Shown piece by piece: positions 1 to 64,000 of a stretch of 64,000 nucleotides of DNA. This DNA is from Natronococcus sp. AD-5 (GTDB lineage Archaea; Halobacteriota; Halobacteria; Halobacteriales; Natrialbaceae): the NCBI RefSeq assembly GCF_030734285.1, contig NZ_CP132294.1:3286001-3350000 (forward strand), given 5' to 3'. Every line of letters starts with the position of its first letter. Position 1 is the first letter of the stretch. Below the pieces are notes generated by a model, which was not told where the DNA came from, did no database searches, and worked only from the letters and a program-made list of their open reading frames with translations. A program made the position numbers and the translations under genes.

Positions 1-461
1 TCGTTGGCGACCGATTTGAACACCGTCGCCCCGAAGCCGCGCATCGCGTCGCTTTCCTCGAACAGTTGGATCACGCGATCGACGGGTTCGTAGGGGTAGC
101 CCGGACCCGGATAGGCGACGACGGCGTCGGCGAACAGGTCCACGGAAAATTCGTCCATCTCCCGGGGAAGCCACTGCCAGACGTCGCGGAGTTTGCCTTC
201 GGCGTCCATCGCGCCCCGAAAGCCCGCGAACCGTTCGGCGACGAACTCGCCGAGCGGTGTGAGTTCGTACGTCGATCCGCTGCGTTCGATCCACCGGCGC
301 TCCTCGAAATCGCCGATGACGCGTCCGATGGTCGAGGCATGGGCGCCAGTCGCAGCCCGCAAATCGGCCCGGTCGCAGCCCCCCTCCGCGAGTGCGTCGA
401 GAACCCCGACCCGGTGTTCGGAGCAAGCGATGAATTCGATCTCCTCGATCGACGATACCAT
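1..461 (-). CDS. HTH transcriptional regulator, FilR1/DUF1724-like (partial)
   Basis: This is a probable DNA-binding regulator, cut by the left edge of the window, so its C-terminus is missing. The reverse strand reads open from an ATG at 461 and begins MVSSIEEIEFIACSEHRVGV. Residues 1-70 form a winged helix-turn-helix, followed by the LTPLGEFVAERF segment typical of the haloarchaeal FilR1-type regulator family. The rest resembles the effector half of that family. A second in-frame ATG lies five codons upstream (476). I prefer 461 because an AT-rich element at 483-489 sits about 25 bases upstream, as expected for a leaderless transcript. The target genes cannot be told from here. Family call is good; ligand unknown. 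Confidence 0.8.
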   Translation of the reverse strand, partial: MVSSIEEIEFIACSEHRVGVLDALAEGGCDRADLRAATGAHASTIGRVIGDFEERRWIERSGSTYELTPLGEFVAERFAGFRGAMDAEGKLRDVWQWLPREMDEFSVDLFADAVVAYPGPGYPYEPVDRVIQLFEESDAMRGFGATVFKSVAN

Positions 462-727
462 GTGAACAGTTGGCATTGCGGCGATATTACGTCTTCCGGG
501 AGGCCGACGAAGGGGCCGGATCCGTACTCGCTTCAGTGACGGATACGCGTTTTCTATCCAGCAGACCAAATCCGAACTAACAAGTAACTGGTAAGGGTAG
601 TGTGCTGAATACAGAGGATGAATTTAGCGAACCAACTCTGTTTGCTCTGGCCAATCTGCACTAGGTCGACCGATCAGTAGATCTCCCTACCTATCACCCG
701 ATCCTATTCTACCTGCGTTTAAATCAG

Positions 728-1114
728 TCAGGTGAGAACGGTGTCGTTTGGAATAGCAGCCGTTCGTATGTACCGACGGCCAACGAGTGTAGAGATAACC
801 ACAACTAGCATAATGCCAAGCGATAGAGGGAGCGGTTGGCTCCCCACCAGCCAATTGCCGACGGGAGTTTGGTAGAGGATTGTAGCCGGGGCGGCTCCAC
901 CCAGTGCGACAGCGGCAAGCCCAGCCAGACTTTGAAGAACGTACTGATCCGGTTCAACGTACAGGTATACTCCGACGAGAACTGGCAGACTGCCGAGTAC
1001 GAGACCCAGCAACTCACCGGTTCTGGGATCGATATAGAGAATCCAGTACAACGCGATAAAGGCACCAGTGGCAATAGTGAGATCGAATTTTTGTTCATCA
1101 GATCGTATTGACAT
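728..1114 (-). CDS. Small multi-spanning membrane protein of unknown function
   Basis: I do not recognise this 128-residue protein. It starts MSIRSDEQKF and has about four hydrophobic segments (roughly residues 15-32, 35-53, 58-78 and 90-110), so it should sit in the cytoplasmic membrane with little outside it. The ATG at 1114 is chosen over the one at 1150 because an AAATAT box (1139-1144) lies 25-30 bases upstream, a normal leaderless spacing; starting at 1150 would put that box inside the gene. Codon usage is less G+C-biased than the neighbours, and the gene lies inside a 12-bp inverted repeat, hinting at recent acquisition. No operon partner is visible. Confidence 0.65.
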   Translation of the reverse strand: MSIRSDEQKFDLTIATGAFIALYWILYIDPRTGELLGLVLGSLPVLVGVYLYVEPDQYVLQSLAGLAAVALGGAAPATILYQTPVGNWLVGSQPLPLSLGIMLVVVISTLVGRRYIRTAAIPNDTVLT

Positions 1115-1138
1115 CGTACGTATCCAGACGGCACCGTG

Positions 1139-1144
1139 ATATTT
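1139..1144 (-). promoter_or_regulatory. TATA-like box for the 728-1114 membrane gene
   Basis: AAATAT on the minus strand lies 25-30 bases before the ATG at 1114, the usual distance for a leaderless haloarchaeal promoter. Confidence 0.45.
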
Positions 1145-1373
1145 AGTCATTCTTCTAACTCAAAGAGCGATTACAGTCCATCGAAGTCACGGATACCGTA
1201 TGTGATCTTCCTGCGCTGAAAGGTCGCCACTCTCGTTGATGACCCTTCGGAGAGCGCTGCACTTGCGCCTTGTATTCAGCACGATTCTATCGACACCATC
1301 ACTATTTGATAGGACTCGCAGCGGTACGGTCGCAACACCACCTCCCATGCGTTCACGCGAATCCGAACGGCCG

Positions 1374-2723
1374 TCAGGCGAGCAGCGCCGTCAGGTCGGC
1401 CACGTCGCGGTCCTCGAGCGAGCGAATCGTCTCGAGGAGTTCCGCGCGCCGCTCGGCGTCGACGCGATCCTCGGTCAGGGTCCGGAACTTGTCCTCGAGC
1501 CCCTCCCAGCCGATCGGATCGATCGGGTGGCCCCGGAAGGCGTCCTTCTCGACGCGGTAGGTGGTGCCGTCGTCCATCGTCACGTCGATGACGGCGGGCA
1601 TCTCGCCGTTCTCGAAGCGCTCGGTGAGTTCGGGATTCTCGGTGACGTCGACGATCCGAAGCAGGTCCTGGACGTCGTTCCGGCGAATGCGCTCCGGTTC
1701 GTACTGCGCGAGCGAGAGGTCGCGGTCGATCAGCGCCGCGGCGAGCATGTACGGCAGCGAGTGGTCCGCCTGGGCGCGGCTGGCGACCTCGTAGCGGTTC
1801 CCCTCGCCGCCGCCGATGATGAGCTTCGCGCCGGCGAACGTCTCGAGTTTGATCCCCGAGACGTCGTCGGGATCGAGATCCTCCCCCTCGGCGAGTTCGA
1901 CGATCCCCTCGACCGCCGACTGGGCGTACGTCTCGGCGACGTATCGCTTCGTCATGACGTCGCGGACGCGCTCGCCGGGCGTCAGGTCGATCTCGAACGG
2001 GCCGGTGACGACGTCCTGCCACCCCTTCTGTCCCTCGAAGAGGCCCCGCGGCCCCATCACGCCGTTTTTCGCGAGCATCGCCGCGTAGACCGCGTTCCGC
2101 GCCGCGTTGGCGGAGGCGAGTCCCTTCCACTCGGTGATGGCGCCCGTCCTGGTGACGCGCAACGCGTTGTGGCCCGTACCGGCGATGGCGATCGCGTTGC
2201 GGGTCTCCTCGAGGTCGAGCCCGAGCACCTTCGACGCGCCCGCGGCGGCCGAGACGACGGTGTGGGTAACGTGGTCGAAGCCCTTCTCGCGGACGGGCGC
2301 GTTCCAGGCCAGTTCGGCCTGGATCTCGTAAGCGACGGCGAGCCCCGCGAGCAGGTCCTCGCCGCCGGCGTCGGTGTACTCCCCGGCGGCGACGACCGCG
2401 CCGACGTTGTCGCTCGGGTGGGGCGTCTCGCCGGGCGCGAGAAAGGAGTCCATGTAGTCGAGATACCGGACGAGCGCCGTGTTGTGCATCGCCGCCTGCA
2501 CGGGCGACGCGCTCCGATCGCGCCCCCAGAGCGTACAGGGGCCGCCGGCCTCGAGGTCGGTCACCGTTCGGTAGACCGCCTGCGGCGGGTCGGCGACTTC
2601 GGCCGCGATCGCGATCGCGACCGAGTCGAGGAGGCGGCGTTTGAGCGCGTCGCGAACGTCCGTAGAGAGGTCGGCGTAGTCGGTCTCCTGGACGAACTCC
2701 GCGAACTCGAGCGTCGTGGCCAT
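1374..2723 (-). CDS. MmgE/PrpD family protein (2-methylcitrate dehydratase-like)
   Basis: This 449-residue protein has the full length of the MmgE/PrpD family, which includes 2-methylcitrate dehydratase and cis-aconitate decarboxylase. The N-terminal all-helical domain (about 1-270) carries the family blocks LLDSVAIAIAA, YLDYMDSF and the GTGHNALRV region; a smaller alpha/beta domain follows. The ATG at 2723 (MATTLEFAEF) is preferred to an upstream one at 2750 because a TTTGATAGT element (2743-2751) lies just upstream. No propionate-pathway genes (prpB, prpC) lie nearby, so the substrate is not established. It stands alone, with the divergent DUF5789 gene upstream. Confidence 0.85.
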   Translation of the reverse strand: MATTLEFAEFVQETDYADLSTDVRDALKRRLLDSVAIAIAAEVADPPQAVYRTVTDLEAGGPCTLWGRDRSASPVQAAMHNTALVRYLDYMDSFLAPGETPHPSDNVGAVVAAGEYTDAGGEDLLAGLAVAYEIQAELAWNAPVREKGFDHVTHTVVSAAAGASKVLGLDLEETRNAIAIAGTGHNALRVTRTGAITEWKGLASANAARNAVYAAMLAKNGVMGPRGLFEGQKGWQDVVTGPFEIDLTPGERVRDVMTKRYVAETYAQSAVEGIVELAEGEDLDPDDVSGIKLETFAGAKLIIGGGEGNRYEVASRAQADHSLPYMLAAALIDRDLSLAQYEPERIRRNDVQDLLRIVDVTENPELTERFENGEMPAVIDVTMDDGTTYRVEKDAFRGHPIDPIGWEGLEDKFRTLTEDRVDAERRAELLETIRSLEDRDVADLTALLA

Positions 2724-2852
2724 AGGCCGCGCTTCCACGACCACTATCAAACCTCTTGGCGTGCGACACCGGACGCGAAGAGCCGCCCCGGCTTGAACGG
2801 TAGTCGTGAGCAGGCTGTACCGCTTTTGTGCTCATCGGCAGAGCCTTCTTCG

Positions 2853-3182
2853 ATGAGCCACGTAACCGACGAGACCGACGAGGTCAGATCGCTCGAGCTC
2901 GGCGACGCCAGCCAGCTGTTCGAGGGGAGCGCGTTCCCGGTGACGACCGAGGAGGTCCTCGCGGAGTTCGGCGACGTCGAGATCACGTACCCCCGCCACT
3001 CCGATCCGCTCCGGACGATACTCGAGACGTCCGGCCACGAGACCTACGAGAGCCGGAGCGAGCTAGAGCTGGCGATCCTCAACGGCGTCCGTCGGGACGC
3101 GGTCGGGCGGCCGCGCTACAGCGATCGCGGAGATAGCCCCCACGACACCGACGAGTTCGCGCGAATGCAGCAGTCGTTTTGA
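2853..3182 (+). CDS. DUF5789 family protein
   Basis: This is a 109-residue acidic cytoplasmic protein with the look of the haloarchaeal DUF5789 family: a LELGDASQLFEGSAFPVT block followed by EVLAEFGDVEI, and a C-terminal stretch containing SRSELELAILNGV. Function is unknown for the whole family. The stop lies 17 bases before the start of the first DUF892 gene, so the two may be co-transcribed. A longer open frame running in from 1236 is antisense to the MmgE gene and is not coding. Confidence 0.75.
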   Translation: MSHVTDETDEVRSLELGDASQLFEGSAFPVTTEEVLAEFGDVEITYPRHSDPLRTILETSGHETYESRSELELAILNGVRRDAVGRPRYSDRGDSPHDTDEFARMQQSF

Positions 3183-3199
3183 ACGATCGTTCCGCTACT

Positions 3200-3787
3200 A
3201 TGAGCACGACAACTCCACCCCCTCAAAACGCATTGACGGCCGAACTCGAGCGGCTCTACTACATCGAACGGGAGATGCGCTCCGCGCTCGAGACGCTCTC
3301 GACCGACGTCTCGATCGACGCGCTCGACGACCTGCGAGTCACGGAGTGTCGAGAGCAGCTACAGGAGGCGATCGACGACCACCGCCGGGAGAGCGAGACG
3401 CACGTCGAGCGCGTCGAACGGGCGTTCGAGGCGCTCGGTGCGGAGCCGGAACCGCGACGCACCCCGGAGCTCGACGGGCTGATCGCGGACAAAGAGAAGT
3501 TCAACAACGTCGTTCTGAACGATGAACTGCGGCCGCTGTACTACCTCGAGACCGTGCTGAAACTCGAGGAGATCGAGTGTACCGCCTACGAGACGGCGAT
3601 GGCGATCGCCAGTACGCTCGAGGGAGACGAGGCCGACGACGTCGTCGACGCGCTCCGGGGGAATTACGACGACGAACGTCGGCTCCGGACGGACGTCGAG
3701 TCGCTCGCCGACGGCGACGCCGTCGAGACGTTACTCGAATCGAGCCCGGTCGACGACGCCGAACGAACGTCGCTCGATCGGTCGTAG
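3200..3787 (+). CDS. DUF892 / YciE-type ferritin-like protein (first of a pair)
   Basis: The 195-residue product is predicted to fold into the four-helix ferritin-like bundle of the DUF892 (YciE/YciF) family. It contains the paired helices expected: LYYIEREMRSALETL near the N-terminus, an EAIDDHRRESETHVERVERA helix, then LRPLYYLETVLKLEEIECTA in the second half. Glu and His residues in these helices are candidate metal ligands. Family members are linked to stress responses and the biochemistry is not settled. The start at 3200 (MSTTTPPPQ) follows the DUF5789 stop closely. A second, shorter paralogue follows at 3887. Confidence 0.75.
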   Translation: MSTTTPPPQNALTAELERLYYIEREMRSALETLSTDVSIDALDDLRVTECREQLQEAIDDHRRESETHVERVERAFEALGAEPEPRRTPELDGLIADKEKFNNVVLNDELRPLYYLETVLKLEEIECTAYETAMAIASTLEGDEADDVVDALRGNYDDERRLRTDVESLADGDAVETLLESSPVDDAERTSLDRS

Positions 3788-3801
3788 CGGAAGCCGAACG
3801 A

Positions 3802-3824
3802 CGATCACGACCGTGCCGTGATCG
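3802..3824. repeat. Perfect 8-bp inverted repeat between two DUF892 genes
   Basis: CGATCACG (3802-3809) and CGTGATCG (3817-3824) form an 8-bp stem with a 7-base loop in the 99-base gap between the two DUF892 genes. It could be an operator for the second gene or an RNA hairpin; there is no oligo-T run to suggest a terminator. Confidence 0.45.
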
Positions 3825-3886
3825 CGACCGCAACGGCGGTCACGCGCCGAGCACGGAGGGGATCACCGATCCCGTGAACACAACAC

Positions 3887-4390
3887 ATGAACGTCGAAAC
3901 GCTCGAGGATCTATTCGGATACCAGTTACAGCACGTCTACTACGCCGAACGAACGCACGTCGAACTGCTCGAGGAGATGGCGGCCGACGGCGCGACCGAC
4001 GAACTCGGCGCCCGGTTCGACGAGCACCGCGAGCAGACCGAACGACACGTCGAGCGCATAGAGCAGGTCTTCGAGGCCCTCGGCCAACGGCCGCGGGCGA
4101 GCCGCACGCGGACCGTCGACGGCCTGGCCGACGCGCGGCGCGCCCGTCGCGAGTCGGCGAACGGCGGCACGGCCGTCCCGGGCGATATCGAGATCGGGAT
4201 GCTGGCGGAGCGCCTCGAGATCCGGTCCTACGAGATGCTGCTCAGGCTCGCAGGCCGACTCGGGTTCGCGAACGACGTCGTCGAACCGCTCGAGGCGATC
4301 CTCGAGGAGGAGCGGGAAACGCTCCAGGAGTTCGAAGACCTCGAGACGGAGCAGTCGATCCTCGAGACGCTGAAGGCCGAGGAAGCGTGA
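3887..4390 (+). CDS. DUF892 / YciE-type ferritin-like protein (second of a pair)
   Basis: This 167-residue protein is a clear member of DUF892: it opens MNVETLEDLFGYQLQHVYYA, matching the start of YciE-like proteins, and continues with ELGARFDEHREQTERHVERI and a C-terminal helix EAILEEERETLQEFEDLE. It probably forms a ferritin-like helical bundle in the cytoplasm. It is more canonical than its upstream neighbour at 3200, which is diverged. The two are likely an old tandem duplication and may act together in oxidative or osmotic stress, by analogy with the family; nothing here proves that. Confidence 0.8.
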   Translation: MNVETLEDLFGYQLQHVYYAERTHVELLEEMAADGATDELGARFDEHREQTERHVERIEQVFEALGQRPRASRTRTVDGLADARRARRESANGGTAVPGDIEIGMLAERLEIRSYEMLLRLAGRLGFANDVVEPLEAILEEERETLQEFEDLETEQSILETLKAEEA

Positions 4391-4465
4391 CCACCGCCCG
4401 TACGGGCGTGGTACGATCAGCGGAATAGTTTCGTGCGGCCGCGACGAGTGTTGGTCCCGTTCCGC

Positions 4466-5008
4466 TCACTCTCCCCCGCCGTACCGGGCGTATCGAGCCC
4501 GGTATCCCGCGATTTTTCCGAGCGGCGCGGTCGTCGAGGCCAGCGCTCGCTGCACCGGAATCGGCACGCCGGCGAGGGCGAACTCCTCGCGGTAGGCGTC
4601 CGCGAGCACCGCCAGCTGGAGCGGCCCCGGCAATCCCCAGTCGTTGGTCTCGCCGTCGCGAGCGAGGCCGAACATCGTCTCGAAGAAGGGTTTCAATTCG
4701 AGTCCGGGTCGCAGTTCGACCGTCGCGCGCATCTCGTCGGCCCCGTCGTTCCAGACGGTGTGCGGCGTGTCGGAGAGGATCGAAAACCGCGTCCCCGGCG
4801 TCGCCGTCCACTCGTCGCCGTCGATCCGGACGCCGAGGCGTCCCGACTCGACCGCGAACCGCTCCTCCTGGATCGGGTGGACGTGGTCGACCTTCCCGAC
4901 CGCGAACCCGCCCGGCTCGAGGGTGTAGTCGAACCGAAGCGCTCCGGGGGTGTCGTCGCGAAACGCGATCCGTTCGCCCGTCACCGGATTCTCGAGTACT
5001 CGTCCCAT
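4466..5008 (-). CDS. Cupin domain protein
   Basis: This 180-residue protein has a single cupin fold. After MGRVLENPVTGERIAFRDDT, the first cupin motif appears as VDHVHPIQEERFAVESGRLG (about residues 40-60) and the second around TRFSILSDTPHTVWNDG. The His and Glu residues are a likely metal site. The C-terminal third is hydrophobic and may pack against the barrel. The family spans oxygenases, isomerases and sensors, so no substrate can be given. The ATG at 5008 begins exactly at the conserved N-terminus; an earlier ATG at 5056 adds residues unlike the family. It converges on the DUF892 genes. Confidence 0.75.
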   Translation of the reverse strand: MGRVLENPVTGERIAFRDDTPGALRFDYTLEPGGFAVGKVDHVHPIQEERFAVESGRLGVRIDGDEWTATPGTRFSILSDTPHTVWNDGADEMRATVELRPGLELKPFFETMFGLARDGETNDWGLPGPLQLAVLADAYREEFALAGVPIPVQRALASTTAPLGKIAGYRARYARYGGGE

Positions 5009-5316
5009 GATCGTCTCTCGTTCGGTTGTCCGCGCTCCAGTAGGGCTCCACCGCACTTGGGTAAAAAGCGTTGACCGGCCCTCGCCGAGAGCGACCGTAG
5101 CGGGACGGCTCGATCGTTCGGTGATCGCCGGTCCGTACCGCTCGAAAACGGTACAGTCCGGCGGTGTTAGATAAAATACAGCCGGCTGTTGCAGGCACGT
5201 CAGGTTCCCTGAAACGCCTCCTTATCGTAATCGAAGGGAGTCTACGCGGACGCGCATTCTGGGTAACCGAACCGGGCGGACCGGGTCGTCGACTATCGAA
5301 CGGTCTCAACCGAACA
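5009..5316. other. Divergent intergenic region between cupin and GCS2 genes
   Basis: There is no convincing gene. GTACCG ... CGGTAC form a 6-bp inverted repeat near 5136-5155, followed by an AT-rich patch (GTTAGATAAAATAC, about 5165-5178) that could hold a promoter. The GCS2 gene would then have a leader of roughly 100 bases. Confidence 0.35.
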
Positions 5317-6411
5317 ATGAATACGAGTCTCGAAGTCGAGTACTGGGTGGTCGATAGCGACGGCGAACTCACCTCGCCGGAGTCGCTCGCCGACGTTTCC
5401 GATCACACCGAGCGGGAGTTCGTCGATCCGCTGTTCGAGCTGAAGACGCCGCCGTGCGAGTCGATGTCGGAACTCCGAACGACCTTCGTCGAACAGCTGG
5501 ACGAGGTGCTCGCCCGAGCCGAGCGGGTGGACAAGCGACTCGTCCCGCTCGGAACGCCGATCAACTGCGGCGGGATCGACCGCCGCCCCGGCGAGCGCGG
5601 CCGAATCCAGGAGGCGGTCGTCGGCACCAACTTCGACTACGCGAAGTACTGTGCCGGCACGCACGTCCACTTCGAGAAGCGCAACGTCACGGACCAGCTC
5701 AACGCCCTCATCGCCCTGGATCCGGCGCTCGCGCTCGTCAACTCCTCGCCGTACTTCCAGGGCGAGCGCGTCGCGAACGGGGCTCGAGCGTACTGCTACC
5801 GGAAGAAGGGGTACGCCGAGTTCCCGCGACACGGCCAGCTGTGGAACTACGTGGACAACGTCGGCGAGTGGCGCCGCCGCCTCGAGCGCTGCTTCGAGGC
5901 GTTCGAGGCGGAAGCGCTCGAGGCGGGCGTCGACGAGGACGCGATCGAGGACAACTTCTCGCCGGACGACATCGTCTGGACGCCGGTCCGACTGCGCGAC
6001 GAGATGCCGACGGTCGAGTGGCGCTCGCCCGACGCGGCGCTGCCGAGTCAGCTGCTCCGGCTGACGGACGAGGTGCACGGCGTGATGGAGACGCTCCACC
6101 ACACCAACGTGCAGATCGACGACGAGACCGGCGGCGAGGCCGGCCACGTCACGAGCGAGGGGATCACCCTCCCCGACTTCGGCACCGCGTTCGACCTCAC
6201 CGAGTCGGCGATCCACGACGGACTCGAGTCGGCCCCCGTCGCGCGGTACCTCGACCGAATGGGATTCTCGATCGACGACTACCACCCGATCGCGACGCAG
6301 ATCGACGGCCGTCAGTACGTGACGAAAGGCGACGCCAGAGACCTGCGCCTCGAGTACGCGAGTCGCCTCGAGACGGACCTCGATCGCCTCCGTGCGACGA
6401 CCGACGGGTAG
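5317..6411 (+). CDS. Glutamate-cysteine ligase (GCS2) family protein
   Basis: The 364-residue protein belongs to the GCS2 / YbdK carboxylate-amine ligase family, whose haloarchaeal members include the enzyme that makes gamma-glutamylcysteine, the main low-molecular-weight thiol of these cells. The N-terminal strand reads SLEVEYWVVD, where bona fide GshA has a VEEEF pattern. CAGTHVHFEKRNV (about 117-129) and TVEWRSPDAALP (about 235) are conserved substrate and metal regions. The altered first motif suggests a paralogue with a different amine or acid partner, not the housekeeping GshA. The ATG at 5317 matches the family start. It runs convergently into the broken nickel-permease gene. Confidence 0.75.
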   Translation: MNTSLEVEYWVVDSDGELTSPESLADVSDHTEREFVDPLFELKTPPCESMSELRTTFVEQLDEVLARAERVDKRLVPLGTPINCGGIDRRPGERGRIQEAVVGTNFDYAKYCAGTHVHFEKRNVTDQLNALIALDPALALVNSSPYFQGERVANGARAYCYRKKGYAEFPRHGQLWNYVDNVGEWRRRLERCFEAFEAEALEAGVDEDAIEDNFSPDDIVWTPVRLRDEMPTVEWRSPDAALPSQLLRLTDEVHGVMETLHHTNVQIDDETGGEAGHVTSEGITLPDFGTAFDLTESAIHDGLESAPVARYLDRMGFSIDDYHPIATQIDGRQYVTKGDARDLRLEYASRLETDLDRLRATTDG

Positions 6412-6415
6412 TACG

Positions 6416-7204
6416 TTAGATGACGCCCAGGACGAACGCAAGCCCCATGCCGACGAGCACGACCGCGGTGACCGTCGGCGGGTACGGCGTGTACCGTTCG
6501 GTCCGCTCGCGGTAGCGTTCGTGGCCCGCGATCAACAGCAACGTCGGCGCGATGATCGCGACGATGACGGCCAGCGAGTAGAGCACCATCGGCTCGAGGC
6601 AGGACTCCGTCCCGACGCAGATCGCCAGGATCTGGATCGGTTCTTCGTGGGCGAAGCCGAGCGCGAACAGCCCGCGTTCGGCGTGTTCTTCGCTGAGATG
6701 GTGATGACCGCCACCGCCGGGGAGCGCGGCGCGGATCCGCTCGAGGGGCCGGGTTCGGAGTCGTCGCGGTCGTCGATCTCGTCGACGCGCTCGCCGCCGT
6801 TGGTGCGATGGTGGTCGTGTTCCTGATAGTCGTGGTGATCGTGTCCGTGTGGATCGGCGTGGTCGTGGCTATGTTCGTGATCGTGACCATGATCGTGGTC
6901 GTGCATCCCGTGGCCGCCGTGTCGGTACTCGCGGATCCCGAGCAGGATCAGGAGCGTTCCGGCGACGTACCGGAGCCACGGCCTCGGCGAACTCGGCGAA
7001 CGCGCTGAACCAGAAGTACGCCAGGACGAGCACGACGCTGCTGATCGGCTGTCCGACGCCGAGAATCGACGCCGCGAGAACGCCGAAGAGCCAGCGTCGA
7101 TTTCGGTTCAGCGCGTACGTCGTCGCGATCGGCCAGCCGTGATCCGGTAACACGCCGTGGACGAAGCCGATCAGGACGACGCCGGCAACGAGCCCGGTCT
7201 CCAT
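6416..7204 (-). pseudogene. Nickel/cobalt (NicO/HupE-like) permease, disrupted by two frame changes
   Basis: The reverse strand encodes a probable divalent-metal permease in three pieces. Frame A (7204 to about 6980) gives METGLVAGVVLIGFVHGVLP, whose HGVLPDHG resembles the metal-site helix of nickel/cobalt transporters. The reading then moves by one base to frame B (about 6980-6755), which encodes a membrane helix (YVAGTLLILLGIREY) and a very His/Asp-rich loop beginning MHDHDHGHDHEHSHDH. Near 6755 it returns to frame A, with FALGFAHEEPIQILAICVG and a C-terminal helix ending VLVGMGLAFVLGVI at a TAA at 6416-6418. The net shift is zero. Either the gene is decaying or two indel errors lie in the assembly. 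If intact it would be a Ni/Co transporter of about 260 residues, fitting the nearby larE. Confidence 0.75.
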
Positions 7205-7294
7205 GCCGGCTACCGGTATTCCGCGGGGATGGGTGTTGTGATACCGGCGAAGGAATCCTTCGCGGCGACGGTGAAAAACGCGGCCGACGGTCGC

Positions 7295-7858
7295 TCAGTT
7301 GCCGTCGTCGTACTTGTACTCCACCTCCGGATCCTCGACGCCTTCGGTCCGCGAGCCGACCCAGGCGCCGAGCGAGAGGCCGTACACGAGGTGGCCGGCG
7401 TGGAACAGCGCGAGTTCGTCGGCCTCGAGGCGGATGTCGAGCAGTTCCTTCAGCATGACCTGCGAGCCGAACGCGGACAGCGCCATCCCGAAGACCGAGC
7501 CCCAGACGAGGCCGCGCTGTTCGGGCTCGATGGATCGGTCGGCGTCGAACAGGGCGAACAGCGCGCCGAAGATCGCACCGCTTTGCATCCCGTACGCGAA
7601 GTGCAGGAGCAGCCCGGCGATCGGATGGTCCTCGGGGTCGCCGCCGGTGACGTACCTCGCCCAGAAGTTGGCCGAAGGCGGGAGTGACCGCAGGATCGGA
7701 AGCCGGAACGCGGTCATGATGAGCGTCGCGACGAACCCGGCCTGGAGCCCGCGAACGGCCGCCGAGGCGGCGTGCGCGCCGCGCGATCGGTCGTCGGCCT
7801 CCTCGGTGTGCCCTTCGGTGTCGCCGCTCGGTCGGAGCCGTCGAAATCGGTTGAGCAT
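7295..7858 (-). CDS. DUF6789-like membrane protein
   Basis: This 187-residue integral membrane protein has four hydrophobic segments after a charged N-terminal 35 residues (about 40-60, 83-105, 122-140 and 155-172). Features include RGLQAGFVATLIMTAFRLP and HFAYGMQSGAIFGALFALF, patterns of the haloarchaeal DUF6789 family. Function is unknown. The ATG at 7858 is taken; a GTG three codons upstream is possible. It is transcribed divergently from larE and in the same direction as the broken nickel permease, 90 bases away, so the two could once have shared a transcript. Confidence 0.7.
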   Translation of the reverse strand: MLNRFRRLRPSGDTEGHTEEADDRSRGAHAASAAVRGLQAGFVATLIMTAFRLPILRSLPPSANFWARYVTGGDPEDHPIAGLLLHFAYGMQSGAIFGALFALFDADRSIEPEQRGLVWGSVFGMALSAFGSQVMLKELLDIRLEADELALFHAGHLVYGLSLGAWVGSRTEGVEDPEVEYKYDDGN

Positions 7859-7990
7859 AGTGGCCACGGAACGGACGATACGGCGGATATCGACTTAACT
7901 ATCGGGCGCGCTGCTTACTGCATCCGTCCCGGACCCGCTCGAGCGGTCGACGACAACGCGCTTTTGCCCGTCCGGGACGAACGGGGGGCC

Positions 7991-8851
7991 ATGACACGGG
8001 TCGAGGCGAAACTCGAGGCCGCGCGCGACGACCTCGCAGCCCACGACGGCGTGCTGATCGCGTTCTCCGGCGGGGTCGACTCGAGCGTGGTGGCCGCCCT
8101 CGCTCACGATGCCTTAGGCGGGGACGCGGTCGCCTGCACCGCGAAGAGCGAGACGCTCCCGGCGGCCGAACTCGAGGACGCCAGACGGGTCGCCGAGGAG
8201 ATCGGCATCCGCCACGAGATCGTCGAATTCTCCGAACTCGAGAGCGACGCGTTCGTCGAGAACGACGACGACCGCTGCTATCACTGCCGGACGATGCGGC
8301 TGGGCGAGATGATCGAGACCGCCCGCGAGTTCGGGATCGAGACGGTCTGCGACGGGACCAACGCCGACGATCCGGGCGCCGGCCACCGGCCGGGACTGCA
8401 GGCCGTCGACGAACTCGAGGTTCACTCGCCGCTTCTGGCCCACGGCATCTCGAAGGAGGAAGTCCGGAAGATCGCCGACCGCTACGACCTCTCGGTCGCC
8501 GACAAACCCTCGATGGCCTGTCTCTCCTCGCGCATCCCGACGGGGCTCGAGGTCACCGAGGACCGACTCACTCGCGTCGAGCGAGCCGAGGCGCTGCTGC
8601 GCCAGTGGGGGTTCGACCAGTTCCGCGTTCGGGATCACGACGGCCTCGCCCGCATCGAGGTCTCGCCCGACGAACTCGAGCGCGCGCTCGAACTCGAGTT
8701 CGTCGAGACCGTCCGCGCCGAGCTCTCGAAGATCGGCTTCGAGCACGTCACGCTGGATCTCCACGGCTACCGGACCGGAAGCGTCAGCCCCGGGAACGAC
8801 GACCCCGTCGTCGAGGACGTCTTCGCCGCCGACTCGGAGTCCGACGACTGA
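7991..8851 (+). CDS. larE: LarE, ATP-dependent sulfur transferase for the nickel-pincer cofactor
   Basis: LarE activates the cofactor precursor with ATP and supplies sulfur to make the pyridinium bis-thiocarboxylate that LarC then loads with nickel, giving the cofactor of lactate racemase and relatives. The 286-residue protein has the PP-loop SGGVDSS at 26-32. Its key cysteines are C96 and C99 in CYHC and C177 in SMACLSSRIPTG. C177 matches the sacrificial cysteine position of Lactiplantibacillus LarE. Having three cysteines matches the LarE subtype that uses a [4Fe-4S] cluster to carry sulfur catalytically, which I infer here. No larA, larB or larC lies in the window. The ATG at 7991 has a T-rich element about 28 bases upstream. 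Confidence 0.88.
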   Translation: MTRVEAKLEAARDDLAAHDGVLIAFSGGVDSSVVAALAHDALGGDAVACTAKSETLPAAELEDARRVAEEIGIRHEIVEFSELESDAFVENDDDRCYHCRTMRLGEMIETAREFGIETVCDGTNADDPGAGHRPGLQAVDELEVHSPLLAHGISKEEVRKIADRYDLSVADKPSMACLSSRIPTGLEVTEDRLTRVERAEALLRQWGFDQFRVRDHDGLARIEVSPDELERALELEFVETVRAELSKIGFEHVTLDLHGYRTGSVSPGNDDPVVEDVFAADSESDD

Positions 8852-9030
8852 GCACCCGCTCGGGCCGAGTCCGTCGAACGTCCGACTCGATCGGATTTCC
8901 GTGGGCGGTATTACAGAATATAACCGTATTTTCCGCGGTGAATGCAACAGTGTCGAAGTTTCTGGACCCGCGTCAGGGAATATTGCGCAGTTCGACACGA
9001 ACGTACTCTTTCCCCGAGTAGCAGTGATCG

Positions 9031-9384
9031 ATGGAGGACGACGACGTGCCGTCCGGGTGGGCGACCGAAACGCGTCGAAGCTATACGCAGGCGCGCAGCG
9101 ACCGGGAACTGCAGTATCGAACGTACCGCCACGAGTCGGGCGACCTGCGGGTGAAGGTCGCGCCCGCGTCGCTCGACGGCTCCGACCATCCGGGGTACGC
9201 GCTCACGGCGACGAGCTATCCGGGACTCGAGTGCTCCGAGACGATCCGGGTCAGGACGGTGCTGACGTTCGACCGCTGCGACCGAATCGCCGTCCGGTTC
9301 ATGCGGTTGTTCTCCGCCAGCTACGACGGCGCGCTCGAGGACGCGCTCGAGTACACCCACCAGCGAACGCGGGATCACCGCTGA
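9031..9384 (+). CDS. Conserved hypothetical protein (117 aa)
   Basis: I do not recognise a named domain. The product is a soluble, mixed alpha/beta protein starting MEDDDVPSGWATETRRSYTQ, with a central beta-rich part (RVKVAPASL, YALTATSYPG) and a C-terminal helix FDRCDRIAVRFMRLFSASYD. The composition is typical of haloarchaeal housekeeping hypotheticals, and codon third positions are strongly G/C. It stands alone between larE and the convergent tatC gene. About 180 bases upstream contain an AT-rich patch (8910-8935) that may carry its promoter. Confidence 0.6.
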   Translation: MEDDDVPSGWATETRRSYTQARSDRELQYRTYRHESGDLRVKVAPASLDGSDHPGYALTATSYPGLECSETIRVRTVLTFDRCDRIAVRFMRLFSASYDGALEDALEYTHQRTRDHR

Positions 9385-9450
9385 GCGGCGGTACCGAGCG
9401 ATTCGACTCGGGCGGCGAACTGGAAACGAGTGCGTCGCCGAGGGAATCGG

Positions 9451-10545
9451 CTACCGGCCGGCCCACTTCAGGATCAACAGCGTCCCTTCGAACAGCAGGA
9501 TCATCGTGATGGCGACGAGGATGGGTGCCATCATCGTCGGATCCATCGTGAACATGAACGCCAGCCCCGCGAACGCGGCCCAGAAGTAGAGCCGCTTGTC
9601 GGCGAGCCACTTTCGGGTCGTGACGCCCATCAGAATCGCGAGCATGATGAACAGCGGGATCTGGAAGACGATCGCGAGGAAGCCGGTCAGCGTGATGATC
9701 AGGTTGAAGGTGTCGCCGAGCGCGTAGGCGATGTTCGCGCTGCCCTCCGCGTAGAAGGTGAAGTACTGGAACAGGACCGGTAACACGAGCAGGTAGGAAA
9801 ACACCATTCCGAGCCCGGCGAGCACGACGCTCGTCGGGACCGCCGCGAGGTAGTACTTGCGCTCGTGCGGGTAGAGCCCCGGTCGCATGAACAGGTAACA
9901 CTGGTAGACGAACATCGGCAGCGCGACCATGATGCCGAGCAGCGCCGAGAGCTTGATCCGGGTCAGCCACAGTTCGAGCGGATGGTAGACGTGCGGCGGC
10001 GGCACGTCCTCGATCCGCGTGGGGAAGACGTTGAGCCAAACGTGCTCGATGGCCTGCGAGGCCCACAGCAACCCGATCGCCGTGCCGGCCGCGCCGACGA
10101 GCAACACGACCGCGAGCCGGAGGACCATCTCCTCGATGTGGTCCGCGAGCGGCATCTCTTCGTCGTCGGGCGGCGTCGAGATGCCGCCGACGTCCTCGTT
10201 CGGATCGGGATAGGTGGGCTCGCGCTCGTCGGGATGGTCGCCGACGACCCCTTCACCGTCGGTCTCGAGCGAGGGCGGTCTGTCTACGTTCTCGAGGGTG
10301 CCGTTCGCGGAATCGTCGTCGACGTCCGCGTCGTCACCCGCATCGGATCGGTCGGCATCCGCTGACGCCGCGTCCGGATTCCCGGCATCCGCGTCGCGAG
10401 CAGCCGATGCGTCCCCGGCATCCTCGGCCGTGGGAGTCGCCGGATCGGATTCCGAACCGGCGTCGTTCGGCGGCTGCTCCCCGGGATCGTCCCGCGGCTC
10501 CTCGGGGCGTTCGACGTCCCCATCGTTCGCCGACTCGTCCGACAT
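9451..10545 (-). CDS. tatC: Sec-independent translocase subunit TatC, with long acidic N-terminal extension
   Basis: TatC is the signal-peptide receptor of the twin-arginine pathway, the main export route of haloarchaea. The 364-residue protein has a TatC core from about residue 134 (DHIEEMVLRLAVVL) with six membrane helices, the cytoplasmic motif FMRPGLYPHERKYY and FMFTMDPTMMAP near the C-terminus. The first 130 residues are a disordered Asp/Glu/Ser/Ala-rich tail not found in bacterial TatC, probably cytoplasmic. The gene faces away from the double-length tatC at 10690 across 144 bases, an arrangement known in haloarchaea. An AT-rich CTATAA element lies about 30 bases upstream of the ATG. 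Confidence 0.93.
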   Translation of the reverse strand: MSDESANDGDVERPEEPRDDPGEQPPNDAGSESDPATPTAEDAGDASAARDADAGNPDAASADADRSDAGDDADVDDDSANGTLENVDRPPSLETDGEGVVGDHPDEREPTYPDPNEDVGGISTPPDDEEMPLADHIEEMVLRLAVVLLVGAAGTAIGLLWASQAIEHVWLNVFPTRIEDVPPPHVYHPLELWLTRIKLSALLGIMVALPMFVYQCYLFMRPGLYPHERKYYLAAVPTSVVLAGLGMVFSYLLVLPVLFQYFTFYAEGSANIAYALGDTFNLIITLTGFLAIVFQIPLFIMLAILMGVTTRKWLADKRLYFWAAFAGLAFMFTMDPTMMAPILVAITMILLFEGTLLILKWAGR

Positions 10546-10689
10546 CTACCGAGATATAGATCGCCCGCCAGTTATAGGCCTTTTCTTACAAACACCGTGA
10601 GGGGTTGACAAGGGTGCGGGGTTTCATCGAGGCGGTCGCTACGTACACGAAAGGTTGATAACCGGATGTCAGCTACCATCCATCAGTAA

Positions 10690-13044
10690 ATGAGTTCTGC
10701 CGTCGACGAAGATACAGCCCGAGCCATCAACACCGGCCGGGAAACGATCGGCGCGTTGCTCTCGAGCGTGCAGACGCACCTCCAGAAGATCTTCATCGTC
10801 TTCGTGCTCGGCTTCGTCGGCGCCTTCTACGCCCTGCGAGTGTGGATCTGGGCATTCCTCGAGGAAACGGCGAAATCGGAGATGTCTCGGAACGTCGCCG
10901 AGGCGACCGACATCATCACTCGGACGCCGTTCGAGGTGATCCTGTTACAGGCGAAGATCGGAATGCTGGTCGGGATCGTCGTCACGATCCCGGCGGTACT
11001 GTACTACTCCCGGGACGCGCTGCACCGACGCGGCTTCCAGTCGGCCGTTCCGATCTCGAAGCTGCACGTGGCCGGCCTCGCGGCGACCTCGTTCGGCCTG
11101 TTCTGGATCGGCGTCTTCTACGCCTACGCGATCTTCTTCCCCTTCGCGTTCGACTTCCTCGCCGCCGTCGCGTACGAGGCCGGCGTCGATCCCAGCTGGG
11201 GCATCACCGAGTTCACAGAATTCATCGCGCTGTTGACCCTCTCGTTCGGGCTCGCGGCGCAGATGCCGCTGTTCATGGGCGTCCTCTCGTACACGGAGAT
11301 CGTCCCCTACGAAACGTTCCGTAACAAGTGGCGCCACGCGGCGGTCGCCATCACCGTCTTCGGCGCGATGTTCTCCCCGCCGGACCCGTTCACGCTGATC
11401 ATGTGGGCGCTCCCGCTGTTCGCGCTCTACGTCTTCAGCCTCGGCCTCTCGAAGGTGGTTACCAACGTCCGCCGGCGCGGCGCGGCCGAACTCGACACCG
11501 GAACGGGGCTCATGAAGCAGCGCCTCCTCCAGTTCACCGGCGTCGTGATCGTCACCGCCATCGCGGCGGTCGCGTTCGTCAACCAGGGCGGGTTCGCGTT
11601 CGTCAGCGAGTCGGTCTATCCGCAGCTTCCGGCCCAGCTGCAGCCCGCCGACGGGAACATCGGTCTCTGGCCGCTCGTTGCCGAGTACGGGCTGCTGGGC
11701 GAGCTCGCCGTCGGCGCGATCGCCGCCGCCGCCCTCGGCTTTCTCATCCTCGTCGGATACACGCTGAAGGTCCTGCAGTCGCCGATCTACCCGCGCGAAG
11801 ACGACATCCGGAGCGCCGATACCACCGAGGACGTCGACTTCGAGACGCTCGAGGCCGAGGACATCGAGGACGTGCCGGCGACGGTCTTCCTCGAGATGGA
11901 CGAAGAGGAGGCCCTCGAGTACTCCCGGAAGGCGATGTACGACGACAACCGGGACAAGGCGAAGGCGATCCTGAACCGGTTCGACGGCCTTCAGAAGCAG
12001 CGACGGGAGGCGGCCGACGACGGCGCGGGCTCGGACGCCGGCGCGACCGGCGGAACGGGCGCCGGCGCGGCGGCCGCCGAGAGCGGCGAGGAGGGGGAGA
12101 ACGTCGTCTCGAGTACGGCCGCCGGAATGCTCGACGCGTTCACCGAGGAGGAGACGACCGAGGACGACATCGGCGGCTACGCCTACGACCTCGCGTTCAT
12201 CTTCAACAGTCTCACCTCGAAGATGTTCTACATCGTGGGCGTGTTCATGGCCGTCCTCGGCGGGACGTTCGTCGCGCTCTACCAGGGCGGGTTCGGGATC
12301 ATCCTGACGCAGTTCGTCGAGCGCGTTCCGGACGAGGCCCTCGCCGAAGTCACGGAGAAGAGCGAAGCGGAGATCGCCGCCGCGGAGTCGACACAGGAGA
12401 TGGTAGATATCTTGAACGAGGCGGGGCTCGTCATCGCCTTACACCCCGTCGAGGTGCTGATCTTCATGGTGAAGGTGAGCACGATCCTGGCGGTCATCTC
12501 CGTCCTGCCGCTGATCATGTACTGGGGCTGGCCGGCGGCCAGAGAGCGCGGGCTCGTCCGCGGCGATCCGCGGGTGTTCCTCGTCTGGGGCGGGGCGATA
12601 TTCGCCGGGTTCGGCATCGGGCTGTTCATCGGCTTCTACTGGATCGCGCCCGCGGTGATCTCCTACCTGATCACCGACGCCGTCACGAACGGGATGGAGG
12701 TCTCCTACCGGATCAACAGCTTCTCCTGGCTCGTTATCTACACGACCATCGGCGTGGGCTTCCTGTTCAACATCATCGTCACGATGGCGCTGTTCCACGT
12801 CGGCGGCATCGTCAGCTACCGGACGATGCTCGACCGCTGGCGGCCCGTCGTCGTCGGAATCTTCACGGCCGCCGCGTTCTTCAGTCCGAAGGGGATCCTG
12901 ACGATGCTGCTGGTGGCGATTCCGATCGCGCTGACCTACGTGTTCGGACTCGCCGTCCTGTACGTCCTCACCGGCGGCGGACGGTTCTTCGGCGGCGGAC
13001 GCGGCGGCGCGCCGGACCCCGAGGCCAACGCCGCCGGCGAGTGA
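10690..13044 (+). CDS. tatC2: Double-length TatC (TatCt, two fused TatC domains)
   Basis: This 784-residue protein is the haloarchaeal TatCt: two TatC modules in one chain. The first module covers about 20-285 (for example FRNKWRHAAVAITVFGAMFS). An acidic linker spans about 340-490. The second module covers about 495-765 (VEVLIFMVKVSTILAVISVL, then VVVGIFTAAAFFSPKGILT). Fourteen membrane helices are expected. It acts with TatA proteins, not encoded here, in exporting folded proteins. The linker carries long Glu/Asp and Gly/Ala runs. The start at 10690 (MSSAVDEDTA) is the first ATG after the divergent promoter region. The ribbon-helix-helix gene follows 50 bases later. Confidence 0.93.
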   Translation: MSSAVDEDTARAINTGRETIGALLSSVQTHLQKIFIVFVLGFVGAFYALRVWIWAFLEETAKSEMSRNVAEATDIITRTPFEVILLQAKIGMLVGIVVTIPAVLYYSRDALHRRGFQSAVPISKLHVAGLAATSFGLFWIGVFYAYAIFFPFAFDFLAAVAYEAGVDPSWGITEFTEFIALLTLSFGLAAQMPLFMGVLSYTEIVPYETFRNKWRHAAVAITVFGAMFSPPDPFTLIMWALPLFALYVFSLGLSKVVTNVRRRGAAELDTGTGLMKQRLLQFTGVVIVTAIAAVAFVNQGGFAFVSESVYPQLPAQLQPADGNIGLWPLVAEYGLLGELAVGAIAAAALGFLILVGYTLKVLQSPIYPREDDIRSADTTEDVDFETLEAEDIEDVPATVFLEMDEEEALEYSRKAMYDDNRDKAKAILNRFDGLQKQRREAADDGAGSDAGATGGTGAGAAAAESGEEGENVVSSTAAGMLDAFTEEETTEDDIGGYAYDLAFIFNSLTSKMFYIVGVFMAVLGGTFVALYQGGFGIILTQFVERVPDEALAEVTEKSEAEIAAAESTQEMVDILNEAGLVIALHPVEVLIFMVKVSTILAVISVLPLIMYWGWPAARERGLVRGDPRVFLVWGGAIFAGFGIGLFIGFYWIAPAVISYLITDAVTNGMEVSYRINSFSWLVIYTTIGVGFLFNIIVTMALFHVGGIVSYRTMLDRWRPVVVGIFTAAAFFSPKGILTMLLVAIPIALTYVFGLAVLYVLTGGGRFFGGGRGGAPDPEANAAGE

Positions 13045-13064
13045 CGCGGGCGAATCGGCCGACG

Positions 13065-13071
13065 GCTTAAG
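13065..13071 (+). promoter_or_regulatory. TATA-like box for the 13095 ribbon-helix-helix gene
   Basis: GCTTAAG lies 24-30 bases before the ATG at 13095, suggesting that the small regulator has its own leaderless promoter inside the short gap after tatC2. Confidence 0.45.
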
Positions 13072-13094
13072 GGGGATCCATCCGAACGCCCCGT

Positions 13095-13271
13095 ATGCCC
13101 AAGATCAGCGTCGAAATTCCACAGGAGCTGCTCGACGACCTAGACGAGCACGTCGGCGACGACGGGAAATTCGTCAACCGTAGCGACGCGATTCGCGCGT
13201 CGGTCCGCAAGACTCTCGATATCCTCGACGAGATCGACGACCGCCACGATCGGCTCGAGAACGGAGAATAG
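13095..13271 (+). CDS. Ribbon-helix-helix (CopG-family) DNA-binding protein
   Basis: This 58-residue protein is a complete ribbon-helix-helix domain: the DNA-contacting strand is PKISVEIPQ, followed by helix LLDDLDEHV, then NRSDAIRASVRKTLDIL. Such proteins bind operators as dimers or tetramers and often regulate their own gene. No toxin gene follows, so it is probably a plain regulator and not an antitoxin; an antitoxin role cannot be excluded since the next gene is a small hypothetical. It is short but its codon use and fold pattern are convincing. Confidence 0.85.
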   Translation: MPKISVEIPQELLDDLDEHVGDDGKFVNRSDAIRASVRKTLDILDEIDDRHDRLENGE

Positions 13272-13329
13272 TACCCGCAATTACCGATAATCAGACCGCT
13301 TATGTGTGATCGGAAGAGAGTCTTCACCG

Positions 13330-13584
13330 ATGACAGTACCCGCGACCGAAGAGGGGAAGGGAGAACCGGCCGAGCCGATCGAACTCCCGGCGACCGAGAC
13401 GGTCCAGCGCGCCCTCCACGAAGCGACCGGCCACCTCTACGACGAACTCGCCGTCGGCCGCCAGGACGCCGACGCGGAGGGAGAACAGCTACCGGCGGAC
13501 GTTTTCGACGCGCTCGAGGCGCTCTACGTGGCGACGGCGGAGGAGTCGGTGACGAGCGTGCGCATTAGCTACGAACGAGAGTGA
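13330..13584 (+). CDS. Small hypothetical protein (84 aa)
   Basis: I do not recognise a family. The protein starts MTVPATEEGKGEPAEPIELP and is acidic, mostly helical in its second half (ETVQRALHEATGHLYDEL; DVFDALEALYVATAEESV). It lies 58 bases after the ribbon-helix-helix gene on the same strand and converges on rlmE. The ATG at 13330 is chosen over 13306, which would add eight residues of unlikely sequence. Third-position G/C bias supports a real gene. Confidence 0.6.
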   Translation: MTVPATEEGKGEPAEPIELPATETVQRALHEATGHLYDELAVGRQDADAEGEQLPADVFDALEALYVATAEESVTSVRISYERE

Positions 13585-13629
13585 ACGGTCAGGCGAAACG
13601 GACGCGACGGGAACGCTACAGCCGACCCG

Positions 13630-14415
13630 TTACTCCTGGTCGACTCGCTGCGCGAACCCGAAGTTCGGCTTAACGTCCTCGACGCGCACCTCGACGACGT
13701 CGCCCGCCTCGGTCGAAGGGACGAACAGGCGGAACCCGTCGACCGACGCGATGCCGTCGCCCTCGCTGCCGACGTCGACGATTTCGACCTCGAGTTCGTC
13801 GCCCTCGCTGACGGGCGCCGTGAGCCGCCCCTTGCCGATGAGGAAGAGCTCGGAGGATACCTGGCGCGAGGCCTTCGGCGTCGTCGCGCGGACGTACTGG
13901 AACTCCTCCTCGACCTCCGCCCGGAAGTCGTCGACGTCGGGTCCTTCGAACACCTTGACGACGAAGTTACCGCCGGTGTCGAGCAGCTCGAGAGCCGTCT
14001 CGAACGCCTGGCGGGCGAGGTGTAGCGAGCGGGCCTGGTCGAGCGAGTACTCGCCGGTCATGTTGGGCGCCATGTCGGAGACGACGACGTCCACGCTCCC
14101 GCCGGCGGCGTCGGTGACGCGCTCTCGCGTTCGCTCCTCGGTCATGTCCCCGCGGAGCGTCTCGACGCGGTCGTTCACGGCCGGGTCCTCGAGGTCCTTG
14201 ATCCGCTGGAGGTCGACGCCGATCACCTGTCCCCGCGGGCCGACCTTCTCGGCGGCGACCTCGAGCCAGCCGCCGGGTGCGGCACCCAGGTCGACGACCG
14301 CATCGCCGCCGGAGATGACGTTCTCGAGGTCGTCGAGCTGCTTGAGCTTGTACGCCGCTCGACTCCGGTATCCTTCCTGTTTCGCCTTGTTGTAGTAGTG
14401 GTCTCGTCGTGTCAT
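13630..14415 (-). CDS. rlmE: 23S rRNA 2'-O-methyltransferase RlmE (FtsJ/RrmJ) with C-terminal TRAM domain
   Basis: RlmE methylates a uridine ribose in the peptidyl-transferase A-loop of large-subunit rRNA. The 261-residue protein has the SAM-binding core: VVDLGAAPGGWLEVAAEKVG (about 54-73) and VVSDMAPNMTGEYSLD. The K-D-K-E residues of FtsJ are present, with K39 in YRSRAAYKLKQL and NFVVKVFEGPDVDDFR later. The last 60 residues form a TRAM RNA-binding domain (EGDELEVEIVDVGSEGDG), usual for archaeal members. The start MTRRDHYYNKAKQEGYRSRA fits the family. An exact copy of its first nine codons lies at 15618-15644, beyond the toxin-antitoxin genes. Confidence 0.93.
   Translation of the reverse strand: MTRRDHYYNKAKQEGYRSRAAYKLKQLDDLENVISGGDAVVDLGAAPGGWLEVAAEKVGPRGQVIGVDLQRIKDLEDPAVNDRVETLRGDMTEERTRERVTDAAGGSVDVVVSDMAPNMTGEYSLDQARSLHLARQAFETALELLDTGGNFVVKVFEGPDVDDFRAEVEEEFQYVRATTPKASRQVSSELFLIGKGRLTAPVSEGDELEVEIVDVGSEGDGIASVDGFRLFVPSTEAGDVVEVRVEDVKPNFGFAQRVDQE
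14389..14415 (-). repeat. 27-bp direct repeat, copy A (first nine codons of rlmE)
   Basis: These 27 bases are the start of rlmE and recur exactly at 15618-15644. After a 5-base mismatch, CTTCAC at 14421-14426 also matches 15650-15655 at the same spacing. The repeats bracket the UPF0175/PIN module. Confidence 0.9.
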
Positions 14416-14772
14416 AGGTACTTCACCGAACCCCGTGTCACGTTCCGCGTAGGAACGGTCGGCGGATCTGCGTTCACACGGAATGACACGCCCCCGACTC
14501 GGAAAGGCACATCGGATAGTATCGGTCAGCCGTCGGGCTCTGCATAAGCGTCTCATCACTGAGCGGGAGCGAAGATCATGCGAGCTCAGCGAGAGTTCCG
14601 CTCTCGCCAAATCACGAAATCGACGATTTTCGTACGATCCCGAGGCCTCCGCTCGTTGCGCCCGTAGATTTTCGGATCGAGGTGTCCACCCGGTGCGTCA
14701 GTTTATTACGCGAAGCGGAGGGACGATTCTCCGTTACATCTATTGCGTATCGTAACGTAGTAGATCGTAACG
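14416..14772. other. Non-coding region between rlmE and the toxin-antitoxin pair, with hairpins
   Basis: I see no gene in these 357 bases. GCGAGAG/CTCTCGC (14589-14595 and 14601-14607) form a 7-bp hairpin. A near-palindrome ACGAAATCG/CGATTTTCGT follows at about 14617-14637. Close to the antitoxin start, ATCGTAACG occurs twice (14749-14757 and 14764-14772) with an inverted CGTTAC at 14732-14737. This looks like an autoregulatory operator for the module. The G+C content is lower than in flanking genes. Confidence 0.45.
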
Positions 14773-15066
14773 ATGAAGACAGTCACCACGCGCATCCCGG
14801 AGGACGACGAGGAGGCCCTCGCCGAACTCGAGACGGAGTTGAGTGCTGATCGGTCGGAGGTGCTTCGCCGGCTGATCCGACAGGGCCTCTCCGACTGGCG
14901 CAAGGAGCGGGCACTCGACCAGCTCCGTGACCACCGCATCACGCTGCGGAAGGCAGCAGAGCTGGCAGACGTCTCGTACGTCGAGATGTTGACCCTCGCC
15001 TCCGAAGAGGGGATCGACGTCGGGTACACGACGGCCGACCTCGAACGCGATCTCGATCGGATCTAA
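14773..15066 (+). CDS. UPF0175-type antitoxin
   Basis: The 97-residue protein starts with a ribbon-helix-helix-like segment, MKTVTTRIPEDDEEALAELE, with helix DRSEVLRRLIRQGLSDWRK. It continues with the UPF0175 signature ALDQLRDHRITLRKAAELAD, a helix-turn-helix. UPF0175 proteins pair with PIN-type toxins (DUF3368) and probably repress their own promoter. The repeated ATCGTAACG just upstream of the ATG is a plausible operator. The stop overlaps the toxin start by one base (TAATG), so translation is coupled. Confidence 0.85.
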   Translation: MKTVTTRIPEDDEEALAELETELSADRSEVLRRLIRQGLSDWRKERALDQLRDHRITLRKAAELADVSYVEMLTLASEEGIDVGYTTADLERDLDRI

Positions 15067-15554
15067 TGGTTGTCGTCGATTCCTCCGCGCTGATTCCGCT
15101 CGCGTGGGTCGGGCGACTCGACCTGGTCTCGATCGTTTTTGATGATATTCGGACGACAGAAGAAGTTCGGGACGAAGTCCTCACTGAGGGCAAGCGTGGT
15201 ACCGCGACGCTCGACGAGTTTCTGGCGGACGTAGCTGTTCACGGAACGGCGGACGCGGCCGACGAAGTGGCGTCGATGGAGGGAATTGCGGTGGCCGACG
15301 CGTCGGTGATCCTGCTGGCAGAGGCTGACGAGATGATCCTTCTCGCTAACGACAAAGGGCTGATCGAGGTTGCCCGGAGTCACGGCGTCGAGTGCTGGTG
15401 GGTGACGACGCTGTTGCTCAGATGTACGAAAGAAGGTGAGTTGACGACGGATGAGGCAACCGATGTCCTGTACGACCTCGTGACTGAGGGAATGAACCTG
15501 CACCCGAAAGTCTACACGCAAGTGCAGAAGAAGCTCCGAGAACTGGGGGGCTGA
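15066..15554 (+). CDS. PIN-domain toxin (DUF3368-type ribonuclease)
   Basis: This 162-residue protein is the likely toxin of the module. PIN nucleases cleave RNA with a cluster of acidic residues and Mg2+. Here the candidates are D5 in MVVVDSSALIPLAWVG, Glu/Asp in RTTEEVRDEVLTEG, and two Asp in VADASVILLAEADEMILL and ANDKGLIEVARSHGVE. The order and spacing match DUF3368-like PIN proteins partnered with UPF0175. The active site looks complete, so the toxin should be functional. The C-terminal helix region (from about 125) is extra relative to minimal PIN domains. Confidence 0.85.
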   Translation: MVVVDSSALIPLAWVGRLDLVSIVFDDIRTTEEVRDEVLTEGKRGTATLDEFLADVAVHGTADAADEVASMEGIAVADASVILLAEADEMILLANDKGLIEVARSHGVECWWVTTLLLRCTKEGELTTDEATDVLYDLVTEGMNLHPKVYTQVQKKLRELGG

Positions 15555-15617
15555 ATCGGAATCCTCGGTCGGATGGAGATGCGTTCAGTCAGTAGTCACA
15601 ACAGACCGGGAGGAGTA

Positions 15618-15644
15618 GTTGTAGTAGTGGTCTCGTCGTGTCAT
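15618..15644 (-). repeat. 27-bp direct repeat, copy B (orphan rlmE start)
   Basis: This is an exact second copy of the first nine rlmE codons, in the same orientation. Read on, it runs into a stop after 19 codons (TGA at 15585-15587), so it is a remnant and not a gene. The distance between the two copies is 1,229 bases. Confidence 0.9.
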
Positions 15645-15852
15645 GATCGCTTCACGTACGATCGCGATTCCGTGCCGGACCGGCCGCGTTCGTACCCGGG
15701 CTACGGACCAGAAGCGGAAAGACCTGCTGAAAGCGCTCCGCCGGGAGCGCAGTTCGGCGCGAACGCTCCCGTTCAGCCGTTATCGGCCGCAGTACGCCGG
15801 GGCGGCAACTTCGTGCACACCGCTTACGGACGGTGGCCGCCAACCGACGCCT

Positions 15853-16107
15853 ATGGAAACGCCACCCGAACTCGAAGCCGCCGCGGGAGAGAAAGACGAC
15901 GTCACGATCACCGAACGGAAGTACGACGAAGAGCACGTCATCGCCGTCGACTTCGGCCCGAGAGGCGGAACGCCGACGCTCGACGTCGTCGACGAGACGG
16001 CGATCGTCGTCGTCGACGGGGACCAGTTCGAGTTCGACGTTCCGTCGGACGCGAGCGCCGTGGCGGTCAACGACGGGATCCTGACCATCAGAGCCGAGCA
16101 AGAGTAG
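15853..16107 (+). CDS. DUF7127-like small protein with Hsp20-like beta fold
   Basis: This 84-residue protein starts METPPELEAA and looks like one small beta-sandwich: EEHVIAVDFGPRGG, TAIVVVDGDQFEFDVP, and the final strand DGILTIRAEQE. That pattern (a strand, a hydrophobic strand ending in a short acidic one) resembles the haloarchaeal DUF7127 family, which is distantly like Hsp20 chaperones. Function is inferred only. A longer open frame from 15643 passes through the repeat copy and is unlikely to be translated. The 298 bases upstream hold repeat copy B and no other gene. Confidence 0.65.
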   Translation: METPPELEAAAGEKDDVTITERKYDEEHVIAVDFGPRGGTPTLDVVDETAIVVVDGDQFEFDVPSDASAVAVNDGILTIRAEQE

Positions 16108-16237
16108 CGAGCCCGCCGAACGAGTCGATCCTCACGACTCCGCTCCGATGGCGAGCGGTTTTGCGCCACCGGCGAGGTACCGACCGTGCAACTCGCAGGC
16201 TCCCGTTTTTTCGTTCGCAATGTGGTACCGCGTCACG

Positions 16238-16675
16238 ATGAATTACCACGAATTCGTCGGCGAAGTACAGCATCGACTCGAACTTCCCGGCATGGGCGAA
16301 GCGGTCCGGGCGATTCGCGCCGTCCTGACGACGCTCGGCGAGCGGGTGCAGGAGGGCGAAGCGTCCAACCTCGCGGGGCCGCTCCCGATGGAGATCGATC
16401 GGTTCCTGCTCGAGGCGGAGTCGGGCCAGCAGTTCGGCTTCGACGAGTTCGTCGACCGCGTCGCCGACCGAGCGGGGCTCGAGGACGGCGATGACGGCCG
16501 GGCGGAGGCCGTCTACTACGTGCAGGCGATCTTCGCGCTCGTCGCGACGGTCGTGCCCGGAAGCGAGTTCGAAGAAGTGCGCGAGAACTTCCCGGACGAC
16601 GAAGACTACGACCAGTTCTTCGAACTCGTCGGCGTCGAAGAGGCCTTCGAGGAAGGGAGGGACCGCGGAAACTGA
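16238..16675 (+). CDS. DUF2267 family protein
   Basis: The 145-residue protein fits DUF2267 across its length: MNYHEFVGEVQHRLELPGMG, AVLTTLGERVQEGEASNLAG, PLPMEIDRFLLEAESGQQFG and FDEFVDRVADRAGL. The family is common in haloarchaea and some bacteria, is helical, and has no known activity; it often sits near stress or membrane genes. An alternative ATG lies six codons upstream (16220); 16238 matches the conserved family start. It converges on the PRC-barrel-like gene, with two bases between the stops. Confidence 0.85.
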   Translation: MNYHEFVGEVQHRLELPGMGEAVRAIRAVLTTLGERVQEGEASNLAGPLPMEIDRFLLEAESGQQFGFDEFVDRVADRAGLEDGDDGRAEAVYYVQAIFALVATVVPGSEFEEVRENFPDDEDYDQFFELVGVEEAFEEGRDRGN

Positions 16676-16677
16676 CG

Positions 16678-17448
16678 CTACTGGTTCTCTTCGCGGTCCC
16701 GGTCGTCGGCGATCGACCGTCCGTCGCCGGGTTCGTCCGCCGTCGACTCGGTAGTTGCTTCGCTCTCGTCGCGGACGTCGCCCGGTTCCTCGCGTCGGCC
16801 GACGTCCTCGTCGGGGGCGATTTCGGCTTCCGAATCGCGTTCCGTCAGTTCGGACGGATCGACTTCGATCTCGCGGCTCGCCTCGTCTTCGACCGACCCC
16901 ATCTCCTCGGCGTCGTCCGCCGCTTCGGTCGGCTCGCCCGCTTCGGGCTCCGCCATCTCGTCGGACGGATCCACGCGCGGGCCGCCTTCCGGGCTGTCGT
17001 AGAATTCGTCGTTCCCCGTCATCGGCTCCGATTCGTCGAGGTCGCCCGCTCCGGTTCTGCGGTTCGTTCCGTCGACGTCGGTCTCCGGATCGGTGGGATC
17101 CGACGCCGCCGGCTCCCCGGGATCGTAGCCGATCTCCCGCCGGTCCGACCCCTCGAGGTCGCCTGCGCGCTCGTCGTCCGCGGCCCCCGACGTGATGCTC
17201 TCCGTCGGAAACTCCGCCTTCAGTCGGATCGTCTCGTCGGTCACCCGGTCGACGGAGTCGTCCGCGAGCGGAACGGCGTCGTCGGCGTCGCCCTCCCAGT
17301 CGAGGACGGCCTTGATCGAGTCCGCCATGCCCGGCTCCGGTTCGACGTAGGCGGTTCCCGGATCGACGGCGACGACGGCGCCGAGGTTCTCGCCCGTCGC
17401 GCTCTCGACGGTTTTACCGACGTCGTCCTCCGTGAACGTTGGACTCAT
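16678..17448 (-). CDS. PRC-barrel-like protein with long acidic tail
   Basis: The first 85 residues form a small beta-barrel-like domain (GKTVESATGENLGAVVAVD, GTAYVEPEPGMADSIK) clearly related to the stand-alone protein at 18731. The remaining 170 residues are low-complexity and very rich in Asp, Glu, Ser and Pro, probably disordered. The function is unknown. PRC-barrel proteins often bind RNA or partner proteins. The start at 17448 (MSPTFTEDDVG) fits the domain. The tail may be an interaction or solubility segment and its length probably varies among strains. Confidence 0.65.
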   Translation of the reverse strand: MSPTFTEDDVGKTVESATGENLGAVVAVDPGTAYVEPEPGMADSIKAVLDWEGDADDAVPLADDSVDRVTDETIRLKAEFPTESITSGAADDERAGDLEGSDRREIGYDPGEPAASDPTDPETDVDGTNRRTGAGDLDESEPMTGNDEFYDSPEGGPRVDPSDEMAEPEAGEPTEAADDAEEMGSVEDEASREIEVDPSELTERDSEAEIAPDEDVGRREEPGDVRDESEATTESTADEPGDGRSIADDRDREENQ

Positions 17449-17524
17449 ACGCCGAGGTAGCACCGTCCGCGACAAGCCATTCCTGCCTGCACAGCACGGG
17501 CGTCTCGAGTCGGGCGCCGGCCCG

Positions 17525-18085
17525 TCAGGCGAGTTCGAGCGCCGTCGCCAGATCCGACTCGATCGCCTCGACCTTGCTCCGGTCGTACAGCGCCGCCGCC
17601 GGGTGAAACGCGGGGACGACGGTCCGGCCCTCGCGCTCGAATCGCTGACCGTGCAGATCGGTGATCGTCTCGTCGGCGTCGAGGAGTTCGGCCGCCGCGA
17701 AACTCCCCATCGGAACGAGCACGGACGGATCGACGCGCTCGAGCTCGGCCTCGAGCACCGGCCACCAGGCGTCGATCTCGGCGACGTACGGATCGCGGTT
17801 CTCCGGCGGGCGCACCTTGACGAGGTTGGTGATGTAGAGGTCGCGTCGGCCGTGTCCGATCGACTCGAGGGCGCGATCCAGTTGCTTTCCGGCCTGACCG
17901 ACGAACGGTTCGCCCTGGGCGACCTCCTGTCCGCCCGGCGCCTCGCCGACGAGCATCACGTCGGCGGAGAGCGGTCCGACGCCGGGGACGAACCGTTCGC
18001 GGTCGAACTGGTCGTCCGGGACGGTCTCGAGCGCGTCGGCGAACACGGTCTCGAATTCCCAGTCGGTGGCCTCCTGGTCGCTCAT
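17525..18085 (-). CDS. Uracil-DNA glycosylase superfamily protein lacking the Fe-S cysteines
   Basis: The 186-residue protein has the family 4/5 uracil-DNA glycosylase motifs: LVGEAPGGQEVAQGEPFVGQ (motif A, about 41-60), NLVKVRPPENRDP, and the C-terminal HPAAALY. These enzymes remove uracil from DNA in base-excision repair. Family 4 enzymes normally hold a 4Fe-4S cluster on four cysteines; this protein has no cysteine at all, and the usual Cys before RPP is Val. It may be an active cluster-free variant or a divergent paralogue. It lies between the PRC-barrel gene and a universal stress protein stub. Confidence 0.8.
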   Translation of the reverse strand: MSDQEATDWEFETVFADALETVPDDQFDRERFVPGVGPLSADVMLVGEAPGGQEVAQGEPFVGQAGKQLDRALESIGHGRRDLYITNLVKVRPPENRDPYVAEIDAWWPVLEAELERVDPSVLVPMGSFAAAELLDADETITDLHGQRFEREGRTVVPAFHPAAALYDRSKVEAIESDLATALELA

Positions 18086-18216
18086 GGTGGCCGACTACGG
18101 CGGCCTCGAAAAACATCGTTTCCTTGCGTACGCATCCCGCGAGCGCACCTGACGCATTCGCCGCTCGGCAGTGGCGGGTCTCAGGTTTTTGCGCTCGGCG
18201 CGAGGAGTGTCGACCG

Positions 18217-18300
18217 ATGACGACGCACGTTCTCGTTCCGGTCGATGAGTCCGAGCAGTCCGACGACGCGCTCACGGCTCCTGGGATCGCCGTTCGCTGA
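18217..18300 (+). pseudogene. Truncated universal stress protein (UspA) remnant
   Basis: The reading frame MTTHVLVPVDESEQSDDALT is the classical first strand and turn of a UspA-family protein. After 27 codons it stops at TGA (18298-18300), where a full protein would need about 110 more residues. A T-rich promoter-like element (around 18185-18190) is still in place about 30 bases upstream. No continuation of the fold is visible downstream, so the rest appears deleted. A full-length universal stress protein lies at 42803-43207. Confidence 0.65.
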
Positions 18301-18387
18301 GACCGACAGCCGGAGTGAAACGCCGAACCGAGAGACGAGGCACATTCAAGGGCTATCGTTAGGCGCCTGGCCGGCGGACGTCCGCAC

Positions 18388-18657
18388 ATGGCCGATATTC
18401 CAGACGTCGAAACCGTGGAAACGGAAGACGAGTACATCCACGTCCGGTTTCGGGACCCCGACCGGTACGACGAGATCCGAACGCCCGACTGGGCTAAAAA
18501 CCCCGCGGAGTCGGTCTCCGAGGGAAGCGAGGTGCGAACCGGCAAGGTCGAAGGCGACGACGACTGGGAAGTAACCAGCGTGTTGATCAAGAAGAGCGTC
18601 GGCGAGGAGAAAGCCGAAGAGCAGGCGCGCGAGATCGTCGAGAAGATCGAGTCCTGA
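18388..18657 (+). CDS. Conserved hypothetical protein (89 aa)
   Basis: I do not recognise a named family. The protein starts MADIPDVETVETEDEYIHVR and continues FRDPDRYDEIRTPDWAKNPA, then VRTGKVEGDDDWEVTSVLIK and a charged helix EEKAEEQAREIVEKIES. It appears soluble, with a small beta-rich body and a C-terminal helix. It directly precedes the PRC-barrel-like gene by 73 bases on the same strand, so a shared role is possible. Confidence 0.65.
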   Translation: MADIPDVETVETEDEYIHVRFRDPDRYDEIRTPDWAKNPAESVSEGSEVRTGKVEGDDDWEVTSVLIKKSVGEEKAEEQAREIVEKIES

Positions 18658-18730
18658 GGGAGTCCCGGTCCTCCGAACGGTTGCGAACTCCGGGACAGCA
18701 GTTATCCCGCCGAAGCGTGGACGACAGAAC

Positions 18731-18979
18731 ATGGGCGAAGAGATTACGATGGAGGACGGCGGAAAGCGCGTAATCGACAGCAACGGAAACGAGATCGGCG
18801 TCGTCACCGACGTCGACGACGAGGACGGGACGGCCTACGTCGAGCCCAACCAGGAGATCGGCGGCGAACTCAAGACCAGGCTCGGCTGGGGCAGCGACGC
18901 CCAGAGCGAGTACCCGCTTCGAAACGACGCGATCGGCGAGATCACCGAGGAAGAGATCCTGCTGCGCGAAGCGTACTGA
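18731..18979 (+). CDS. PRC-barrel-like small protein
   Basis: This 82-residue protein is essentially one PRC-barrel-like domain: GGKRVIDSNGNEIGVVTDVD, GTAYVEPNQEIGGELKTRLG and a C-terminal AIGEITEEEILLREAY. It shares the TAYVEP core and layout with the N-terminal domain of the protein at 16678-17448, so the two are paralogues 1.3 kb apart, separated by the glycosylase and the UspA stub. Function is unknown. Confidence 0.7.
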   Translation: MGEEITMEDGGKRVIDSNGNEIGVVTDVDDEDGTAYVEPNQEIGGELKTRLGWGSDAQSEYPLRNDAIGEITEEEILLREAY

Positions 18980-19037
18980 GGTCGCGAGGCGGTCTCCGAA
19001 GCCCCGCTCGCGGGTCCGCCCGCGCGTAAAGGGTGCA

Positions 19038-19044
19038 TTTTTAT
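19038..19044 (+). promoter_or_regulatory. TATA box for pcn
   Basis: TTTTTAT lies 26-32 bases before the PCNA ATG at 19070, consistent with a strong leaderless promoter for a housekeeping replication gene. Confidence 0.6.
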
Positions 19045-19069
19045 GGCGACCGTTCGTAGCCCGCCCTAT

Positions 19070-19813
19070 ATGTTCAAGGCCATCGTGAGCGCGGAAACGC
19101 TCACCAGCGCGCTCGATTCGGTGAGCGTGCTGGTCGACGAATGCAAAATTCACCTCGAGGAGGACGGCCTCGAAATCCGGGCCGTCGATCCCGCGAACGT
19201 CGGGATGGTCGATCTCTCGCTGGAGGCGGCCGCGTTCGAGTCCTACGAGGCCGACGGCGGGCTGATCGGCGTGGATCTCTCCCGGCTCGAGGACATCGCT
19301 GGCATGGCCGACTCCGGCCAGCTCATCCAGCTCGAACTCGACGAGGAGACGCGCAAACTCCACATCCAGATCGACGGGCTCGAGTACACTCTCGCGCTGA
19401 TCGACCCCGACTCCATCCGCCAGGAGCCCGACATCCCGGAACTCGACCTGCCCGCACGGGTCGTCCTCGAGGGGAAGGACGTCAACCGCTCGGTCAAGGC
19501 GGCGGACATGGTCTCCGATCACATCGCGCTCGGCGTCGACGAGGGCGAGGAGTACTTCTACGTCAACGCCGAGGGCGACACCGACGACGTCCACCTCGAA
19601 CTCACCCAGGAGGACTTGATCGACCTGCAGTCCGGCCCGGCCCACTCGCTGTTCTCGCTGGATTACCTCAAGGACATGAACAAGGCGATCCCCGGCGACG
19701 CCGAGGTCACGCTCGATCTCGGCGAGGAGTTCCCGGTCAAGATCTACTTCGGATTCGCCGAAGGGCAGGGACAGGTCACCTACATGCTGGCGCCGCGGAT
19801 CCAGAGCGACTGA
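19070..19813 (+). CDS. pcn: DNA polymerase sliding clamp (PCNA)
   Basis: PCNA forms the trimeric ring that tethers DNA polymerases, ligase, Fen1 and other partners to DNA. The 247-residue protein has the standard length and two repeated clamp domains. Recognisable parts are [40 protein letters not shown], the interdomain loop near [16 protein letters not shown], and the C-terminal [12 protein letters not shown]. The surface is very acidic, as in other haloarchaeal clamps. It has its own TATA box. priL lies 1.6 kb downstream on the same strand. Confidence 0.97.
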
Positions 19814-19968
19814 TCACGACGCTCGTCTCTTCGTCTGTCCGTCGCACTCGTCGACTACCGGTGCGTCCGATCCTCCGTTCGTGCGAGGCGACCCTCATCC
19901 CCGCCGTGATTTAAAGCAGTTACATGGTAAGGACGGATCCTACCAGTGGGGCGGCTGTACGCGGTACT

Positions 19969-20295
19969 ATGCCCTCCACCAACGATTCCAGCGACTGTCG
20001 AGAATCCCGATACGAGACGACGTTCGATCCGGCCGCCGGCGATCGCGCGAGCGAAGTCGTCGTGACGGCGGTCGGGACGGTCACCGGCTCGGACCCGGTC
20101 AACCTCGAGCCGCTGTACGACGCCATCGAGCCGGACGCGCTCGACTCGCTGTGCGATCACGCGGGCCGGAAGCGCACCGAAACGCATCGGCTCCGATTTT
20201 CGTACGCGGGGTTCGACGTCGACGTGCGGACCGACGGGCGGGTTCGCGTGCTCGAGCCGTCGTCCGGCTCCGAAGTCGCCGCGAACGGCGAGTAA
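19969..20295 (+). CDS. HalOD1 output-domain protein
   Basis: The 108-residue protein has the HalOD1 (halobacterial output domain 1) signature: ASEVVVTAVGTVTGSDPVNL, EPLYDAIEPDALDSL and RLRFSYAGFDVDVRTDGRVR. HalOD1 is a small domain found alone or fused to response regulators and thought to be a signalling output module. The start is taken at 19969 because the only good AT-rich promoter element (TTTAAAG, 19912-19918) is too close to an alternative ATG at 19924. It converges with the hydrolase gene that follows. Confidence 0.8.
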   Translation: MPSTNDSSDCRESRYETTFDPAAGDRASEVVVTAVGTVTGSDPVNLEPLYDAIEPDALDSLCDHAGRKRTETHRLRFSYAGFDVDVRTDGRVRVLEPSSGSEVAANGE

Positions 20296-20316
20296 CCGAG
20301 CGACCGACGCGGCGCG

Positions 20317-21177
20317 TCAGTCGTGCGCGTCGAGGAACGAACGCAGCCGCTGATTCACGCGGTCCGCGTCCTCGACGAAGAAGCAGTGCGAACCGCCGTC
20401 GACGAGTTCGAGCCGCGCGTCGGGGATCTTTTCGTCGAGGAGTTTGCCGTTCGCGACTGGGACCACCCGATCGTTCGTCCCGTGCACGACCAGCGTCGGC
20501 ACTCGGATACGGTCGAGTCGATCGCCGACGTCGAACTCGAGCACGGCCGCGGCCTGGGCCTCGCGCGCCGGTTCGTCGGCGTCCTGCTCGAGTCGCCACT
20601 CGATGATCCGGTCCATCAGGTGCGGGTTCCGGTTCGTGAACCGCTCGTTGAACGCGGGCCGCATCCGGTGACGGAGCCCCTCGCGCTCGCTCGCGCCCTT
20701 GGGCACGTCGAAGATGTGCTCCTGGGTCTCCTCGGGGACGGGGACGGCGTCGACGCCCCCGTGGCTCGTACAGCACAGCGTCAGCGTCTTCGCGCGCGAG
20801 TACTCGAGCGCGTAGCGCTGGGCGATCATCCCGCCCATGCTCGCGCCGACGATGTGGGCGTCGTAGACGTCCGCCTCGTCGAGGACGGCCTCGAGGTCGG
20901 CGGCCAGCCCGCCGATCGAGTAACCGGCCAGCTTGAAGATGAGCGGGGCGCGGAGCTTACGCGGGAGCCGCGGGACGAGCGGCGGCAGTCCGGCGTCGGA
21001 GCGGCCGGTTCCCCGGTTGTCGGGAGCGATCACGCCGTACTCGTCGGCGACGGCCTCCCGCTGCCAGCGCCACATCCACCGGCCGAAGCCGAGTCCCTGC
21101 AGGAAGACGACCGGCGTCCGCTCTCCCTCCTCCCGTTCGTAGTAGATCGACACGCCGTCTCGAGTGGCCCGTGGCAT
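20317..21177 (-). CDS. Alpha/beta hydrolase
   Basis: The 286-residue protein has a complete alpha/beta-hydrolase catalytic set. The nucleophile elbow is HIVGASMGGMIA (Ser about residue 114). The acid is in LVVHGTNDRVVP (about 236), and the His is in DGGSHCFFVEDADRV (about 266). The oxyanion-hole region is VVFLQGLGFGRWMW. It resembles 3-oxoadipate enol-lactonase and chloroperoxidase-like esterases, so an ester or lactone substrate is likely, but it is not defined. It is a lone gene between the HalOD1 gene and priL. Confidence 0.85.
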   Translation of the reverse strand: MPRATRDGVSIYYEREEGERTPVVFLQGLGFGRWMWRWQREAVADEYGVIAPDNRGTGRSDAGLPPLVPRLPRKLRAPLIFKLAGYSIGGLAADLEAVLDEADVYDAHIVGASMGGMIAQRYALEYSRAKTLTLCCTSHGGVDAVPVPEETQEHIFDVPKGASEREGLRHRMRPAFNERFTNRNPHLMDRIIEWRLEQDADEPAREAQAAAVLEFDVGDRLDRIRVPTLVVHGTNDRVVPVANGKLLDEKIPDARLELVDGGSHCFFVEDADRVNQRLRSFLDAHD

Positions 21178-21410
21178 ACCGGTCCTGACGTGTCGAACGC
21201 CCTTGAAATCGACCCTCGAGGCAGGACAAGAGGGAGTTACTCGCTCGAATTACCACCTCGGCGGAAAACCGACGCGCGGGACGCGGGAGTAAAACGGTAT
21301 TACGGGCGATCGGTTGGTAGCGGTGAGTGACAGGGTCGTCGACCAGTTACGCGTACCACAGCCCGCGACAATCACGGTGTTTAACCCGTCGCAGTAATAC
21401 TACGTTACCG

Positions 21411-22487
21411 ATGGAGCGACTGCACGCCAGGTACCCGTTTCTCGAGGCCGCTCGCGAGAGCGTGGCGACGGAGGCCGTCGATCTGGCCACGATCGTCGAA
21501 CAGGACGAGGCGGTCGTCGAACGCGCCACCCAGCGGGTCAGTACCGCACTCGAGGCCGGCGAGATCGGCGACCCGCGCCGCGACCCGCGCGTCGAACTCC
21601 TCTCGTACCCGGTCGCCCGCGTCCTCGTCTCGCTGGTCGACGAACGCGTCCTCGTGCGCAAGTACGCTCGCGCCGAGGCCGCGAGCGCCTACGAGCGGTT
21701 CACGACCGATCTCGAGGACACGGTCGAACTCAAGAGCGTCGAGTCGACCGGGCTGGATCTCGAGACCCTGCTCGCGGAGTTCGACCTCCGGGACGACGTT
21801 CGGGAGACGGGCAACGGCTACCGGATCGACGTCGGCACCTACCTCCCGCTCGCCGAGGACCTCTGGGACGACGAGTGGCGACTCGTCAACCGCGCGCTGG
21901 CCGACGGCGAGGTTCCGATCGAGGAGGACGACCTCCTCACGCTCCTGCGGGAGGCGATCCGGGATCGGATCGAGGACGGGTTGCCGTTCGACGTCCCCGA
22001 CGCCATCGCGACGAGTCTCGAGGACGAGACCGCCGCGATCCGGGAGGTGCTCGCCGACCTCGAACTGACCCGCGAGATCGACACCGTCGTCCCGGACCTC
22101 TTCCCGCCGTGTATGAAGGCCCTGCTCGATCAGATCCAGAAGGGCGAACACCTGCCCCACCACTCCCGCTTCGCGATCACCGCGTTCCTGACGAGTATCG
22201 GGATGTCGACCGACGAGATCGTCGAACTCTATCGGGTGAACTCCTCGTTCGGCGAGGAGATGACTCGCTACCAGACCGACCACATCGCCGGCGAGACGTC
22301 GCCGACGGAGTACTCGCCGCCCTCCTGTGCGACGATGCAGTCCTACGGGGACTGCGTCAACAAGGACGACCTCTGCGAGCGCATTCCGCACCCGATGGCC
22401 TACTACGAGCAGCGGATCGACGACTCCGACGACGACGAACTCGAGGACTGGCGGGAGGAGACGAGCGAGACGGCTACCGGGGATTGA
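21411..22487 (+). CDS. priL: DNA primase large subunit PriL
   Basis: PriL is the regulatory subunit of the archaeal/eukaryotic-type primase, working with the catalytic PriS (not in this window) to make primers. The 358-residue protein has the helical N-terminal domain (MERLHARYPFLEAARESVAT), a middle domain, and the C-terminal Fe-S domain with cysteines in LFPPCMKALLDQIQKGEHLP and in SCATMQSYGDC plus DDLC, matching the 4Fe-4S ligands of PriL. The run RFAITAFLTSIGMSTDEI is highly conserved. The ATG at 21411 gives the family start. Confidence 0.95.
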   Translation: MERLHARYPFLEAARESVATEAVDLATIVEQDEAVVERATQRVSTALEAGEIGDPRRDPRVELLSYPVARVLVSLVDERVLVRKYARAEAASAYERFTTDLEDTVELKSVESTGLDLETLLAEFDLRDDVRETGNGYRIDVGTYLPLAEDLWDDEWRLVNRALADGEVPIEEDDLLTLLREAIRDRIEDGLPFDVPDAIATSLEDETAAIREVLADLELTREIDTVVPDLFPPCMKALLDQIQKGEHLPHHSRFAITAFLTSIGMSTDEIVELYRVNSSFGEEMTRYQTDHIAGETSPTEYSPPSCATMQSYGDCVNKDDLCERIPHPMAYYEQRIDDSDDDELEDWREETSETATGD

Positions 22488-22538
22488 GCGCTCACCGTGC
22501 GGAGAGACGGCGGTCGGAAACGGAAAATCGAACTCGTT

Positions 22539-22802
22539 CTAGACCGCGTTCTGCGCCTCCGGCTCGTCTTCGTCCTCGAGGCCGTCCTCGGGGTCGTTCA
22601 ACAGGTACGCCAGGCCGATCCCGGCGGCGGTCAGCAGGAAGATGAAGCCGACGATCGCGCCGACGAGCATCTCGCCGCCCTCCGGTGAGAGCGTCCCGTC
22701 GGCGCCGCCGTACGTGGAACCGACGGTGATCATGGCGCCGAGCATCAGGAAGACGGCCGTCACGGCCACGACGATTTCGATGATCCGCTCGCGCTCGAGC
22801 AT
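22539..22802 (-). CDS. Small membrane protein (DUF7472-like)
   Basis: This 87-residue protein has two membrane helices: EIVVAVTAVFLMLGAMITV (about 8-26) and MLVGAIVGFIFLLTAAGIGL (about 45-64). An acidic cytoplasmic tail NDPEDGLEDEDEPEA follows. The layout resembles a conserved haloarchaeal two-helix family (I believe DUF7472), whose role is unknown. It converges on priL, a frequent neighbour in such genomes as far as I recall. The ATG at 22802 begins MLERERIIEI. Confidence 0.65.
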   Translation of the reverse strand: MLERERIIEIVVAVTAVFLMLGAMITVGSTYGGADGTLSPEGGEMLVGAIVGFIFLLTAAGIGLAYLLNDPEDGLEDEDEPEAQNAV

Positions 22803-23056
22803 TACAGCATCGATTTCGCCGGCCGAGGCAAAAGCGCTTCGAAGGATCCGCGAGGGGCGACCACCTCGACCGGACACTCGATTTTGCGATTCGTACGACG
22901 CTTCGACGACCGTCGATATCGGAACCCCATACATAAACCCCGGGCAAGCGTACGCAGGCGATCCCGTTATTTCGGTCGGGAACCTAGCAGCGTCGAATAG
23001 CCAGCCGACTACGATCCCGGCCGTGAGCCGGGGAATCAGCCTCTCCGACGCAACCC

Positions 23057-23707
23057 ATGAAAACAACAGCGTCACCGAAGACACCGCTTCCAGTACCGTC
23101 CGCCGAATCGCTCGAGGAGCGCTCGCGCCGCGCGCGCACCGAACCGATGTCGGTGCTCGCGCTCGGCGACGGCCTCTACGAGATCGAATCGGCCAGCGAC
23201 CACACCTACCTCGTCGACCTCGAAGGCGGCCGGTGTACCTGCCCCGACCACGTCTTCCGCGGCGTCCGGTGCAAGCACATCCGCCGCGTCGCGATCGAGA
23301 TCACCGAAGGGCGAACGCCGCCGCCGGGGAAGATCGCCGTCGCGTGTCACGACTGCGACGACGCGGTCTTCGTCGACGAAGACGCCCCGGGGCCGTACTA
23401 CTGCGACGAGCACGCGATCTGGCCCGGCGACCGCGTCGTCGACCGCGAGACCGGCGATCGTCTCACGGTCGTCGACGTCTCGGAGCTTCGAGCCGACGCG
23501 GTCCGGCTCGAGGCCACGGGTCGCACCGTCGCCGAGTACGAGACGAACGCGAACTACGACGCCGACGTGCCCGTCGTCGGTGCGATCTACCCGCACGCGA
23601 CGGTCGCCCGCAACGGCGTCGTCCCCGAGTCGCTGAAGGTCTACGTCTTCCCGCGGACCCGCCTCGAGAAGACGACGACGCGACGGAAGCGGTCCGCCGC
23701 GGCGTAA
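23057..23707 (+). CDS. SWIM zinc-finger protein
   Basis: The 216-residue protein has a SWIM zinc finger with ligands C60, C62, C72 and H74 (GGRCTCPDHVFRGVRCKHIR). A second CxxC pair follows (C97, C100 in ACHDCDDAV, then YYCDEH), perhaps a second zinc site, and a beta-rich C-terminal half. SWIM domains bind DNA or proteins and occur with helicases, MEKK kinases and recombination factors. The gene lies 70 bases upstream of the AidB-like dehydrogenase on the same strand, a pairing that suggests a DNA-damage or alkylation context but does not prove it. Confidence 0.8.
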   Translation: MKTTASPKTPLPVPSAESLEERSRRARTEPMSVLALGDGLYEIESASDHTYLVDLEGGRCTCPDHVFRGVRCKHIRRVAIEITEGRTPPPGKIAVACHDCDDAVFVDEDAPGPYYCDEHAIWPGDRVVDRETGDRLTVVDVSELRADAVRLEATGRTVAEYETNANYDADVPVVGAIYPHATVARNGVVPESLKVYVFPRTRLEKTTTRRKRSAAA

Positions 23708-23777
23708 CAACGGCCGACAACGCGCGACGCGTTGGATAGCTTGCGTTTTATTGGTGGTCGTGATCAAGTAGCACGGC

Positions 23778-25604
23778 ATGGACGCCGGGAGCGACTACGG
23801 CCGGTACGACGAGGGCCGACGCGTCAACTACTGGGTTCTGGACCGAGCGCTCGAGCGCGAGCTCCGCCGCACCTACGCCGACGACGAGTACGAGTGGGCC
23901 GAACCCCGGCTCGAGGCGTTCGGCGAGACCGTCGGCTACACGGTCGCCGACAACGCCGATTACGTCGACGACCACGGGCCGGAACTCGAACCCTACGACA
24001 AGCACGGCGAGGTACAGAATTACGTTCGCTACCCCGCCGAACAGTTCGAGAACGAGCGGCTCGCCTACGAGGCCGGGATCGTCGCCGACGCCTTCGAGGC
24101 GCCCCCCGGACGCGACGAACCGATGCCGCTCTCGCACAACCTCGCGATGCAGTACCTGCTGTGTTACGCCGATCCCGGCTTCGACTGCCCGGTCGCGATG
24201 ACCGCCGGCGCGGCGCTCGTTCTCGAGAAGTTCGGCGACGAGTCCCTCGAGCCCTACTACGAGGCGCTGACGAGTCGCGACTACGACGACCTCGTCGAGG
24301 GGGCGATGTTTCTCACCGAAAAGCAAGGGGGCAGCGACGTCGGCGCGAACGAGACTCGCGCCGAGTGGGACGACGAAGAGGGGTGCTGGCGCCTGTACGG
24401 CGAGAAGTGGTTCTGTTCGAACGTCGACGCCGAGGGGACGCTCGCGCTCGCCCGGACCGAGGACGCCCCGGAGGGCACCGACGGGCTCTCGATGTTTCTC
24501 GTCCCCCACGCGGACCTCGCGAAGGGTCCCGTCACGAAAGGCGACTTGCTCGAGGACGGCCCGCTCTCCCCCGGAGACGTCAACGACCAGCTCTACCGTC
24601 GGCTGAAGGACAAACTCGGTACCGTCTCGGTGCCGACGGGGGAGGTCGAGTTCACGGGCGCGAAAGCGATCCTCGTCGGCGAGGCGGAGAACGGCTTCCG
24701 GCAGATGGCCGAGATGCTCAACCTCGAGCGCCTGTCGAACGCCGCGGCTTCCTGCGGGATCATCGGACGGGTACTGCTCGAGAGCAAGATCTACGCCGCG
24801 AATCGCGAGGCGTTCGGCGAGACGATCGATCAGTACCCGCTCATGCGCGCGGATCTGGTCGACATGGCCGTCACTCACGAGGCCGCGGTGGCGTACGTCT
24901 TCGAGGCCGCGCGGCTGCTGTCGGAACGCGAGCGAGCCGAACGCGCGGGGGAGAGCGCGGACGACGCGTACCGCCTGATGCGGCTGCTGATCCCCATCGC
25001 GAAGCTTCGCACCGCCCGCATGGCCGTCGACACCGCCTCCTACGGGATGGAGGTCCACGGGGGCAACGGTTACGTGAACGACTTCGTCACCAATCGAATG
25101 TTACGGGACGCGCAGGTCCTGCCCATCTGGGAGGGGACCGAGAACATCCTCTCGCTGGACGTGCTGCGAGCCCTCGAGCGCGAGGACGCTCACGAGCCGC
25201 TGCGGGAAACGATCGAGGACAGACTCGAGGCCGTCTCGCACCCGGCGCTCGCCGATACCACCGGTACCGTCGAGAGCGAGTACCGCGACCTGATGACAGC
25301 GTTGGCGACGCTCGCCGGCGAGGACGCCGCGTACGCGCAGCTGTCGGCCAAGCGACTCGCACACTACGTGTTCGACGTCTTCACCGCGGCGTTGCTGCTC
25401 GAGGAGGCCCAGTCCGAACTCGAGGACGGGAACGGTCGGACGGCGCTCGTCGCCCGCCGATTCGTCTCGAACGAACTCGAGAGGCCGGAGGCGCGCGGGA
25501 TTACGAGCGGAGATCGGTTCGCGCTCGAGGCGTTCGATCCGATCGTCCGGCACGCGCCGGTGGATCCCGAGCGGCTCTCGGAAACCGTGCCGGCCGACGA
25601 CTAG
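23778..25604 (+). CDS. Acyl-CoA dehydrogenase family protein (AidB-like)
   Basis: The 608-residue flavoprotein is longer than standard acyl-CoA dehydrogenases (about 380) and matches the AidB/ACAD11-like branch. The FAD-binding stretch is FLTEKQGGSDVGANETRAEW (about 174-193). The C-terminal domain contains HGGNGYVNDFVTNRMLRDAQ and PIWEGTENILSLDVLRAL, both typical of AidB. AidB in E. coli binds DNA and is induced by alkylating agents; other members are genuine dehydrogenases, so both roles are open. No acyl-CoA ligase or thiolase lies nearby. It sits just after the SWIM gene. Confidence 0.85.
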   Translation: MDAGSDYGRYDEGRRVNYWVLDRALERELRRTYADDEYEWAEPRLEAFGETVGYTVADNADYVDDHGPELEPYDKHGEVQNYVRYPAEQFENERLAYEAGIVADAFEAPPGRDEPMPLSHNLAMQYLLCYADPGFDCPVAMTAGAALVLEKFGDESLEPYYEALTSRDYDDLVEGAMFLTEKQGGSDVGANETRAEWDDEEGCWRLYGEKWFCSNVDAEGTLALARTEDAPEGTDGLSMFLVPHADLAKGPVTKGDLLEDGPLSPGDVNDQLYRRLKDKLGTVSVPTGEVEFTGAKAILVGEAENGFRQMAEMLNLERLSNAAASCGIIGRVLLESKIYAANREAFGETIDQYPLMRADLVDMAVTHEAAVAYVFEAARLLSERERAERAGESADDAYRLMRLLIPIAKLRTARMAVDTASYGMEVHGGNGYVNDFVTNRMLRDAQVLPIWEGTENILSLDVLRALEREDAHEPLRETIEDRLEAVSHPALADTTGTVESEYRDLMTALATLAGEDAAYAQLSAKRLAHYVFDVFTAALLLEEAQSELEDGNGRTALVARRFVSNELERPEARGITSGDRFALEAFDPIVRHAPVDPERLSETVPADD

Positions 25605-25630
25605 GACGCCTTCGAGCGACGGTGGGACGG

Positions 25631-26683
25631 CTATCGCTCTCGTTCCGCTCGAATCCGTTCGCGAGCGCGGTTCGCGTACGTCCGTCCGGCGGCGATCGTA
25701 CGCCGCCACGTCGCCGGCTCGAGCAGGTACCGAACGCCGACGGTGGCCACTTTGAGCAAGAACACCAGCGCGACGGCCGTTCGGCGTACGGTGTCGGAGT
25801 ACCACGCGACCGGAATCGTGACGAAGCCGGCCGTAACGAGCCCGATCAGCCCGCCGATAGCGTACGGCGAGAACGGGGGAAAGAGCTCGAGAGCGGCGGC
25901 GAGGGGTGCTATCGTCAGTGCGACCGCGCTACAACGGCCGGCGATCGGTCGAGGGGCGCGCGACGGACGGTCTAACGCTCTGACCTGCCGACCGAGCACG
26001 ATCAGTTGCCAGCCGGCGAACGCGCCGAGCGACGCCGCGAGGACGAATATCGAATCCCGGTAGGCGTCGCTCGCTACCACGAAAAAGAGCCCGGTGACGA
26101 TGGCGAGCGCGAACGTGACCGTCGGTTTATCGGCGGGAGCGCGTTTCATGAGTGTCGTCGCCAGCAGGAGTAACGCGATCCCGACCGCCGCTCCGACGAC
26201 GACGTCGACCAGGTAGTGAACGCCGAGTGCAACCCGGGAAAACGAAACCGTCGCGACGAGCGTCCCGGCGGCGAGGAAGCGCCGACGACGGGTGCCGTAC
26301 GCGAGCACGGAGGCCAGTCCGAAGTAGACGATCGTCGCGTTGACCGCGTGACCGCTCGGAAACCCGTACCCGGTCGCGAAGGCGGTCGCCTCGTACGCCG
26401 GTTGAATCGTCCGGGGGAGCAGTTCGGGGTCGAGTAGTACCTGTTCCGGTCGCGGGAAACCGAAAATTTCCTTCAACCCCTTGTACAGCCCCATTCCCGC
26501 CAACCAGACGCCGGCAACGACGGCGATGTCGTCCCGGTTGGACGTGTGAGCCCAGTAGAGCGTAACGAGGAGCAGCGACAGGAACCAGACGTCGCCCAGC
26601 TGGGTGAGCAGCGCGATGATAACGGCGAGCCACTCGGGAACGTGCTCCTGAATCGGTTCGAACTCGCCGATCCCTCGGGACAT
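25631..26683 (-). CDS. PAP2-family membrane phosphatase
   Basis: The 350-residue integral membrane protein has all three PAP2 motifs: K71-x6-R78-P79 in KEIFGFPRP, PSGH at 109-112 (GFPSGHAVNA), and S149-R150 with H156 and D160 in SRVALGVHYLVDV. Such enzymes dephosphorylate lipid phosphates, for example undecaprenyl or dolichyl pyrophosphate, or phosphatidic acid. About ten helices are predicted, with an extra C-terminal membrane half of about 150 residues not needed for the PAP2 core. The start at 26683 (MSRGIGEFEP) is well placed. The P450 gene lies 77 bases downstream from it and in the same direction. Confidence 0.85.
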   Translation of the reverse strand: MSRGIGEFEPIQEHVPEWLAVIIALLTQLGDVWFLSLLLVTLYWAHTSNRDDIAVVAGVWLAGMGLYKGLKEIFGFPRPEQVLLDPELLPRTIQPAYEATAFATGYGFPSGHAVNATIVYFGLASVLAYGTRRRRFLAAGTLVATVSFSRVALGVHYLVDVVVGAAVGIALLLLATTLMKRAPADKPTVTFALAIVTGLFFVVASDAYRDSIFVLAASLGAFAGWQLIVLGRQVRALDRPSRAPRPIAGRCSAVALTIAPLAAALELFPPFSPYAIGGLIGLVTAGFVTIPVAWYSDTVRRTAVALVFLLKVATVGVRYLLEPATWRRTIAAGRTYANRARERIRAERER

Positions 26684-26759
26684 GCCGGACGTTCCGACCG
26701 CGGGCGAAAAAATGCCACTGGTTTCGCGATCGGTCCGCGCTCTCGGCGGACCGGATCGA

Positions 26760-28103
26760 TCACGAGCGCCGCTCGAGTCGCATCGGCATCCCGCCTTCCG
26801 GATGAGCCGTCAGCGAACCCCGCAACTCGAGCGGCCCCTCGTCGATCCGTCGCGGCCTGAACTCGCGGGCGACGATCGCCGCGATGATCGGCGCCTCGAG
26901 CATCGTGAACCCCTTGCCGATACAGCTGCGCGGCCCCGCCCCGAACGGGAAGTAGGCGTAGGACGGGTGGGTCGGCTCGAGCCAGCGATCCGGGTCGAAC
27001 CGCGTCGGGCGCTCGAAGGAGCGCGGATCGCGGTGGAGCACCCACTGGGAGAGCGCGACGAGCGAGCCCTCCGGCAGTCGGTACCCCGAGAACGTCACCG
27101 GCCGCTCGGCCTGCCGAAAGAGGACGTACACCGGCGGATAGAGCCGCATCGTCTCCCGGAGGACGTTGCGGAGCGTCGCGAGCCCGCGGACGTCGGCCGC
27201 GGTGAGCGACGCCGGCCCCTCGAGGTCGGCGAACAGCGCGTCGACCTCCTCGTGGACGCGGGTTTCGACGTCGGGGTGCTCCGAGAGCAGCGCCCACGCG
27301 TAGGTGAGCACCAGCGCCGTCGTGTCGTGGCCCGCGAGCAGCATCGTCAAGAGTTCGTCGCGGATCCCGGTCTCGTCGATTGCACCCCGCTCGCGGGCCC
27401 GCAAGAGCAACGCGAGCAGGTCCCTGTCGTCGGGTTCGACCCCGCGGGCTCGACGGCGGGTGACGAACAGATCGACGATGCGCTCGAGCTCGGCGATCGA
27501 CCGGTCGAACTCCCGCCGGTCGGGCGTCGGCACCCAGTCGGGGAGCACCGCCCGGCGGGGATCGGGTTCGAACTGCGCGCCCACTGGCTCGAGGAGCAGC
27601 CGGATCTGGCGGGCGCGGCCGGGATCGAGGTCGATCCCGAACATGGCCTCGACGATGATCTCGAGGGTCGTGCGCGTCATCTCCCACTCGACGTCGCGCT
27701 CGTCGCCGTCGTCCCAGCGCTCGACCATCGCGACGGCGCGCTCGACCATCGTCGGCGCCAGGTTCGCGACGCGGTCGGGGGCGAACGCGGGATTCGCGAT
27801 GGCCTGGCGCTGTTTCCAGACGTCGCCCTCGCTCAGCAGGAGCCCTTCTCCGAGGAGTTCGCCGAGCGCGTCGGACTGGAACTCCGGCTTCGAGAACGAC
27901 GCTTCCTCGGCGACGAGCACGCGCTCGACGGCTTCGGGCGTAGCGAGCAGGTAGGTCCGGTTCGGGCCGAGATCGAACGCCGCGATGTCGCCGTAGGTCT
28001 CGCGCAGGTCCGTCAGGAATCCGAACGGATCCCGCGCGTATCGCGGCAGCGAGCCGGCGACCGGCACGCCTCGCGGGCCGGGCGGCCCGATAGCAGACGT
28101 CAT
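26760..28103 (-). CDS. Cytochrome P450
   Basis: This 447-residue haem monooxygenase has the expected motifs: the oxygen-binding I helix LLAGHDTTALVLTY, the ExxR pair in LRETMRLYPP, and the haem-ligand loop FPFGAGPRSCIGKGF with Cys394. The N-terminus (MTSAIGPPGPRGVPVAGSLP) has the Pro-rich hinge of microsomal-like P450s but no membrane anchor. It resembles the CYP102/CYP174-type class found in haloarchaea. The substrate is unknown; fatty acids or isoprenoids are typical guesses. No dedicated ferredoxin or reductase lies alongside. Confidence 0.9.
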   Translation of the reverse strand: MTSAIGPPGPRGVPVAGSLPRYARDPFGFLTDLRETYGDIAAFDLGPNRTYLLATPEAVERVLVAEEASFSKPEFQSDALGELLGEGLLLSEGDVWKQRQAIANPAFAPDRVANLAPTMVERAVAMVERWDDGDERDVEWEMTRTTLEIIVEAMFGIDLDPGRARQIRLLLEPVGAQFEPDPRRAVLPDWVPTPDRREFDRSIAELERIVDLFVTRRRARGVEPDDRDLLALLLRARERGAIDETGIRDELLTMLLAGHDTTALVLTYAWALLSEHPDVETRVHEEVDALFADLEGPASLTAADVRGLATLRNVLRETMRLYPPVYVLFRQAERPVTFSGYRLPEGSLVALSQWVLHRDPRSFERPTRFDPDRWLEPTHPSYAYFPFGAGPRSCIGKGFTMLEAPIIAAIVAREFRPRRIDEGPLELRGSLTAHPEGGMPMRLERRS

Positions 28104-28217
28104 CGTCTCCGCGTAGGACCGGACGGGCAAGAACGTTTGTCCCCCTGACGGAGGGGTAATCGACCGTTTCCGGGCTCTCCGCGGCGTTTCGAGCGAAACC
28201 GCCGGCGGAACGGGCCG

Positions 28218-28736
28218 TTACTCGAGCAGTTCGGCGGCCTCGTCGACCTCCATCACGCCCTGCTTGACCGCGTTCAGCACGCGGACGATCTCCTCGTCGG
28301 GGCCGGAGTCGGCCTCGCCGACCTCCTCGAGGGTGACCTTCTCGGACGCGCCGACGAACTCGAGGAAGTCGGTGCCGTCGGCGATGGCGGTCTCCTTCTT
28401 GACCCGGTAGTTCCCGCCGTCGGTGACGTGGAGGTCGGCGGGGTGGAAGAAGTACCAGTCCTCGCGGTCGAATCGGACGCCGATTCGGGGTTTCGCGCCG
28501 AAGTTCTGGGCGAAGTAGGTCAGCGCCTCGACCTCCTCGCCGGAGAGGTAGATCGGATCGCCGGCGCTCGATTTGGCCTCGATCGCGTAGAAGACCTCGC
28601 CGTCGCCGGCGAGCACGTCGGGGAGTTCGCGTTCGGTCGCGGAGCCGCTCGCGGGCGCGCGCATCACCGCGAAGCCGGCCTCGTCGAGTTCGTTGACGAG
28701 TTCCCGCTCGCGGCGGTCGCCCTTCGCCTGAGACAT
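28218..28736 (-). CDS. hjc: Holliday junction resolvase Hjc
   Basis: Hjc cuts four-way DNA junctions during recombination. The 172-residue protein has the nuclease core: E10/E12 in [18 protein letters not shown]40 in [13 protein letters not shown], and E53-x-K55 in [15 protein letters not shown]. These are the archaeal-resolvase active-site residues. The C-terminal 50 residues (after [11 protein letters not shown]) form an extension common in haloarchaeal Hjc, ending in a helix [10 protein letters not shown]. The start [15 protein letters not shown] fits the family. Confidence 0.93.
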
Positions 28737-28842
28737 ATCCGGTAGTTCACCGGCGAGTGATAATAAACGGGGCGAAGCGCGGCCCGGAGCGGGGCGCTGA
28801 CTGCGGGAATCCGCACACGTCGGTCCGGGCGAAGATCAAAGA

Positions 28843-29664
28843 TCAGAGCGGAAGCAGCGCCAGTCCGGCCTCGACGCTCACGGCCGTCGCGCTCTCGAGT
28901 TCCTCGGGCGCGAAGCGAAGCACGAGGTAGAGGATGGCGAACTGGATGGCGTTGAACGCGGCGTGGGCCGCGATGGGAACGAAGAGGTTGTCCGTTTTCG
29001 CGTAGAGGGTGCCGAAGATGATCGAACCGCCGAAGACGACGGCGAGCGAGACGCCCACGGCGCCGAGCGGTGCGGCGCCGCCGCCGGCGGCCATCCCGTA
29101 GGCCGGAATGTGAACGAGCGCGAAGATGAGGCTCGTGACGACGACCGCTCCCGTTCGGCTGAACGCCGCGTACAGCCGCTTCTGGATCACGTTCCGGAAC
29201 AGGAACTCCTCGGCGGGCGCGTTGAACAGGAAGACGACGACGATCATGAGCAACACCATGGTGGGATCGTCGCCGATCAGTTCCATGACCTGATTCTCCG
29301 ACGACGGCAGATCGAGCAGCGTCGCGACGGTGTTGACGACGATCACGAACGCGATACTGGCGAAGACGCCCGCGAGGACGTAGAGCCAGCCGCGTCGCGA
29401 CGGGCGCCGCAGGTCGAGCCACTCCCAGCTTCGTTCGGTCCACCAGAGGTAGACCCCGCCCACGAGGAAGAACCCGAGGAAGTTCAGGGTGAGAAAGACG
29501 AACGTCGACGCGTTGGAGGCGTCCGCCGGGGACTCGAGGAGCGTCGGATCGAGCAGAAACGCCGGAGCGGTCGTGAACTGAGACGCGAGAATGCCCGAGA
29601 CCGAGAGGACGATGGCGACGAGTATCGACCGCGTGTACCCGTCCGCCTGATCTACTGTCGACAT
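28843..29664 (-). CDS. CPBP (Abi) family intramembrane metalloprotease
   Basis: The 273-residue protein has about eight membrane helices and the CPBP/Rce1 motifs: EEFLFRNVIQKRLYA (motif 1, about 161-175) and FALVHIPAYG (motif 2), with a later VPIAAHAAFNAIQF (motif 3). These supply Glu and His residues for a metal-dependent active site inside the membrane. Rce1 relatives cleave prenylated proteins. Many prokaryotic members act in peptide maturation or bacteriocin immunity, and the archaeal role is unknown. It stands between hjc and ahcY. Confidence 0.85.
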   Translation of the reverse strand: MSTVDQADGYTRSILVAIVLSVSGILASQFTTAPAFLLDPTLLESPADASNASTFVFLTLNFLGFFLVGGVYLWWTERSWEWLDLRRPSRRGWLYVLAGVFASIAFVIVVNTVATLLDLPSSENQVMELIGDDPTMVLLMIVVVFLFNAPAEEFLFRNVIQKRLYAAFSRTGAVVVTSLIFALVHIPAYGMAAGGGAAPLGAVGVSLAVVFGGSIIFGTLYAKTDNLFVPIAAHAAFNAIQFAILYLVLRFAPEELESATAVSVEAGLALLPL

Positions 29665-29743
29665 GCGCCGGTGTAGGGGCAGCGTGCCCTTGGGCGTTCC
29701 TCTTTCGTATGATAGGGAGGCGAAACGAACCGTCGATAGCGAC

Positions 29744-31072
29744 TTACGTGCCGTGGTCCCAGGAGTCCATGTACTCGCGCTGCGTCTCGGTCAGCGCGTC
29801 GTACTCGACGCCCTCGGCCTCGAGTTTGATCTCGGCGATTTCCCGGTCCAGTTCGTCGGGAACGTCGTGAACGCCCGCGTCGTACTCATCGCTGTTCTCG
29901 AGCAGTTCCCGCACGCAGACGGCCTGAACGCCGAAGCTCTGGTCCATCACTTCGACGGGGTGGCCGAGCGAGATCGGCGCGGCGAGGTTGACGAGTCGAC
30001 CCTCGGCGATGACGTTCAGCCGGCGGCCGTCCTCGAGTTCGTAGGCTTCGACGCCGTCGCGGGCCTCGTAGCGGTCGACCGCGAGGTCGTCGAGCGCGTC
30101 GAGGTCGATCTCGATGTCGAAGTGACCCGCGTTGGCGAGCAGGACGCCGTCGTTCATCTTCTCGAAGTGCTCCTCGACGATGACGTCGCGGTTGCCCGTC
30201 GTCGTGAGGAAAACGTCGCCGACTTCGGCGGCCTCGTCCATCGGCATGACCTCGTAACCCTCCATGTGGGCCTCGAGGGCGCGCCGGGGTTCGACTTCGG
30301 TGACGATGACGTTCGCGTTCTGGCCCGCCGCCTTCTTCGCGACGCCCTTGCCGCAGTAGCCGTAGCCCGAGACGACGACGTCCTTGCCGGCCCACGAGAG
30401 GTTCGTGGTCATCGCGATCGAGGCCAGCGAGGACTCGCCGGTGCCGTGGACGTTGTCGAAGAGTCGCTTCATGGGCGTGTCGTTGACCGCGAAGACGGGG
30501 TACTCGAGCGCGCCGTCTTCGTCCATCGCGCGCAGTCGGTGGACGCCGGTGGTCGTCTCCTCGGCGCCGCCGACGATGCCCTCGATCAGTTCGGGGTAGT
30601 CCTCGTGGATCGCCGCGACGAGGTCCATCCCGTCGTCGACGGTGATCGTCGGCTCGTGGGCGATGACGGCCTCGATGGCGGCGTAGTACTCCTCGTCGTC
30701 GACGCCGCGTTTCGCGTAGCTCGTGATGTTCTCGTGGGCGTCGAGCGCTGCCGAGACGTCGTCGTGGGTCGACAGCGGGTTACAGCCCGTCACCGCTACC
30801 TCGGCGCCGCCCTCCGCGAGCGTCTCGACGAGCATCGCCGTCTTCGCCTCGACGTGCATCGCCATCGCGATCCGCTCGCCCTCGAACGGCTGGTCCGCGA
30901 CGAACTCCTCGCGGACGTGCTCGAGGATCGGCATGTGTTGGGCTGCCCAGTCCATCTTGCGGCGGCCCTCCTCTCGAGCCGCATCCACGTCCTGAAATTC
31001 CATTTCAGGATTCGCCGAGCTCTGCTCGGCGGCTTCGTTCAGCTGATCGCTGATCGGCGGATACTCGGTCAT
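29744..31072 (-). CDS. ahcY: S-adenosylhomocysteine hydrolase
   Basis: AhcY splits S-adenosylhomocysteine (the product of methyltransferases) to homocysteine and adenosine, using a bound NAD. The 442-residue archaeal-size protein has MAMHVEAKTAMLVETL (H73), GCNPLSTHDDVSAAL, the catalytic K202 and D206 in VNDTPMKRLFDNVHGTGE, and the NAD loop VVVSGYGYCGKGVAKK (236-243). The C-terminal half carries NAGHFDIEIDL, also typical. With mtaD at 32205 it gives two routes for SAH disposal within 4 kb. A perfect 9-bp inverted repeat lies inside the 5' part (30990-31010). Confidence 0.96.
   Translation of the reverse strand: MTEYPPISDQLNEAAEQSSANPEMEFQDVDAAREEGRRKMDWAAQHMPILEHVREEFVADQPFEGERIAMAMHVEAKTAMLVETLAEGGAEVAVTGCNPLSTHDDVSAALDAHENITSYAKRGVDDEEYYAAIEAVIAHEPTITVDDGMDLVAAIHEDYPELIEGIVGGAEETTTGVHRLRAMDEDGALEYPVFAVNDTPMKRLFDNVHGTGESSLASIAMTTNLSWAGKDVVVSGYGYCGKGVAKKAAGQNANVIVTEVEPRRALEAHMEGYEVMPMDEAAEVGDVFLTTTGNRDVIVEEHFEKMNDGVLLANAGHFDIEIDLDALDDLAVDRYEARDGVEAYELEDGRRLNVIAEGRLVNLAAPISLGHPVEVMDQSFGVQAVCVRELLENSDEYDAGVHDVPDELDREIAEIKLEAEGVEYDALTETQREYMDSWDHGT
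30990..31010. repeat. Perfect 9-bp inverted repeat inside ahcY
   Basis: TCCTGAAAT (30990-30998) and ATTTCAGGA (31002-31010) are exact inverted copies separated by 3 bases, within codons 23-29 of ahcY. TCCTGAAATT also occurs at 32074-32083, just upstream of the secreted-protein gene, and a similar palindrome is at 55078-55090. It may be a regulator site or only a consequence of the protein sequence. Confidence 0.35.
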
Positions 31073-31190
31073 GCCTGCACAGAGAGGGACCGGGGCAAAA
31101 ACGCTACCGAACCCGATCCCGAACGGCGCTCCCGGATACGGATGCAGTCGTTACGGCCGTATCCGGCCGCTCATCGCTCGTTCACCCGAT

Positions 31191-32069
31191 TCAATCGTCA
31201 CTGTGGCCCGGCGGACCGCCACCGTTGTTGCCGTTACCGGCGTGTTCGGGCGGTCCTTGCTTGTCGTCCTCGTCGTCGCTGTCGGCGTCGCCGTTCCCGT
31301 TGCCGGCGTGTTCGGGCGGCCCCTGCTTGTCGCTCTCAGAGTCGTCACTCGGTGGGCCGGCGTGGCTCGGCGGGCCCGCGTGCTTGGGCGCGTTACCCGG
31401 GTTGTTCTTGACGACGAAGTCCGCGATCCGGATTCCGAGCGGCTTGTCGGACTCGATAGTCTTCTCGTTCTCGACGAACTCGGCGACGAGCGCGCCGAAG
31501 TTCTCGTCTTCGTCCTCGCCGTCGGACGGCTCGAGTGTCGTCGTCCTGTCGAGAGTGTCCCCGTCGACGGCGGCCTCGATCAGCACCTTGACGCTCTCGT
31601 TGCCCGTCGGCGCGTCGAGCGTGACCGTTCCGTTCTCGTCCGTCGTAAACTCGCCAGCGCCCGCGTAGGATGCGTTCTCGTCGACGGTCGAAACCGAGAC
31701 AGTCGTGTTCTCGGCGGCAGTGCCGTTCTCCGTGACCGTCACGACGACCTCGCCGTTCTGGGAAACGGAGATCGAGGACCCGTCCGACTCCGTCTCGTTC
31801 GTCTCGTCCGTTTCGTTACCGGCGGACTCGTTTCCGTCATCTTCCGTCTCGTCACTACCGGATTCGTCTTCGTCATTTACCCCGTCTTCCCCGTTCATCT
31901 CGTTGCCATCCGTTTCCCCGTCCGACGACTCCTCGTCGCCATCCTCTTCGGTGGTCGAGAAGTTCGATTCGACGTCGCCCGTCTCCGCGGCTGCCATCCC
32001 CGGCAGCGCGACGAGCGACAGGATCATGACAACGACCAGTGCCGTTGTGAGCAGTCGATGTTTTTTCAT
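31191..32069 (-). CDS. Acidic secreted protein with Ig-like segment and HAGPP/EHAGNG repeats
   Basis: The 292-residue protein has a Sec-type signal peptide, MKKHRLLTTALVVVMILSLV, with cleavage likely after GMAAA (about 27). A long Asp/Glu/Ser-rich stretch follows (about 30-100), then a domain of about 90 residues (EVVVTVTENGTAAENTTVSV) that looks like a Big/Ig-type or carboxypeptidase-regulatory beta-sandwich. The C-terminal part has tandem units: KHAGPPSHAGPPS, then KQGPPEHAGNGNG and KQGPPEHAGNGNN. No S-layer anchor is evident, so it may be released or cell-associated. Its role is not known. It sits between ahcY and mtaD, with its own promoter (ATTTATT at 32096-32102). Confidence 0.75.
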   Translation of the reverse strand: MKKHRLLTTALVVVMILSLVALPGMAAAETGDVESNFSTTEEDGDEESSDGETDGNEMNGEDGVNDEDESGSDETEDDGNESAGNETDETNETESDGSSISVSQNGEVVVTVTENGTAAENTTVSVSTVDENASYAGAGEFTTDENGTVTLDAPTGNESVKVLIEAAVDGDTLDRTTTLEPSDGEDEDENFGALVAEFVENEKTIESDKPLGIRIADFVVKNNPGNAPKHAGPPSHAGPPSDDSESDKQGPPEHAGNGNGDADSDDEDDKQGPPEHAGNGNNGGGPPGHSDD

Positions 32070-32095
32070 GCAGTCCTGAAATTCAACCTGTAGTG

Positions 32096-32102
32096 AATAA
32101 AT
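32096..32102 (-). promoter_or_regulatory. TATA box for the secreted-protein gene
   Basis: ATTTATT on the minus strand is 27-33 bases before the ATG at 32069, which fits a leaderless transcript beginning at the signal peptide. Confidence 0.5.
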
Positions 32103-32204
32103 CCCCCTGGTGGTTACGCGACTCGCCGGTTTCGAGAAACGGATCAAAAGACCGTTTGAACGTTTATCGGCCGCTCTGAGCGTTTAGATTTCGTTTACGG
32201 GCGG

Positions 32205-33503
32205 TCAGGCTTCGACTCGAGCCACCAGCGATGCCGCCGCCTCGGTCGCCCGTTCCCGAACCGCGTCCTCCTCGAGCGTCAGCACCTCCCGGTCCCGCAT
32301 GAGCACCCGCCCGTCACAGATCGTGTGGCGGACGTCGGCGGCGGCCGCGGCGTACGCGAGGTGACTCACGAGGTCGTGAGCCGGCGTCAGGTGCGGCTGT
32401 TCGAGGTCGAGCACCGCGAGGTCAGCGGGCGCACCTTCCTCGAGGCGGCCGGCGTCGAGACCGATCGCGTCGGCGCTTCCCCCGGTCATCATCTCGACGA
32501 CCGCCTCGGCCGGCACCGCGCTCGCGTCCTCGGTTGCGAGCTTGCCGAGCATCGCCGCGTCGCGGGCCTCGTCGAGCATCGAGAGGTCGTTGTTCGAGGC
32601 CACCCCGTCGGTGCCGAGGCCGACGGTGACGCCCTCCTCGAGCATCCGCTGGACCGGCGCCATTCCGCTGGCGAGTTTCATGTTCGAGGCCGGACAGTGG
32701 ATCACGCCCGTCCCCGCCTCCGCGAGCAGGCCGATCTCGCTCTCGTCGACGTGAACGCCGTGGGCGACGAAATCCTGGGGCTCGAGCATCCCCCTCTCGG
32801 CGGCGTAGGCGAGCGGCCTGACGCCGTGCTCGTCGACGATCGGCGTCACCTCGTCTCTGGTCTCGTTCGCGTGGTAGTGGATCGGCACGCCGGCCTCGCG
32901 GGCTTTCGGGACGAACTCCTCGAGGTACTCCCCGCCGACGGTCGTCAGCGAGTGCGGCATGAACGCCGTCGAGATCCGGCCGTCGGCCGCGCCGTCGTAC
33001 TCCGCGGCGACGTCGAGACTCGTCCGTGCGTCCTCGCGGGCAACCGCGTCGTCCTTAGCGACGGTGACGATCCCGTGGCCGAGTCGCGCGCGGAGTCCCG
33101 CACGATCGACCGCGTCGGCGATCTCGGGGACGTGGAAGTACATGTCCGCGAAGGCGGTCGTCCCGCTCTCGATCATCTCGAGCAGCCCGAGCTCCGCTCC
33201 GACCCGGACGTCGTCGGGGGTGAGTTCGGCCTCCGCGGGCCAGATGTCCTCCTGGAGCCAGGCGTCGAGCGGCTTGTCGTCGGCGTAGCCCCGGAGCAGC
33301 GTCATCGCGACGTGGCAGTGGCCGTTGACGAAACCGGGCGTGACCAGCGAGTCCGACGCGTCGAGGGTCTCGTCGGCGTCGGCCGCGAGGTCGTCGCCGA
33401 GTTCGAGGATCTCGCCGCGCTCCTGGTCGATCAGTACGTCCGTACGCGTTACCGTCGCGTCGGGCGACAGCGCCCGCCCGCCGGTGATGGCCAGCGTCGT
33501 CAT
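32205..33503 (-). CDS. mtaD: 5-methylthioadenosine / S-adenosylhomocysteine deaminase
   Basis: This 432-residue amidohydrolase deaminates MTA, SAH and sometimes adenosine or 5'-deoxyadenosine. Metal ligands are visible as H62-x-H64 in VNGHCHVAMTLL, H210 in PIHYHANETRDE, H247 or H250 in VAHGVHVDESE and D298 in LGTDGVASNND; E213 is the likely proton shuttle. The C-terminal strand LAVLDLEQPHLTPAHDLVSH is characteristic. In archaea such deaminases replace or supplement MTA phosphorylase. It neighbours ahcY, pointing to SAH turnover. Confidence 0.9.
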   Translation of the reverse strand: MTTLAITGGRALSPDATVTRTDVLIDQERGEILELGDDLAADADETLDASDSLVTPGFVNGHCHVAMTLLRGYADDKPLDAWLQEDIWPAEAELTPDDVRVGAELGLLEMIESGTTAFADMYFHVPEIADAVDRAGLRARLGHGIVTVAKDDAVAREDARTSLDVAAEYDGAADGRISTAFMPHSLTTVGGEYLEEFVPKAREAGVPIHYHANETRDEVTPIVDEHGVRPLAYAAERGMLEPQDFVAHGVHVDESEIGLLAEAGTGVIHCPASNMKLASGMAPVQRMLEEGVTVGLGTDGVASNNDLSMLDEARDAAMLGKLATEDASAVPAEAVVEMMTGGSADAIGLDAGRLEEGAPADLAVLDLEQPHLTPAHDLVSHLAYAAAAADVRHTICDGRVLMRDREVLTLEEDAVRERATEAAASLVARVEA

Positions 33504-34122
33504 CGTCCTGGGTTTCTCGTCGGACGGCCTTATAGTGTCGATCCGGCCGTCGGCGACGCGATATCGTCGTTCCTACGCGCACTGGAGGCGATCGCGGGGC
33601 GGCGAGCGTGCGACCGAGGTATCGAGTATCCGTTCCGCTACTGCCGCGAGTAGTCCCCGACGGCGGAGACGTCGCGCGCCGGTTCCGCACTCAGAAGGAC
33701 GACCCCCTCATTATGAGGTGGGTAGTCTCCGGATTCATCGCGAGCAACTGACACGCGCGAACCGGGAAAACCGCGGAATTGGCTCCCAGCAACCGTTCGT
33801 CAGTAGCAATCGAATCCGCGTACGACGTTCGTAACCCGAACGAAGACGGCTACCGACTCCGGAGACGGCGATCACGGAGGCGGATATCCGAACCGGTTAT
33901 TTAATCGGATTTTCGTGAGTCAAGTGCAGTTCTAGCGAATCGAAACAGACGTAGTATTAGCAAGAGTGGTTAAGAAATAAACTACTATAGCGGATAGCGG
34001 TTGTATACCTAGTGCAATGACGCACCAGCCACGCGCGAGTAGACTGCGACTCTCCTCTCTCTTCCGGGCCGCACAGACTAGTTTCCCGTCGAATACCGCC
34101 TGCCGTAACCGCTCATAGTCAC
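33504..34122. other. AT-richer non-coding region upstream of the glycan cassette
   Basis: I find no credible gene in these 619 bases. CCTCAT/ATGAGG form a 13-base palindrome with one central base at 33706-33718. From about 33895 to 34020 the DNA is markedly AT-rich (for example GTTATTTAATCGG and TTAAGAAATAAACTACTATAG), typical of promoter DNA or horizontally acquired flanks. The deacetylase may have a leader of about 100 bases or more. Confidence 0.4.
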
Positions 34123-35061
34123 ATGGGAACGGTCGTCATCTCTCTGGACGCGGAACTCGGATGGGGGTTCCACCACAAACCGCTCCCGGAGGAACGTCTT
34201 CGTGAGACTCGCGAGAACTGGCTGCGCCTTCGAAGGCTGTTCGATCGGTACGACGTACCGGCTACGTGGGCTATTGCCGGCCACCTGTTCTTGAACTCGT
34301 GCGAGAGCTGCCACCCGAACCACCCCGCCGGCGAACGGTGCTGCACGCGGTCGATAGGCGACCTCCCTGCGAAGGATATCTGGTTCGGGAACGGACTCAT
34401 CGACGAGGTCGCCACCGCTTCGGCCGACCACGAGATCGCCAGTCACGGATTCACGCACATTCACTTCAACCACGAGTGTATGGATTCCGAGTTGGCGAGT
34501 CTGGAGGTCAGAAGTTGCGTCGACGCCGCTGCTAGCCGCGGATTCGACCTGACGTCGTTCGTCTGTCCGGTCAACAAGGTCGGTCACCGGGACGTACTCG
34601 TGGAACACGGGTTCGACTGCTATCGCGGCGTGAATCCGGCCGTCGAGTCGCAGAATACGCTGACGTGGCAGGCCACGAAACTCTCGAGTTCGGTACTCGG
34701 AAGACCCACGCCGCCGATCGTCGACCCGCACGTCGACGAACACGGCCTCGTCAACGTTCCCGCATCCCTCTTTCTCTTCAATATCGACGGAAAATACAAA
34801 AAGCCGTTCTCCGTGGTCGGGACGGATCCCGTAGTGAGGCAGGTGAAATCCGGAGTCGATCGGGTCGCAGAAAGCGATGGAGTCTTGCATCTGTGGTTCC
34901 ACCCTCACAATCTGCAAACCGCTCAGCACTACGAACGTCTCCACTCGATCGTACGGTACGTCGATCGGCGTCGCGAAGAGAGCGACGTGCGCGTCGAAAC
35001 GATGGGCGAGGTCGCCGACAGAGTAAAACGGGCGAAGCGACCGGCGAGTGGACTCGAATAG
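34123..35061 (+). CDS. Polysaccharide deacetylase (NodB-like) family protein
   Basis: The 312-residue protein has a NodB-type deacetylase fold. The first motif SLDAELGWG has D9; the metal ligands H108 and H112 are in ADHEIASHGFTHIHF; the C-terminal LHLWFHPHNLQ supplies the late His. It would remove N- or O-acetyl groups from a cell-surface sugar. It carries a compact Cys-rich insert, SCESCHPNHPAGERCC (C60, C63, C73, C74), unusual in this family and possibly a zinc site. No signal peptide, so it should act in the cytoplasm. The stop is 21 bases from the GNAT start, an evident operon. Confidence 0.85.
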   Translation: MGTVVISLDAELGWGFHHKPLPEERLRETRENWLRLRRLFDRYDVPATWAIAGHLFLNSCESCHPNHPAGERCCTRSIGDLPAKDIWFGNGLIDEVATASADHEIASHGFTHIHFNHECMDSELASLEVRSCVDAAASRGFDLTSFVCPVNKVGHRDVLVEHGFDCYRGVNPAVESQNTLTWQATKLSSSVLGRPTPPIVDPHVDEHGLVNVPASLFLFNIDGKYKKPFSVVGTDPVVRQVKSGVDRVAESDGVLHLWFHPHNLQTAQHYERLHSIVRYVDRRREESDVRVETMGEVADRVKRAKRPASGLE

Positions 35062-35082
35062 CGCTCCCGGGAGGTCGATTCG

Positions 35083-36168
35083 ATGACCGACTCGTACGAG
35101 ATCCGACGGTACGAACCAGCGGACAGAGACGCATTTCTCGCCCTCTTCGAGGAGGTGTTGGGCGGCGAGATGGGAACGGAGTGGTTCAGGTGGAAGTACG
35201 AAGCGAATCCGTACGTCGATCACGTGCCGATCGTGATCGCAGAGCGCGACGGCGACGTCGTCGGCGCGCGATCTTTCTTCCCGCTTCCCCTCGCTGCGGG
35301 GACCGACAGATACACCGCCTTCCAGCCGTGCGACTCGATGGTTCACCCCGATCACCAGCGACGAGGAGTGTTCACGCGAATGAACGAAGCGGCCATCGAG
35401 CGGTACGACGACGTGGACTTGTTCTTTAATTTCCCGAATCACCGCTCGCTCCCGGGCAACCTCAAACTCGGCTGGGAGATCGTGTCCACCCGGGAGACGT
35501 ATTATCGCGTCCAGAACCCGACCGCGTGGCTATCACAACTCGAGCCGATCGAGCCGGTCGTGCGCGCGCTCGCTCGCGGCTACGTCTCGGCCAGAGACCG
35601 GCTCGCCGACTCGAGCGACGGATTCGAGCTCTCGTGGTACGATCGCGTTCCGTCGTCGTTGCTCGCGACGCTCGCCGGATCCGAGACGGTCTCCCAGTTC
35701 CACGTCGTCCGCGACGAGACGTTCTACGAGTGGCGCTTCGAAAACCCGAACCGAACGTATCGAGCGGGCGTCGCGACTCGCGGAGGAGACCCGGTTGCGG
35801 CCGTCGTTTACGGCCGAAAAGAGCGACGGAACGGATCGACGACGGTTCGAATCGTCGACGTGCTACCGTTAACGGACGGGTCGATCTCACCGCGTACGGC
35901 CGCCCTATCCGCGCTTCTCGACGGGATGCTTCGGAAGAACGAGGACGCGGACGTCTGCGCCGCGCCCGCGGGAGTGATTCCGCGGACGCTGCTCGACGCG
36001 CGCGGCTTCCACAGCGACGAGCGAGCGCCGCTCAAGTGGGTCACCGCCTCGTCGACGCACGTCGTCCGTCCGTCCGGGGAGAATCCGAGCGACTGGACGC
36101 GTTCCGGACGGCAACTTACGGACGGGTCGAACTGGCGACTCGCGTTCTGCGAAGTCGATAGCGGATAA
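35083..36168 (+). CDS. GNAT-family N-acyltransferase
   Basis: The 361-residue protein begins with a GNAT domain: YEIRRYEPADRDAFLALFEE, then the acetyl-CoA loop VHPDHQRRGVFTRMNEAAIE (about 86-105) and LFFNFPNHRSLPGNLKLGWE. The C-terminal 200 residues form a second, weaker GNAT-like half with WRFENPNRTYRAG, so this looks like a double-domain enzyme. Similar genes accompany deacetylases and flippases in surface-glycan loci, where they may acylate amino sugars. It is co-oriented with the deacetylase. Codon use is less G+C-biased than in core genes. Confidence 0.8.
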   Translation: MTDSYEIRRYEPADRDAFLALFEEVLGGEMGTEWFRWKYEANPYVDHVPIVIAERDGDVVGARSFFPLPLAAGTDRYTAFQPCDSMVHPDHQRRGVFTRMNEAAIERYDDVDLFFNFPNHRSLPGNLKLGWEIVSTRETYYRVQNPTAWLSQLEPIEPVVRALARGYVSARDRLADSSDGFELSWYDRVPSSLLATLAGSETVSQFHVVRDETFYEWRFENPNRTYRAGVATRGGDPVAAVVYGRKERRNGSTTVRIVDVLPLTDGSISPRTAALSALLDGMLRKNEDADVCAAPAGVIPRTLLDARGFHSDERAPLKWVTASSTHVVRPSGENPSDWTRSGRQLTDGSNWRLAFCEVDSG

Positions 36169-36314
36169 CGCGCCGCCCCCCTTCTGGCGTTCGAGTTCGC
36201 CGCCTCCGCTACTTCGTCGGCCTCGAGAGCGACGAACCCGTCCATTCGGCACCTCGCGCGTACTCGGAAGATAACGAGCCGAGAGTAGCCGGAGTGAGGA
36301 AGCTCGAAAACGGA

Positions 36315-38267
36315 CTACCGACCCCGCCGGAGTTCGTCGATCAGCTGCTCGAGCGTCTGTCGCTGTTCCTCGATCCGCTCGTTCTGCCGTTCGACCGTCG
36401 TCTCGAGCGTCTCGAGTCGATCGCGGACCTCCGGGTTCGGAGCCGAGGTGCCGTCGGTCGTCGCGTCCGCTCCCCCCGAACGCCGCGTCTCGTCGGCGGT
36501 CGACTCGTCCGCGAAGTCGTCCAGCAGGGGCCGCGACTCGCTCGTCGTCGCTCCTTCGCCGGACGAGTGCGACCGGGACTCGGCGCCGCCCGACTCGTCG
36601 GCGACTCGCGCGGTCGGTTGCGACTGGCTCGCCGCGCCGGCGGTCAGCGCCTCGGCCTCGCTCCGCTCGTCGGCCGCGGGAGGGCGGTCCTCGAGCGGCT
36701 CGGCGTCGTCACCGAAGCCCTCCGTCGTGGCGTCGTCTTCCCACCTCTCGCCGACGGTATCGAGTTCGGTACGGAGGGTGGATCCGACGGATCCGATCGG
36801 GTCCGGAACGCTCTCGAGGATGTCGAGAATCTCCTCGAGATCGACCGCACCGAGAACGATCGCGAGTACCAGGAAGACGACCGCTCCGACGGGGGGAACG
36901 ACGAGCAGGGAAAGGAGCGAGTGGTCGAGGAATCGCGCCAGGAGGAAGATCGGAACCGCGGCGACCGCGGCCACGAGAACGGCCTGCGGAATGCGAGCGT
37001 CGTCGACCGGATAGAATCCGATTTCGCGGGCGCTCCAGACGTGAAACGCGAACATACAGCCGTAGCCGATGCTCGTCGCGATCGCCGCGCCGTGCATCCC
37101 GTACCGCGGAATCAACAGTCCGTTGAGTACGACGTTGAGTACCGCCGCCGCGCCGGTCGCAGCGATCAGGACGTGAAGGTCGCCCTTTCCCTGACCGATC
37201 GCGAGAATCGGTCGCGCCAGGGCGAACCCGACGCACCCGGGCAGCAATAGAAGGATCGGGGTGTAACTCGCGATGTACTCCTCGGGATAGATGACCGGGA
37301 GGGCGGCCGGGGCGAGCGCCCCGATACCGATCCCGAGGAGGAGCGTAAACAACAGCGTGTACCGGGTGACGCGAGCGGCGATCGAGTTGATCCGCTCGCG
37401 GTCGTGTTTCGACCAGATGTTCGACGTCGAGTGTAAGAGCACGTTTTGTAGCGCCAGCGGGACGATCCAGAGGAATTCCGCGATCGTGAGCGAGATCTTG
37501 TAGTACGCGGTTTCCTGCGTCGTTCCGAGAACCCCGAGCATCATGACGTCGACGTGGTACAGGGACTGCAAACAGAGGATCAGAACGATGCTGAGCCCGT
37601 TGAAGACGAAGAGTTCGTGACGCGGAAACTCCCTGGACGGAATGTCGGTGAAGGCGGTCACCAGCGACACCTCCCGATTTATCAAGAGGAGTCCGACGAT
37701 CGACGTCGTCGCCGCCCCGATCATGTGGCCGATCAGCACGCCGGCGACCCCGTAGCCGAGGAACGCGAGTCCGACGCCGGCGACGATGAACAGGGTCTTA
37801 TCGAGGAAGAGCAGCGGCTCGGAGTACCGCTCGAGACCGAATCCCATGAGCGTCCGCCGCGTGTACTCGCGAAACTGGGAGGTAAAGACGAGCAGCGAGA
37901 GGAGGTAGAAGTACGTCTGATACGACGTTCCGAGCCGGGTCGTCACTAACCCGGTCCGGGCGCCGAGAGCCAGTACGAAGCACCCGATCGCCGCGAGGAT
38001 CAGCGCCAGCCGGAGGTAGAATCCGACGACGTGTTCGTCCCAGTACGGCCGCTCGCGTTCCTCCGCGACGTATTTCCTGACGCCGTCGCCGACCCCCGAA
38101 CTGACGAATATCATGTAGATGGCGAAGATGGACATCAGGAACGCGTAGTCACCGTATCCCTCGCCGAGAAACCGGGTCAGAAGCGGCGACGAGAGAAAAT
38201 CGAGGCTGATGAGGAGGAACTTGATGCTAACGATCGAGAGAAACCCGCTGGTGATACTCCGTTTCAT
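36315..38267 (-). CDS. Oligosaccharide flippase (Wzx/MVF-type) with long coiled-coil tail
   Basis: This 650-residue protein has 12-14 membrane helices in residues 1-470, as in polysaccharide flippases: SSPLLTRFLGEGYGDYAFLM near the N-terminus, YHVDVMMLGVLGTTQETAYY, and ILAIGQGKGDLHVLIAATGA. It should flip lipid-linked glycans across the membrane. The C-terminal 170 residues are unusual: a Ser/Glu/Asp-rich linker ending in a coiled coil, LETLETTVERQNERIEEQRQ, probably cytoplasmic. The ATG at 38267 (MKRSITSGFLS) is preferred over an upstream one. It converges on the GNAT gene; glycosyltransferases are not in the window. Confidence 0.88.
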   Translation of the reverse strand: MKRSITSGFLSIVSIKFLLISLDFLSSPLLTRFLGEGYGDYAFLMSIFAIYMIFVSSGVGDGVRKYVAEERERPYWDEHVVGFYLRLALILAAIGCFVLALGARTGLVTTRLGTSYQTYFYLLSLLVFTSQFREYTRRTLMGFGLERYSEPLLFLDKTLFIVAGVGLAFLGYGVAGVLIGHMIGAATTSIVGLLLINREVSLVTAFTDIPSREFPRHELFVFNGLSIVLILCLQSLYHVDVMMLGVLGTTQETAYYKISLTIAEFLWIVPLALQNVLLHSTSNIWSKHDRERINSIAARVTRYTLLFTLLLGIGIGALAPAALPVIYPEEYIASYTPILLLLPGCVGFALARPILAIGQGKGDLHVLIAATGAAAVLNVVLNGLLIPRYGMHGAAIATSIGYGCMFAFHVWSAREIGFYPVDDARIPQAVLVAAVAAVPIFLLARFLDHSLLSLLVVPPVGAVVFLVLAIVLGAVDLEEILDILESVPDPIGSVGSTLRTELDTVGERWEDDATTEGFGDDAEPLEDRPPAADERSEAEALTAGAASQSQPTARVADESGGAESRSHSSGEGATTSESRPLLDDFADESTADETRRSGGADATTDGTSAPNPEVRDRLETLETTVERQNERIEEQRQTLEQLIDELRRGR

Positions 38268-38642
38268 GCGTGACGAAACACGAGAGGAGAGTCGACTGCG
38301 AATACCGCGCGAAGTGATCGTCCTGATCCGCACTCTGCCGGCGAACGCGTTTGCGATACCGATTTCGGAGGATCGGAGAACGGTAATCGACGAGGCGATC
38401 GGCAGATTAGAGTCATCGGTCCGCTCGTAGCGCCGCGTACGGGATTATTATACAGTAGATAATGAATGCGGACCGCGTTACTCCGACGCCGCACCCGTTA
38501 TGTCCGATCCGATAGTGTCCACAATCAATGATTCGCGTCCAGCGCTTCGAGTTACGAAACGTCTGTTCGGGGTCGGGTAGTGCGTTCCACGACTGTCACT
38601 ACTTCCCGAAGGTCCCGCGGGCGAGAGAGGGTTCGTTCGTTC
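38268..38642. other. Non-coding region upstream of the flippase
   Basis: I see no gene I can support in these 375 bases. An AT-rich patch (ATTATTATACAGTAGATAATG, about 38443-38463) may be promoter DNA. A plus-strand open frame from 38528 has no protein-like features. The region ends at the stop of a possible 39-residue minus-strand gene. Confidence 0.4.
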
Positions 38643-38762
38643 TCAATTCGCAAACCGTTCGGTACTCCGTCCTCGAATCCGGTATCCGGCCGTCTCGAGC
38701 GCCGCCTTCGGTTCCCGCGGAAAGTCGCCCTCGAGTCCGTCCGCGTGGACCTCGACGAACAC
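38643..38762 (-). CDS. Possible small protein, in frame downstream of the HVO_0234 gene
   Basis: A 39-codon frame with a GTG start reads MFVEVHADGLEGDFPREPKA and ends with ERFAN and TGA at 38643. It begins 12 bases past the TAA of the HVO_0234-family gene and is in the same reading frame, so the two are separated only by one stop codon and a few codons. Amino-acid choice and G/C-ending codons look coding. It may be a translationally coupled small protein, a former C-terminal extension cut off by a stop mutation, or coincidence. There is no recognised family. Confidence 0.4.
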   Translation of the reverse strand: MFVEVHADGLEGDFPREPKAALETAGYRIRGRSTERFAN

Positions 38763-38774
38763 CGTCGGCCCGCG

Positions 38775-39614
38775 TTACCGCTCGAGCGGGACCGCGAGTC
38801 CCGTGACGCCGTCGACGCCGAGCACCTGGGACCGCCACTCGCCGTCGGTCGCCGCGGCGAACGTGCCGTCCTCCGCGACCGCGTAGACGGCGTCGCCGTA
38901 GCCGACGTCGACGACGGGATCGGCCGGGTGCTCGAGTGCCCGCCACTCGCCGTCCTCGGCCGCGTATTCGCGGACCGAGTCGCCCGAAACCGCGTGGGCG
39001 CGGACGAGGCGGCCGGGGTCGGAGCGCGGATCCGCGGCGACGACGTCGAACGAGCCCTCCAGGACCGACATCCACCCGTTGCCGAGCTTGTAGAGCCCGT
39101 CGTCGGTCGCGGCGAGCGGGACGCCGGCGGCGGAGACGTCGCGAACGTCGGTGAGCCCGGCGTGATCGAGACCGCCCTCGTGAACCCGATAGACGCCGCG
39201 ATCCGTGCCGACGAGGTCGCCGTCGACGGCGCGGACCGACGCGCCGAGGTCGTCCTCGAGCGTCACCCAGCTATCGTCCTCCCGTCGGGCGATGCGGCCG
39301 TCGGAACCGGCCGCGAGCGGCTGCGAACCGTCGGTGCCGACCGCGACCGCGGGGCCGAACCCGGTCTCGACGAAGGTGGGGTCGTCGATCGCGTCTCCCC
39401 CTGAATCCAGCACGCGGACGTCCTCGTCCGTCGCGACCGCGATCGTCTCGCCGGCCGCGACGACGTCTCTCGCGTCGCAGCGCTCGCAGAGGCCGAACTC
39501 GCCGACGGAGTCGCCGGCGACCCGCACGCGAACGACGCCGAACGAACTCGCGACGTAGGCGCTCGCGGCCCCCTGCCGGTCGTCGTAGACGCGTTTCTCT
39601 TCGATCGAATCCAT
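38775..39614 (-). CDS. HVO_0234-family beta-propeller protein
   Basis: The 279-residue protein is a haloarchaeal beta-propeller of the HVO_0234 type. Repeated four-strand blades show as ASAYVASSFGVVRVRVAGDS, GETIAVATDEDVRVLDSGG and DGLYKLGNGWMSVLEG. CERCDARDV adds a CxxC pair early on. No signal peptide, so it should be cytoplasmic. Function is unknown, with a scaffolding role usual for propellers. It is transcribed away from glmM across 91 bases. The start MDSIEEKRVYDDRQG at 39614 is preferred to an in-frame ATG at 39677. Confidence 0.85.
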   Translation of the reverse strand: MDSIEEKRVYDDRQGAASAYVASSFGVVRVRVAGDSVGEFGLCERCDARDVVAAGETIAVATDEDVRVLDSGGDAIDDPTFVETGFGPAVAVGTDGSQPLAAGSDGRIARREDDSWVTLEDDLGASVRAVDGDLVGTDRGVYRVHEGGLDHAGLTDVRDVSAAGVPLAATDDGLYKLGNGWMSVLEGSFDVVAADPRSDPGRLVRAHAVSGDSVREYAAEDGEWRALEHPADPVVDVGYGDAVYAVAEDGTFAAATDGEWRSQVLGVDGVTGLAVPLER

Positions 39615-39705
39615 ACCCGTACGGTCGTGATCGCGCGCCGAAAGCGTTCCGTCCGACTCGTCGGCTTCGGAACCCATTTGGGGGGTCCCGTCCGACTAGC
39701 TGGTG

Positions 39706-41070
39706 ATGCAAGTATTCGGATCGAGCGGGACGCGCGGCGTCGCCAACGAGGAGTTGACGCCGGCGTTCGTCCTTCGCGTCGCGAAAGCAGCGGGAACGGC
39801 CTGGGGGGTCGGCCGCATCGCGATCGCACGCGACACGAGATACACCGGGCAGATGCTCGCCGACGCCGCCGCGAGCGGCCTCGCGAGCACGGGAACGGAC
39901 GTCGACCGCCTGGGAATCGTGCCGACGCCCGGCGCGCAGGCCTACGCCGAGCGCGAGGGGGTGCCTGTCATGGTCATCACGGCCTCGCACAACCCGCCCC
40001 AGTACAACGGCGTCAAGCTCGTCAGCAGCGACGGCGTCGAGCTCGGCGTGTCGGATCTCGAGTCGATCGAGGAGACGCTGCTCGCGGAGGCCTTCGCCGT
40101 CGCCCCGTGGGACGAGACGGGCCGCGTCCGGGAGGTCGAAGGTGCAAAGCGCGAGTACGTCACCGAACTGCTCGAGGCGGTCGACCGCGACCGGATCGCC
40201 GACGCCGACCTGACGATTGCGCTCGACCCGGGCCACGGCGCGGGCTCGCTGACCAGTCCGGAGTTCTTCCGCAAGCTCGGCTGTCGCGTCGTCACCGTCA
40301 ACGGCCAGCCCGACGGCCACTTCCCCGGCCGCGATCCGGAACCGATCCTCTCGAACCTCGAGGATCTGGGTCGACTCGTCCGGGCCACCGACGCCGACAT
40401 CGGGATCGCCCACGACGGCGACGCCGACCGGGCCATCTTCTTCGACGAGAACGGCGAGTACGTCGAGGGCGACGCCACCCTCGCCGCGCTCGCGGCGGCG
40501 GAACTCGAGTCCGACGACACCACCGTCTCCGCGGTGAACGTCTCCCAGCGGCTCGTCGACGTCGCCAACGAGATCGGCGCCGAACTCGAGCTGACGCCGA
40601 TCGGCTCGACGAACATCATCACCCGAATCCGGGAACTCGAGGCCAAGAACAAGCACGTCCCCGTCGCGGGCGAGGGCAACGGCGGGATCTTCTTCCCCGA
40701 TTACCGACTCGCGCGCGACGGCGCCTTCACCGCCGCGCGATTCCTCGAACTCGTCGCCGAGCGACCGGTGAGCGAGATCGTCGCCCCCTACGACGGCTAC
40801 GCCAACGTCCGGCGCAACATCGAGTACGAGTCGACGGCCGAGCGCGACGCGATGCTCGACGCCGCGGCCAACCACGCCCAGGCCGCGAGCGCCGAGCTCA
40901 ACACGCGGGACGGCTACCGACTGGATTACGGCGACGCGTGGGTGCTCGCTCGCCCCTCCGGCACGGAGCCGCTCGTCCGGATCTACGCCGAGGCCCGCGA
41001 CGGCGACCGCGCGGACGACCTCGCCGGGGACATGTACGAGACGCTGGCCGAGGCGAAAGCCGACGCCTGA
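39706..41070 (+). CDS. glmM: Phosphoglucosamine mutase (GlmM-type phosphohexomutase)
   Basis: This 454-residue enzyme interconverts glucosamine-6-phosphate and glucosamine-1-phosphate, feeding UDP-GlcNAc for glycans. Motifs: the phosphoserine loop ITASHNPPQYNG (S94), the Mg site AHDGDADRAIFF, the sugar loop GEGNGGIFFPDYRLARDG and the phosphate loop LARPSGTEPLVRIY. Archaeal members may also act on phosphoglucose or phosphomannose, so the exact sugar is unproven. A GTG directly precedes the ATG at 39706 and is an alternative start. It could supply the surface-glycan cassette upstream. Confidence 0.92.
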   Translation: MQVFGSSGTRGVANEELTPAFVLRVAKAAGTAWGVGRIAIARDTRYTGQMLADAAASGLASTGTDVDRLGIVPTPGAQAYAEREGVPVMVITASHNPPQYNGVKLVSSDGVELGVSDLESIEETLLAEAFAVAPWDETGRVREVEGAKREYVTELLEAVDRDRIADADLTIALDPGHGAGSLTSPEFFRKLGCRVVTVNGQPDGHFPGRDPEPILSNLEDLGRLVRATDADIGIAHDGDADRAIFFDENGEYVEGDATLAALAAAELESDDTTVSAVNVSQRLVDVANEIGAELELTPIGSTNIITRIRELEAKNKHVPVAGEGNGGIFFPDYRLARDGAFTAARFLELVAERPVSEIVAPYDGYANVRRNIEYESTAERDAMLDAAANHAQAASAELNTRDGYRLDYGDAWVLARPSGTEPLVRIYAEARDGDRADDLAGDMYETLAEAKADA

Positions 41071-41130
41071 TCCCCTGTCCGCTGCCGGCAGCAGTTCTTT
41101 CCGTCGATCCGTCGTCAGTTCGGGTACGGG

Positions 41131-42213
41131 ATGAGCGACGAGTCGGCACGCCGCCCTCGAGACGAAATCGCGGGAGACGACGCGCCGCAATCCCAGCCCG
41201 ACCCGCTCGTCGGCACGGGGTCGCGCGTCGACGCGTGGTTCCACTGGCTCTACCTGCACGGCGACCGTCGCGTCATCTCCGGCGCGATCCTGGCCGGCGT
41301 CTTCGTCGCCTCGCTGCTGTTGATCCGCGTCGACCTCATCACGCCGGCCGAGGCGGGCGACGTCACCGCGATTTCGGCGGCGCTGGTCGGCGGCATGCTG
41401 CCGTTCATCACCGTCGTGCTCGCGATCAACCAGCTCATCCTCTCCGAGGAGTTCGGCACGACCGGCGCCTTCTTCGAACGCCTCGAGGCGACCCGCGACT
41501 TTCGCCGGACGATCGAGTCCCACACCGGCTACCGGCCGAGTCCGGTCGAACCCTCGGAGTTCCTTCGAACGTTGATCGAAGCGAAGCGGCGAACCGCGCT
41601 CGGATTGCAGAACGTCTGTCGCGACGCGGACCCCGAAATTCGGGACGACGTCGACGAGTTCGTCTCGACCACGGCGCCGCGGGACGACGAGGCGATCGAC
41701 ACTCTCGAGGACGCGAGTTTCGGCTCGTTCGTCGTCATCTCCGTCATCCTCCACTACAACGATCCCTGGCAGCTCCAGGAGGTCCGAAAGATTCGGGAGT
41801 ACCACCGGTACGGCCTCTCTGACGCCGCCGCCGACCAGCTCGAGCGCCTCGAAGACCTCCTCGGCGACATTCACGTCGCCCGACAGTACTTCAAGACGGT
41901 TTACATGCAACAGGAGCTGGCGGACCTCTCGAAGATCCTGCTGTACGTCGGCTTCCCGACGCTGCTCGGCGGCGCGTTCATCATCGTCTCGTACGGCAAC
42001 CTGCTGGCGCTGGAGCTCCACCCGTACGTCTACGTGCTCGTCGTCAGCGCGACGATCACGGCGCTGTTCAGCCCCTTCGCGGTGTTGCTCGCGTACGTCC
42101 TCCGGATCGCGACGATCGCGCGGCGGACGGCCGCCGACTTCGGCCCGTTCGTCCTGCAACAGCAGCTCCCCCAGGAGGAACTCGAGACGAGCGACGCCAG
42201 CGAGAGAGAGTGA
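41131..42213 (+). CDS. Conserved membrane protein of unknown function (360 aa)
   Basis: The protein has two membrane hairpins: SGAILAGVFVASLLLIRV and ISAALVGGMLPFITVVLAIN in the first third, and ILLYVGFPTLLGGAFIIVSY plus YVYVLVVSATITALFSPFAV near the end. Between them is a soluble cytoplasmic domain of about 170 residues rich in helices (TIESHTGYRPSPVEPSEFLR). I do not recognise a named family; similar proteins are widespread in haloarchaea. It follows glmM by 60 bases on the same strand and could share a transcript. It converges on the HPP gene. Confidence 0.7.
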   Translation: MSDESARRPRDEIAGDDAPQSQPDPLVGTGSRVDAWFHWLYLHGDRRVISGAILAGVFVASLLLIRVDLITPAEAGDVTAISAALVGGMLPFITVVLAINQLILSEEFGTTGAFFERLEATRDFRRTIESHTGYRPSPVEPSEFLRTLIEAKRRTALGLQNVCRDADPEIRDDVDEFVSTTAPRDDEAIDTLEDASFGSFVVISVILHYNDPWQLQEVRKIREYHRYGLSDAAADQLERLEDLLGDIHVARQYFKTVYMQQELADLSKILLYVGFPTLLGGAFIIVSYGNLLALELHPYVYVLVVSATITALFSPFAVLLAYVLRIATIARRTAADFGPFVLQQQLPQEELETSDASERE

Positions 42214-42220
42214 CCGACGG

Positions 42221-42730
42221 TCAGGACCGCAGTTCATCGCCGTAGCGCGCGCCGGCCCGCTCGGTCGCGAGCAGCAACCGGTGGGCGACCACGAGCAGGA
42301 CGACCGCGAGAACGATCAGTACGCCCTCCCGAAGCGCCGACAGGAGGCCGAGGGAGACGATCAGCGTCGTCGCACAGGCGGGCGGGTGGCGGGTGTCCGT
42401 CGCGAGCATTCCCCCGGCGGTCAGCGTCGTCGCGAGGACGGCGCTGGCGGCGAGCTGGAGTCCCTCCAACGAGCCCGGTGCGGTCGCGACCGTCATGCTG
42501 ATACCCTCCGCGAGCAGGTGGTAGGCGAACAGCCCGGCAGCGACGCCGATCGCGTGGCCGCCGATCACCCGCCGCGGCGAGGTCGCGTCGCTGTCCTGGA
42601 ACAGCGCCAGCACGAACGCCGAGGGACCGAGGCTCGGAAAGAGCATCGGGAGTCCCGACAACCACGCCACGCCGGCCGTCGTCGAGATGAGAAGGGCGGT
42701 GTGCAGCGTCGTCCCCGTCCGGTCGTCCAT
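42221..42730 (-). CDS. HPP family membrane protein
   Basis: The 169-residue protein has four to five membrane helices and the family signature HPP in ATDTRHPPACATTLIVSLGL (about 111-130). The earlier segment LPMLFPSLGPSAFVLALFQD also matches. HPP proteins are integral membrane proteins; some plant and cyanobacterial members transport nitrite, but the archaeal role is unknown. It is co-oriented with the universal stress protein and histidine kinase genes upstream of it. Confidence 0.8.
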   Translation of the reverse strand: MDDRTGTTLHTALLISTTAGVAWLSGLPMLFPSLGPSAFVLALFQDSDATSPRRVIGGHAIGVAAGLFAYHLLAEGISMTVATAPGSLEGLQLAASAVLATTLTAGGMLATDTRHPPACATTLIVSLGLLSALREGVLIVLAVVLLVVAHRLLLATERAGARYGDELRS

Positions 42731-42802
42731 ACCCTCCGTACGAGGGCTCGAGGTGAAAACGCCGGTGATTGTCGGCCGAACGCGGTTCGCGACTCGCGCC
42801 GG

Positions 42803-43207
42803 TCAGGGGACGATCATCACCGGCACGGGAGAGCGCCGAGCGACCTGCTCGGCGACGCTCCCCAGGAGCATCCGCGAGACGCCCGATCGCCCCTCGCTGC
42901 CGATGACGATGTCGTCGATTCCCGCTTCGTCGACGTACTCGAGGATCGCCGTCGCCGGCTGTCCTTCGACGACCCGCGTCTCGATTCGCCGTCCGTACTC
43001 GTCGGCGAGCCGGTCGACGTCGTCGAACACGTCGGGGTAGCTGTCCTCGCCGGCGACCGCCGGCGGACGGCCGCCGTATCCCGCCTCGAGGTCGTCGACC
43101 GCGTGGACGACCGTGATCTCGTCGTCGGGAAACCGCTCGAGCGCGTACTCGAGGGCCGCCCGGGCGGGCTCGGAGTCGTCCATCGGAACGAGAAGCTGTC
43201 TGGCCAT
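42803..43207 (-). CDS. Universal stress protein (UspA family)
   Basis: The 134-residue protein is a complete UspA domain: MARQLLVPMDDSEPARAALE, strand EITVVHAVDDLE, and the ATP-binding loop VIGSEGRSGVSRMLLGSVAE with VPVMIVP at the C-terminus. The G-x2-G-x9-GS pattern suggests it binds ATP. Such proteins respond to stress by unknown means. Its start at 43207 lies 69 bases from the stop of the histidine kinase on the same strand. A truncated relative is at 18217. Confidence 0.9.
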   Translation of the reverse strand: MARQLLVPMDDSEPARAALEYALERFPDDEITVVHAVDDLEAGYGGRPPAVAGEDSYPDVFDDVDRLADEYGRRIETRVVEGQPATAILEYVDEAGIDDIVIGSEGRSGVSRMLLGSVAEQVARRSPVPVMIVP

Positions 43208-43275
43208 ACCGCACGTAGGACGGGCGGCTCCTTCAGTTGCCAGGACCGATCCGCGAACGACGGTCGAGCGGTTCG

Positions 43276-44544
43276 TCACTGGGCGGGCGTCGCGCCGTCG
43301 CCGATCGGTCGGGAGGTCGACGCCCGGTCCGTGTCGAGGAGCGTGAAGGAGAACGTCGAGCCCTCGCCGGGTTCGGAGTCGACCCAGATCTCGCCGCCGT
43401 GGCGCTCGACGACCCGCTTGCAGACCGCCAGTCCGATTCCCGAGCCGGTCTTCCCCTCGTCGATCGCGCGGAGCCGCTGGAAGATCTCGAAGATCCGATC
43501 CTGGTCGTCGGAGTCGATCCCGATCCCGTCGTCGCTGACCGAGATCGTCCACGTCGCCCCGTCGTTCTCCGCGGCGCCCGGCGCCGCGCGCCGCTCCGCT
43601 GCGACGCGGATCCGCGGCGGCTCGTCGCCGCTGTAGGCGATCGCGTTCGACAGCAGGTTCTGGAACACCTGCCGGAGCTGGCTCTCGTCGCCCCGGACGG
43701 TCGGGAGCGGCTCGCTGGTAACGTCGGCGTCGGTCTCCTCGATCTTGAACTGCAGGTCGGTGCGGACGTCGCCGAGAACGGCGTTCAGATCGACCGGTTC
43801 GAACGGGTTCCCCTGCGTCTGGACCCGCGAGTACGCGAGGAGTCCGTCGATCATCGACCCCATCCGTTCCGCGCCGTCGACCGCGAACGCGACGAACTCC
43901 TCGCCCTCCTCGTCGAGTTCGTCCTCGTACCGGCGCTCGAGCAGCTCCAGGTAGCTCGTCACCATCCGCAGGGGCTCCTGCAGGTCGTGGGAGACGGCGT
44001 ACGCGAACTCCTCGAGGCGCTCGTTCGACGTCTCCAACTCCGAGACCGCCTCCTCGAGGCGCCGTTCCGTCCGTTTCAGCCGCTCGTTCTGTTTCTCGAG
44101 TTCGTACTTCTTGCGGAGTTCCGCGTTCTGCTCCTCGAGGGTCTTCGCCTGCGTCCGGGTGCGGGCGTCCTGGACGCCGACCAGGAGCCCGGTGACGGAA
44201 CTGATCGACAGCAGAATGAAGTGGGTTCCGCCCGTCGGATCGAGGTCGACGCCGGGGTGGAGCTCGCGCAGGCCGATGACGAGACTCATGACGGCGATGC
44301 CGCCGCCGGTCCACGCGGCGATTCGCGAGTAAAGCTCGGGCGAGATCGTCGTGGTGGGCAACCAGAGCCCGGTGTACACCATCGCGACTCCCGGGAACCC
44401 GATCAGCACGGCGTCGATGAACACCTCCAGCAGGGCCACCTCCGGCTGGCCGCCGTTGCTGAACAGCGAATACAGGATCGAGCCGCCGGCAGCGACGAGC
44501 AGGAGGACGCCGAGCGCGGTAAGGAGCCGATTCCAGCGATTCAT
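43276..44544 (-). CDS. Membrane sensor histidine kinase
   Basis: The 422-residue kinase has four N-terminal membrane helices (about 9-27, 40-60, 78-92 and 108-125) and a coiled coil (130-180). A HisKA domain follows with phospho-acceptor H186 in AYAVSHDLQEPLRMV, then a HATPase domain: N box FQNLLSNAIAYS, G1 SVSDDGIGID and G2 GKTGSGIGLAVCK. There is no PAS or extracellular domain, so the membrane part itself probably senses. No response regulator lies next to it, common for haloarchaeal orphan kinases. An AT-rich CTTATTAATTG lies about 25-35 bases upstream of the ATG. Confidence 0.9.
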   Translation of the reverse strand: MNRWNRLLTALGVLLLVAAGGSILYSLFSNGGQPEVALLEVFIDAVLIGFPGVAMVYTGLWLPTTTISPELYSRIAAWTGGGIAVMSLVIGLRELHPGVDLDPTGGTHFILLSISSVTGLLVGVQDARTRTQAKTLEEQNAELRKKYELEKQNERLKRTERRLEEAVSELETSNERLEEFAYAVSHDLQEPLRMVTSYLELLERRYEDELDEEGEEFVAFAVDGAERMGSMIDGLLAYSRVQTQGNPFEPVDLNAVLGDVRTDLQFKIEETDADVTSEPLPTVRGDESQLRQVFQNLLSNAIAYSGDEPPRIRVAAERRAAPGAAENDGATWTISVSDDGIGIDSDDQDRIFEIFQRLRAIDEGKTGSGIGLAVCKRVVERHGGEIWVDSEPGEGSTFSFTLLDTDRASTSRPIGDGATPAQ

Positions 44545-44644
44545 CGTCGCCCGGTAGTGGACAACGCCTTATTAATTGAACGGTGTGATTTACTAATTCT
44601 TCCGGGACTGTCAGGCGGTCCGAACGGTGCTCGCGGTCGCGACC

Positions 44645-45802
44645 TCAGATCGGATCGTCGACCTCGAGGGCGTCCTCGAGTCGATCGCGTTCGGCTCGAA
44701 GCGCCTCGAGTTCGTCCTCGACGCGCCCGTCGCGCAGCCGCTCGCGCTCCGCGGCGGTCAACCGGTCGACCGCCTGGGCCGCCGTCTGAAGGCGGTCGAA
44801 CTCCGAGTCGTACGTGAGCTCGCACACCTCCCGGAGCGCCGCGACGGTCTCCTCGTCGGCGACGCGAGCGACGAACGGCTGGTACTCCCGCGTCCGTCGC
44901 CGCAGGACGCCCGCCTGGTCGGGCGGCCACGCGATCGTCAGCGCCTCGGCGTCGATCCCCTCGAGGTACGTCTGCTGGGTCGCGACCGTCCGCTTGAGTT
45001 CGTCCGCGTCCTCGACGTAGTGATCCAGCTTCGAGCGGGAGTAGCCGGCGTACTCGAGCAGCTCTGGGATGGTGTACTCGCCCGCGGGGCGTTCGAACAC
45101 GAACTGTCGCAGGTCCTCGGGCGGACGCTCGTAGCCGACGAAGGGGTACCACCGGCTCCGCTCGAGAAGCGAAAAGACCTCCCGGGCCGAGGCCTCGAGA
45201 CAATACTCTCGGAACGCGTCGCGGATCGCCTCGTCGTACGTCTCGATCGGGTCGCGGAGGCGCTCGACCGGCGCACCCAGGTCGACGGTCGCGAGCTCGA
45301 GCAGCCGCTCGCGCTCCGCGATTTCGTCGTCGAGCTCCCGGAGGCGCCTGCTGGCGGCTTTACGCGCTTCGGCGAGCGCCTCCCGCGCCGCATCCCGTTC
45401 CTCGAGCAGGCTCGAATACTGGCGGGCGGGTTCGAGCGCCTCGCGAGCGCGCTCGAAGTCGGACTCGCTCAGCCGCCGCTTGTCGAGCGCGTCGAGGGCG
45501 TTCGAGAACGCCTCGCGTCCTTTGAGATCGTCGGACAGCCCCGTGACGAGCGCGTCGAACTTGCCCTCGAGTTCGAGGTACGCCCGGAAGTTCTCCCGAC
45601 CGGTGCCCGTCGCCCGGTCGACGTACCTATCGAGCAGGTCCGTCGCGTCGCGGTAGGCTTCGGCGGCGTCGACGACCGCCTCGTCGCCGCGCTCGTCGAT
45701 CTCCCGACGAGCCTGCGCGAACCGCTCGCGGGCGGCCTCGAGTCGCTCGAGCGGCGTGCGATCCGTCCCGGCGGAGCCCGAGCGAGAGACGCGTTCAGTC
45801 AT
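44645..45802 (-). CDS. DUF7118 family coiled-coil protein
   Basis: The 385-residue protein is charged and mostly helical with long coiled coils (about 15-75, 125-165 and 355-385). The middle region RDPIETYDEAIRDAFREYCL, YTIPELLEYAGYSRSKLDHY and ALTIAWPPDQAGVLRRRTRE is typical of haloarchaeal DUF7118 proteins. The function is unknown. It begins three bases after the hisI stop on the same strand, and the pair is almost certainly one transcript. It may be structural or act on DNA, by resemblance only. Confidence 0.75.
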   Translation of the reverse strand: MTERVSRSGSAGTDRTPLERLEAARERFAQARREIDERGDEAVVDAAEAYRDATDLLDRYVDRATGTGRENFRAYLELEGKFDALVTGLSDDLKGREAFSNALDALDKRRLSESDFERAREALEPARQYSSLLEERDAAREALAEARKAASRRLRELDDEIAERERLLELATVDLGAPVERLRDPIETYDEAIRDAFREYCLEASAREVFSLLERSRWYPFVGYERPPEDLRQFVFERPAGEYTIPELLEYAGYSRSKLDHYVEDADELKRTVATQQTYLEGIDAEALTIAWPPDQAGVLRRRTREYQPFVARVADEETVAALREVCELTYDSEFDRLQTAAQAVDRLTAAERERLRDGRVEDELEALRAERDRLEDALEVDDPI

Positions 45803-45805
45803 ATC

Positions 45806-46171
45806 CTATTCGTAGACGGCCTCGGGATCGAACACCCGTTCGCCGACGTTTTCGCCCTCGACCGTTCGATAGAAACAGGAGCGATGGCCGGTGTGACACG
45901 CGCCGCCCTCCTGGTCGACCAGGTACAGCAGGGTGTCGGCGTCGCAGTCGACCCGGACCTCGTCGACGTGCTGGACGTGGCCGCTCGTTCCGCCCTTCTG
46001 CCAGAGTTCGTCCCGGCTCCGGGAGTAGTAGTGCGCCAGCCCCGTCTCGCGGGTTCGCTCGAGCGCCTCCGGGGAGACGTACGCGAGCATCAACACCTCG
46101 CCCGTCTCGGCGTCCTGTGCGACGGCCGGAACGAGTCCGTCCTCGCCGAAGTCGACCGCGATTTCGTCCAT
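45806..46171 (-). CDS. hisI: Phosphoribosyl-AMP cyclohydrolase
   Basis: HisI opens the adenine ring of phosphoribosyl-AMP in histidine synthesis. The 121-residue protein has the Mg and Zn motifs of the family: [40 protein letters not shown] and HRSCFYR, supplying the Asp triad and three cysteines. It is a stand-alone HisI without the HisE pyrophosphohydrolase domain. No other his genes are in the window. It is followed immediately by the DUF7118 gene. Confidence 0.95.
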
Positions 46172-46395
46172 GATCGAATCGATGACCGTCCCGGCGATAG
46201 GTCTTTTGCCGCGTCGTCGCGAACCGACCGTTCGGGAGCCGCCGGCGGATCCGGACGCGTCTCGAGCCGAACCAGTTCGATTCGGTCGCGCTCGAACGGA
46301 AGCGGCGTACCGTGCGAACTCGAATACCGGTTCGTCCGGAGTACGGTCACTTCGCCGTGACGCGCATTTCTTGCCGTCGCCCCCCTACGTATCGT

Positions 46396-47169
46396 ATGGG
46401 AGCAGTCGCGACAGCCAGATCGGTAGTCGACCGTGCGCGAGAGGAACAGCTCGGTCTTCTCGCCGCGAGCATCGCCTACCACGCCTTCTTTTCGATCGTT
46501 CCGTTGCTGTTGCTCGTCCTCGCGATCGGATCGCCCGTCGGGGGACAGGCGTTCGCGGACCGCCTCGTCGACCTCGTCGGCGACCAACTCTCGGCGCAGG
46601 GCCGGACCGTGACCGAACGGGCGTTGACGAGTCCGAGCGGACGGGGCGGCGCGTCGGTCGTCGGCGTCGTCGGCCTGCTCTGGGGCGGTCTCAAGGTGTT
46701 CCGGGCGGTCGACGTCGCGTTCGATCGGGTGTACCGCGTCGGGGAGGACTCGTCGCTGGTTCGCCAGCTCGTCGACGGCGTGCTCTTGCTGGTCCTCGTC
46801 GGCCTCGCGGCGGTCGTCACGATCGGCCTCGGGGCGGTGATTCGGCGCGCGGAACTGATCGGCGTCCCGGGCGTCAGCGTCCTCGGATGGATCGGGCTGG
46901 TCGTCGGACTCCTCGTCGTTTTCCTGCCGGTGTTCTACGTGATGGCGCCGGTCGACGTCCACCTTCGAGAGGTGGTGCCGGGCGCGGTGTTCGCGGTCGC
47001 GGGCTGGCTCGTTCTCCAGGCAGGATTCCAGGTGTACGCCGCGACCGCGGGCGACTACCAGGCGTACGGGCTGCTCGGGGCCGTGATGCTGTTCCTCGCG
47101 TGGTTGTACTTCGCGGGCGTTCTCGTACTGCTCGGCGCGACGATCAACGCCGTGCTCTCGGACCGATGA
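46396..47169 (+). CDS. YihY/BrkB-like membrane protein
   Basis: The 257-residue protein has six membrane helices and the YihY/BrkB (formerly ribonuclease BN) pattern: LLAASIAYHAFFSIVPLLLL, then GLLWGGLKVFRAVDVAFDRV and the C-terminal YGLLGAVMLFLAWLYFAGVL. The family is an inner-membrane protein group with unsettled function, often called a transporter. It is transcribed away from hisI. The ATG at 46396 gives the conserved N-terminus; one at 46312 is in frame but adds an unlikely sequence. Confidence 0.85.
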   Translation: MGAVATARSVVDRAREEQLGLLAASIAYHAFFSIVPLLLLVLAIGSPVGGQAFADRLVDLVGDQLSAQGRTVTERALTSPSGRGGASVVGVVGLLWGGLKVFRAVDVAFDRVYRVGEDSSLVRQLVDGVLLLVLVGLAAVVTIGLGAVIRRAELIGVPGVSVLGWIGLVVGLLVVFLPVFYVMAPVDVHLREVVPGAVFAVAGWLVLQAGFQVYAATAGDYQAYGLLGAVMLFLAWLYFAGVLVLLGATINAVLSDR

Positions 47170-47332
47170 TCCGCGAGCGCCCCGCCTTCGGATCGTTCGC
47201 CTCGAGTTCCCCCGATCGAATCCCGTCGGACGGGCGGAGGAAAGCGGTCGCGGTACTCGGTTCGAGCCGCCGCGCCCCGGCGACCGAAGGCCGGACCGGG
47301 ACGCCGAACCGGCGACTCGAGCCGGCGGTGGG

Positions 47333-48145
47333 GTGGTCGTCGTGACGGGCGCCGGCGTTTTGCTGCTGCTCGTGCTGGTCGTCGGGGTGTTGCTCGTACT
47401 GACGAGCGCGCTCTGTGACGTCGATCCGTTCTGGCTCACGCTCGACGACGCTCGAGCGCGGGCGCGCGAGATCGTCCCCTACGTCGGGATCCTGGGGATC
47501 GTCTACCTGTTCAACCGGAGTTCGCACGCGGTCGGACAGCGGCTCTCCGCGGCGATCGGCCTCGACATCACCGGGACCCTCCACGCGCTCGAGGGAAACT
47601 TCGTCGCCGACCTTCAGGGTGCCTTCCCGTACGAGTTTGCCGAATACTTCTCGTTCGTCTACCTGTTCGGCTTCGCGTTCACGCTCGCGTTCCCGGTCGT
47701 CGCGTACTTCGTCCTTCCCTCGCAGCGGTATCTCAAGGAACTCTTCGTCGCGTACGCCGTCAATTACGGCGCCGGTGCGGCCTGTTACGTTCTCTTCATC
47801 GCATATGGTCCGCGAAACGTGATCGCGACCGTCCGCGAACCGATGTTCGAACTGTATCCGCAGGTGGTCGCGATCACCGCTGCGGTCAACTCCAGCGCGA
47901 ACGTCTTCCCCTCGCTGCACGCGTCGTTGACGGTGACGGTCTGGTTGATGGCCTGGCGGACCCGCGACGAGTACCCCCTGTGGCCGTGGATCTCGACGTT
48001 CACCGTGGTAAATATCATCGCCTCGACGATGTTCCTCGGTATCCACTGGCTGATCGACGTGATCGCCGGGATCGGGCTGGCCGTGATCAGCGTGGCAGTC
48101 GCGTTGCGGGTCACGGCTCGCGAGAGCGCTACCGGAGGGCCGTAG
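47333..48145 (+). CDS. PAP2-superfamily membrane phosphatase/transferase (Aur1-like)
   Basis: The 270-residue protein has six membrane helices and a PAP2-type active site: the PSLH motif at 193-196 (NVFPSLHASLTVT) and STMFLGIHWLIDV with H238 and D242. The first K-x6-RP motif is not in its usual form, as in Aur1/inositol-phosphorylceramide-synthase-like members, which transfer phospho-alcohol headgroups. An archaeal role in lipid headgroup or lipid-linked sugar metabolism is plausible. The start is a GTG at 47333, with another GTG three codons on. It is 163 bases from the YihY gene. Confidence 0.75.
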   Translation: MVVVTGAGVLLLLVLVVGVLLVLTSALCDVDPFWLTLDDARARAREIVPYVGILGIVYLFNRSSHAVGQRLSAAIGLDITGTLHALEGNFVADLQGAFPYEFAEYFSFVYLFGFAFTLAFPVVAYFVLPSQRYLKELFVAYAVNYGAGAACYVLFIAYGPRNVIATVREPMFELYPQVVAITAAVNSSANVFPSLHASLTVTVWLMAWRTRDEYPLWPWISTFTVVNIIASTMFLGIHWLIDVIAGIGLAVISVAVALRVTARESATGGP

Positions 48146-48314
48146 GCGAGCACCACCACCGCGCACCTCGGCGTTCCGTACGACGTTCGGAACGACTCCG
48201 CCCTCGCCGAAGCCGACGTAATCGCGTCCCCGTTCGAATCCCCGCGAGAGGCCGATTGCCGAGACGCATCTCTCGAGATGGGAGCGTCCAGTCCCCCTAT
48301 CGGAATAACGTGGA

Positions 48315-48322
48315 TTTAAGTA
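48315..48322 (+). promoter_or_regulatory. TATA-like box for the lipoprotein-cupredoxin gene
   Basis: TTTAAGTA lies 23-30 bases before the ATG at 48345, in an AT-rich stretch, as for a leaderless transcript. Confidence 0.5.
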
Positions 48323-48344
48323 ATACTAGTTAAATATCCAACAC

Positions 48345-49445
48345 ATGAGGCGTCGAATATTTCTGGGGACGGCGGGAGTCGCCATCGCGGCCGGCTGTCT
48401 CGAAGACGATACCAGGATGACGGGTGCAAACGACGAAAACGGCGACGAACGAGAGGGCGCGGAGACGGCGGCGTTCCCGCCGGGAATGAACGAGGACGGG
48501 ATCGACGATCCCGAACGGCTCACCGAAGCCCACGCCGGCGCGATCGACGACACGGTCTACCGCTACGACGAGTCGTTTTCGGTGACCGAGGAGACGGGAG
48601 GACGGCGATCCGAGTCGACGACGCTGATCGCCGATCCGGAGAGCGAACGCTATCGGTACGAAATCGAGCGAGACGGAGCCGCAGGGGAGCAGACGACCGA
48701 AGGATTCGTCGACGGCGACGAGTCGGTCGTGCGGCGAAACGGAGCCGTCGAGCACGACGAGTCGGGAGGGGCCTCGGTGATCGAGCGGCCCACCGAAATC
48801 CCGCCGGAGGTTTTCGAGGCGCTGGCGTTCGAGTACGACGAGACCCGAACGGCGGATTCGACGATGATGCTCGCCTTCACCGCCACCGGGTACGGCGACG
48901 TCTTCGACGACGAACGGGTCGACCCGGTCGGCGACCCGACCGGCGACCTCCTCGTCGGCGGGAACGGGCTGCTGTACGAGTTCGAAGGGACGATCGTCCT
49001 CGCGGACGGCGACGACGAGTTCGAGCACGACCTCGAGTGGTCGTTCACCGACGTCGGAACCGCGACCGTCACGGAACCCGAGTGGATCGACGACGCGCCG
49101 GAACCGGTCGAGACGTACGACGGCTTTCTCGACCGTGTCGACGGCTACGACGGAGCCGCCGACGCGACCGGCCGATCCGAGGTCACGGTCGAAGTCGGCG
49201 CCGGACCGGACGGCGTTCGGTTCGATTCGATCGCGGTGATCGTCGACGAAGGGACGACCGTCGTCTGGGAGTGGGTCGACGAAGAGCGTCGCCACGACGT
49301 CCGCGCCGTCGACGGTACCTTCGAGAGTCACCTATCCAACGACGCCGAGTACGCGTTCCGGCACGCGTTCGACGAGCGCGGCGTCTATCGGTACCTCTGC
49401 AGCCGCCACTCGAGCAGGATGCGCGGCGTCGTCGAAGTCGTCTGA
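48345..49445 (+). CDS. Tat lipoprotein with C-terminal halocyanin-like copper domain
   Basis: The 366-residue protein starts with a short Tat-type lipoprotein signal, MRRRIFLGTAGVAIAAGC, lipidated on Cys18. Residues 45-265 form a beta-rich lipoprotein domain (like the haloarchaeal DUF7537 group). The last 90 residues are a cupredoxin: VIVDEGTTVVWEWVDEERRH gives the first His, and YLCSRHSSRMRGVVEV gives C352, H355 and M359, the type-1 copper ligands. It would sit outside the membrane and may carry electrons. The fusion of the two modules is unusual. It stands alone, with a promoter in the AT-rich gap upstream. Confidence 0.8.
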   Translation: MRRRIFLGTAGVAIAAGCLEDDTRMTGANDENGDEREGAETAAFPPGMNEDGIDDPERLTEAHAGAIDDTVYRYDESFSVTEETGGRRSESTTLIADPESERYRYEIERDGAAGEQTTEGFVDGDESVVRRNGAVEHDESGGASVIERPTEIPPEVFEALAFEYDETRTADSTMMLAFTATGYGDVFDDERVDPVGDPTGDLLVGGNGLLYEFEGTIVLADGDDEFEHDLEWSFTDVGTATVTEPEWIDDAPEPVETYDGFLDRVDGYDGAADATGRSEVTVEVGAGPDGVRFDSIAVIVDEGTTVVWEWVDEERRHDVRAVDGTFESHLSNDAEYAFRHAFDERGVYRYLCSRHSSRMRGVVEVV

Positions 49446-49561
49446 CCGGGTCGGACGGTTCGCGTCGAGACCGTTCCGTGAACCGTCGGCGTCGCCCGCA
49501 CCGTCGCTCGAGAAAGTCGCTGTAGCGCCGAAAAATACGCGGAGACCAGCTGGGGGTCGCG

Positions 49562-51148
49562 CTACGCCTGCCCGTTCAGCGTGATGAAGTCGATGCCGAT
49601 GATCCGCTCGTCCTCGTTGAGTTCTCGTCTCGCCGCGTCGGGGATCTCGCTGTCGACGTTGTAGACCGTCAGCGCCTCGCCGCCGATCGTCTCGCGGGCG
49701 TTGAACATCCCGGCGATGTTGACGCCGTGTTTGCCCATCACGGTTCCGATGAGGCCGATGACGCCCGGCTCGTCGGTGTTGCGCGTGACGACCATCTTCC
49801 CGTGCGGGATGGCGTCGACGCGGTAGCCGTCCACGCGGACGATCCGCGGATCGTCGCCCGCGAAGAGCGTCCCGTCGACCGAGACCTCGTCGTCGCCGTT
49901 GCTGACGGTCACGGAGATCAGGCTCTGGAAGTCCGCGGCCTGGCGGGTCTTCGATTCGGTGACCTCGACGCCGCGGTCCTCGGCGATCTGCGGCGCGTTG
50001 ACCGCGTTGACCTGCCACTCGAGCGGCTCGAAGACGCCTTTCAGCGCCGAGGCGGTGATGAACTCGACGTCCTCGTCGGCGATCTCGCCCTCGTAGGTGA
50101 CCTCGACGCTCTCGATGCGGCCGTCGAGCAACTGCGCGGCCACCTTGCCGCCGGTCTCGGCGATCTCGATGTACGGCTCGACGCGGGGGAACGCGCTCTC
50201 GTCGATCGACGGCGCGTTGAGCGCGTTCGCGACGGGCTCGCTTGAAAGGGCCGCGTTGATCTGTTCGGCCGTCGAGACCGCGACGTTCTCCTGGGCGGCC
50301 TCCGTCGAGGCGCCGAGGTGGGGCGTGACGATGACGTCGTCGTGTTCCAGCAGCGGCGAATCGCCGGCGAGGGGCTCCTCCCCGAAGACGTCCAGCGCGG
50401 CGCCGGCGAGTGTACCGTCCTCGACTTTCGCCGCGAGCGCGTCCTCGTCGACGACGCCGCCGCGGGCGCAGTTGATCAGGTAGCCGTCGCCGAGCGTTTC
50501 CAGTTCCGCCTCGGCGATGAGGCCCGCCGTCTCGGGGGTCAGCGGCGTGTGAACGGTGAGGAAGTCGGCTCGCTCGAGACACTCCTCGAACTCGACGAGT
50601 TCGGCGCCGATGCGGTCGGCGCGCTCCTGGGAGATGTAGGGGTCGTAGGCGGCGATGTCCATCCCGAGCGAGTCGAGCTTCTTGGCGACCTCCTGGCCGA
50701 CGCGGCCGAGGCCGACGACGCCCAGCGTCTTGCTGTCGAGTTCGGCCCCGAGGTAGTCGCTCTTGGCCCACTCACCGTTCTTCAGGCGGATGTGCGCCTG
50801 CGGGATCGATCGGGCGACCGCGAACGTCATCGCGACGGTGTGTTCGGCCGCCGCGCGAACGTTGCCCTCGGGCGCGTTGGCGACGATGACGCCGTGGTCC
50901 GTCGCGGCCTCGATGTCGATGTTGTCGACGCCGATTCCGGCCCGACCGACGATGACGAGTTCCTCTGCGGTCTCGAGGACCTCCTCGCTGACGTCGGTTC
51001 CCGAACGAACGATCAGCCCGTGGGCGTCCGATACAGCCTCGAGGAGATCGGTTCCCTCGAGTTCGTACCCCGTCTTCACGTCGTGGCCGGCGTCTCTGAG
51101 AACGTCCAGACCCGCGTCCGCGATCGGGTCCGTAACGAGCACCTTCAT
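49562..51148 (-). CDS. serA: D-3-phosphoglycerate dehydrogenase
   Basis: SerA makes 3-phosphohydroxypyruvate, the first step of serine synthesis. The 528-residue long form has the substrate domain, the NAD fold with GVVGLGRVGQEVAKKLDSLG (about 143-162), catalytic R in LINCARGGVVDEDALA and H in EHDDVIVTPHLGASTEAAQE, then the allosteric substrate-binding domain and a C-terminal ACT domain (RNTDEPGVIGLIGTVMGKHG) that probably binds serine. serB is 3.3 kb away in the opposite orientation. Confidence 0.95.
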   Translation of the reverse strand: MKVLVTDPIADAGLDVLRDAGHDVKTGYELEGTDLLEAVSDAHGLIVRSGTDVSEEVLETAEELVIVGRAGIGVDNIDIEAATDHGVIVANAPEGNVRAAAEHTVAMTFAVARSIPQAHIRLKNGEWAKSDYLGAELDSKTLGVVGLGRVGQEVAKKLDSLGMDIAAYDPYISQERADRIGAELVEFEECLERADFLTVHTPLTPETAGLIAEAELETLGDGYLINCARGGVVDEDALAAKVEDGTLAGAALDVFGEEPLAGDSPLLEHDDVIVTPHLGASTEAAQENVAVSTAEQINAALSSEPVANALNAPSIDESAFPRVEPYIEIAETGGKVAAQLLDGRIESVEVTYEGEIADEDVEFITASALKGVFEPLEWQVNAVNAPQIAEDRGVEVTESKTRQAADFQSLISVTVSNGDDEVSVDGTLFAGDDPRIVRVDGYRVDAIPHGKMVVTRNTDEPGVIGLIGTVMGKHGVNIAGMFNARETIGGEALTVYNVDSEIPDAARRELNEDERIIGIDFITLNGQA

Positions 51149-51309
51149 GCGCGAGACACTGGTTCGGAACGGGTAAACCCTTCCGTTGTCGACAAGTGTA
51201 GCAAAACCGACCCCTCGGTCCCGAAACCCGCACCGAGCGCGGTCGTGGTTGCGCTACGGCCCTCGAACGTCTCGGGTACTCTCGACCGGCGGGTCCAATA
51301 CGTCGACGG

Positions 51310-52206
51310 TCAGACCGTGATCAACACGGCGCCGACGACCACCAGCGCCGCCCCCGCGACCACGCCCTTCGTCACCCGCTCTACGTCCCGCAGGAGCACC
51401 GCGGCGAACAGCAGCGTAAAGAGCGGCGCGGTCGCGACCAGCGGATCGACGATGGCGATGCGACCCCCCTCGAGGCCGAGCGCGGCCATCAGCGAGAGCA
51501 TCGCGATCGTCGTCAGCAGTCCGCTCCCGGTGAAGTAGAGGTAGGTTTCCCGCGGGCGAGAGAGCACGGCGGTGCCCTTGACCGCGAGCGCGTACGCGAC
51601 GAGCGCGATCATCCCCGCCGTTTCGTTGATCGCGACGGCCTCGAGCGCCGAGATGGGCGTCTCGAGCATGCCGTAGCGGCGGCTGACGTTCGCGACCGCG
51701 AACGTGGCCGCGGCCGCGATCGGCCACAGCAGGTCGCGCGGGCGCCACCCCCCGAGGTCGCCGCCCTTCGAGAGCGTCAGGATCGAGACGCCGCCGACGA
51801 GGATCACGATCCCGATCCCCGTGATCGGTCCCAGCGGTTCGCCCAGAAACGCGAGCGCGATCAGCGTCGCGAACAGCGGCCGCGTGCTGAGGATCGTGCT
51901 GTTGAGGCTCGCGCCGACCCTGTCGACGCCGACGAAGATCGTGATGCGACCGAGGGCGGTGCCGATCACGCCCGCGAAGACGAAGACGGCGAGGGTCTCG
52001 GGCGTCAGTCCCGAGAACGCCGCCCGGCCGTAGAGGACGGCGATCGCGAGCCAGTAGATCGCCGAGTCGACGACCACGACGACGAGCGACGCCTGGACGG
52101 AGCCGCCGCCGGCGGCCATCCCTCGCTTGTCGAAGATCGGCGTAAACCCCCAGAGGATCGCCGGGATCAGCGCGAGCGCGAGGACCTCGAGCGTCGCGCC
52201 GGTCAT
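51310..52206 (-). CDS. EamA/DMT-family transporter
   Basis: The 298-residue protein has ten membrane helices in two EamA repeats: LALIPAILWGFTPIFDKRGM starts the first, and RDLLWPIAAAATFAVANVSR the second. It should export small metabolites such as amino acids, purines or drugs. The ATG at 52206 (MTGATLEVLAL) gives the full first helix; a longer in-frame reading upstream adds no family sequence. It is divergent from the MscS gene across 163 bases. A second EamA protein lies at 60654. Confidence 0.85.
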   Translation of the reverse strand: MTGATLEVLALALIPAILWGFTPIFDKRGMAAGGGSVQASLVVVVVDSAIYWLAIAVLYGRAAFSGLTPETLAVFVFAGVIGTALGRITIFVGVDRVGASLNSTILSTRPLFATLIALAFLGEPLGPITGIGIVILVGGVSILTLSKGGDLGGWRPRDLLWPIAAAATFAVANVSRRYGMLETPISALEAVAINETAGMIALVAYALAVKGTAVLSRPRETYLYFTGSGLLTTIAMLSLMAALGLEGGRIAIVDPLVATAPLFTLLFAAVLLRDVERVTKGVVAGAALVVVGAVLITV

Positions 52207-52369
52207 CGATCTCGAACCTCCGGTTCGTCGGCGGCCATCGGTGGCAATCGGTGAAGAAGATGGATCACCGTTGCGATATCGGCGATCGACTCGAGCGGGG
52301 CCCGATAAAATGCGTCGATCTGAACAGCCGACGGTATATGCCGCGTTATCGACGAGGGACACCTCGTCG

Positions 52370-53524
52370 ATGTCCCTCCAGACGCTTCCAGCGCTCTCCC
52401 CGCGGACCGTCGTCGGTCGGCCGGCGCTCTCGACGGCGCTCCTCGAGTGGCAGTGGCTGTTGCTCTCGCTCATCATCGCGGGCTCGTATCTGCTGGCCCG
52501 AGTCGTCCACTGGCTCGGTCGCCGGTATCTCGGTCGCTCCGCCGCGGTCGAGCGCGCCTCGTTCGGCCGGGCGACGTTCGAAGAGGTGTACACGCCGCTG
52601 TCGATCACGATCGTCTTGCTCGGAACCTCCCTCGGTCTGCAGGCGTTCGGCGTCGTCGAGTCCGAATCGCTGCTCGGTAACGCGGTCGTAACGGCGCTGA
52701 CGGTGCTGTGGGCCCGCGCGTCGATCAGGATCGGAAGCCGCTGGCTCGAGGTCGCCAACGACCGCGAGCAGAGCTACGAGTTCGCGCCGATCTTCCAGAA
52801 CTTCTGGACGATCGCCGTCGTCGCCGTCGCGGCGCTGGTCGTGGTCTCGATCTGGGACCTGCGGGTGACGCCGTTTCTCGCCTCCGCCGGCGTACTCGGG
52901 ATCGTCGTCGGCTTCGCCGCCCAGGACGCGATCGGCAACCTGATCGGCGGCGTCGCGCTCTACTTCGACAACACGTACAAGCCGGGGGACGTCATCCTGC
53001 TCGAAGCGGAGATGCGCGGCACGGTCGTCGACATCGGCATCCGCTCGACGACGGTGCTCACGCCAGAGAACACGATGGTGACGGTGCCGAACGCGGTGTT
53101 GAACTCGACGCAGGTCGTCAACCAGACGGCCCCGCGACGGTACATCCGGATCGACGTGCCGCTGTCGGCCGCCTACGGGACGGACTACGAGACGGTCGAG
53201 GAAATCGCCCTCGAGGTCTGTGAAGACGCCCCGATGATCCGCGACACGCCCGGGCCGCGCCTGCTGTTCGGCGAGTTCGGCGACTCCGCGCTCGTCTTCG
53301 AGTTGCAGGCGTACATCACCCACCCGCTGACCGATAAGCGCGCCGTCGACCAGCTCAACCGCCGCATCTACGACCGCTTCGCGGCGGAAGGGATCACGAT
53401 CCCGTTCCCGCAGCGCGAACTCTCCTTTCGCGAGGACAGCGGGGAATCGGGACGCCGACTCGACTTCCGCGAGCGGGACGGCGCCGCGAAGTCGCCGAGC
53501 GGCGGCGCGAAAACCGACGAGTGA
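52370..53524 (+). CDS. Small-conductance mechanosensitive channel (MscS family)
   Basis: The 384-residue channel has three or four N-terminal membrane helices, the pore helix LASAGVLGIVVGFAAQDAIG and the beta domain entry LIGGVALYFDNTYKPGDVIL, both strongly MscS-like. The alpha/beta C-terminal domain runs to about 345. It would open under hypo-osmotic shock and release solutes, important for halophiles. The start is ATG 52370 (MSLQTLPALS), with TATATG 30-35 bases upstream. Confidence 0.93.
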   Translation: MSLQTLPALSPRTVVGRPALSTALLEWQWLLLSLIIAGSYLLARVVHWLGRRYLGRSAAVERASFGRATFEEVYTPLSITIVLLGTSLGLQAFGVVESESLLGNAVVTALTVLWARASIRIGSRWLEVANDREQSYEFAPIFQNFWTIAVVAVAALVVVSIWDLRVTPFLASAGVLGIVVGFAAQDAIGNLIGGVALYFDNTYKPGDVILLEAEMRGTVVDIGIRSTTVLTPENTMVTVPNAVLNSTQVVNQTAPRRYIRIDVPLSAAYGTDYETVEEIALEVCEDAPMIRDTPGPRLLFGEFGDSALVFELQAYITHPLTDKRAVDQLNRRIYDRFAAEGITIPFPQRELSFREDSGESGRRLDFRERDGAAKSPSGGAKTDE

Positions 53525-53550
53525 GCCCGTCGGTTCGGCGGCGGAGACCC

Positions 53551-54270
53551 CTACGACGTCGTCTCTATCGGCGCGTACCGGAGCAGCCGCGGGACCGCGG
53601 CAATCGCAGCCCCGAGCGCGACGAACAGGGCCGCGGTGCTCCCCGTCGAGAGGAACAGCGATCCGTCGACGGCGACGGCGATAACGTTCGGGTCGGCTTC
53701 GGGCGCAAACTCCGGTTCTTCGGGTGCCCACGTCGAGAGGAGCGCGAGAACGGCGGAGAGGATGACGTAACTCGCGACCGCCGCTCCGAGCGCGATTCCG
53801 GCGTCTTTCGCCGTCTCGAGGCGGACGTAGCGGACGAGGAGACAGCCGGCGAGCGCGAAGGCGACGACCGGCAACAGCGCGGAAACGTGCGAGGCGAGCA
53901 GCCCGGTGGGCGCGTACGCACCCCGAATCGGCTCGCCATTCTCTTCGATCGTCGCGCCGTGACTACCGAGCATCGTCAGTCCGGCGATCACCCACCGGCT
54001 CGGTTCGTTCTCGGCTCGCGCGAACATCCCCGTCGCGAACATCGCCCCGACGAGCTGGTAGGTTACCGCAAAGACGAGTACGAACGTCCCCGCTCCCAGC
54101 AGCGACCCGGCTTTCCACGGCGCGATCGCGACGGTCGGTCGTCCGTCGCGGGTCGGTTCGGGCCGCTCGTCGCGCTCGTCGACGTCGGGTTCGCCGGTCC
54201 CCTCGGGGGCTCGCTCCTCGTCCTCGAGCGCCGGCCCCTTGTCGTACTCGAGTCGTCTCTCGCCTGACAT
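53551..54270 (-). CDS. Membrane protein of unknown function (239 aa)
   Basis: I do not recognise a named family with certainty. The N-terminal 45 residues are charged (MSGERRLEYDKGPALEDEER), followed by about five membrane helices: SLLGAGTFVLVFAVTYQLVG, LLPVVAFALAGCLLVRYV, GIALGAAVASYVILSAVLAL, then ALFVALGAAIAAVPRLL. A TATG-free loop between helices 1 and 2 holds ENEPSRWVIAGLTML. It resembles haloarchaeal membrane proteins once labelled transporters. The start is ATG 54270. It is divergent from serB and convergent with MscS. Confidence 0.6.
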   Translation of the reverse strand: MSGERRLEYDKGPALEDEERAPEGTGEPDVDERDERPEPTRDGRPTVAIAPWKAGSLLGAGTFVLVFAVTYQLVGAMFATGMFARAENEPSRWVIAGLTMLGSHGATIEENGEPIRGAYAPTGLLASHVSALLPVVAFALAGCLLVRYVRLETAKDAGIALGAAVASYVILSAVLALLSTWAPEEPEFAPEADPNVIAVAVDGSLFLSTGSTAALFVALGAAIAAVPRLLRYAPIETTS

Positions 54271-54384
54271 ACCGCGGGCATGGGAACGAATTGATAATAG
54301 CTTTCGGGTATTTCTCGACTCGAAACAGGTTCCGGTCCCGCGAACGAGGTGTCCCCGCCGCAAAACGAACGCGAACCTGAACTG

Positions 54385-54390
54385 GTTTAT
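54385..54390 (+). promoter_or_regulatory. TATA box for serB
   Basis: GTTTAT lies 25-30 bases before the ATG at 54415, the leaderless spacing. Confidence 0.5.
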
Positions 54391-54414
54391 CCGGGGCCGC
54401 ACAACGGGCGGGCG

Positions 54415-55059
54415 ATGACAGTCGTTGCGTTCGACTTCGACGGAACGCTTTCGGACTCCGAGATGACCGTCTTGCTCGGCAGACGCTGCGGTGTCGCCGA
54501 CGAGATGGCCGACATCACGGAACGCTCGATGAACGACGAAATCGACTACGCCGAGAGTCTACGGAAACGGGCGGCGCTGCTCGAGGGGCTCGACGAGGAA
54601 GACGTCGCGGCCGCCTACAGCGAGGTCGAGCTCCGGGAGGGTGCCGCCTCGCTCATCGAGGCGCTGAACGACGCCGGCGTCACGACCGCTATCCTAACCG
54701 GCGGATTCGAGCGCGGCGTCGAAGCGGCGCTCAAGCGCGAGCAAGTCACCGTCGATCACGTCGTCTCGAACCGGCTGCCGATGGTCGACGGTCGACTCAC
54801 CGGCGAGGTCGAGGGGACCCTGATCGAGGGGACCAAAGACACCGCGCTCGAGGATCTTGCAACGCTCGTCGGCGTCGAGATGGAGGAGACTATCGCCATC
54901 GGCGACGGTGCGAACGACCTGCCGATGCTCCGGGTCGCCGGCCTCTCGATCGGATTCGACCCGAAGCCCGCGGTCGAACCGCACTGTGAAGTCGTCGTTA
55001 CTTCGATGGCCGGCGCGCGCGATACGTTGCTGGCCGAGGGCGTCCTCGACCGGACGTGA
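54415..55059 (+). CDS. serB: Phosphoserine phosphatase (HAD-IB)
   Basis: SerB hydrolyses phosphoserine to serine, the last step of the pathway begun by SerA. The 214-residue protein has HAD motif I VVAFDFDGTLSDSEMT (Asp nucleophile at residue 7, acid at 9), motif II TTAILTGGFERGVEA and motif IV IAIGDGANDLPMLRVAGLSI. The cap helix region is ELREGAASLIEAL. HAD-IB members vary in substrate, but size and motif order match SerB well. It has its own TATA box. A hairpin-forming palindrome follows its stop. Confidence 0.88.
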   Translation: MTVVAFDFDGTLSDSEMTVLLGRRCGVADEMADITERSMNDEIDYAESLRKRAALLEGLDEEDVAAAYSEVELREGAASLIEALNDAGVTTAILTGGFERGVEAALKREQVTVDHVVSNRLPMVDGRLTGEVEGTLIEGTKDTALEDLATLVGVEMEETIAIGDGANDLPMLRVAGLSIGFDPKPAVEPHCEVVVTSMAGARDTLLAEGVLDRT

Positions 55060-55074
55060 TCGCCAGCAGTACGA

Positions 55075-55095
55075 TTTCCTGAATTTCAGGGGAAA
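55075..55095. repeat. Palindrome after serB (possible terminator or operator)
   Basis: CCTGAA/TTCAGG (55078-55083 and 55085-55090) with outer TTT/AAA arms forms a hairpin just after the serB stop and about 25 bases before the TATA box of the next gene. It resembles the inverted repeat inside ahcY at 30990-31010. Confidence 0.4.
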
Positions 55096-55119
55096 CGGCT
55101 CGTTTCCGCACCAAGAGAC

Positions 55120-55126
55120 TTATTTA
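55120..55126 (+). promoter_or_regulatory. TATA box for the 55151 membrane gene
   Basis: TTATTTA lies 25-31 bases before the ATG at 55151, favouring that ATG over GTG 55142 as start. Confidence 0.5.
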
Positions 55127-55150
55127 CTCTGGACCGAGTAAGTGATTTTG

Positions 55151-55528
55151 ATGATGTGGCAAGACTTCGTGTTCATGGCAGGAAGCTCCCTCTCGATCGT
55201 GTTCCTCGCGCCGACGCTCCGGGACGCGAGCGCCCGCGTTCCGCTCGGGACGAGCCTCCCGTCGATGGGGATCGGGATGGTGTACGGCTTCACGTTCTTC
55301 ACGCTCGGAATGACCTTCTCCGCGCTCGGCGCCCTCTCCGCGGGAACGATGTGGGCGCTGATCGCGACGCTCCGATCGCCGCAAAGTCCGTTTCGGCACC
55401 TCTCCAGGACGGTCAGTTTCTCGCTGCTCGCGCGGGACGTGCGCCGCTGGATCGACCGCCGACGCGGAAACCACCGGTTCGCCGACCAGTACGTCGCGGC
55501 CGATCGCGCCGGCGAACAGACGGCCTAA
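55151..55528 (+). CDS. Small membrane protein (125 aa)
   Basis: This protein has two membrane helices, roughly residues 7-25 (AGSSLSIVFLAPTL) and 37-65 (GIGMVYGFTFFTLGMTFSAL), followed by a positively charged cytoplasmic tail with HLSRTVSFSLLARDVRRWID. I do not recognise a family; similar short proteins are frequent in haloarchaea. The start is chosen from a TATA box 25-31 bases upstream. It converges on metX. Confidence 0.6.
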   Translation: MMWQDFVFMAGSSLSIVFLAPTLRDASARVPLGTSLPSMGIGMVYGFTFFTLGMTFSALGALSAGTMWALIATLRSPQSPFRHLSRTVSFSLLARDVRRWIDRRRGNHRFADQYVAADRAGEQTA

Positions 55529-55591
55529 TTACCGCCGAGTAAGCGGCTCTTTCTCCCGAAAACTCGACGTTGACGAAATCGACAGCGACCG

Positions 55592-56797
55592 TTACCTCGA
55601 GAAGAGGCTCGTGTGAACCGGCGCGAACGATTCGTCCTCGTCGGAGTCCGGTTCGGTGTCGGAGATCATCCGGCCCTCGAGTCCCGTCGAGAGCAATTCC
55701 GACAGCGGCGGGCCGACCTTCTCCGGTTCCACGAGGAACGCGTCGTGGCCGTGGTCCGACTCGACGACGTGGTGCGCGACGTCGACGCCGGCCGCGCGGC
55801 CGGCCTCGGCGACCGCCTCGGCCTGCTCGACGGTGAAGTGCCAGTCGCCGGTGAACGAGAGCAAGAGGAGTTCGCCCTCGAACGCCGCCAGCGCGTCGGC
55901 GTCGGATTCGTACCCCGCCGAGAGGTCGAAGTCGTCCATCGCCCGGGTCAGGTAGAGGTAGCTGTTCGCGTCGAAGCGGTCGGTGAACTTCTCGGCCTGG
56001 TAGTCGAGGTAGGACTCGACCTCGCGGTACGGGAAGAAGGCGCCTGCGGGGTCCGGCGGCCCCTCGCGAACCGTCTCGCGGCCGGCCGAGCGGCGGCCGA
56101 ACTTCCGGGCCATCGAGGCCTTCGAGAGGTACATGACGTGGCCGATCTGGCGGGCTCGAGCGAGTCCGTCCTCCGGCTCCGGCCCCCCGTAGTAGTGGCC
56201 GCCGTTCCAGTTGGGATCGCTCGTGATCGCCCGGCGGGCGATCGTATCGAGCGCGAGACACTGGGCGTCGAGCCGGGCCGCGGTCGCGACCCCCGCGGCC
56301 CGCTCGACGTCGTCGGGATAGCGCCGCAGCCAGTCCAGGACGTTCATCCCGCCGACGCTGCCGCCGACGACTGTGCGGAGCCGACCGACGCCGAGCGCGT
56401 CGAGCAGCCGCCGCTGGGCGCGCGTCCAGTCGCCGATCGTGACCGGCGGGAACTCCGCGCCGTAGGGTTCGCCGGTCTCCGGATTCGTGCTCGAGGGGCC
56501 CGTCGTTCCGTAGCACGAGCCCGGCACGTTCGCGCAGACGACGTAGTACTCGGTGGTGTCGATCGCCTTTCCGGGACCGACGACGTCGCCCCACCAGGCT
56601 CGCGCCTGGCCGGCGGTCTCGCTCCCCGCGTCGGGCCGGCGAGCGACGTGCGCGCTGCCGGTCAGGGCGTGACAGATCAGCACCGCGTTGTCGCCCGTGA
56701 ACTCGCCGTAGGTCTCGTAGGCGACCTCGAGGCTCGGGATCGACTCCCCGGACTCGAACTGGAACTCCCCGAGATCGACCGTCTCCTTCGTCGTCAC
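55592..56797 (-). CDS. metX: Homoserine O-acetyltransferase
   Basis: MetX acetylates homoserine with acetyl-CoA, activating it for direct sulfhydrylation. The 401-residue alpha/beta-fold protein has the nucleophile elbow [20 protein letters not shown] (S147), preceded by [11 protein letters not shown] and [17 protein letters not shown], and the late acid and His in [15 protein letters not shown]. The length and motifs match MetX rather than a succinyl form, though acyl preference cannot be read from sequence. It begins three bases after metY on the same strand, an obvious operon. Confidence 0.92.
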
Positions 56798-56800
56798 GGC

Positions 56801-58171
56801 TTATCCCCCTCGACGCACGCGCGTAGCGGCGTCGATAGCGTGCTCGAGATCCGCGAGGATGTCCTCGGGATCCTCGATTCCGACGGACATCCGGACGAGA
56901 TCCGGCGTGACGCCCGCCTCCTCCTGTTCCTCTGGGGTGAGCTGGCCGTGGGTGGTGCTCGCGGGGTGGATCACCAGCGTCTTCGCGTCGCCGATGTTCG
57001 CGAGGAACTGGGCGACCTCGACGCTCTCGCAGAAGCGCTTGCCCGCCTCGTAGCCTGCGCGGGACGTCGTCCCGCGAGCGGACGGGTCCGACCCGTCAGC
57101 GCCCTCGAGACCGAACGCGATCATCCCGCCGTAGTCCGAGAGGTACCGGGAGGCGTTGTCGTGCGTGGGATGGGACTCGAGCCCCGGATGGGTAACCCAG
57201 GCGACGTCCTCGTGCTCGTCCAGGTACTCGGCGACGATCGCGGCGTTCTCGCAGTGCTTCTCGACGCGCAGCGGCAGGCTCTCGAGGCCCTGCAGGGTCT
57301 GCCAGGCGTCGAACGGCGACTGCTGGTTGCCCAGGCTCCGGAGCGAGCGGAACCGGACCGCCTCCGCGAACGGCGCCTCGGGGAAGTCCCGCGAGAAGTC
57401 GACGTCGTGGTAGGCGGGGTTCTGACCCGCGATCTCCTCGTAGCCGTGCTCGCCCCAGGGGAACGAGCCCCCGTCGACGAGGACGCCGCCGACCGTCGTG
57501 CCCGAGCCGTGGAGCCACTTGGTGGTCGACTCCCAGACGACGTCGGCGCCGTGCTCGAGCGGGCGACAGAGCGCCGGCGTCGCGAACGTGTTGTCGACGA
57601 CGAGGGGAACGCCGTTCTCGTGGGCGATCTCGGCGACCCGCTCGAAGTCGGGCGTGACGAGCGACGGGTTCCCGACGGTCTCGACGTGGACGAAGGCGGT
57701 GTCCTCGTCGATCGCCCGTTCGTACTCCTCGTACTCGAGCGTCGGGACGAATCGCGTCTCGATGTCCCGGCGGGAGGCCGTCTTCGCGAAGTAGGCCGTC
57801 GTCCCGCCGTAGGTGTCCGTCGAGCAGACCACGTTGTCCCCCGCCTCGGCGAGCACGAGGACGGCCGAGTCCAGCGCGGCCATCCCGCTCGCGGTCGCGA
57901 CCGCTCCGGCTCCGCCCTCGAGGGAAGCCAGACGGTCCTCGAGGGTCTCGACGGTCGGGTTAGAGATCCGCGAGTAGATGTAGCCCTCGCCCTCGAGCGC
58001 GTAGAGCTCCGCCGCGGTATCGGCGTCCTCGAAGACGTACGAGGTCGTCTGGTAGAGCGGCGGCGCCATCGCGCCCGTCTCCGGATCGGGGGACTGTCCG
58101 GCGTGGACGCTTCGCGTCCCGAATCGGCGATCGGACGGCTCGTCGCGCCCGTCGCTCGCGTCGTTGCTCAT
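56801..58171 (-). CDS. metY: O-acetylhomoserine sulfhydrylase
   Basis: MetY uses pyridoxal phosphate to combine O-acetylhomoserine with sulfide, giving homocysteine. The 456-residue protein has the family features: RFGTRSVHAGQSPDPETGAM, GYIYSRISNPTVETLEDRLA, and the PLP lysine in WESTTKWLHGSGTTVGGVLV (about 224). The C-terminal HPASTTHGQLTPEEQEEAGV is also typical. It precedes metX. Homocysteine made here is also the product of AhcY at 29744, so methionine and SAH cycles meet. Confidence 0.92.
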   Translation of the reverse strand: MSNDASDGRDEPSDRRFGTRSVHAGQSPDPETGAMAPPLYQTTSYVFEDADTAAELYALEGEGYIYSRISNPTVETLEDRLASLEGGAGAVATASGMAALDSAVLVLAEAGDNVVCSTDTYGGTTAYFAKTASRRDIETRFVPTLEYEEYERAIDEDTAFVHVETVGNPSLVTPDFERVAEIAHENGVPLVVDNTFATPALCRPLEHGADVVWESTTKWLHGSGTTVGGVLVDGGSFPWGEHGYEEIAGQNPAYHDVDFSRDFPEAPFAEAVRFRSLRSLGNQQSPFDAWQTLQGLESLPLRVEKHCENAAIVAEYLDEHEDVAWVTHPGLESHPTHDNASRYLSDYGGMIAFGLEGADGSDPSARGTTSRAGYEAGKRFCESVEVAQFLANIGDAKTLVIHPASTTHGQLTPEEQEEAGVTPDLVRMSVGIEDPEDILADLEHAIDAATRVRRGG

Positions 58172-58339
58172 GTTCAGTACGCATACTTCTCCACGTTCAT
58201 ATGCGTCTCAGTAACGGCAAAAACCGCAGCCGATCCGGCGGAGTTCACACGGTGGGATGAAGCGATAACGTACCGTTGGAAACGCCGGGAGCGCGTCCAG
58301 ACGGACGCCTTCATAGGCGCCGAGCGCGAATCGGGGTCC

Positions 58340-59572
58340 GTGCACTCGAGTGACCGCGACCGGGTCGTGCTCGCCGCCGTCGTCTTCGCCGTGCTGTTCT
58401 CGCAGGTGTTGCTCTACCCGGGCGTGGCCACGCTCGTCGGGACGCTGGGCGCGGACGCGACGAGTTCGACGTTCGCGGAGACCGCCCTCGACGCGAGCAT
58501 GTGGTTTCTCGTGAGCGAGTTCGCCGCCTACGTCGCTTTCGTCGGCGTCTGGGGGCTCGCGAGCGACGTGACGGGGCGGCGACAGCCCTTCGTCGTGGTC
58601 GGCGCGCTGGCCGGCGCGGCCGGCTACGGCGTCCTCGCCGTCGTACCCGCGATCGGATCGGTCCCGTTCGAGGGCGTGTTGCTCCTGCGCGTCGTCCAGG
58701 GGGCGATGACCATCGGCGCGTTCTCGCTGACGATGACCATGCTGATGGACCTCGAGGGCGGCCACGGCCGCAACATGGGCGCGGCCGGGATCGCCATCGG
58801 CCTCGGCGCCGCCCTGGGCGCGCCCGTTGGCGGGCAGCTGACGGAACTCGACCCGATCGCTCCGCTGGTGGTCGCCGCCGCCCTGCTGGTCTGCGTCGGC
58901 GCGCTCGTCTCGATCGCGCCGGATCGACCCCCGAGCGAGCGTCGGGGCGCTCGAGCGCTCGTCGACGGGATCAGTCGGCGGCCGTCCCTGACGATCCCGT
59001 ACGCGTTCGGGTTCGTCGATCGGCTGACGGCGGGCTTCTTCGCCCTCGTCGGGACGCTCTACTTTCAGGAGTCGTTCGGGCTCGGCCCGGGCGCGACCGG
59101 GCTCGTTCTCGCGTGTTTCTTCGCCCCGTTCGCGCTGTTGCAGTATCCGATGGGCGTGCTCTCGGATCGGATCGGCCGCACGATCCCCATCGTCGTCGGC
59201 TCGCTGTGTTACGGCGCCGGCATCCTCGCCGTCGGCGCCGCGCCGTCGGTCGGGGTCGTCGTCGCGACGATGCTCGTCGTCGGCGTGCTCGGCGCGCTGA
59301 TCGCGCCGGCGACGATGGCGCTCGTCACCGACCTCGCCCACGAGAGCGAGCGCGGGGTCGCGATGGCCGGGTTCAACCTCGCCGGCAGCCTCGGCTTCCT
59401 CGGGGGCTTTCTCGTCGGCGGCACCATCGCCGGCGGGTACGGTTACGATCGGGCCTTTCTCGTCGTCGGGGGCCTCGAGATCGCGATCGCGCTCGTCGCC
59501 GTGCCCGCGTTTCTGCGGCTGTCGATCGATCGAAACGAGCGATTTCGCACGAGCGATCACGGCGACGGATGA
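58340..59572 (+). CDS. MFS-family transporter
   Basis: The 410-residue protein has twelve membrane helices and MFS motifs, including the loop 2-3 region ASDVTGRRQPFVVVGALAGA and the second-half equivalent PMGVLSDRIGRTIPIVVGSL. Both carry the D-x-x-G-R pattern of drug or sugar exporters. The substrate is unknown. No ATG gives the first helix, so the likely start is GTG 58340 (then HSSDRDRVVLAAVVFAVLFS). A much longer open frame running in from 55613 is antisense to metX/metY and is not coding. Confidence 0.82.
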   Translation: MHSSDRDRVVLAAVVFAVLFSQVLLYPGVATLVGTLGADATSSTFAETALDASMWFLVSEFAAYVAFVGVWGLASDVTGRRQPFVVVGALAGAAGYGVLAVVPAIGSVPFEGVLLLRVVQGAMTIGAFSLTMTMLMDLEGGHGRNMGAAGIAIGLGAALGAPVGGQLTELDPIAPLVVAAALLVCVGALVSIAPDRPPSERRGARALVDGISRRPSLTIPYAFGFVDRLTAGFFALVGTLYFQESFGLGPGATGLVLACFFAPFALLQYPMGVLSDRIGRTIPIVVGSLCYGAGILAVGAAPSVGVVVATMLVVGVLGALIAPATMALVTDLAHESERGVAMAGFNLAGSLGFLGGFLVGGTIAGGYGYDRAFLVVGGLEIAIALVAVPAFLRLSIDRNERFRTSDHGDG

Positions 59573-59667
59573 CGAATTGAACTATTACCTATCGTGTTAT
59601 TAACGTAAACGGCTAGGACATTTTGTGGTATGCAAATACATGACGGCGCTCCAATGGAAGGTGCTAA

Positions 59668-59674
59668 TTTTTAT
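59668..59674 (+). promoter_or_regulatory. TATA box for the halocyanin-like gene
   Basis: TTTTTAT lies 25-31 bases before ATG 59699, supporting that start over an in-frame ATG at 59630. Confidence 0.55.
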
Positions 59675-59698
59675 GTTCTCAGTCCCAATCACTCGTTG

Positions 59699-60316
59699 AT
59701 GACACGAGACAACGGTGTTTCACGGCGGACCGCGATCAAGCTGACCGGTGCTGCAGCCGCGACCGCCGTCGTCGCAGGATGTTCTGACGACGAAGGTAAC
59801 GGTGGCAACGGCGGCAACGGCGGCAACGGCGGCAACGGCGGCAACGGCGAAGACGGGGGCAGCGAGTTCAATATCGAGCCCGACACGGAGATCGTGCTCG
59901 AGGCGCAGACCTCCGAGTGGACCGGCGCCGAGCCGTCCGACATCGAAGGCGAGTCGAACCCGACGCTGGTCCTCCAGTCCGGCGAGTCGTACACGATCGG
60001 CTGGGAGGAAGGTGACGGCAGCGGCCACAACATCCAGATCGAGGACGACAACGAGGAGGTCGTCGAAGACTACGAAACCGACGTCGAAAACGAAGGCGGC
60101 GAAAGCCAGATGATCGACTTCGAGGCCAGCGAGGAGATGGCCAACTACGTCTGCGAACCGCACCGTGGTCAAATGGTCGGCGAGCTGAAGGTCGAGGAAG
60201 GCGAGAACGGTGGGAACGGCGAAGGCGGTAACGAGACGGAGAACGGTGAAGGCGGTAACGAGACTGAAAACGGCGGCATGGGCGAAGACAACGAGACGGA
60301 AGAAGACGGATCGTAA
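59699..60316 (+). CDS. Tat lipoprotein, halocyanin-like cupredoxin with Gly-Asn linker
   Basis: The 205-residue protein starts with a twin-arginine lipoprotein signal (MTRDNGVSRRTAIKLTGAAA, lipobox VVAGC with Cys28). A GGN-repeat linker leads to a cupredoxin domain: SYTIGWEEGDGSGHNIQIED provides the first His, and YVCEPHRGQMVGELKV the Cys, second His and Met of a type-1 copper site. The C-terminal tail has repeats of GEGGNETEN, acidic and low-complexity. It is probably a membrane-anchored outer-face electron carrier of the halocyanin type. It stands alone, with its own promoter. Confidence 0.85.
   Translation: MTRDNGVSRRTAIKLTGAAAATAVVAGCSDDEGNGGNGGNGGNGGNGGNGEDGGSEFNIEPDTEIVLEAQTSEWTGAEPSDIEGESNPTLVLQSGESYTIGWEEGDGSGHNIQIEDDNEEVVEDYETDVENEGGESQMIDFEASEEMANYVCEPHRGQMVGELKVEEGENGGNGEGGNETENGEGGNETENGGMGEDNETEEDGS
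59801..59845 (+). repeat. 9-bp tandem repeat encoding Gly-Gly-Asn
   Basis: Five consecutive units of GGYGGCAAC lie in the linker after the lipobox of the halocyanin-like gene. Identical third bases suggest recent slippage, so the count may vary among strains. Confidence 0.85.
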
Positions 60317-60653
60317 CTGAGTCGCCTCCGCTCGTTTCGCAATTCCCTTTTTACCGCGTGCGTTCGCCCGATAACTCGACCTGTCGGTCAGCGCAGCGAC
60401 AGCCGTCGCGAGACGTAGTTCGCGTCGGTTGACATACGACGGCAGTTTCAGCCCGCATCGAGCGAGCGAAAGCGATACGTTCACCGGTAGCGACGCGGGT
60501 TGATCTTCCACCGAAGACGAATATCATATTACGTAGTAGCACACGCCACCTGTGGTGTGATAGGTGGTAGCTCTTCTCTTTGGATTTGGGAGTCACAGCC
60601 CCTCTCTCCGAGGATATCAAAGTACAAGTAGCTCGGTCCCATTTCGTGGTAAA
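60317..60653. other. Non-coding region upstream of an EamA gene
   Basis: I see no convincing gene in these 337 bases. CACACGCCAC and GTGGTGTG near 60538-60558 make an imperfect inverted repeat, with an AT-rich part (about 60522-60535) just before it. The last 50 bases hold a TATCAAAGTACAAG element that may be the promoter of the EamA gene. Confidence 0.35.
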
Positions 60654-61682
60654 ATGACTTCACAGCGAGATATCTTCCTCTTCGTTGCGCTCGCGGTCGC
60701 CTGGGGAACCGCGTTCGGAGCGATCGAGATCGGCCTGGCGACGTTGCCGCCGATCCTCTTCGCCGCGCTTCGACTCGACGGTGCGGTCCTCCTCTTTACC
60801 GTCGCCGTCGCGGCGCTCGGCTACGAGTGGCGGCCGCGAACGCGGGAGGACTGGTTCACGATCGCGATCTCCGGCGGACTGATCGTCGGGGGTCACTACG
60901 GACTGCTGTTCCTCGGTCAGTCGTACGTCTCGAGCGCCGTCGCCGCGATCGTGCTCAGCCTGACGCCGATCGTGACGCCGCCGCTCGCGCTCGCGCTCCT
61001 CCCTCGCGAACGGATCCGCGCCCCCGCGGTCGTCGGCCTCGTCGTCGGCCTCGCCGGCGTCGTCGTCATCGCCCTGTCGGGCGGCTCGATCGACGGCAAG
61101 GTGCTCGGCGTCGCCCTGCTGTTCGGCTCGTCGTTCGTCTTCGCGATCGGCTCGGTCCTGACCGAACGAACGCGCGGGACGCTCCCGCTGCTGCCGCTCC
61201 AGACGTGGGCGATGGCGGTCGGTGCGAGCATGCTCCACGCGCTGAGCTTCGCACACCCCGGCGAGACCATCGTCTCGACGCTGGCGACGGCGTGGACGCC
61301 CGAGACGGTCGCCGCGCTCGCGTACCTGGCCGTCGTCTCCACCGCGGGCGGCTTCCTCGCGTACTTCGTCCTGCTCGAGCGGGTCGGCGCGAGCGAACTC
61401 AGCCTGGTCAACTACGCCTCGCCCGTCGTCGCGGCGGTCGTCGGCTGGGCGCTCCTGGGCGAGTCGATCACGCTCGCGACGATCGCCGGCTTCGGACTGA
61501 TCCTGGCCGGCTTCGCCCTGTGTAAGATCGACGCGCTCTGGAAACTCGGAGCCCCCGCGGCCGGCTACGGACCGACTCGGTCCGCGGCCGTGGCGGCCAG
61601 GGCCGACGATATCGTGGTCGACGGCAACGTCTACGTCACCAGTACCGACCGCTACGCCGGGCCGGTACAGTCGGCGGACTGA
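60654..61682 (+). CDS. EamA/DMT-family transporter
   Basis: This 342-residue protein has ten membrane helices in two EamA repeats, beginning LFVALAVAWGTAFGAIEIGL and with the second-half YLAVVSTAGGFLAYFVLLER. It has a 35-residue hydrophilic C-terminal tail (ADDIVVDGNVYVTSTDRYAG) that is not part of the fold. It should export a small metabolite; the substrate is not known. The start is ATG 60654 (MTSQRDIFLF). It is not closely similar to the other EamA protein at 51310. Confidence 0.85.
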   Translation: MTSQRDIFLFVALAVAWGTAFGAIEIGLATLPPILFAALRLDGAVLLFTVAVAALGYEWRPRTREDWFTIAISGGLIVGGHYGLLFLGQSYVSSAVAAIVLSLTPIVTPPLALALLPRERIRAPAVVGLVVGLAGVVVIALSGGSIDGKVLGVALLFGSSFVFAIGSVLTERTRGTLPLLPLQTWAMAVGASMLHALSFAHPGETIVSTLATAWTPETVAALAYLAVVSTAGGFLAYFVLLERVGASELSLVNYASPVVAAVVGWALLGESITLATIAGFGLILAGFALCKIDALWKLGAPAAGYGPTRSAAVAARADDIVVDGNVYVTSTDRYAGPVQSAD

Positions 61683-61703
61683 TCTCGTCGGGAGCGCGAC
61701 GGG

Positions 61704-61709
61704 TTTATC
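61704..61709 (+). promoter_or_regulatory. TATA box for the zinc-ribbon membrane gene
   Basis: TTTATC lies 25-30 bases before the GTG at 61734, supporting that start. Confidence 0.5.
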
Positions 61710-61733
61710 AGCGAGTGCGAACGACTGGATCGC

Positions 61734-62015
61734 GTGACGCCTCATCCGAACGTCGCACTACCCGTCGGACTGGCCGTCGGCGACCTGGGGACGCCCGCCT
61801 TCCTCGCGTTATTCGGACTACTGGCGTTTCTGATTCTCGCGGCCCGGGCCGACCACGCCCTCGAGACGTTCGGCGGCGACGATTCCGCAGGGCGATCCAA
61901 AACCAACTGTCCGGCGTGTGGGGGGCGTATCGCGGTCGAGTCCGACAGCTGTGATCACTGCGAGCACTCGCCGGCCGGCGACGAGACCCCGGGCTACGGG
62001 TGGGCCGAGACGTGA
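61734..62015 (+). CDS. Membrane protein with C-terminal zinc ribbon
   Basis: The 93-residue protein has a membrane helix region (LGTPAFLALFGLLAFLILAA, about 18-37) and a compact zinc ribbon in the C-terminal half, with CPACGGRIAVESDSCDHCEH giving four cysteines in two CxxC pairs. Similar small haloarchaeal proteins have no known role; a membrane-linked zinc ribbon may act in protein or RNA contacts. The start is GTG 61734, positioned at a normal distance from a TATA box. It follows the EamA gene on the same strand. Confidence 0.7.
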   Translation: MTPHPNVALPVGLAVGDLGTPAFLALFGLLAFLILAARADHALETFGGDDSAGRSKTNCPACGGRIAVESDSCDHCEHSPAGDETPGYGWAET

Positions 62016-62172
62016 CGATGCGGACCAGTCACGTGTGAACGATCGGTTCGGGAGACCACCGGCGCGGGCGACTCGTTCGTCACGGCTGAGCCGCGGCCGA
62101 CCGGCCCGTTCCTGCGGCATCCAAAAGTACCATACCGCCACGCGACCCAGTGGACCGTATTCAGGTGGTTAC

Positions 62173-63285
62173 GTGACCGAAAAACGCGAATACAGAGACG
62201 ACTATCCCGACAAGACGCTGTACATCCCGGGCCCGACCGAGGTGCGCGAGGACGTCATCGAGGCGATGTGCGAGCCGATGTTCGGCCACCGGATGGACCG
62301 TATGACGGACCTCTACACGACCATCGTCGAGGATACGAGGGAGTTCCTCGGCACCGACAGCGACGTCATCGTTCTCACCGGCTCGGGGACCGAATTCATG
62401 GAGAGTTCGATCCTCAACCTCGTCGACGAGAACGTGCTCGTGACGACCTGCGGCAGCTTCAGCGAGCGACAGGCCAACGTCGCCGAACGGCTGGGCAAGA
62501 CCGTCGATACGCTCGAGTACGAGTGGGGGCAGGCCGTCAAGCCCGAGGACGTTCGCGAGGCGCTCGAGGAGAGCGAAACGGAGTACGACGTCGTCACCTG
62601 CGTGATGAACGAGAGTTCGACCGGGGTCCGCAACCCCGTCGAGGAGATCGGCGACGTCGTCGCCGAGTACCCGGACACCTACTTCGTCGTCGACGCCGTC
62701 TCGTCGCTGGGCGGCGACTACGTCGACATCGACGAACACGGCATCGACGTCATCTTCACGTCGGTTCAGAAGGCGTTCGCCATGCCGCCGGGCCTCGCCG
62801 TGTGCGTCGTCAGCGACGACGCCTACGAGCGCGAACTCGAGAAAGAGTCGGCGTCGTGGTACGGGGGCTTCCAGCGCACGCTCGACTACTACGACCGGAA
62901 GGGCCAGACTCACTCCACGCCGGCGATTCCGGTCATGCTCGCGTATCGAAAGCAGATGAAACACATGCTCGAGGAGAGCCACGACGCGCGCGACCGGCGC
63001 CACCGCGAGATGGCCGAGTACACCCGCGAGTGGGCCCGCGAGCACTTCGATATGTTCCCCGAGGAGGGCTACGAGTCCCAGACGGTGAGCTGTATCGAGA
63101 ACACGCAGGGGATCGACGTCGCCGAGACCATCGACGCCGTCTCCGAGGAGTACGACATGGTCTTCTCGAATGGCTACGGGTCGGTGCTCGGCGAGGAGAC
63201 GTTCCGCATCGGGCACATGGGCGAACACGACGTCGAATCGATCAAGGCGCTGACCGACGCTATCGAAGACGTCGCGGGACTGTAA
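62173..63285 (+). CDS. Alanine-glyoxylate / serine-pyruvate type aminotransferase
   Basis: The 370-residue fold-type I PLP enzyme begins VTEKREYRDDYPDKTLYIPG and has PGPTEVREDVIEAMCEPMFG, VLTGSGTEFMESSILNLVDE, the aspartate VVDAVSSLGGDYVDIDEHGI and the PLP lysine K200 in VIFTSVQKAFAMPPGLAV. The family interconverts alanine, serine, glyoxylate and pyruvate; some members act on phosphonates or ureidoglycine, so the precise substrate is open. The start is GTG 62173. It converges on the subtilase gene. Confidence 0.9.
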   Translation: MTEKREYRDDYPDKTLYIPGPTEVREDVIEAMCEPMFGHRMDRMTDLYTTIVEDTREFLGTDSDVIVLTGSGTEFMESSILNLVDENVLVTTCGSFSERQANVAERLGKTVDTLEYEWGQAVKPEDVREALEESETEYDVVTCVMNESSTGVRNPVEEIGDVVAEYPDTYFVVDAVSSLGGDYVDIDEHGIDVIFTSVQKAFAMPPGLAVCVVSDDAYERELEKESASWYGGFQRTLDYYDRKGQTHSTPAIPVMLAYRKQMKHMLEESHDARDRRHREMAEYTREWAREHFDMFPEEGYESQTVSCIENTQGIDVAETIDAVSEEYDMVFSNGYGSVLGEETFRIGHMGEHDVESIKALTDAIEDVAGL

Positions 63286-63333
63286 ACCGACGGTCGAATT
63301 CTCACCGACTTACTCGGAGTCGCTCGCCGACGG

Positions 63334-64000
63334 CTACCGAAACAGCCCGCGAAGACGTTCGAGGGCGCCGGCGACCAGGTCGACGAACCGCTCGAGCACC
63401 GACGCGAACCGATCGAAGAGGGAGCCCGTCCACTCGCCGGTAGCGGATCTGTCGCTCCGGTCCCCGCCGCGGTCGTCACCGTCGGTCGCGCGGTCGTCGC
63501 CGACCGCCGCGCGGGCGTCCACGAGTCCGTCCCCTTCCTCGCAGGTTCCGAGCACCTCCGCCGCCGTCTCGGCGAGGATTCGCCGGACCGGCTCGTTCGG
63601 TCCCGGTCCCTCCTCGTCGCGCGTCTCCCAGAGGAGCGCCGCGACGCCGGTGACGAACGGGGTGGCGACGCTCGTCCCGCTCGCCTCGGCGTACCGGTTA
63701 TCCACGGTGGTCGAGACGACGTCGGTGCCCGGCGCCAGCAGATCGACGGCCGCGCCGACGCTGCTGTAGGACGCCAGCGTGTCGTCCTCGTTCATCGCGG
63801 TGACCGCGACGACGTCGGGGTGGGTGGCGGGGTAGGTCATCGTCTCCGCCTCGCACGATCCGTCGCCATCGTTTCCCTCGTTGCCGGCCGCACAGAGCAG
63901 GAGGTGTCCCGCCGAATGCGCCGCCTCGATCGCCCGATCCACGGCGTCGCTCTCCGACTCGCCGCCGAGGCTCATCGAGATCACCTCGACGTCGTTCGAC
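63334..64000 (-). CDS. S8 subtilase family serine protease (partial, C-terminal part)
   Basis: The gene runs off the right edge, so its N-terminus with the catalytic Asp and His is missing. Visible are the oxyanion-hole Asn in LLCAAGNEGNDGDGSCEAET and the catalytic Ser in EASGTSVATPFVTGVAALLW. An acidic linker (DGDDRGGDRSDRSATG) and a C-terminal helix pair RFASVLERFVDLVAGALERL follow. Haloarchaeal subtilases (halolysins) are usually secreted by the Tat pathway; whether this one has a signal cannot be seen. The visible C-terminus is not the usual halolysin domain. Confidence 0.88.
   Translation of the reverse strand, partial: SNDVEVISMSLGGESESDAVDRAIEAAHSAGHLLLCAAGNEGNDGDGSCEAETMTYPATHPDVVAVTAMNEDDTLASYSSVGAAVDLLAPGTDVVSTTVDNRYAEASGTSVATPFVTGVAALLWETRDEEGPGPNEPVRRILAETAAEVLGTCEEGDGLVDARAAVGDDRATDGDDRGGDRSDRSATGEWTGSLFDRFASVLERFVDLVAGALERLRGLFR

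Follow-up and report, generated by a model that had tools for sequence, protein, structure and literature searches.

For the nickel transporters NikMNQO and NikKMLQO, two sets of ECF transporter subunits, Zhang et al. (2009, PMC2667541) report no organism that possesses both and describe the relation of the two systems as complementary or mutually exclusive. According to the same source, nikR of E. coli adjoins the nickel importer operon that it regulates. Pseudogenes are stated to account for 1-5% or more of the gene-like sequences in the prokaryotes surveyed in PMC522871, where a large fraction of them is attributed to seemingly failed transfers. The locus described here, a broken permease gene in Natronococcus, differs from both descriptions. 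In place of ECF subunit sets, it concerns two clades of one permease family with rare overlaps, namely a resident clade that includes the broken gene (type A) and a distant paralogue clade (type B), and in place of a failed newcomer, as far as PMC522871 describes such cases, it is the resident gene that decays while the likely newcomer stays.

The window, a stretch of 64,000 nucleotides, corresponds to C1:3286001-3350000 of the Natronococcus genome G000 (5.17 Mb in 2 contigs, completeness rating 98.78%). Reading positions 7204..6416 of the minus strand as a permease needs three pieces, with the His-rich piece in a different frame than the others. Translations in three frames bore out what the earlier note had recognized from the letters of the sequence: the segments compose a permease of the Ni/Co type, its His-rich loop is encoded only in the shifted middle frame, and the first and last segments share one frame, the net shift being zero. 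The frame changes, at 6984/6985 and about 6747, fell within the intervals given for them in that note or on their borders. Each end piece matched relatives whose open frame spans the whole gene; with type A and type B taken together, the first piece had matches in 90 and the last piece in 92 of the 125 genomes of the family Natrialbaceae that were searched. The type A locus has the same neighbours in G001, G004, G008, G006 and G003, where it also lies between the genes for DUF6789 and GCS2. In a phylogenetic tree the window copy grouped with seven sequences of its genus with a support of 91/94, which is just below the star of the tree program.

Table 1. Coordinates of the permease segments, deletion sites and intact neighbours in the window
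Feature	Position	Strand	Remarks
First segment, frame 1	6985..7204	-	N-terminal helices, HGVLPDHGWP motif; A28T, H52Q and L53P at positions invariant in 36 homologues
Site of 2-nt deletion, first frame change	6984..6985	-	Relative to 7/7 intact orthologues of the genus
Middle segment, shifted frame	6748..6984	-	Rest of the GPWLRY-type helix, H92R, His-rich loop
Site of 1-nt deletion, second frame change, return to frame 1	6746..6747	-	Relative to relatives
Third segment, frame 1	6416..6745	-	Ends at TAA stop 6418-6416
Site of 21-nt in-frame deletion	6662..6663	-	7 residues, first predicted helix after the loop
DUF6789 protein (Pfam PF20587), intact	7295..7867	-	
GCS2 / YbdK-type carboxylate-amine ligase-like gene, intact	5308..6411	+	
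LarE (sacrificial sulfur transferase), intact	7991..8851	+	TIGR00268, 292 bits vs cut-off 150

By score, only type B is a member of the NicO family (PF03824), reaching 32.0 bits against the Pfam gathering cut-off of 27.7. Type A is homologous to type B but stays below this cut-off, in the window pieces as well as in the intact relatives, and a single one of its 36 members matched the model at an E-value of 0.01 or lower (0.0028). The model of the efflux protein RcnA (NF007454) matched weakly to 28 of the 36 type A proteins and to type B, all of which have the His-rich loop in common with it. The scores obtained here, 34.7 and 35.3 bits, are far under the cut-off of 195, and the His-rich composition may inflate them. 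The adjacency of NikR speaks for uptake, unlike RcnA-type efflux, and we infer the metal and the direction of transport (uptake, not efflux) only from this adjacency and from the family resemblance. A fold model of an intact relative had a mean pLDDT of 72, with values below 50 in the loop, and found no significant structure match in the PDB, the best being CcdA with an E-value of 0.77. A sequence search of the PDB retrieved zinc transporter 7 (E-value 1.5e-6); the aligned region takes in the His loop, and the match is perhaps an effect of composition.

The intact type A proteins of Natronococcus, for example those of N. pandeyae and N. amylolyticus, share place, motifs and His loop with the window copy. 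They are encoded in single open frames of 276-281 aa, in contrast to the window copy with its broken frame and its loss of conserved residues. Seven of the eight other genomes of the genus searched keep type A intact. In comparison to these seven orthologues, each a single frame, three deletions stand out in the window copy: one of 2 nt at 6984/6985, one of 1 nt at about 6747 and an in-frame one of 21 nt at about 6663. None of them occurs in any of the seven. The alignment to intact homologues thus recovered three pieces of one permease, as expected, but replaced the two opposite one-base changes of the earlier note with deletions of 2 and 1 nt and added the 21-nt deletion that had been overlooked. 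The latter takes seven residues out of the first long predicted helix that follows the loop, which in an intact relative spans residues 182-202, and in most relatives the site of the deletion is flanked by short direct repeats. The length of the His loop differs as well; since the loops of intact relatives also vary, this difference was left out of the lesion count.

The conserved residues were defined from an alignment (A2) of 36 of the 39 loci found; L147 and L154 (cut at the contig end and at an end, respectively) and L153 (unusually long loop) were omitted. Of the 77 invariant columns, the window copy breaks nine, by the substitutions A28T, H52Q, L53P, L222P, Y245H and L259P and by three deleted residues. 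G004 and G008, neither of which belongs to the 36 defining sequences, break none (0/77 each). The count depends slightly on the selection: L153 has F where L259 stands, so that its inclusion would make residue 259 no longer invariant, and L154 with its Q at the position of E221 would take that column off the list too. The third segment, which contains the last three substitutions, additionally carries H247R and I252T; it is 83-86% identical to four members of the genus, or 78-81% by another count. Altogether the predicted helices of the window copy have acquired three prolines and lost a histidine at conserved positions.

Private changes, scored where the other seven sequences of the genus agree and with the His loop omitted, pointed in the same direction. 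In 203 core codons the window gene had 13 nonsynonymous changes and 1 synonymous change, compared to 12:37 summed over the seven orthologues (Fisher, p=5e-6). The six flanking genes in the window gave 50:43; without the cupin gene, which was comparable in only 3 genomes, the remaining five gave 31:35 and differed from the 13:1 of the window gene with p=0.002 (Fisher). The measure is noisy, as G004 showed 8:2 private changes though it has no lesion. Among the 14 private changes of the window gene, ten were AT to GC, the reverse of the course that mutation usually takes; at codon positions 1 and 2 the flanking genes, cupin included, leaned slightly the same way (24 vs 17). This bias was given no weight in the assessment. 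Lesions and missense changes together favour a true decay of the gene, which had been named before as one of several alternatives.

The genome contains one intact relative of the window gene, a type B permease of 282 aa at C1:1542581-1543426. Beside it lies a divergent gene with a NikR_C domain (PF08753, 67.9 bits vs a cut-off of 22). A close NikR homologue was found beside type B in seven of the eight family loci with flanks (G000, G007, G015, G017, G035, G125 and G135), the type B locus of G034 having no NikR within 1.5 kb. The same query gave no such homologue next to the type A gene of the window. Among the matches listed, type A has a nearby NikR_C in G014, G033, G035, G077, G078 and G079, and the type A gene of G148 adjoins a NikR homologue of 65% identity. 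The presence of NikR was of no use as a marker of type B, NikR_C being encoded in all 125 genomes; the signal is the adjacency, itself non-exclusive. The type A and type B proteins share 42-54% identity, and in a tree of 28 rows a branch supported at 100/100 separated the two types. In this tree, from which L005, L009 and L014 are absent for want of a usable frame, 10 of the 25 inner branches remained open.

G007 is the only other member of the genus with type B. It has no type A, and GCS2 is located directly beside DUF6789. The type B proteins of G000 and G007 are 94-95% identical, as opposed to 78% for DUF6789, 78% for GCS2 and 87% for LarE between G007 and the window, which fits with a horizontal spread of type B. 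The stretch common to both genomes comprises 1.55 kb with 93.8% DNA identity. The GC3 of type B was 0.73 in G000, where genes in the vicinity of the window copy have about 0.82-0.92, and 0.69 in G007, compared to 0.89-0.94 for neighbouring genes of at least 250 aa. At the site that the cassette occupies in G007, the sequences of G003, G006, G008 and G004 are uninterrupted. No tRNA was found at the type B site in L081, L082 and L168, and a search for the equivalent of a gene near type B gave only relatives of 46-54%, without locating the site.

Across the 125 genomes of the family, type A was present in 58, type B in 35 and both in 4 (Fisher, 7e-7), the types being assigned by identity. Within genera, the 4 overlaps compare to 9.0 expected (p=0.0004, 100,000 permutations); these tests were chosen post hoc, and the permutation within genera leaves some shared ancestry. 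The other 36 genomes comprise 31 without any match, three with type B fragments (G100, G101 and G142) and two with a third form (G018 and G081). The function of the permease is therefore dispensable in places, given the 31 genomes without a match. Type A was broken in two of the four genomes with both types (G000 and G135) and in one of the 53 genomes with type A only (G145; p=0.011), a comparison likewise chosen post hoc, in which two of four is a tiny sample, G010 was dropped owing to a cut at the contig end, and open copies of the latter set were frames of at least 267 aa taken from tables, not individual alignments. Both types are open in G035 and G125, and G074 has two open type A copies. 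In G135 (L077, C4:327000-331500) the type A frame is broken inside the His-rich loop, with type B open in the same genome; this break is confined to the loop, where a sequencing error arises more easily.

Judged from these sequence comparisons, we assign a probability of about 0.8 to the reading that 7204..6416 (minus strand) is a pseudogene, the decayed form of a type A NicO/RcnA-like His-loop Ni/Co permease on which selection was relaxed by the gain of type B. The gene of the window would very probably be the displaced permease, and a paralogous displacement caught part-way is the most likely course of events. The lineage would have gained the distant, NikR-linked type B, which would do the same work as type A; because of this gain, selection on the resident gene would then have relaxed and the gene decayed. 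The old copy would eventually vanish, as suggested by its absence in G007. In general terms, the two His-loop permease clades could compete for one slot, with a small NikR-permease cassette that moves from genus to genus and ousts the resident permease, whose decay would still be under way in the window, a proposal for which we see even odds.

The decay could instead have followed from a lost demand for nickel, for example by the loss of urease, rather than from a replacement of the permease. Consistent with this, urease alpha was not found in G000 while it is present in seven of the nine genomes of the genus. However, it was not found in G004 either, where type A is intact, and LarC (Ni_insertion) was detected in all nine genomes. 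LarE and LarC have their roles in the nickel-pincer cofactor pathway, and the intact larE gene beside type A together with the general presence of LarC suggests a demand for nickel by this pathway. The type B permease with its NikR is likewise intact, which renders a lost demand unlikely as the cause of the decay. Because this NikR-linked paralogue is kept in the genome, the deliberate loss of nickel uptake considered in the earlier note is also unlikely, as is any simple loss of uptake. CbiM as an alternative transporter was not found in any of the nine genomes of the genus, while control genomes gave matches.

A further possibility is that consensus errors of sequencing or assembly in G+C-rich DNA mimic frame changes in a gene that is in reality intact. 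Both frame-changing deletions are indeed small and located within G- or C-rich runs. On the other hand, this would require three deletions, as well as six substitutions at positions without variation in 36 homologues, to be errors that all fell into a single gene, in an assembly of 2 contigs that is 98.78% complete and with clean neighbours. The latter was assessed in 76 tests of neighbouring genes against the corresponding stretches of G001 and G004, using open frames of these relatives with a match of at least 60% identity; the tests are not independent, as G001 and G004 have genes in common, and the stretch L096 yielded none. The only gene proven to be frame-broken was the permease of the window. 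It accounted for two of the eight rows flagged; four others were inspected and judged over-extended or shadow open frames, one runs past the end of the window, and in the last a single frame free of stops fell short in coverage. An assembly artefact, which had been proposed for this locus as typical of such DNA, was rejected as the main cause on account of lesion size (2, 1 and 21 nt), conservation (missense changes at six invariant residues and the deletion of three more) and the 76 neighbour comparisons, and an intact gene behind these errors appears quite improbable, although a consensus error at a single site is possible.

The cell might also retain the N-terminal part of the gene as a shorter functional protein, as an open frame of 111 aa with an ATG start extends over 6869..7204. 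This protein would carry A28T, H52Q and L53P and would end in out-of-frame residues. Moreover, its codon positions differ less clearly in G+C content (0.70/0.56/0.71) than those of the neighbouring frame 5164..6411 (0.69/0.44/0.86), which makes a retained short protein highly improbable. A programmed or tolerated double frameshift, compatible with the net shift of zero and with the lack of stops between the shifts in the frame of the His loop, has a negligible probability, as a single frame serves for each of the seven orthologues of the genus. The product would also remain short of seven residues of a predicted helix and show the three prolines and the lost histidine, frameshifting leaving both the 21-nt loss and the missense changes unrepaired.

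The displacement of a resident permease by a paralogue is ordinary as a kind of event, and the locus, very probably an instance of it, is a useful worked example. What was suspected to be a sequencing error is now documented as gene decay, and annotators should not take the break for an assembly error. The locus may provide a testable example of a metal-transport function changing hands, with the resident gene decaying in the presence of a regulated replacement. The exclusion of the two types allows a prediction of which species relies on which permease. Among the open-access papers listed in literature searches, none dealt, by title and start of the abstract, with the type A/type B gene pair or with the decay of nickel permeases in haloarchaea.

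Some observations were made at the sites of the cassette. In 9 of the 20 type B genomes tested, out of 35 known, the NikR-permease cassette (G000: C1:1542581-1551626, L081 and L168) lies at most 15 kb downstream of aroQ (chorismate mutase) on the same strand. In G007 and G000 the far end of the cassette holds short copies of the aroQ 3'-end, with an overlap of 16 bases; the matches to the aroQ tail in G000, G001 and G017 were weak (E-values 0.015-0.048). The aroQ site looks like an integration hotspot, a subject that was not treated, by title, in the literature listed for it. At or near it, G001 has a gene (L170:2701-3054) whose product we take to resemble a MazF-type toxin, and G142 contains a similar small gene pair (L080:1214-1812) followed by a type B remnant fused to another open frame.

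The window also contains a divergent tatC pair at 9451-10545 (minus strand) and 10690-13044 (plus strand). The second half of the 784-aa TatC protein also matches, with 27-29% identity, the coding region of the first half in relatives, so that this protein is probably a double TatC.
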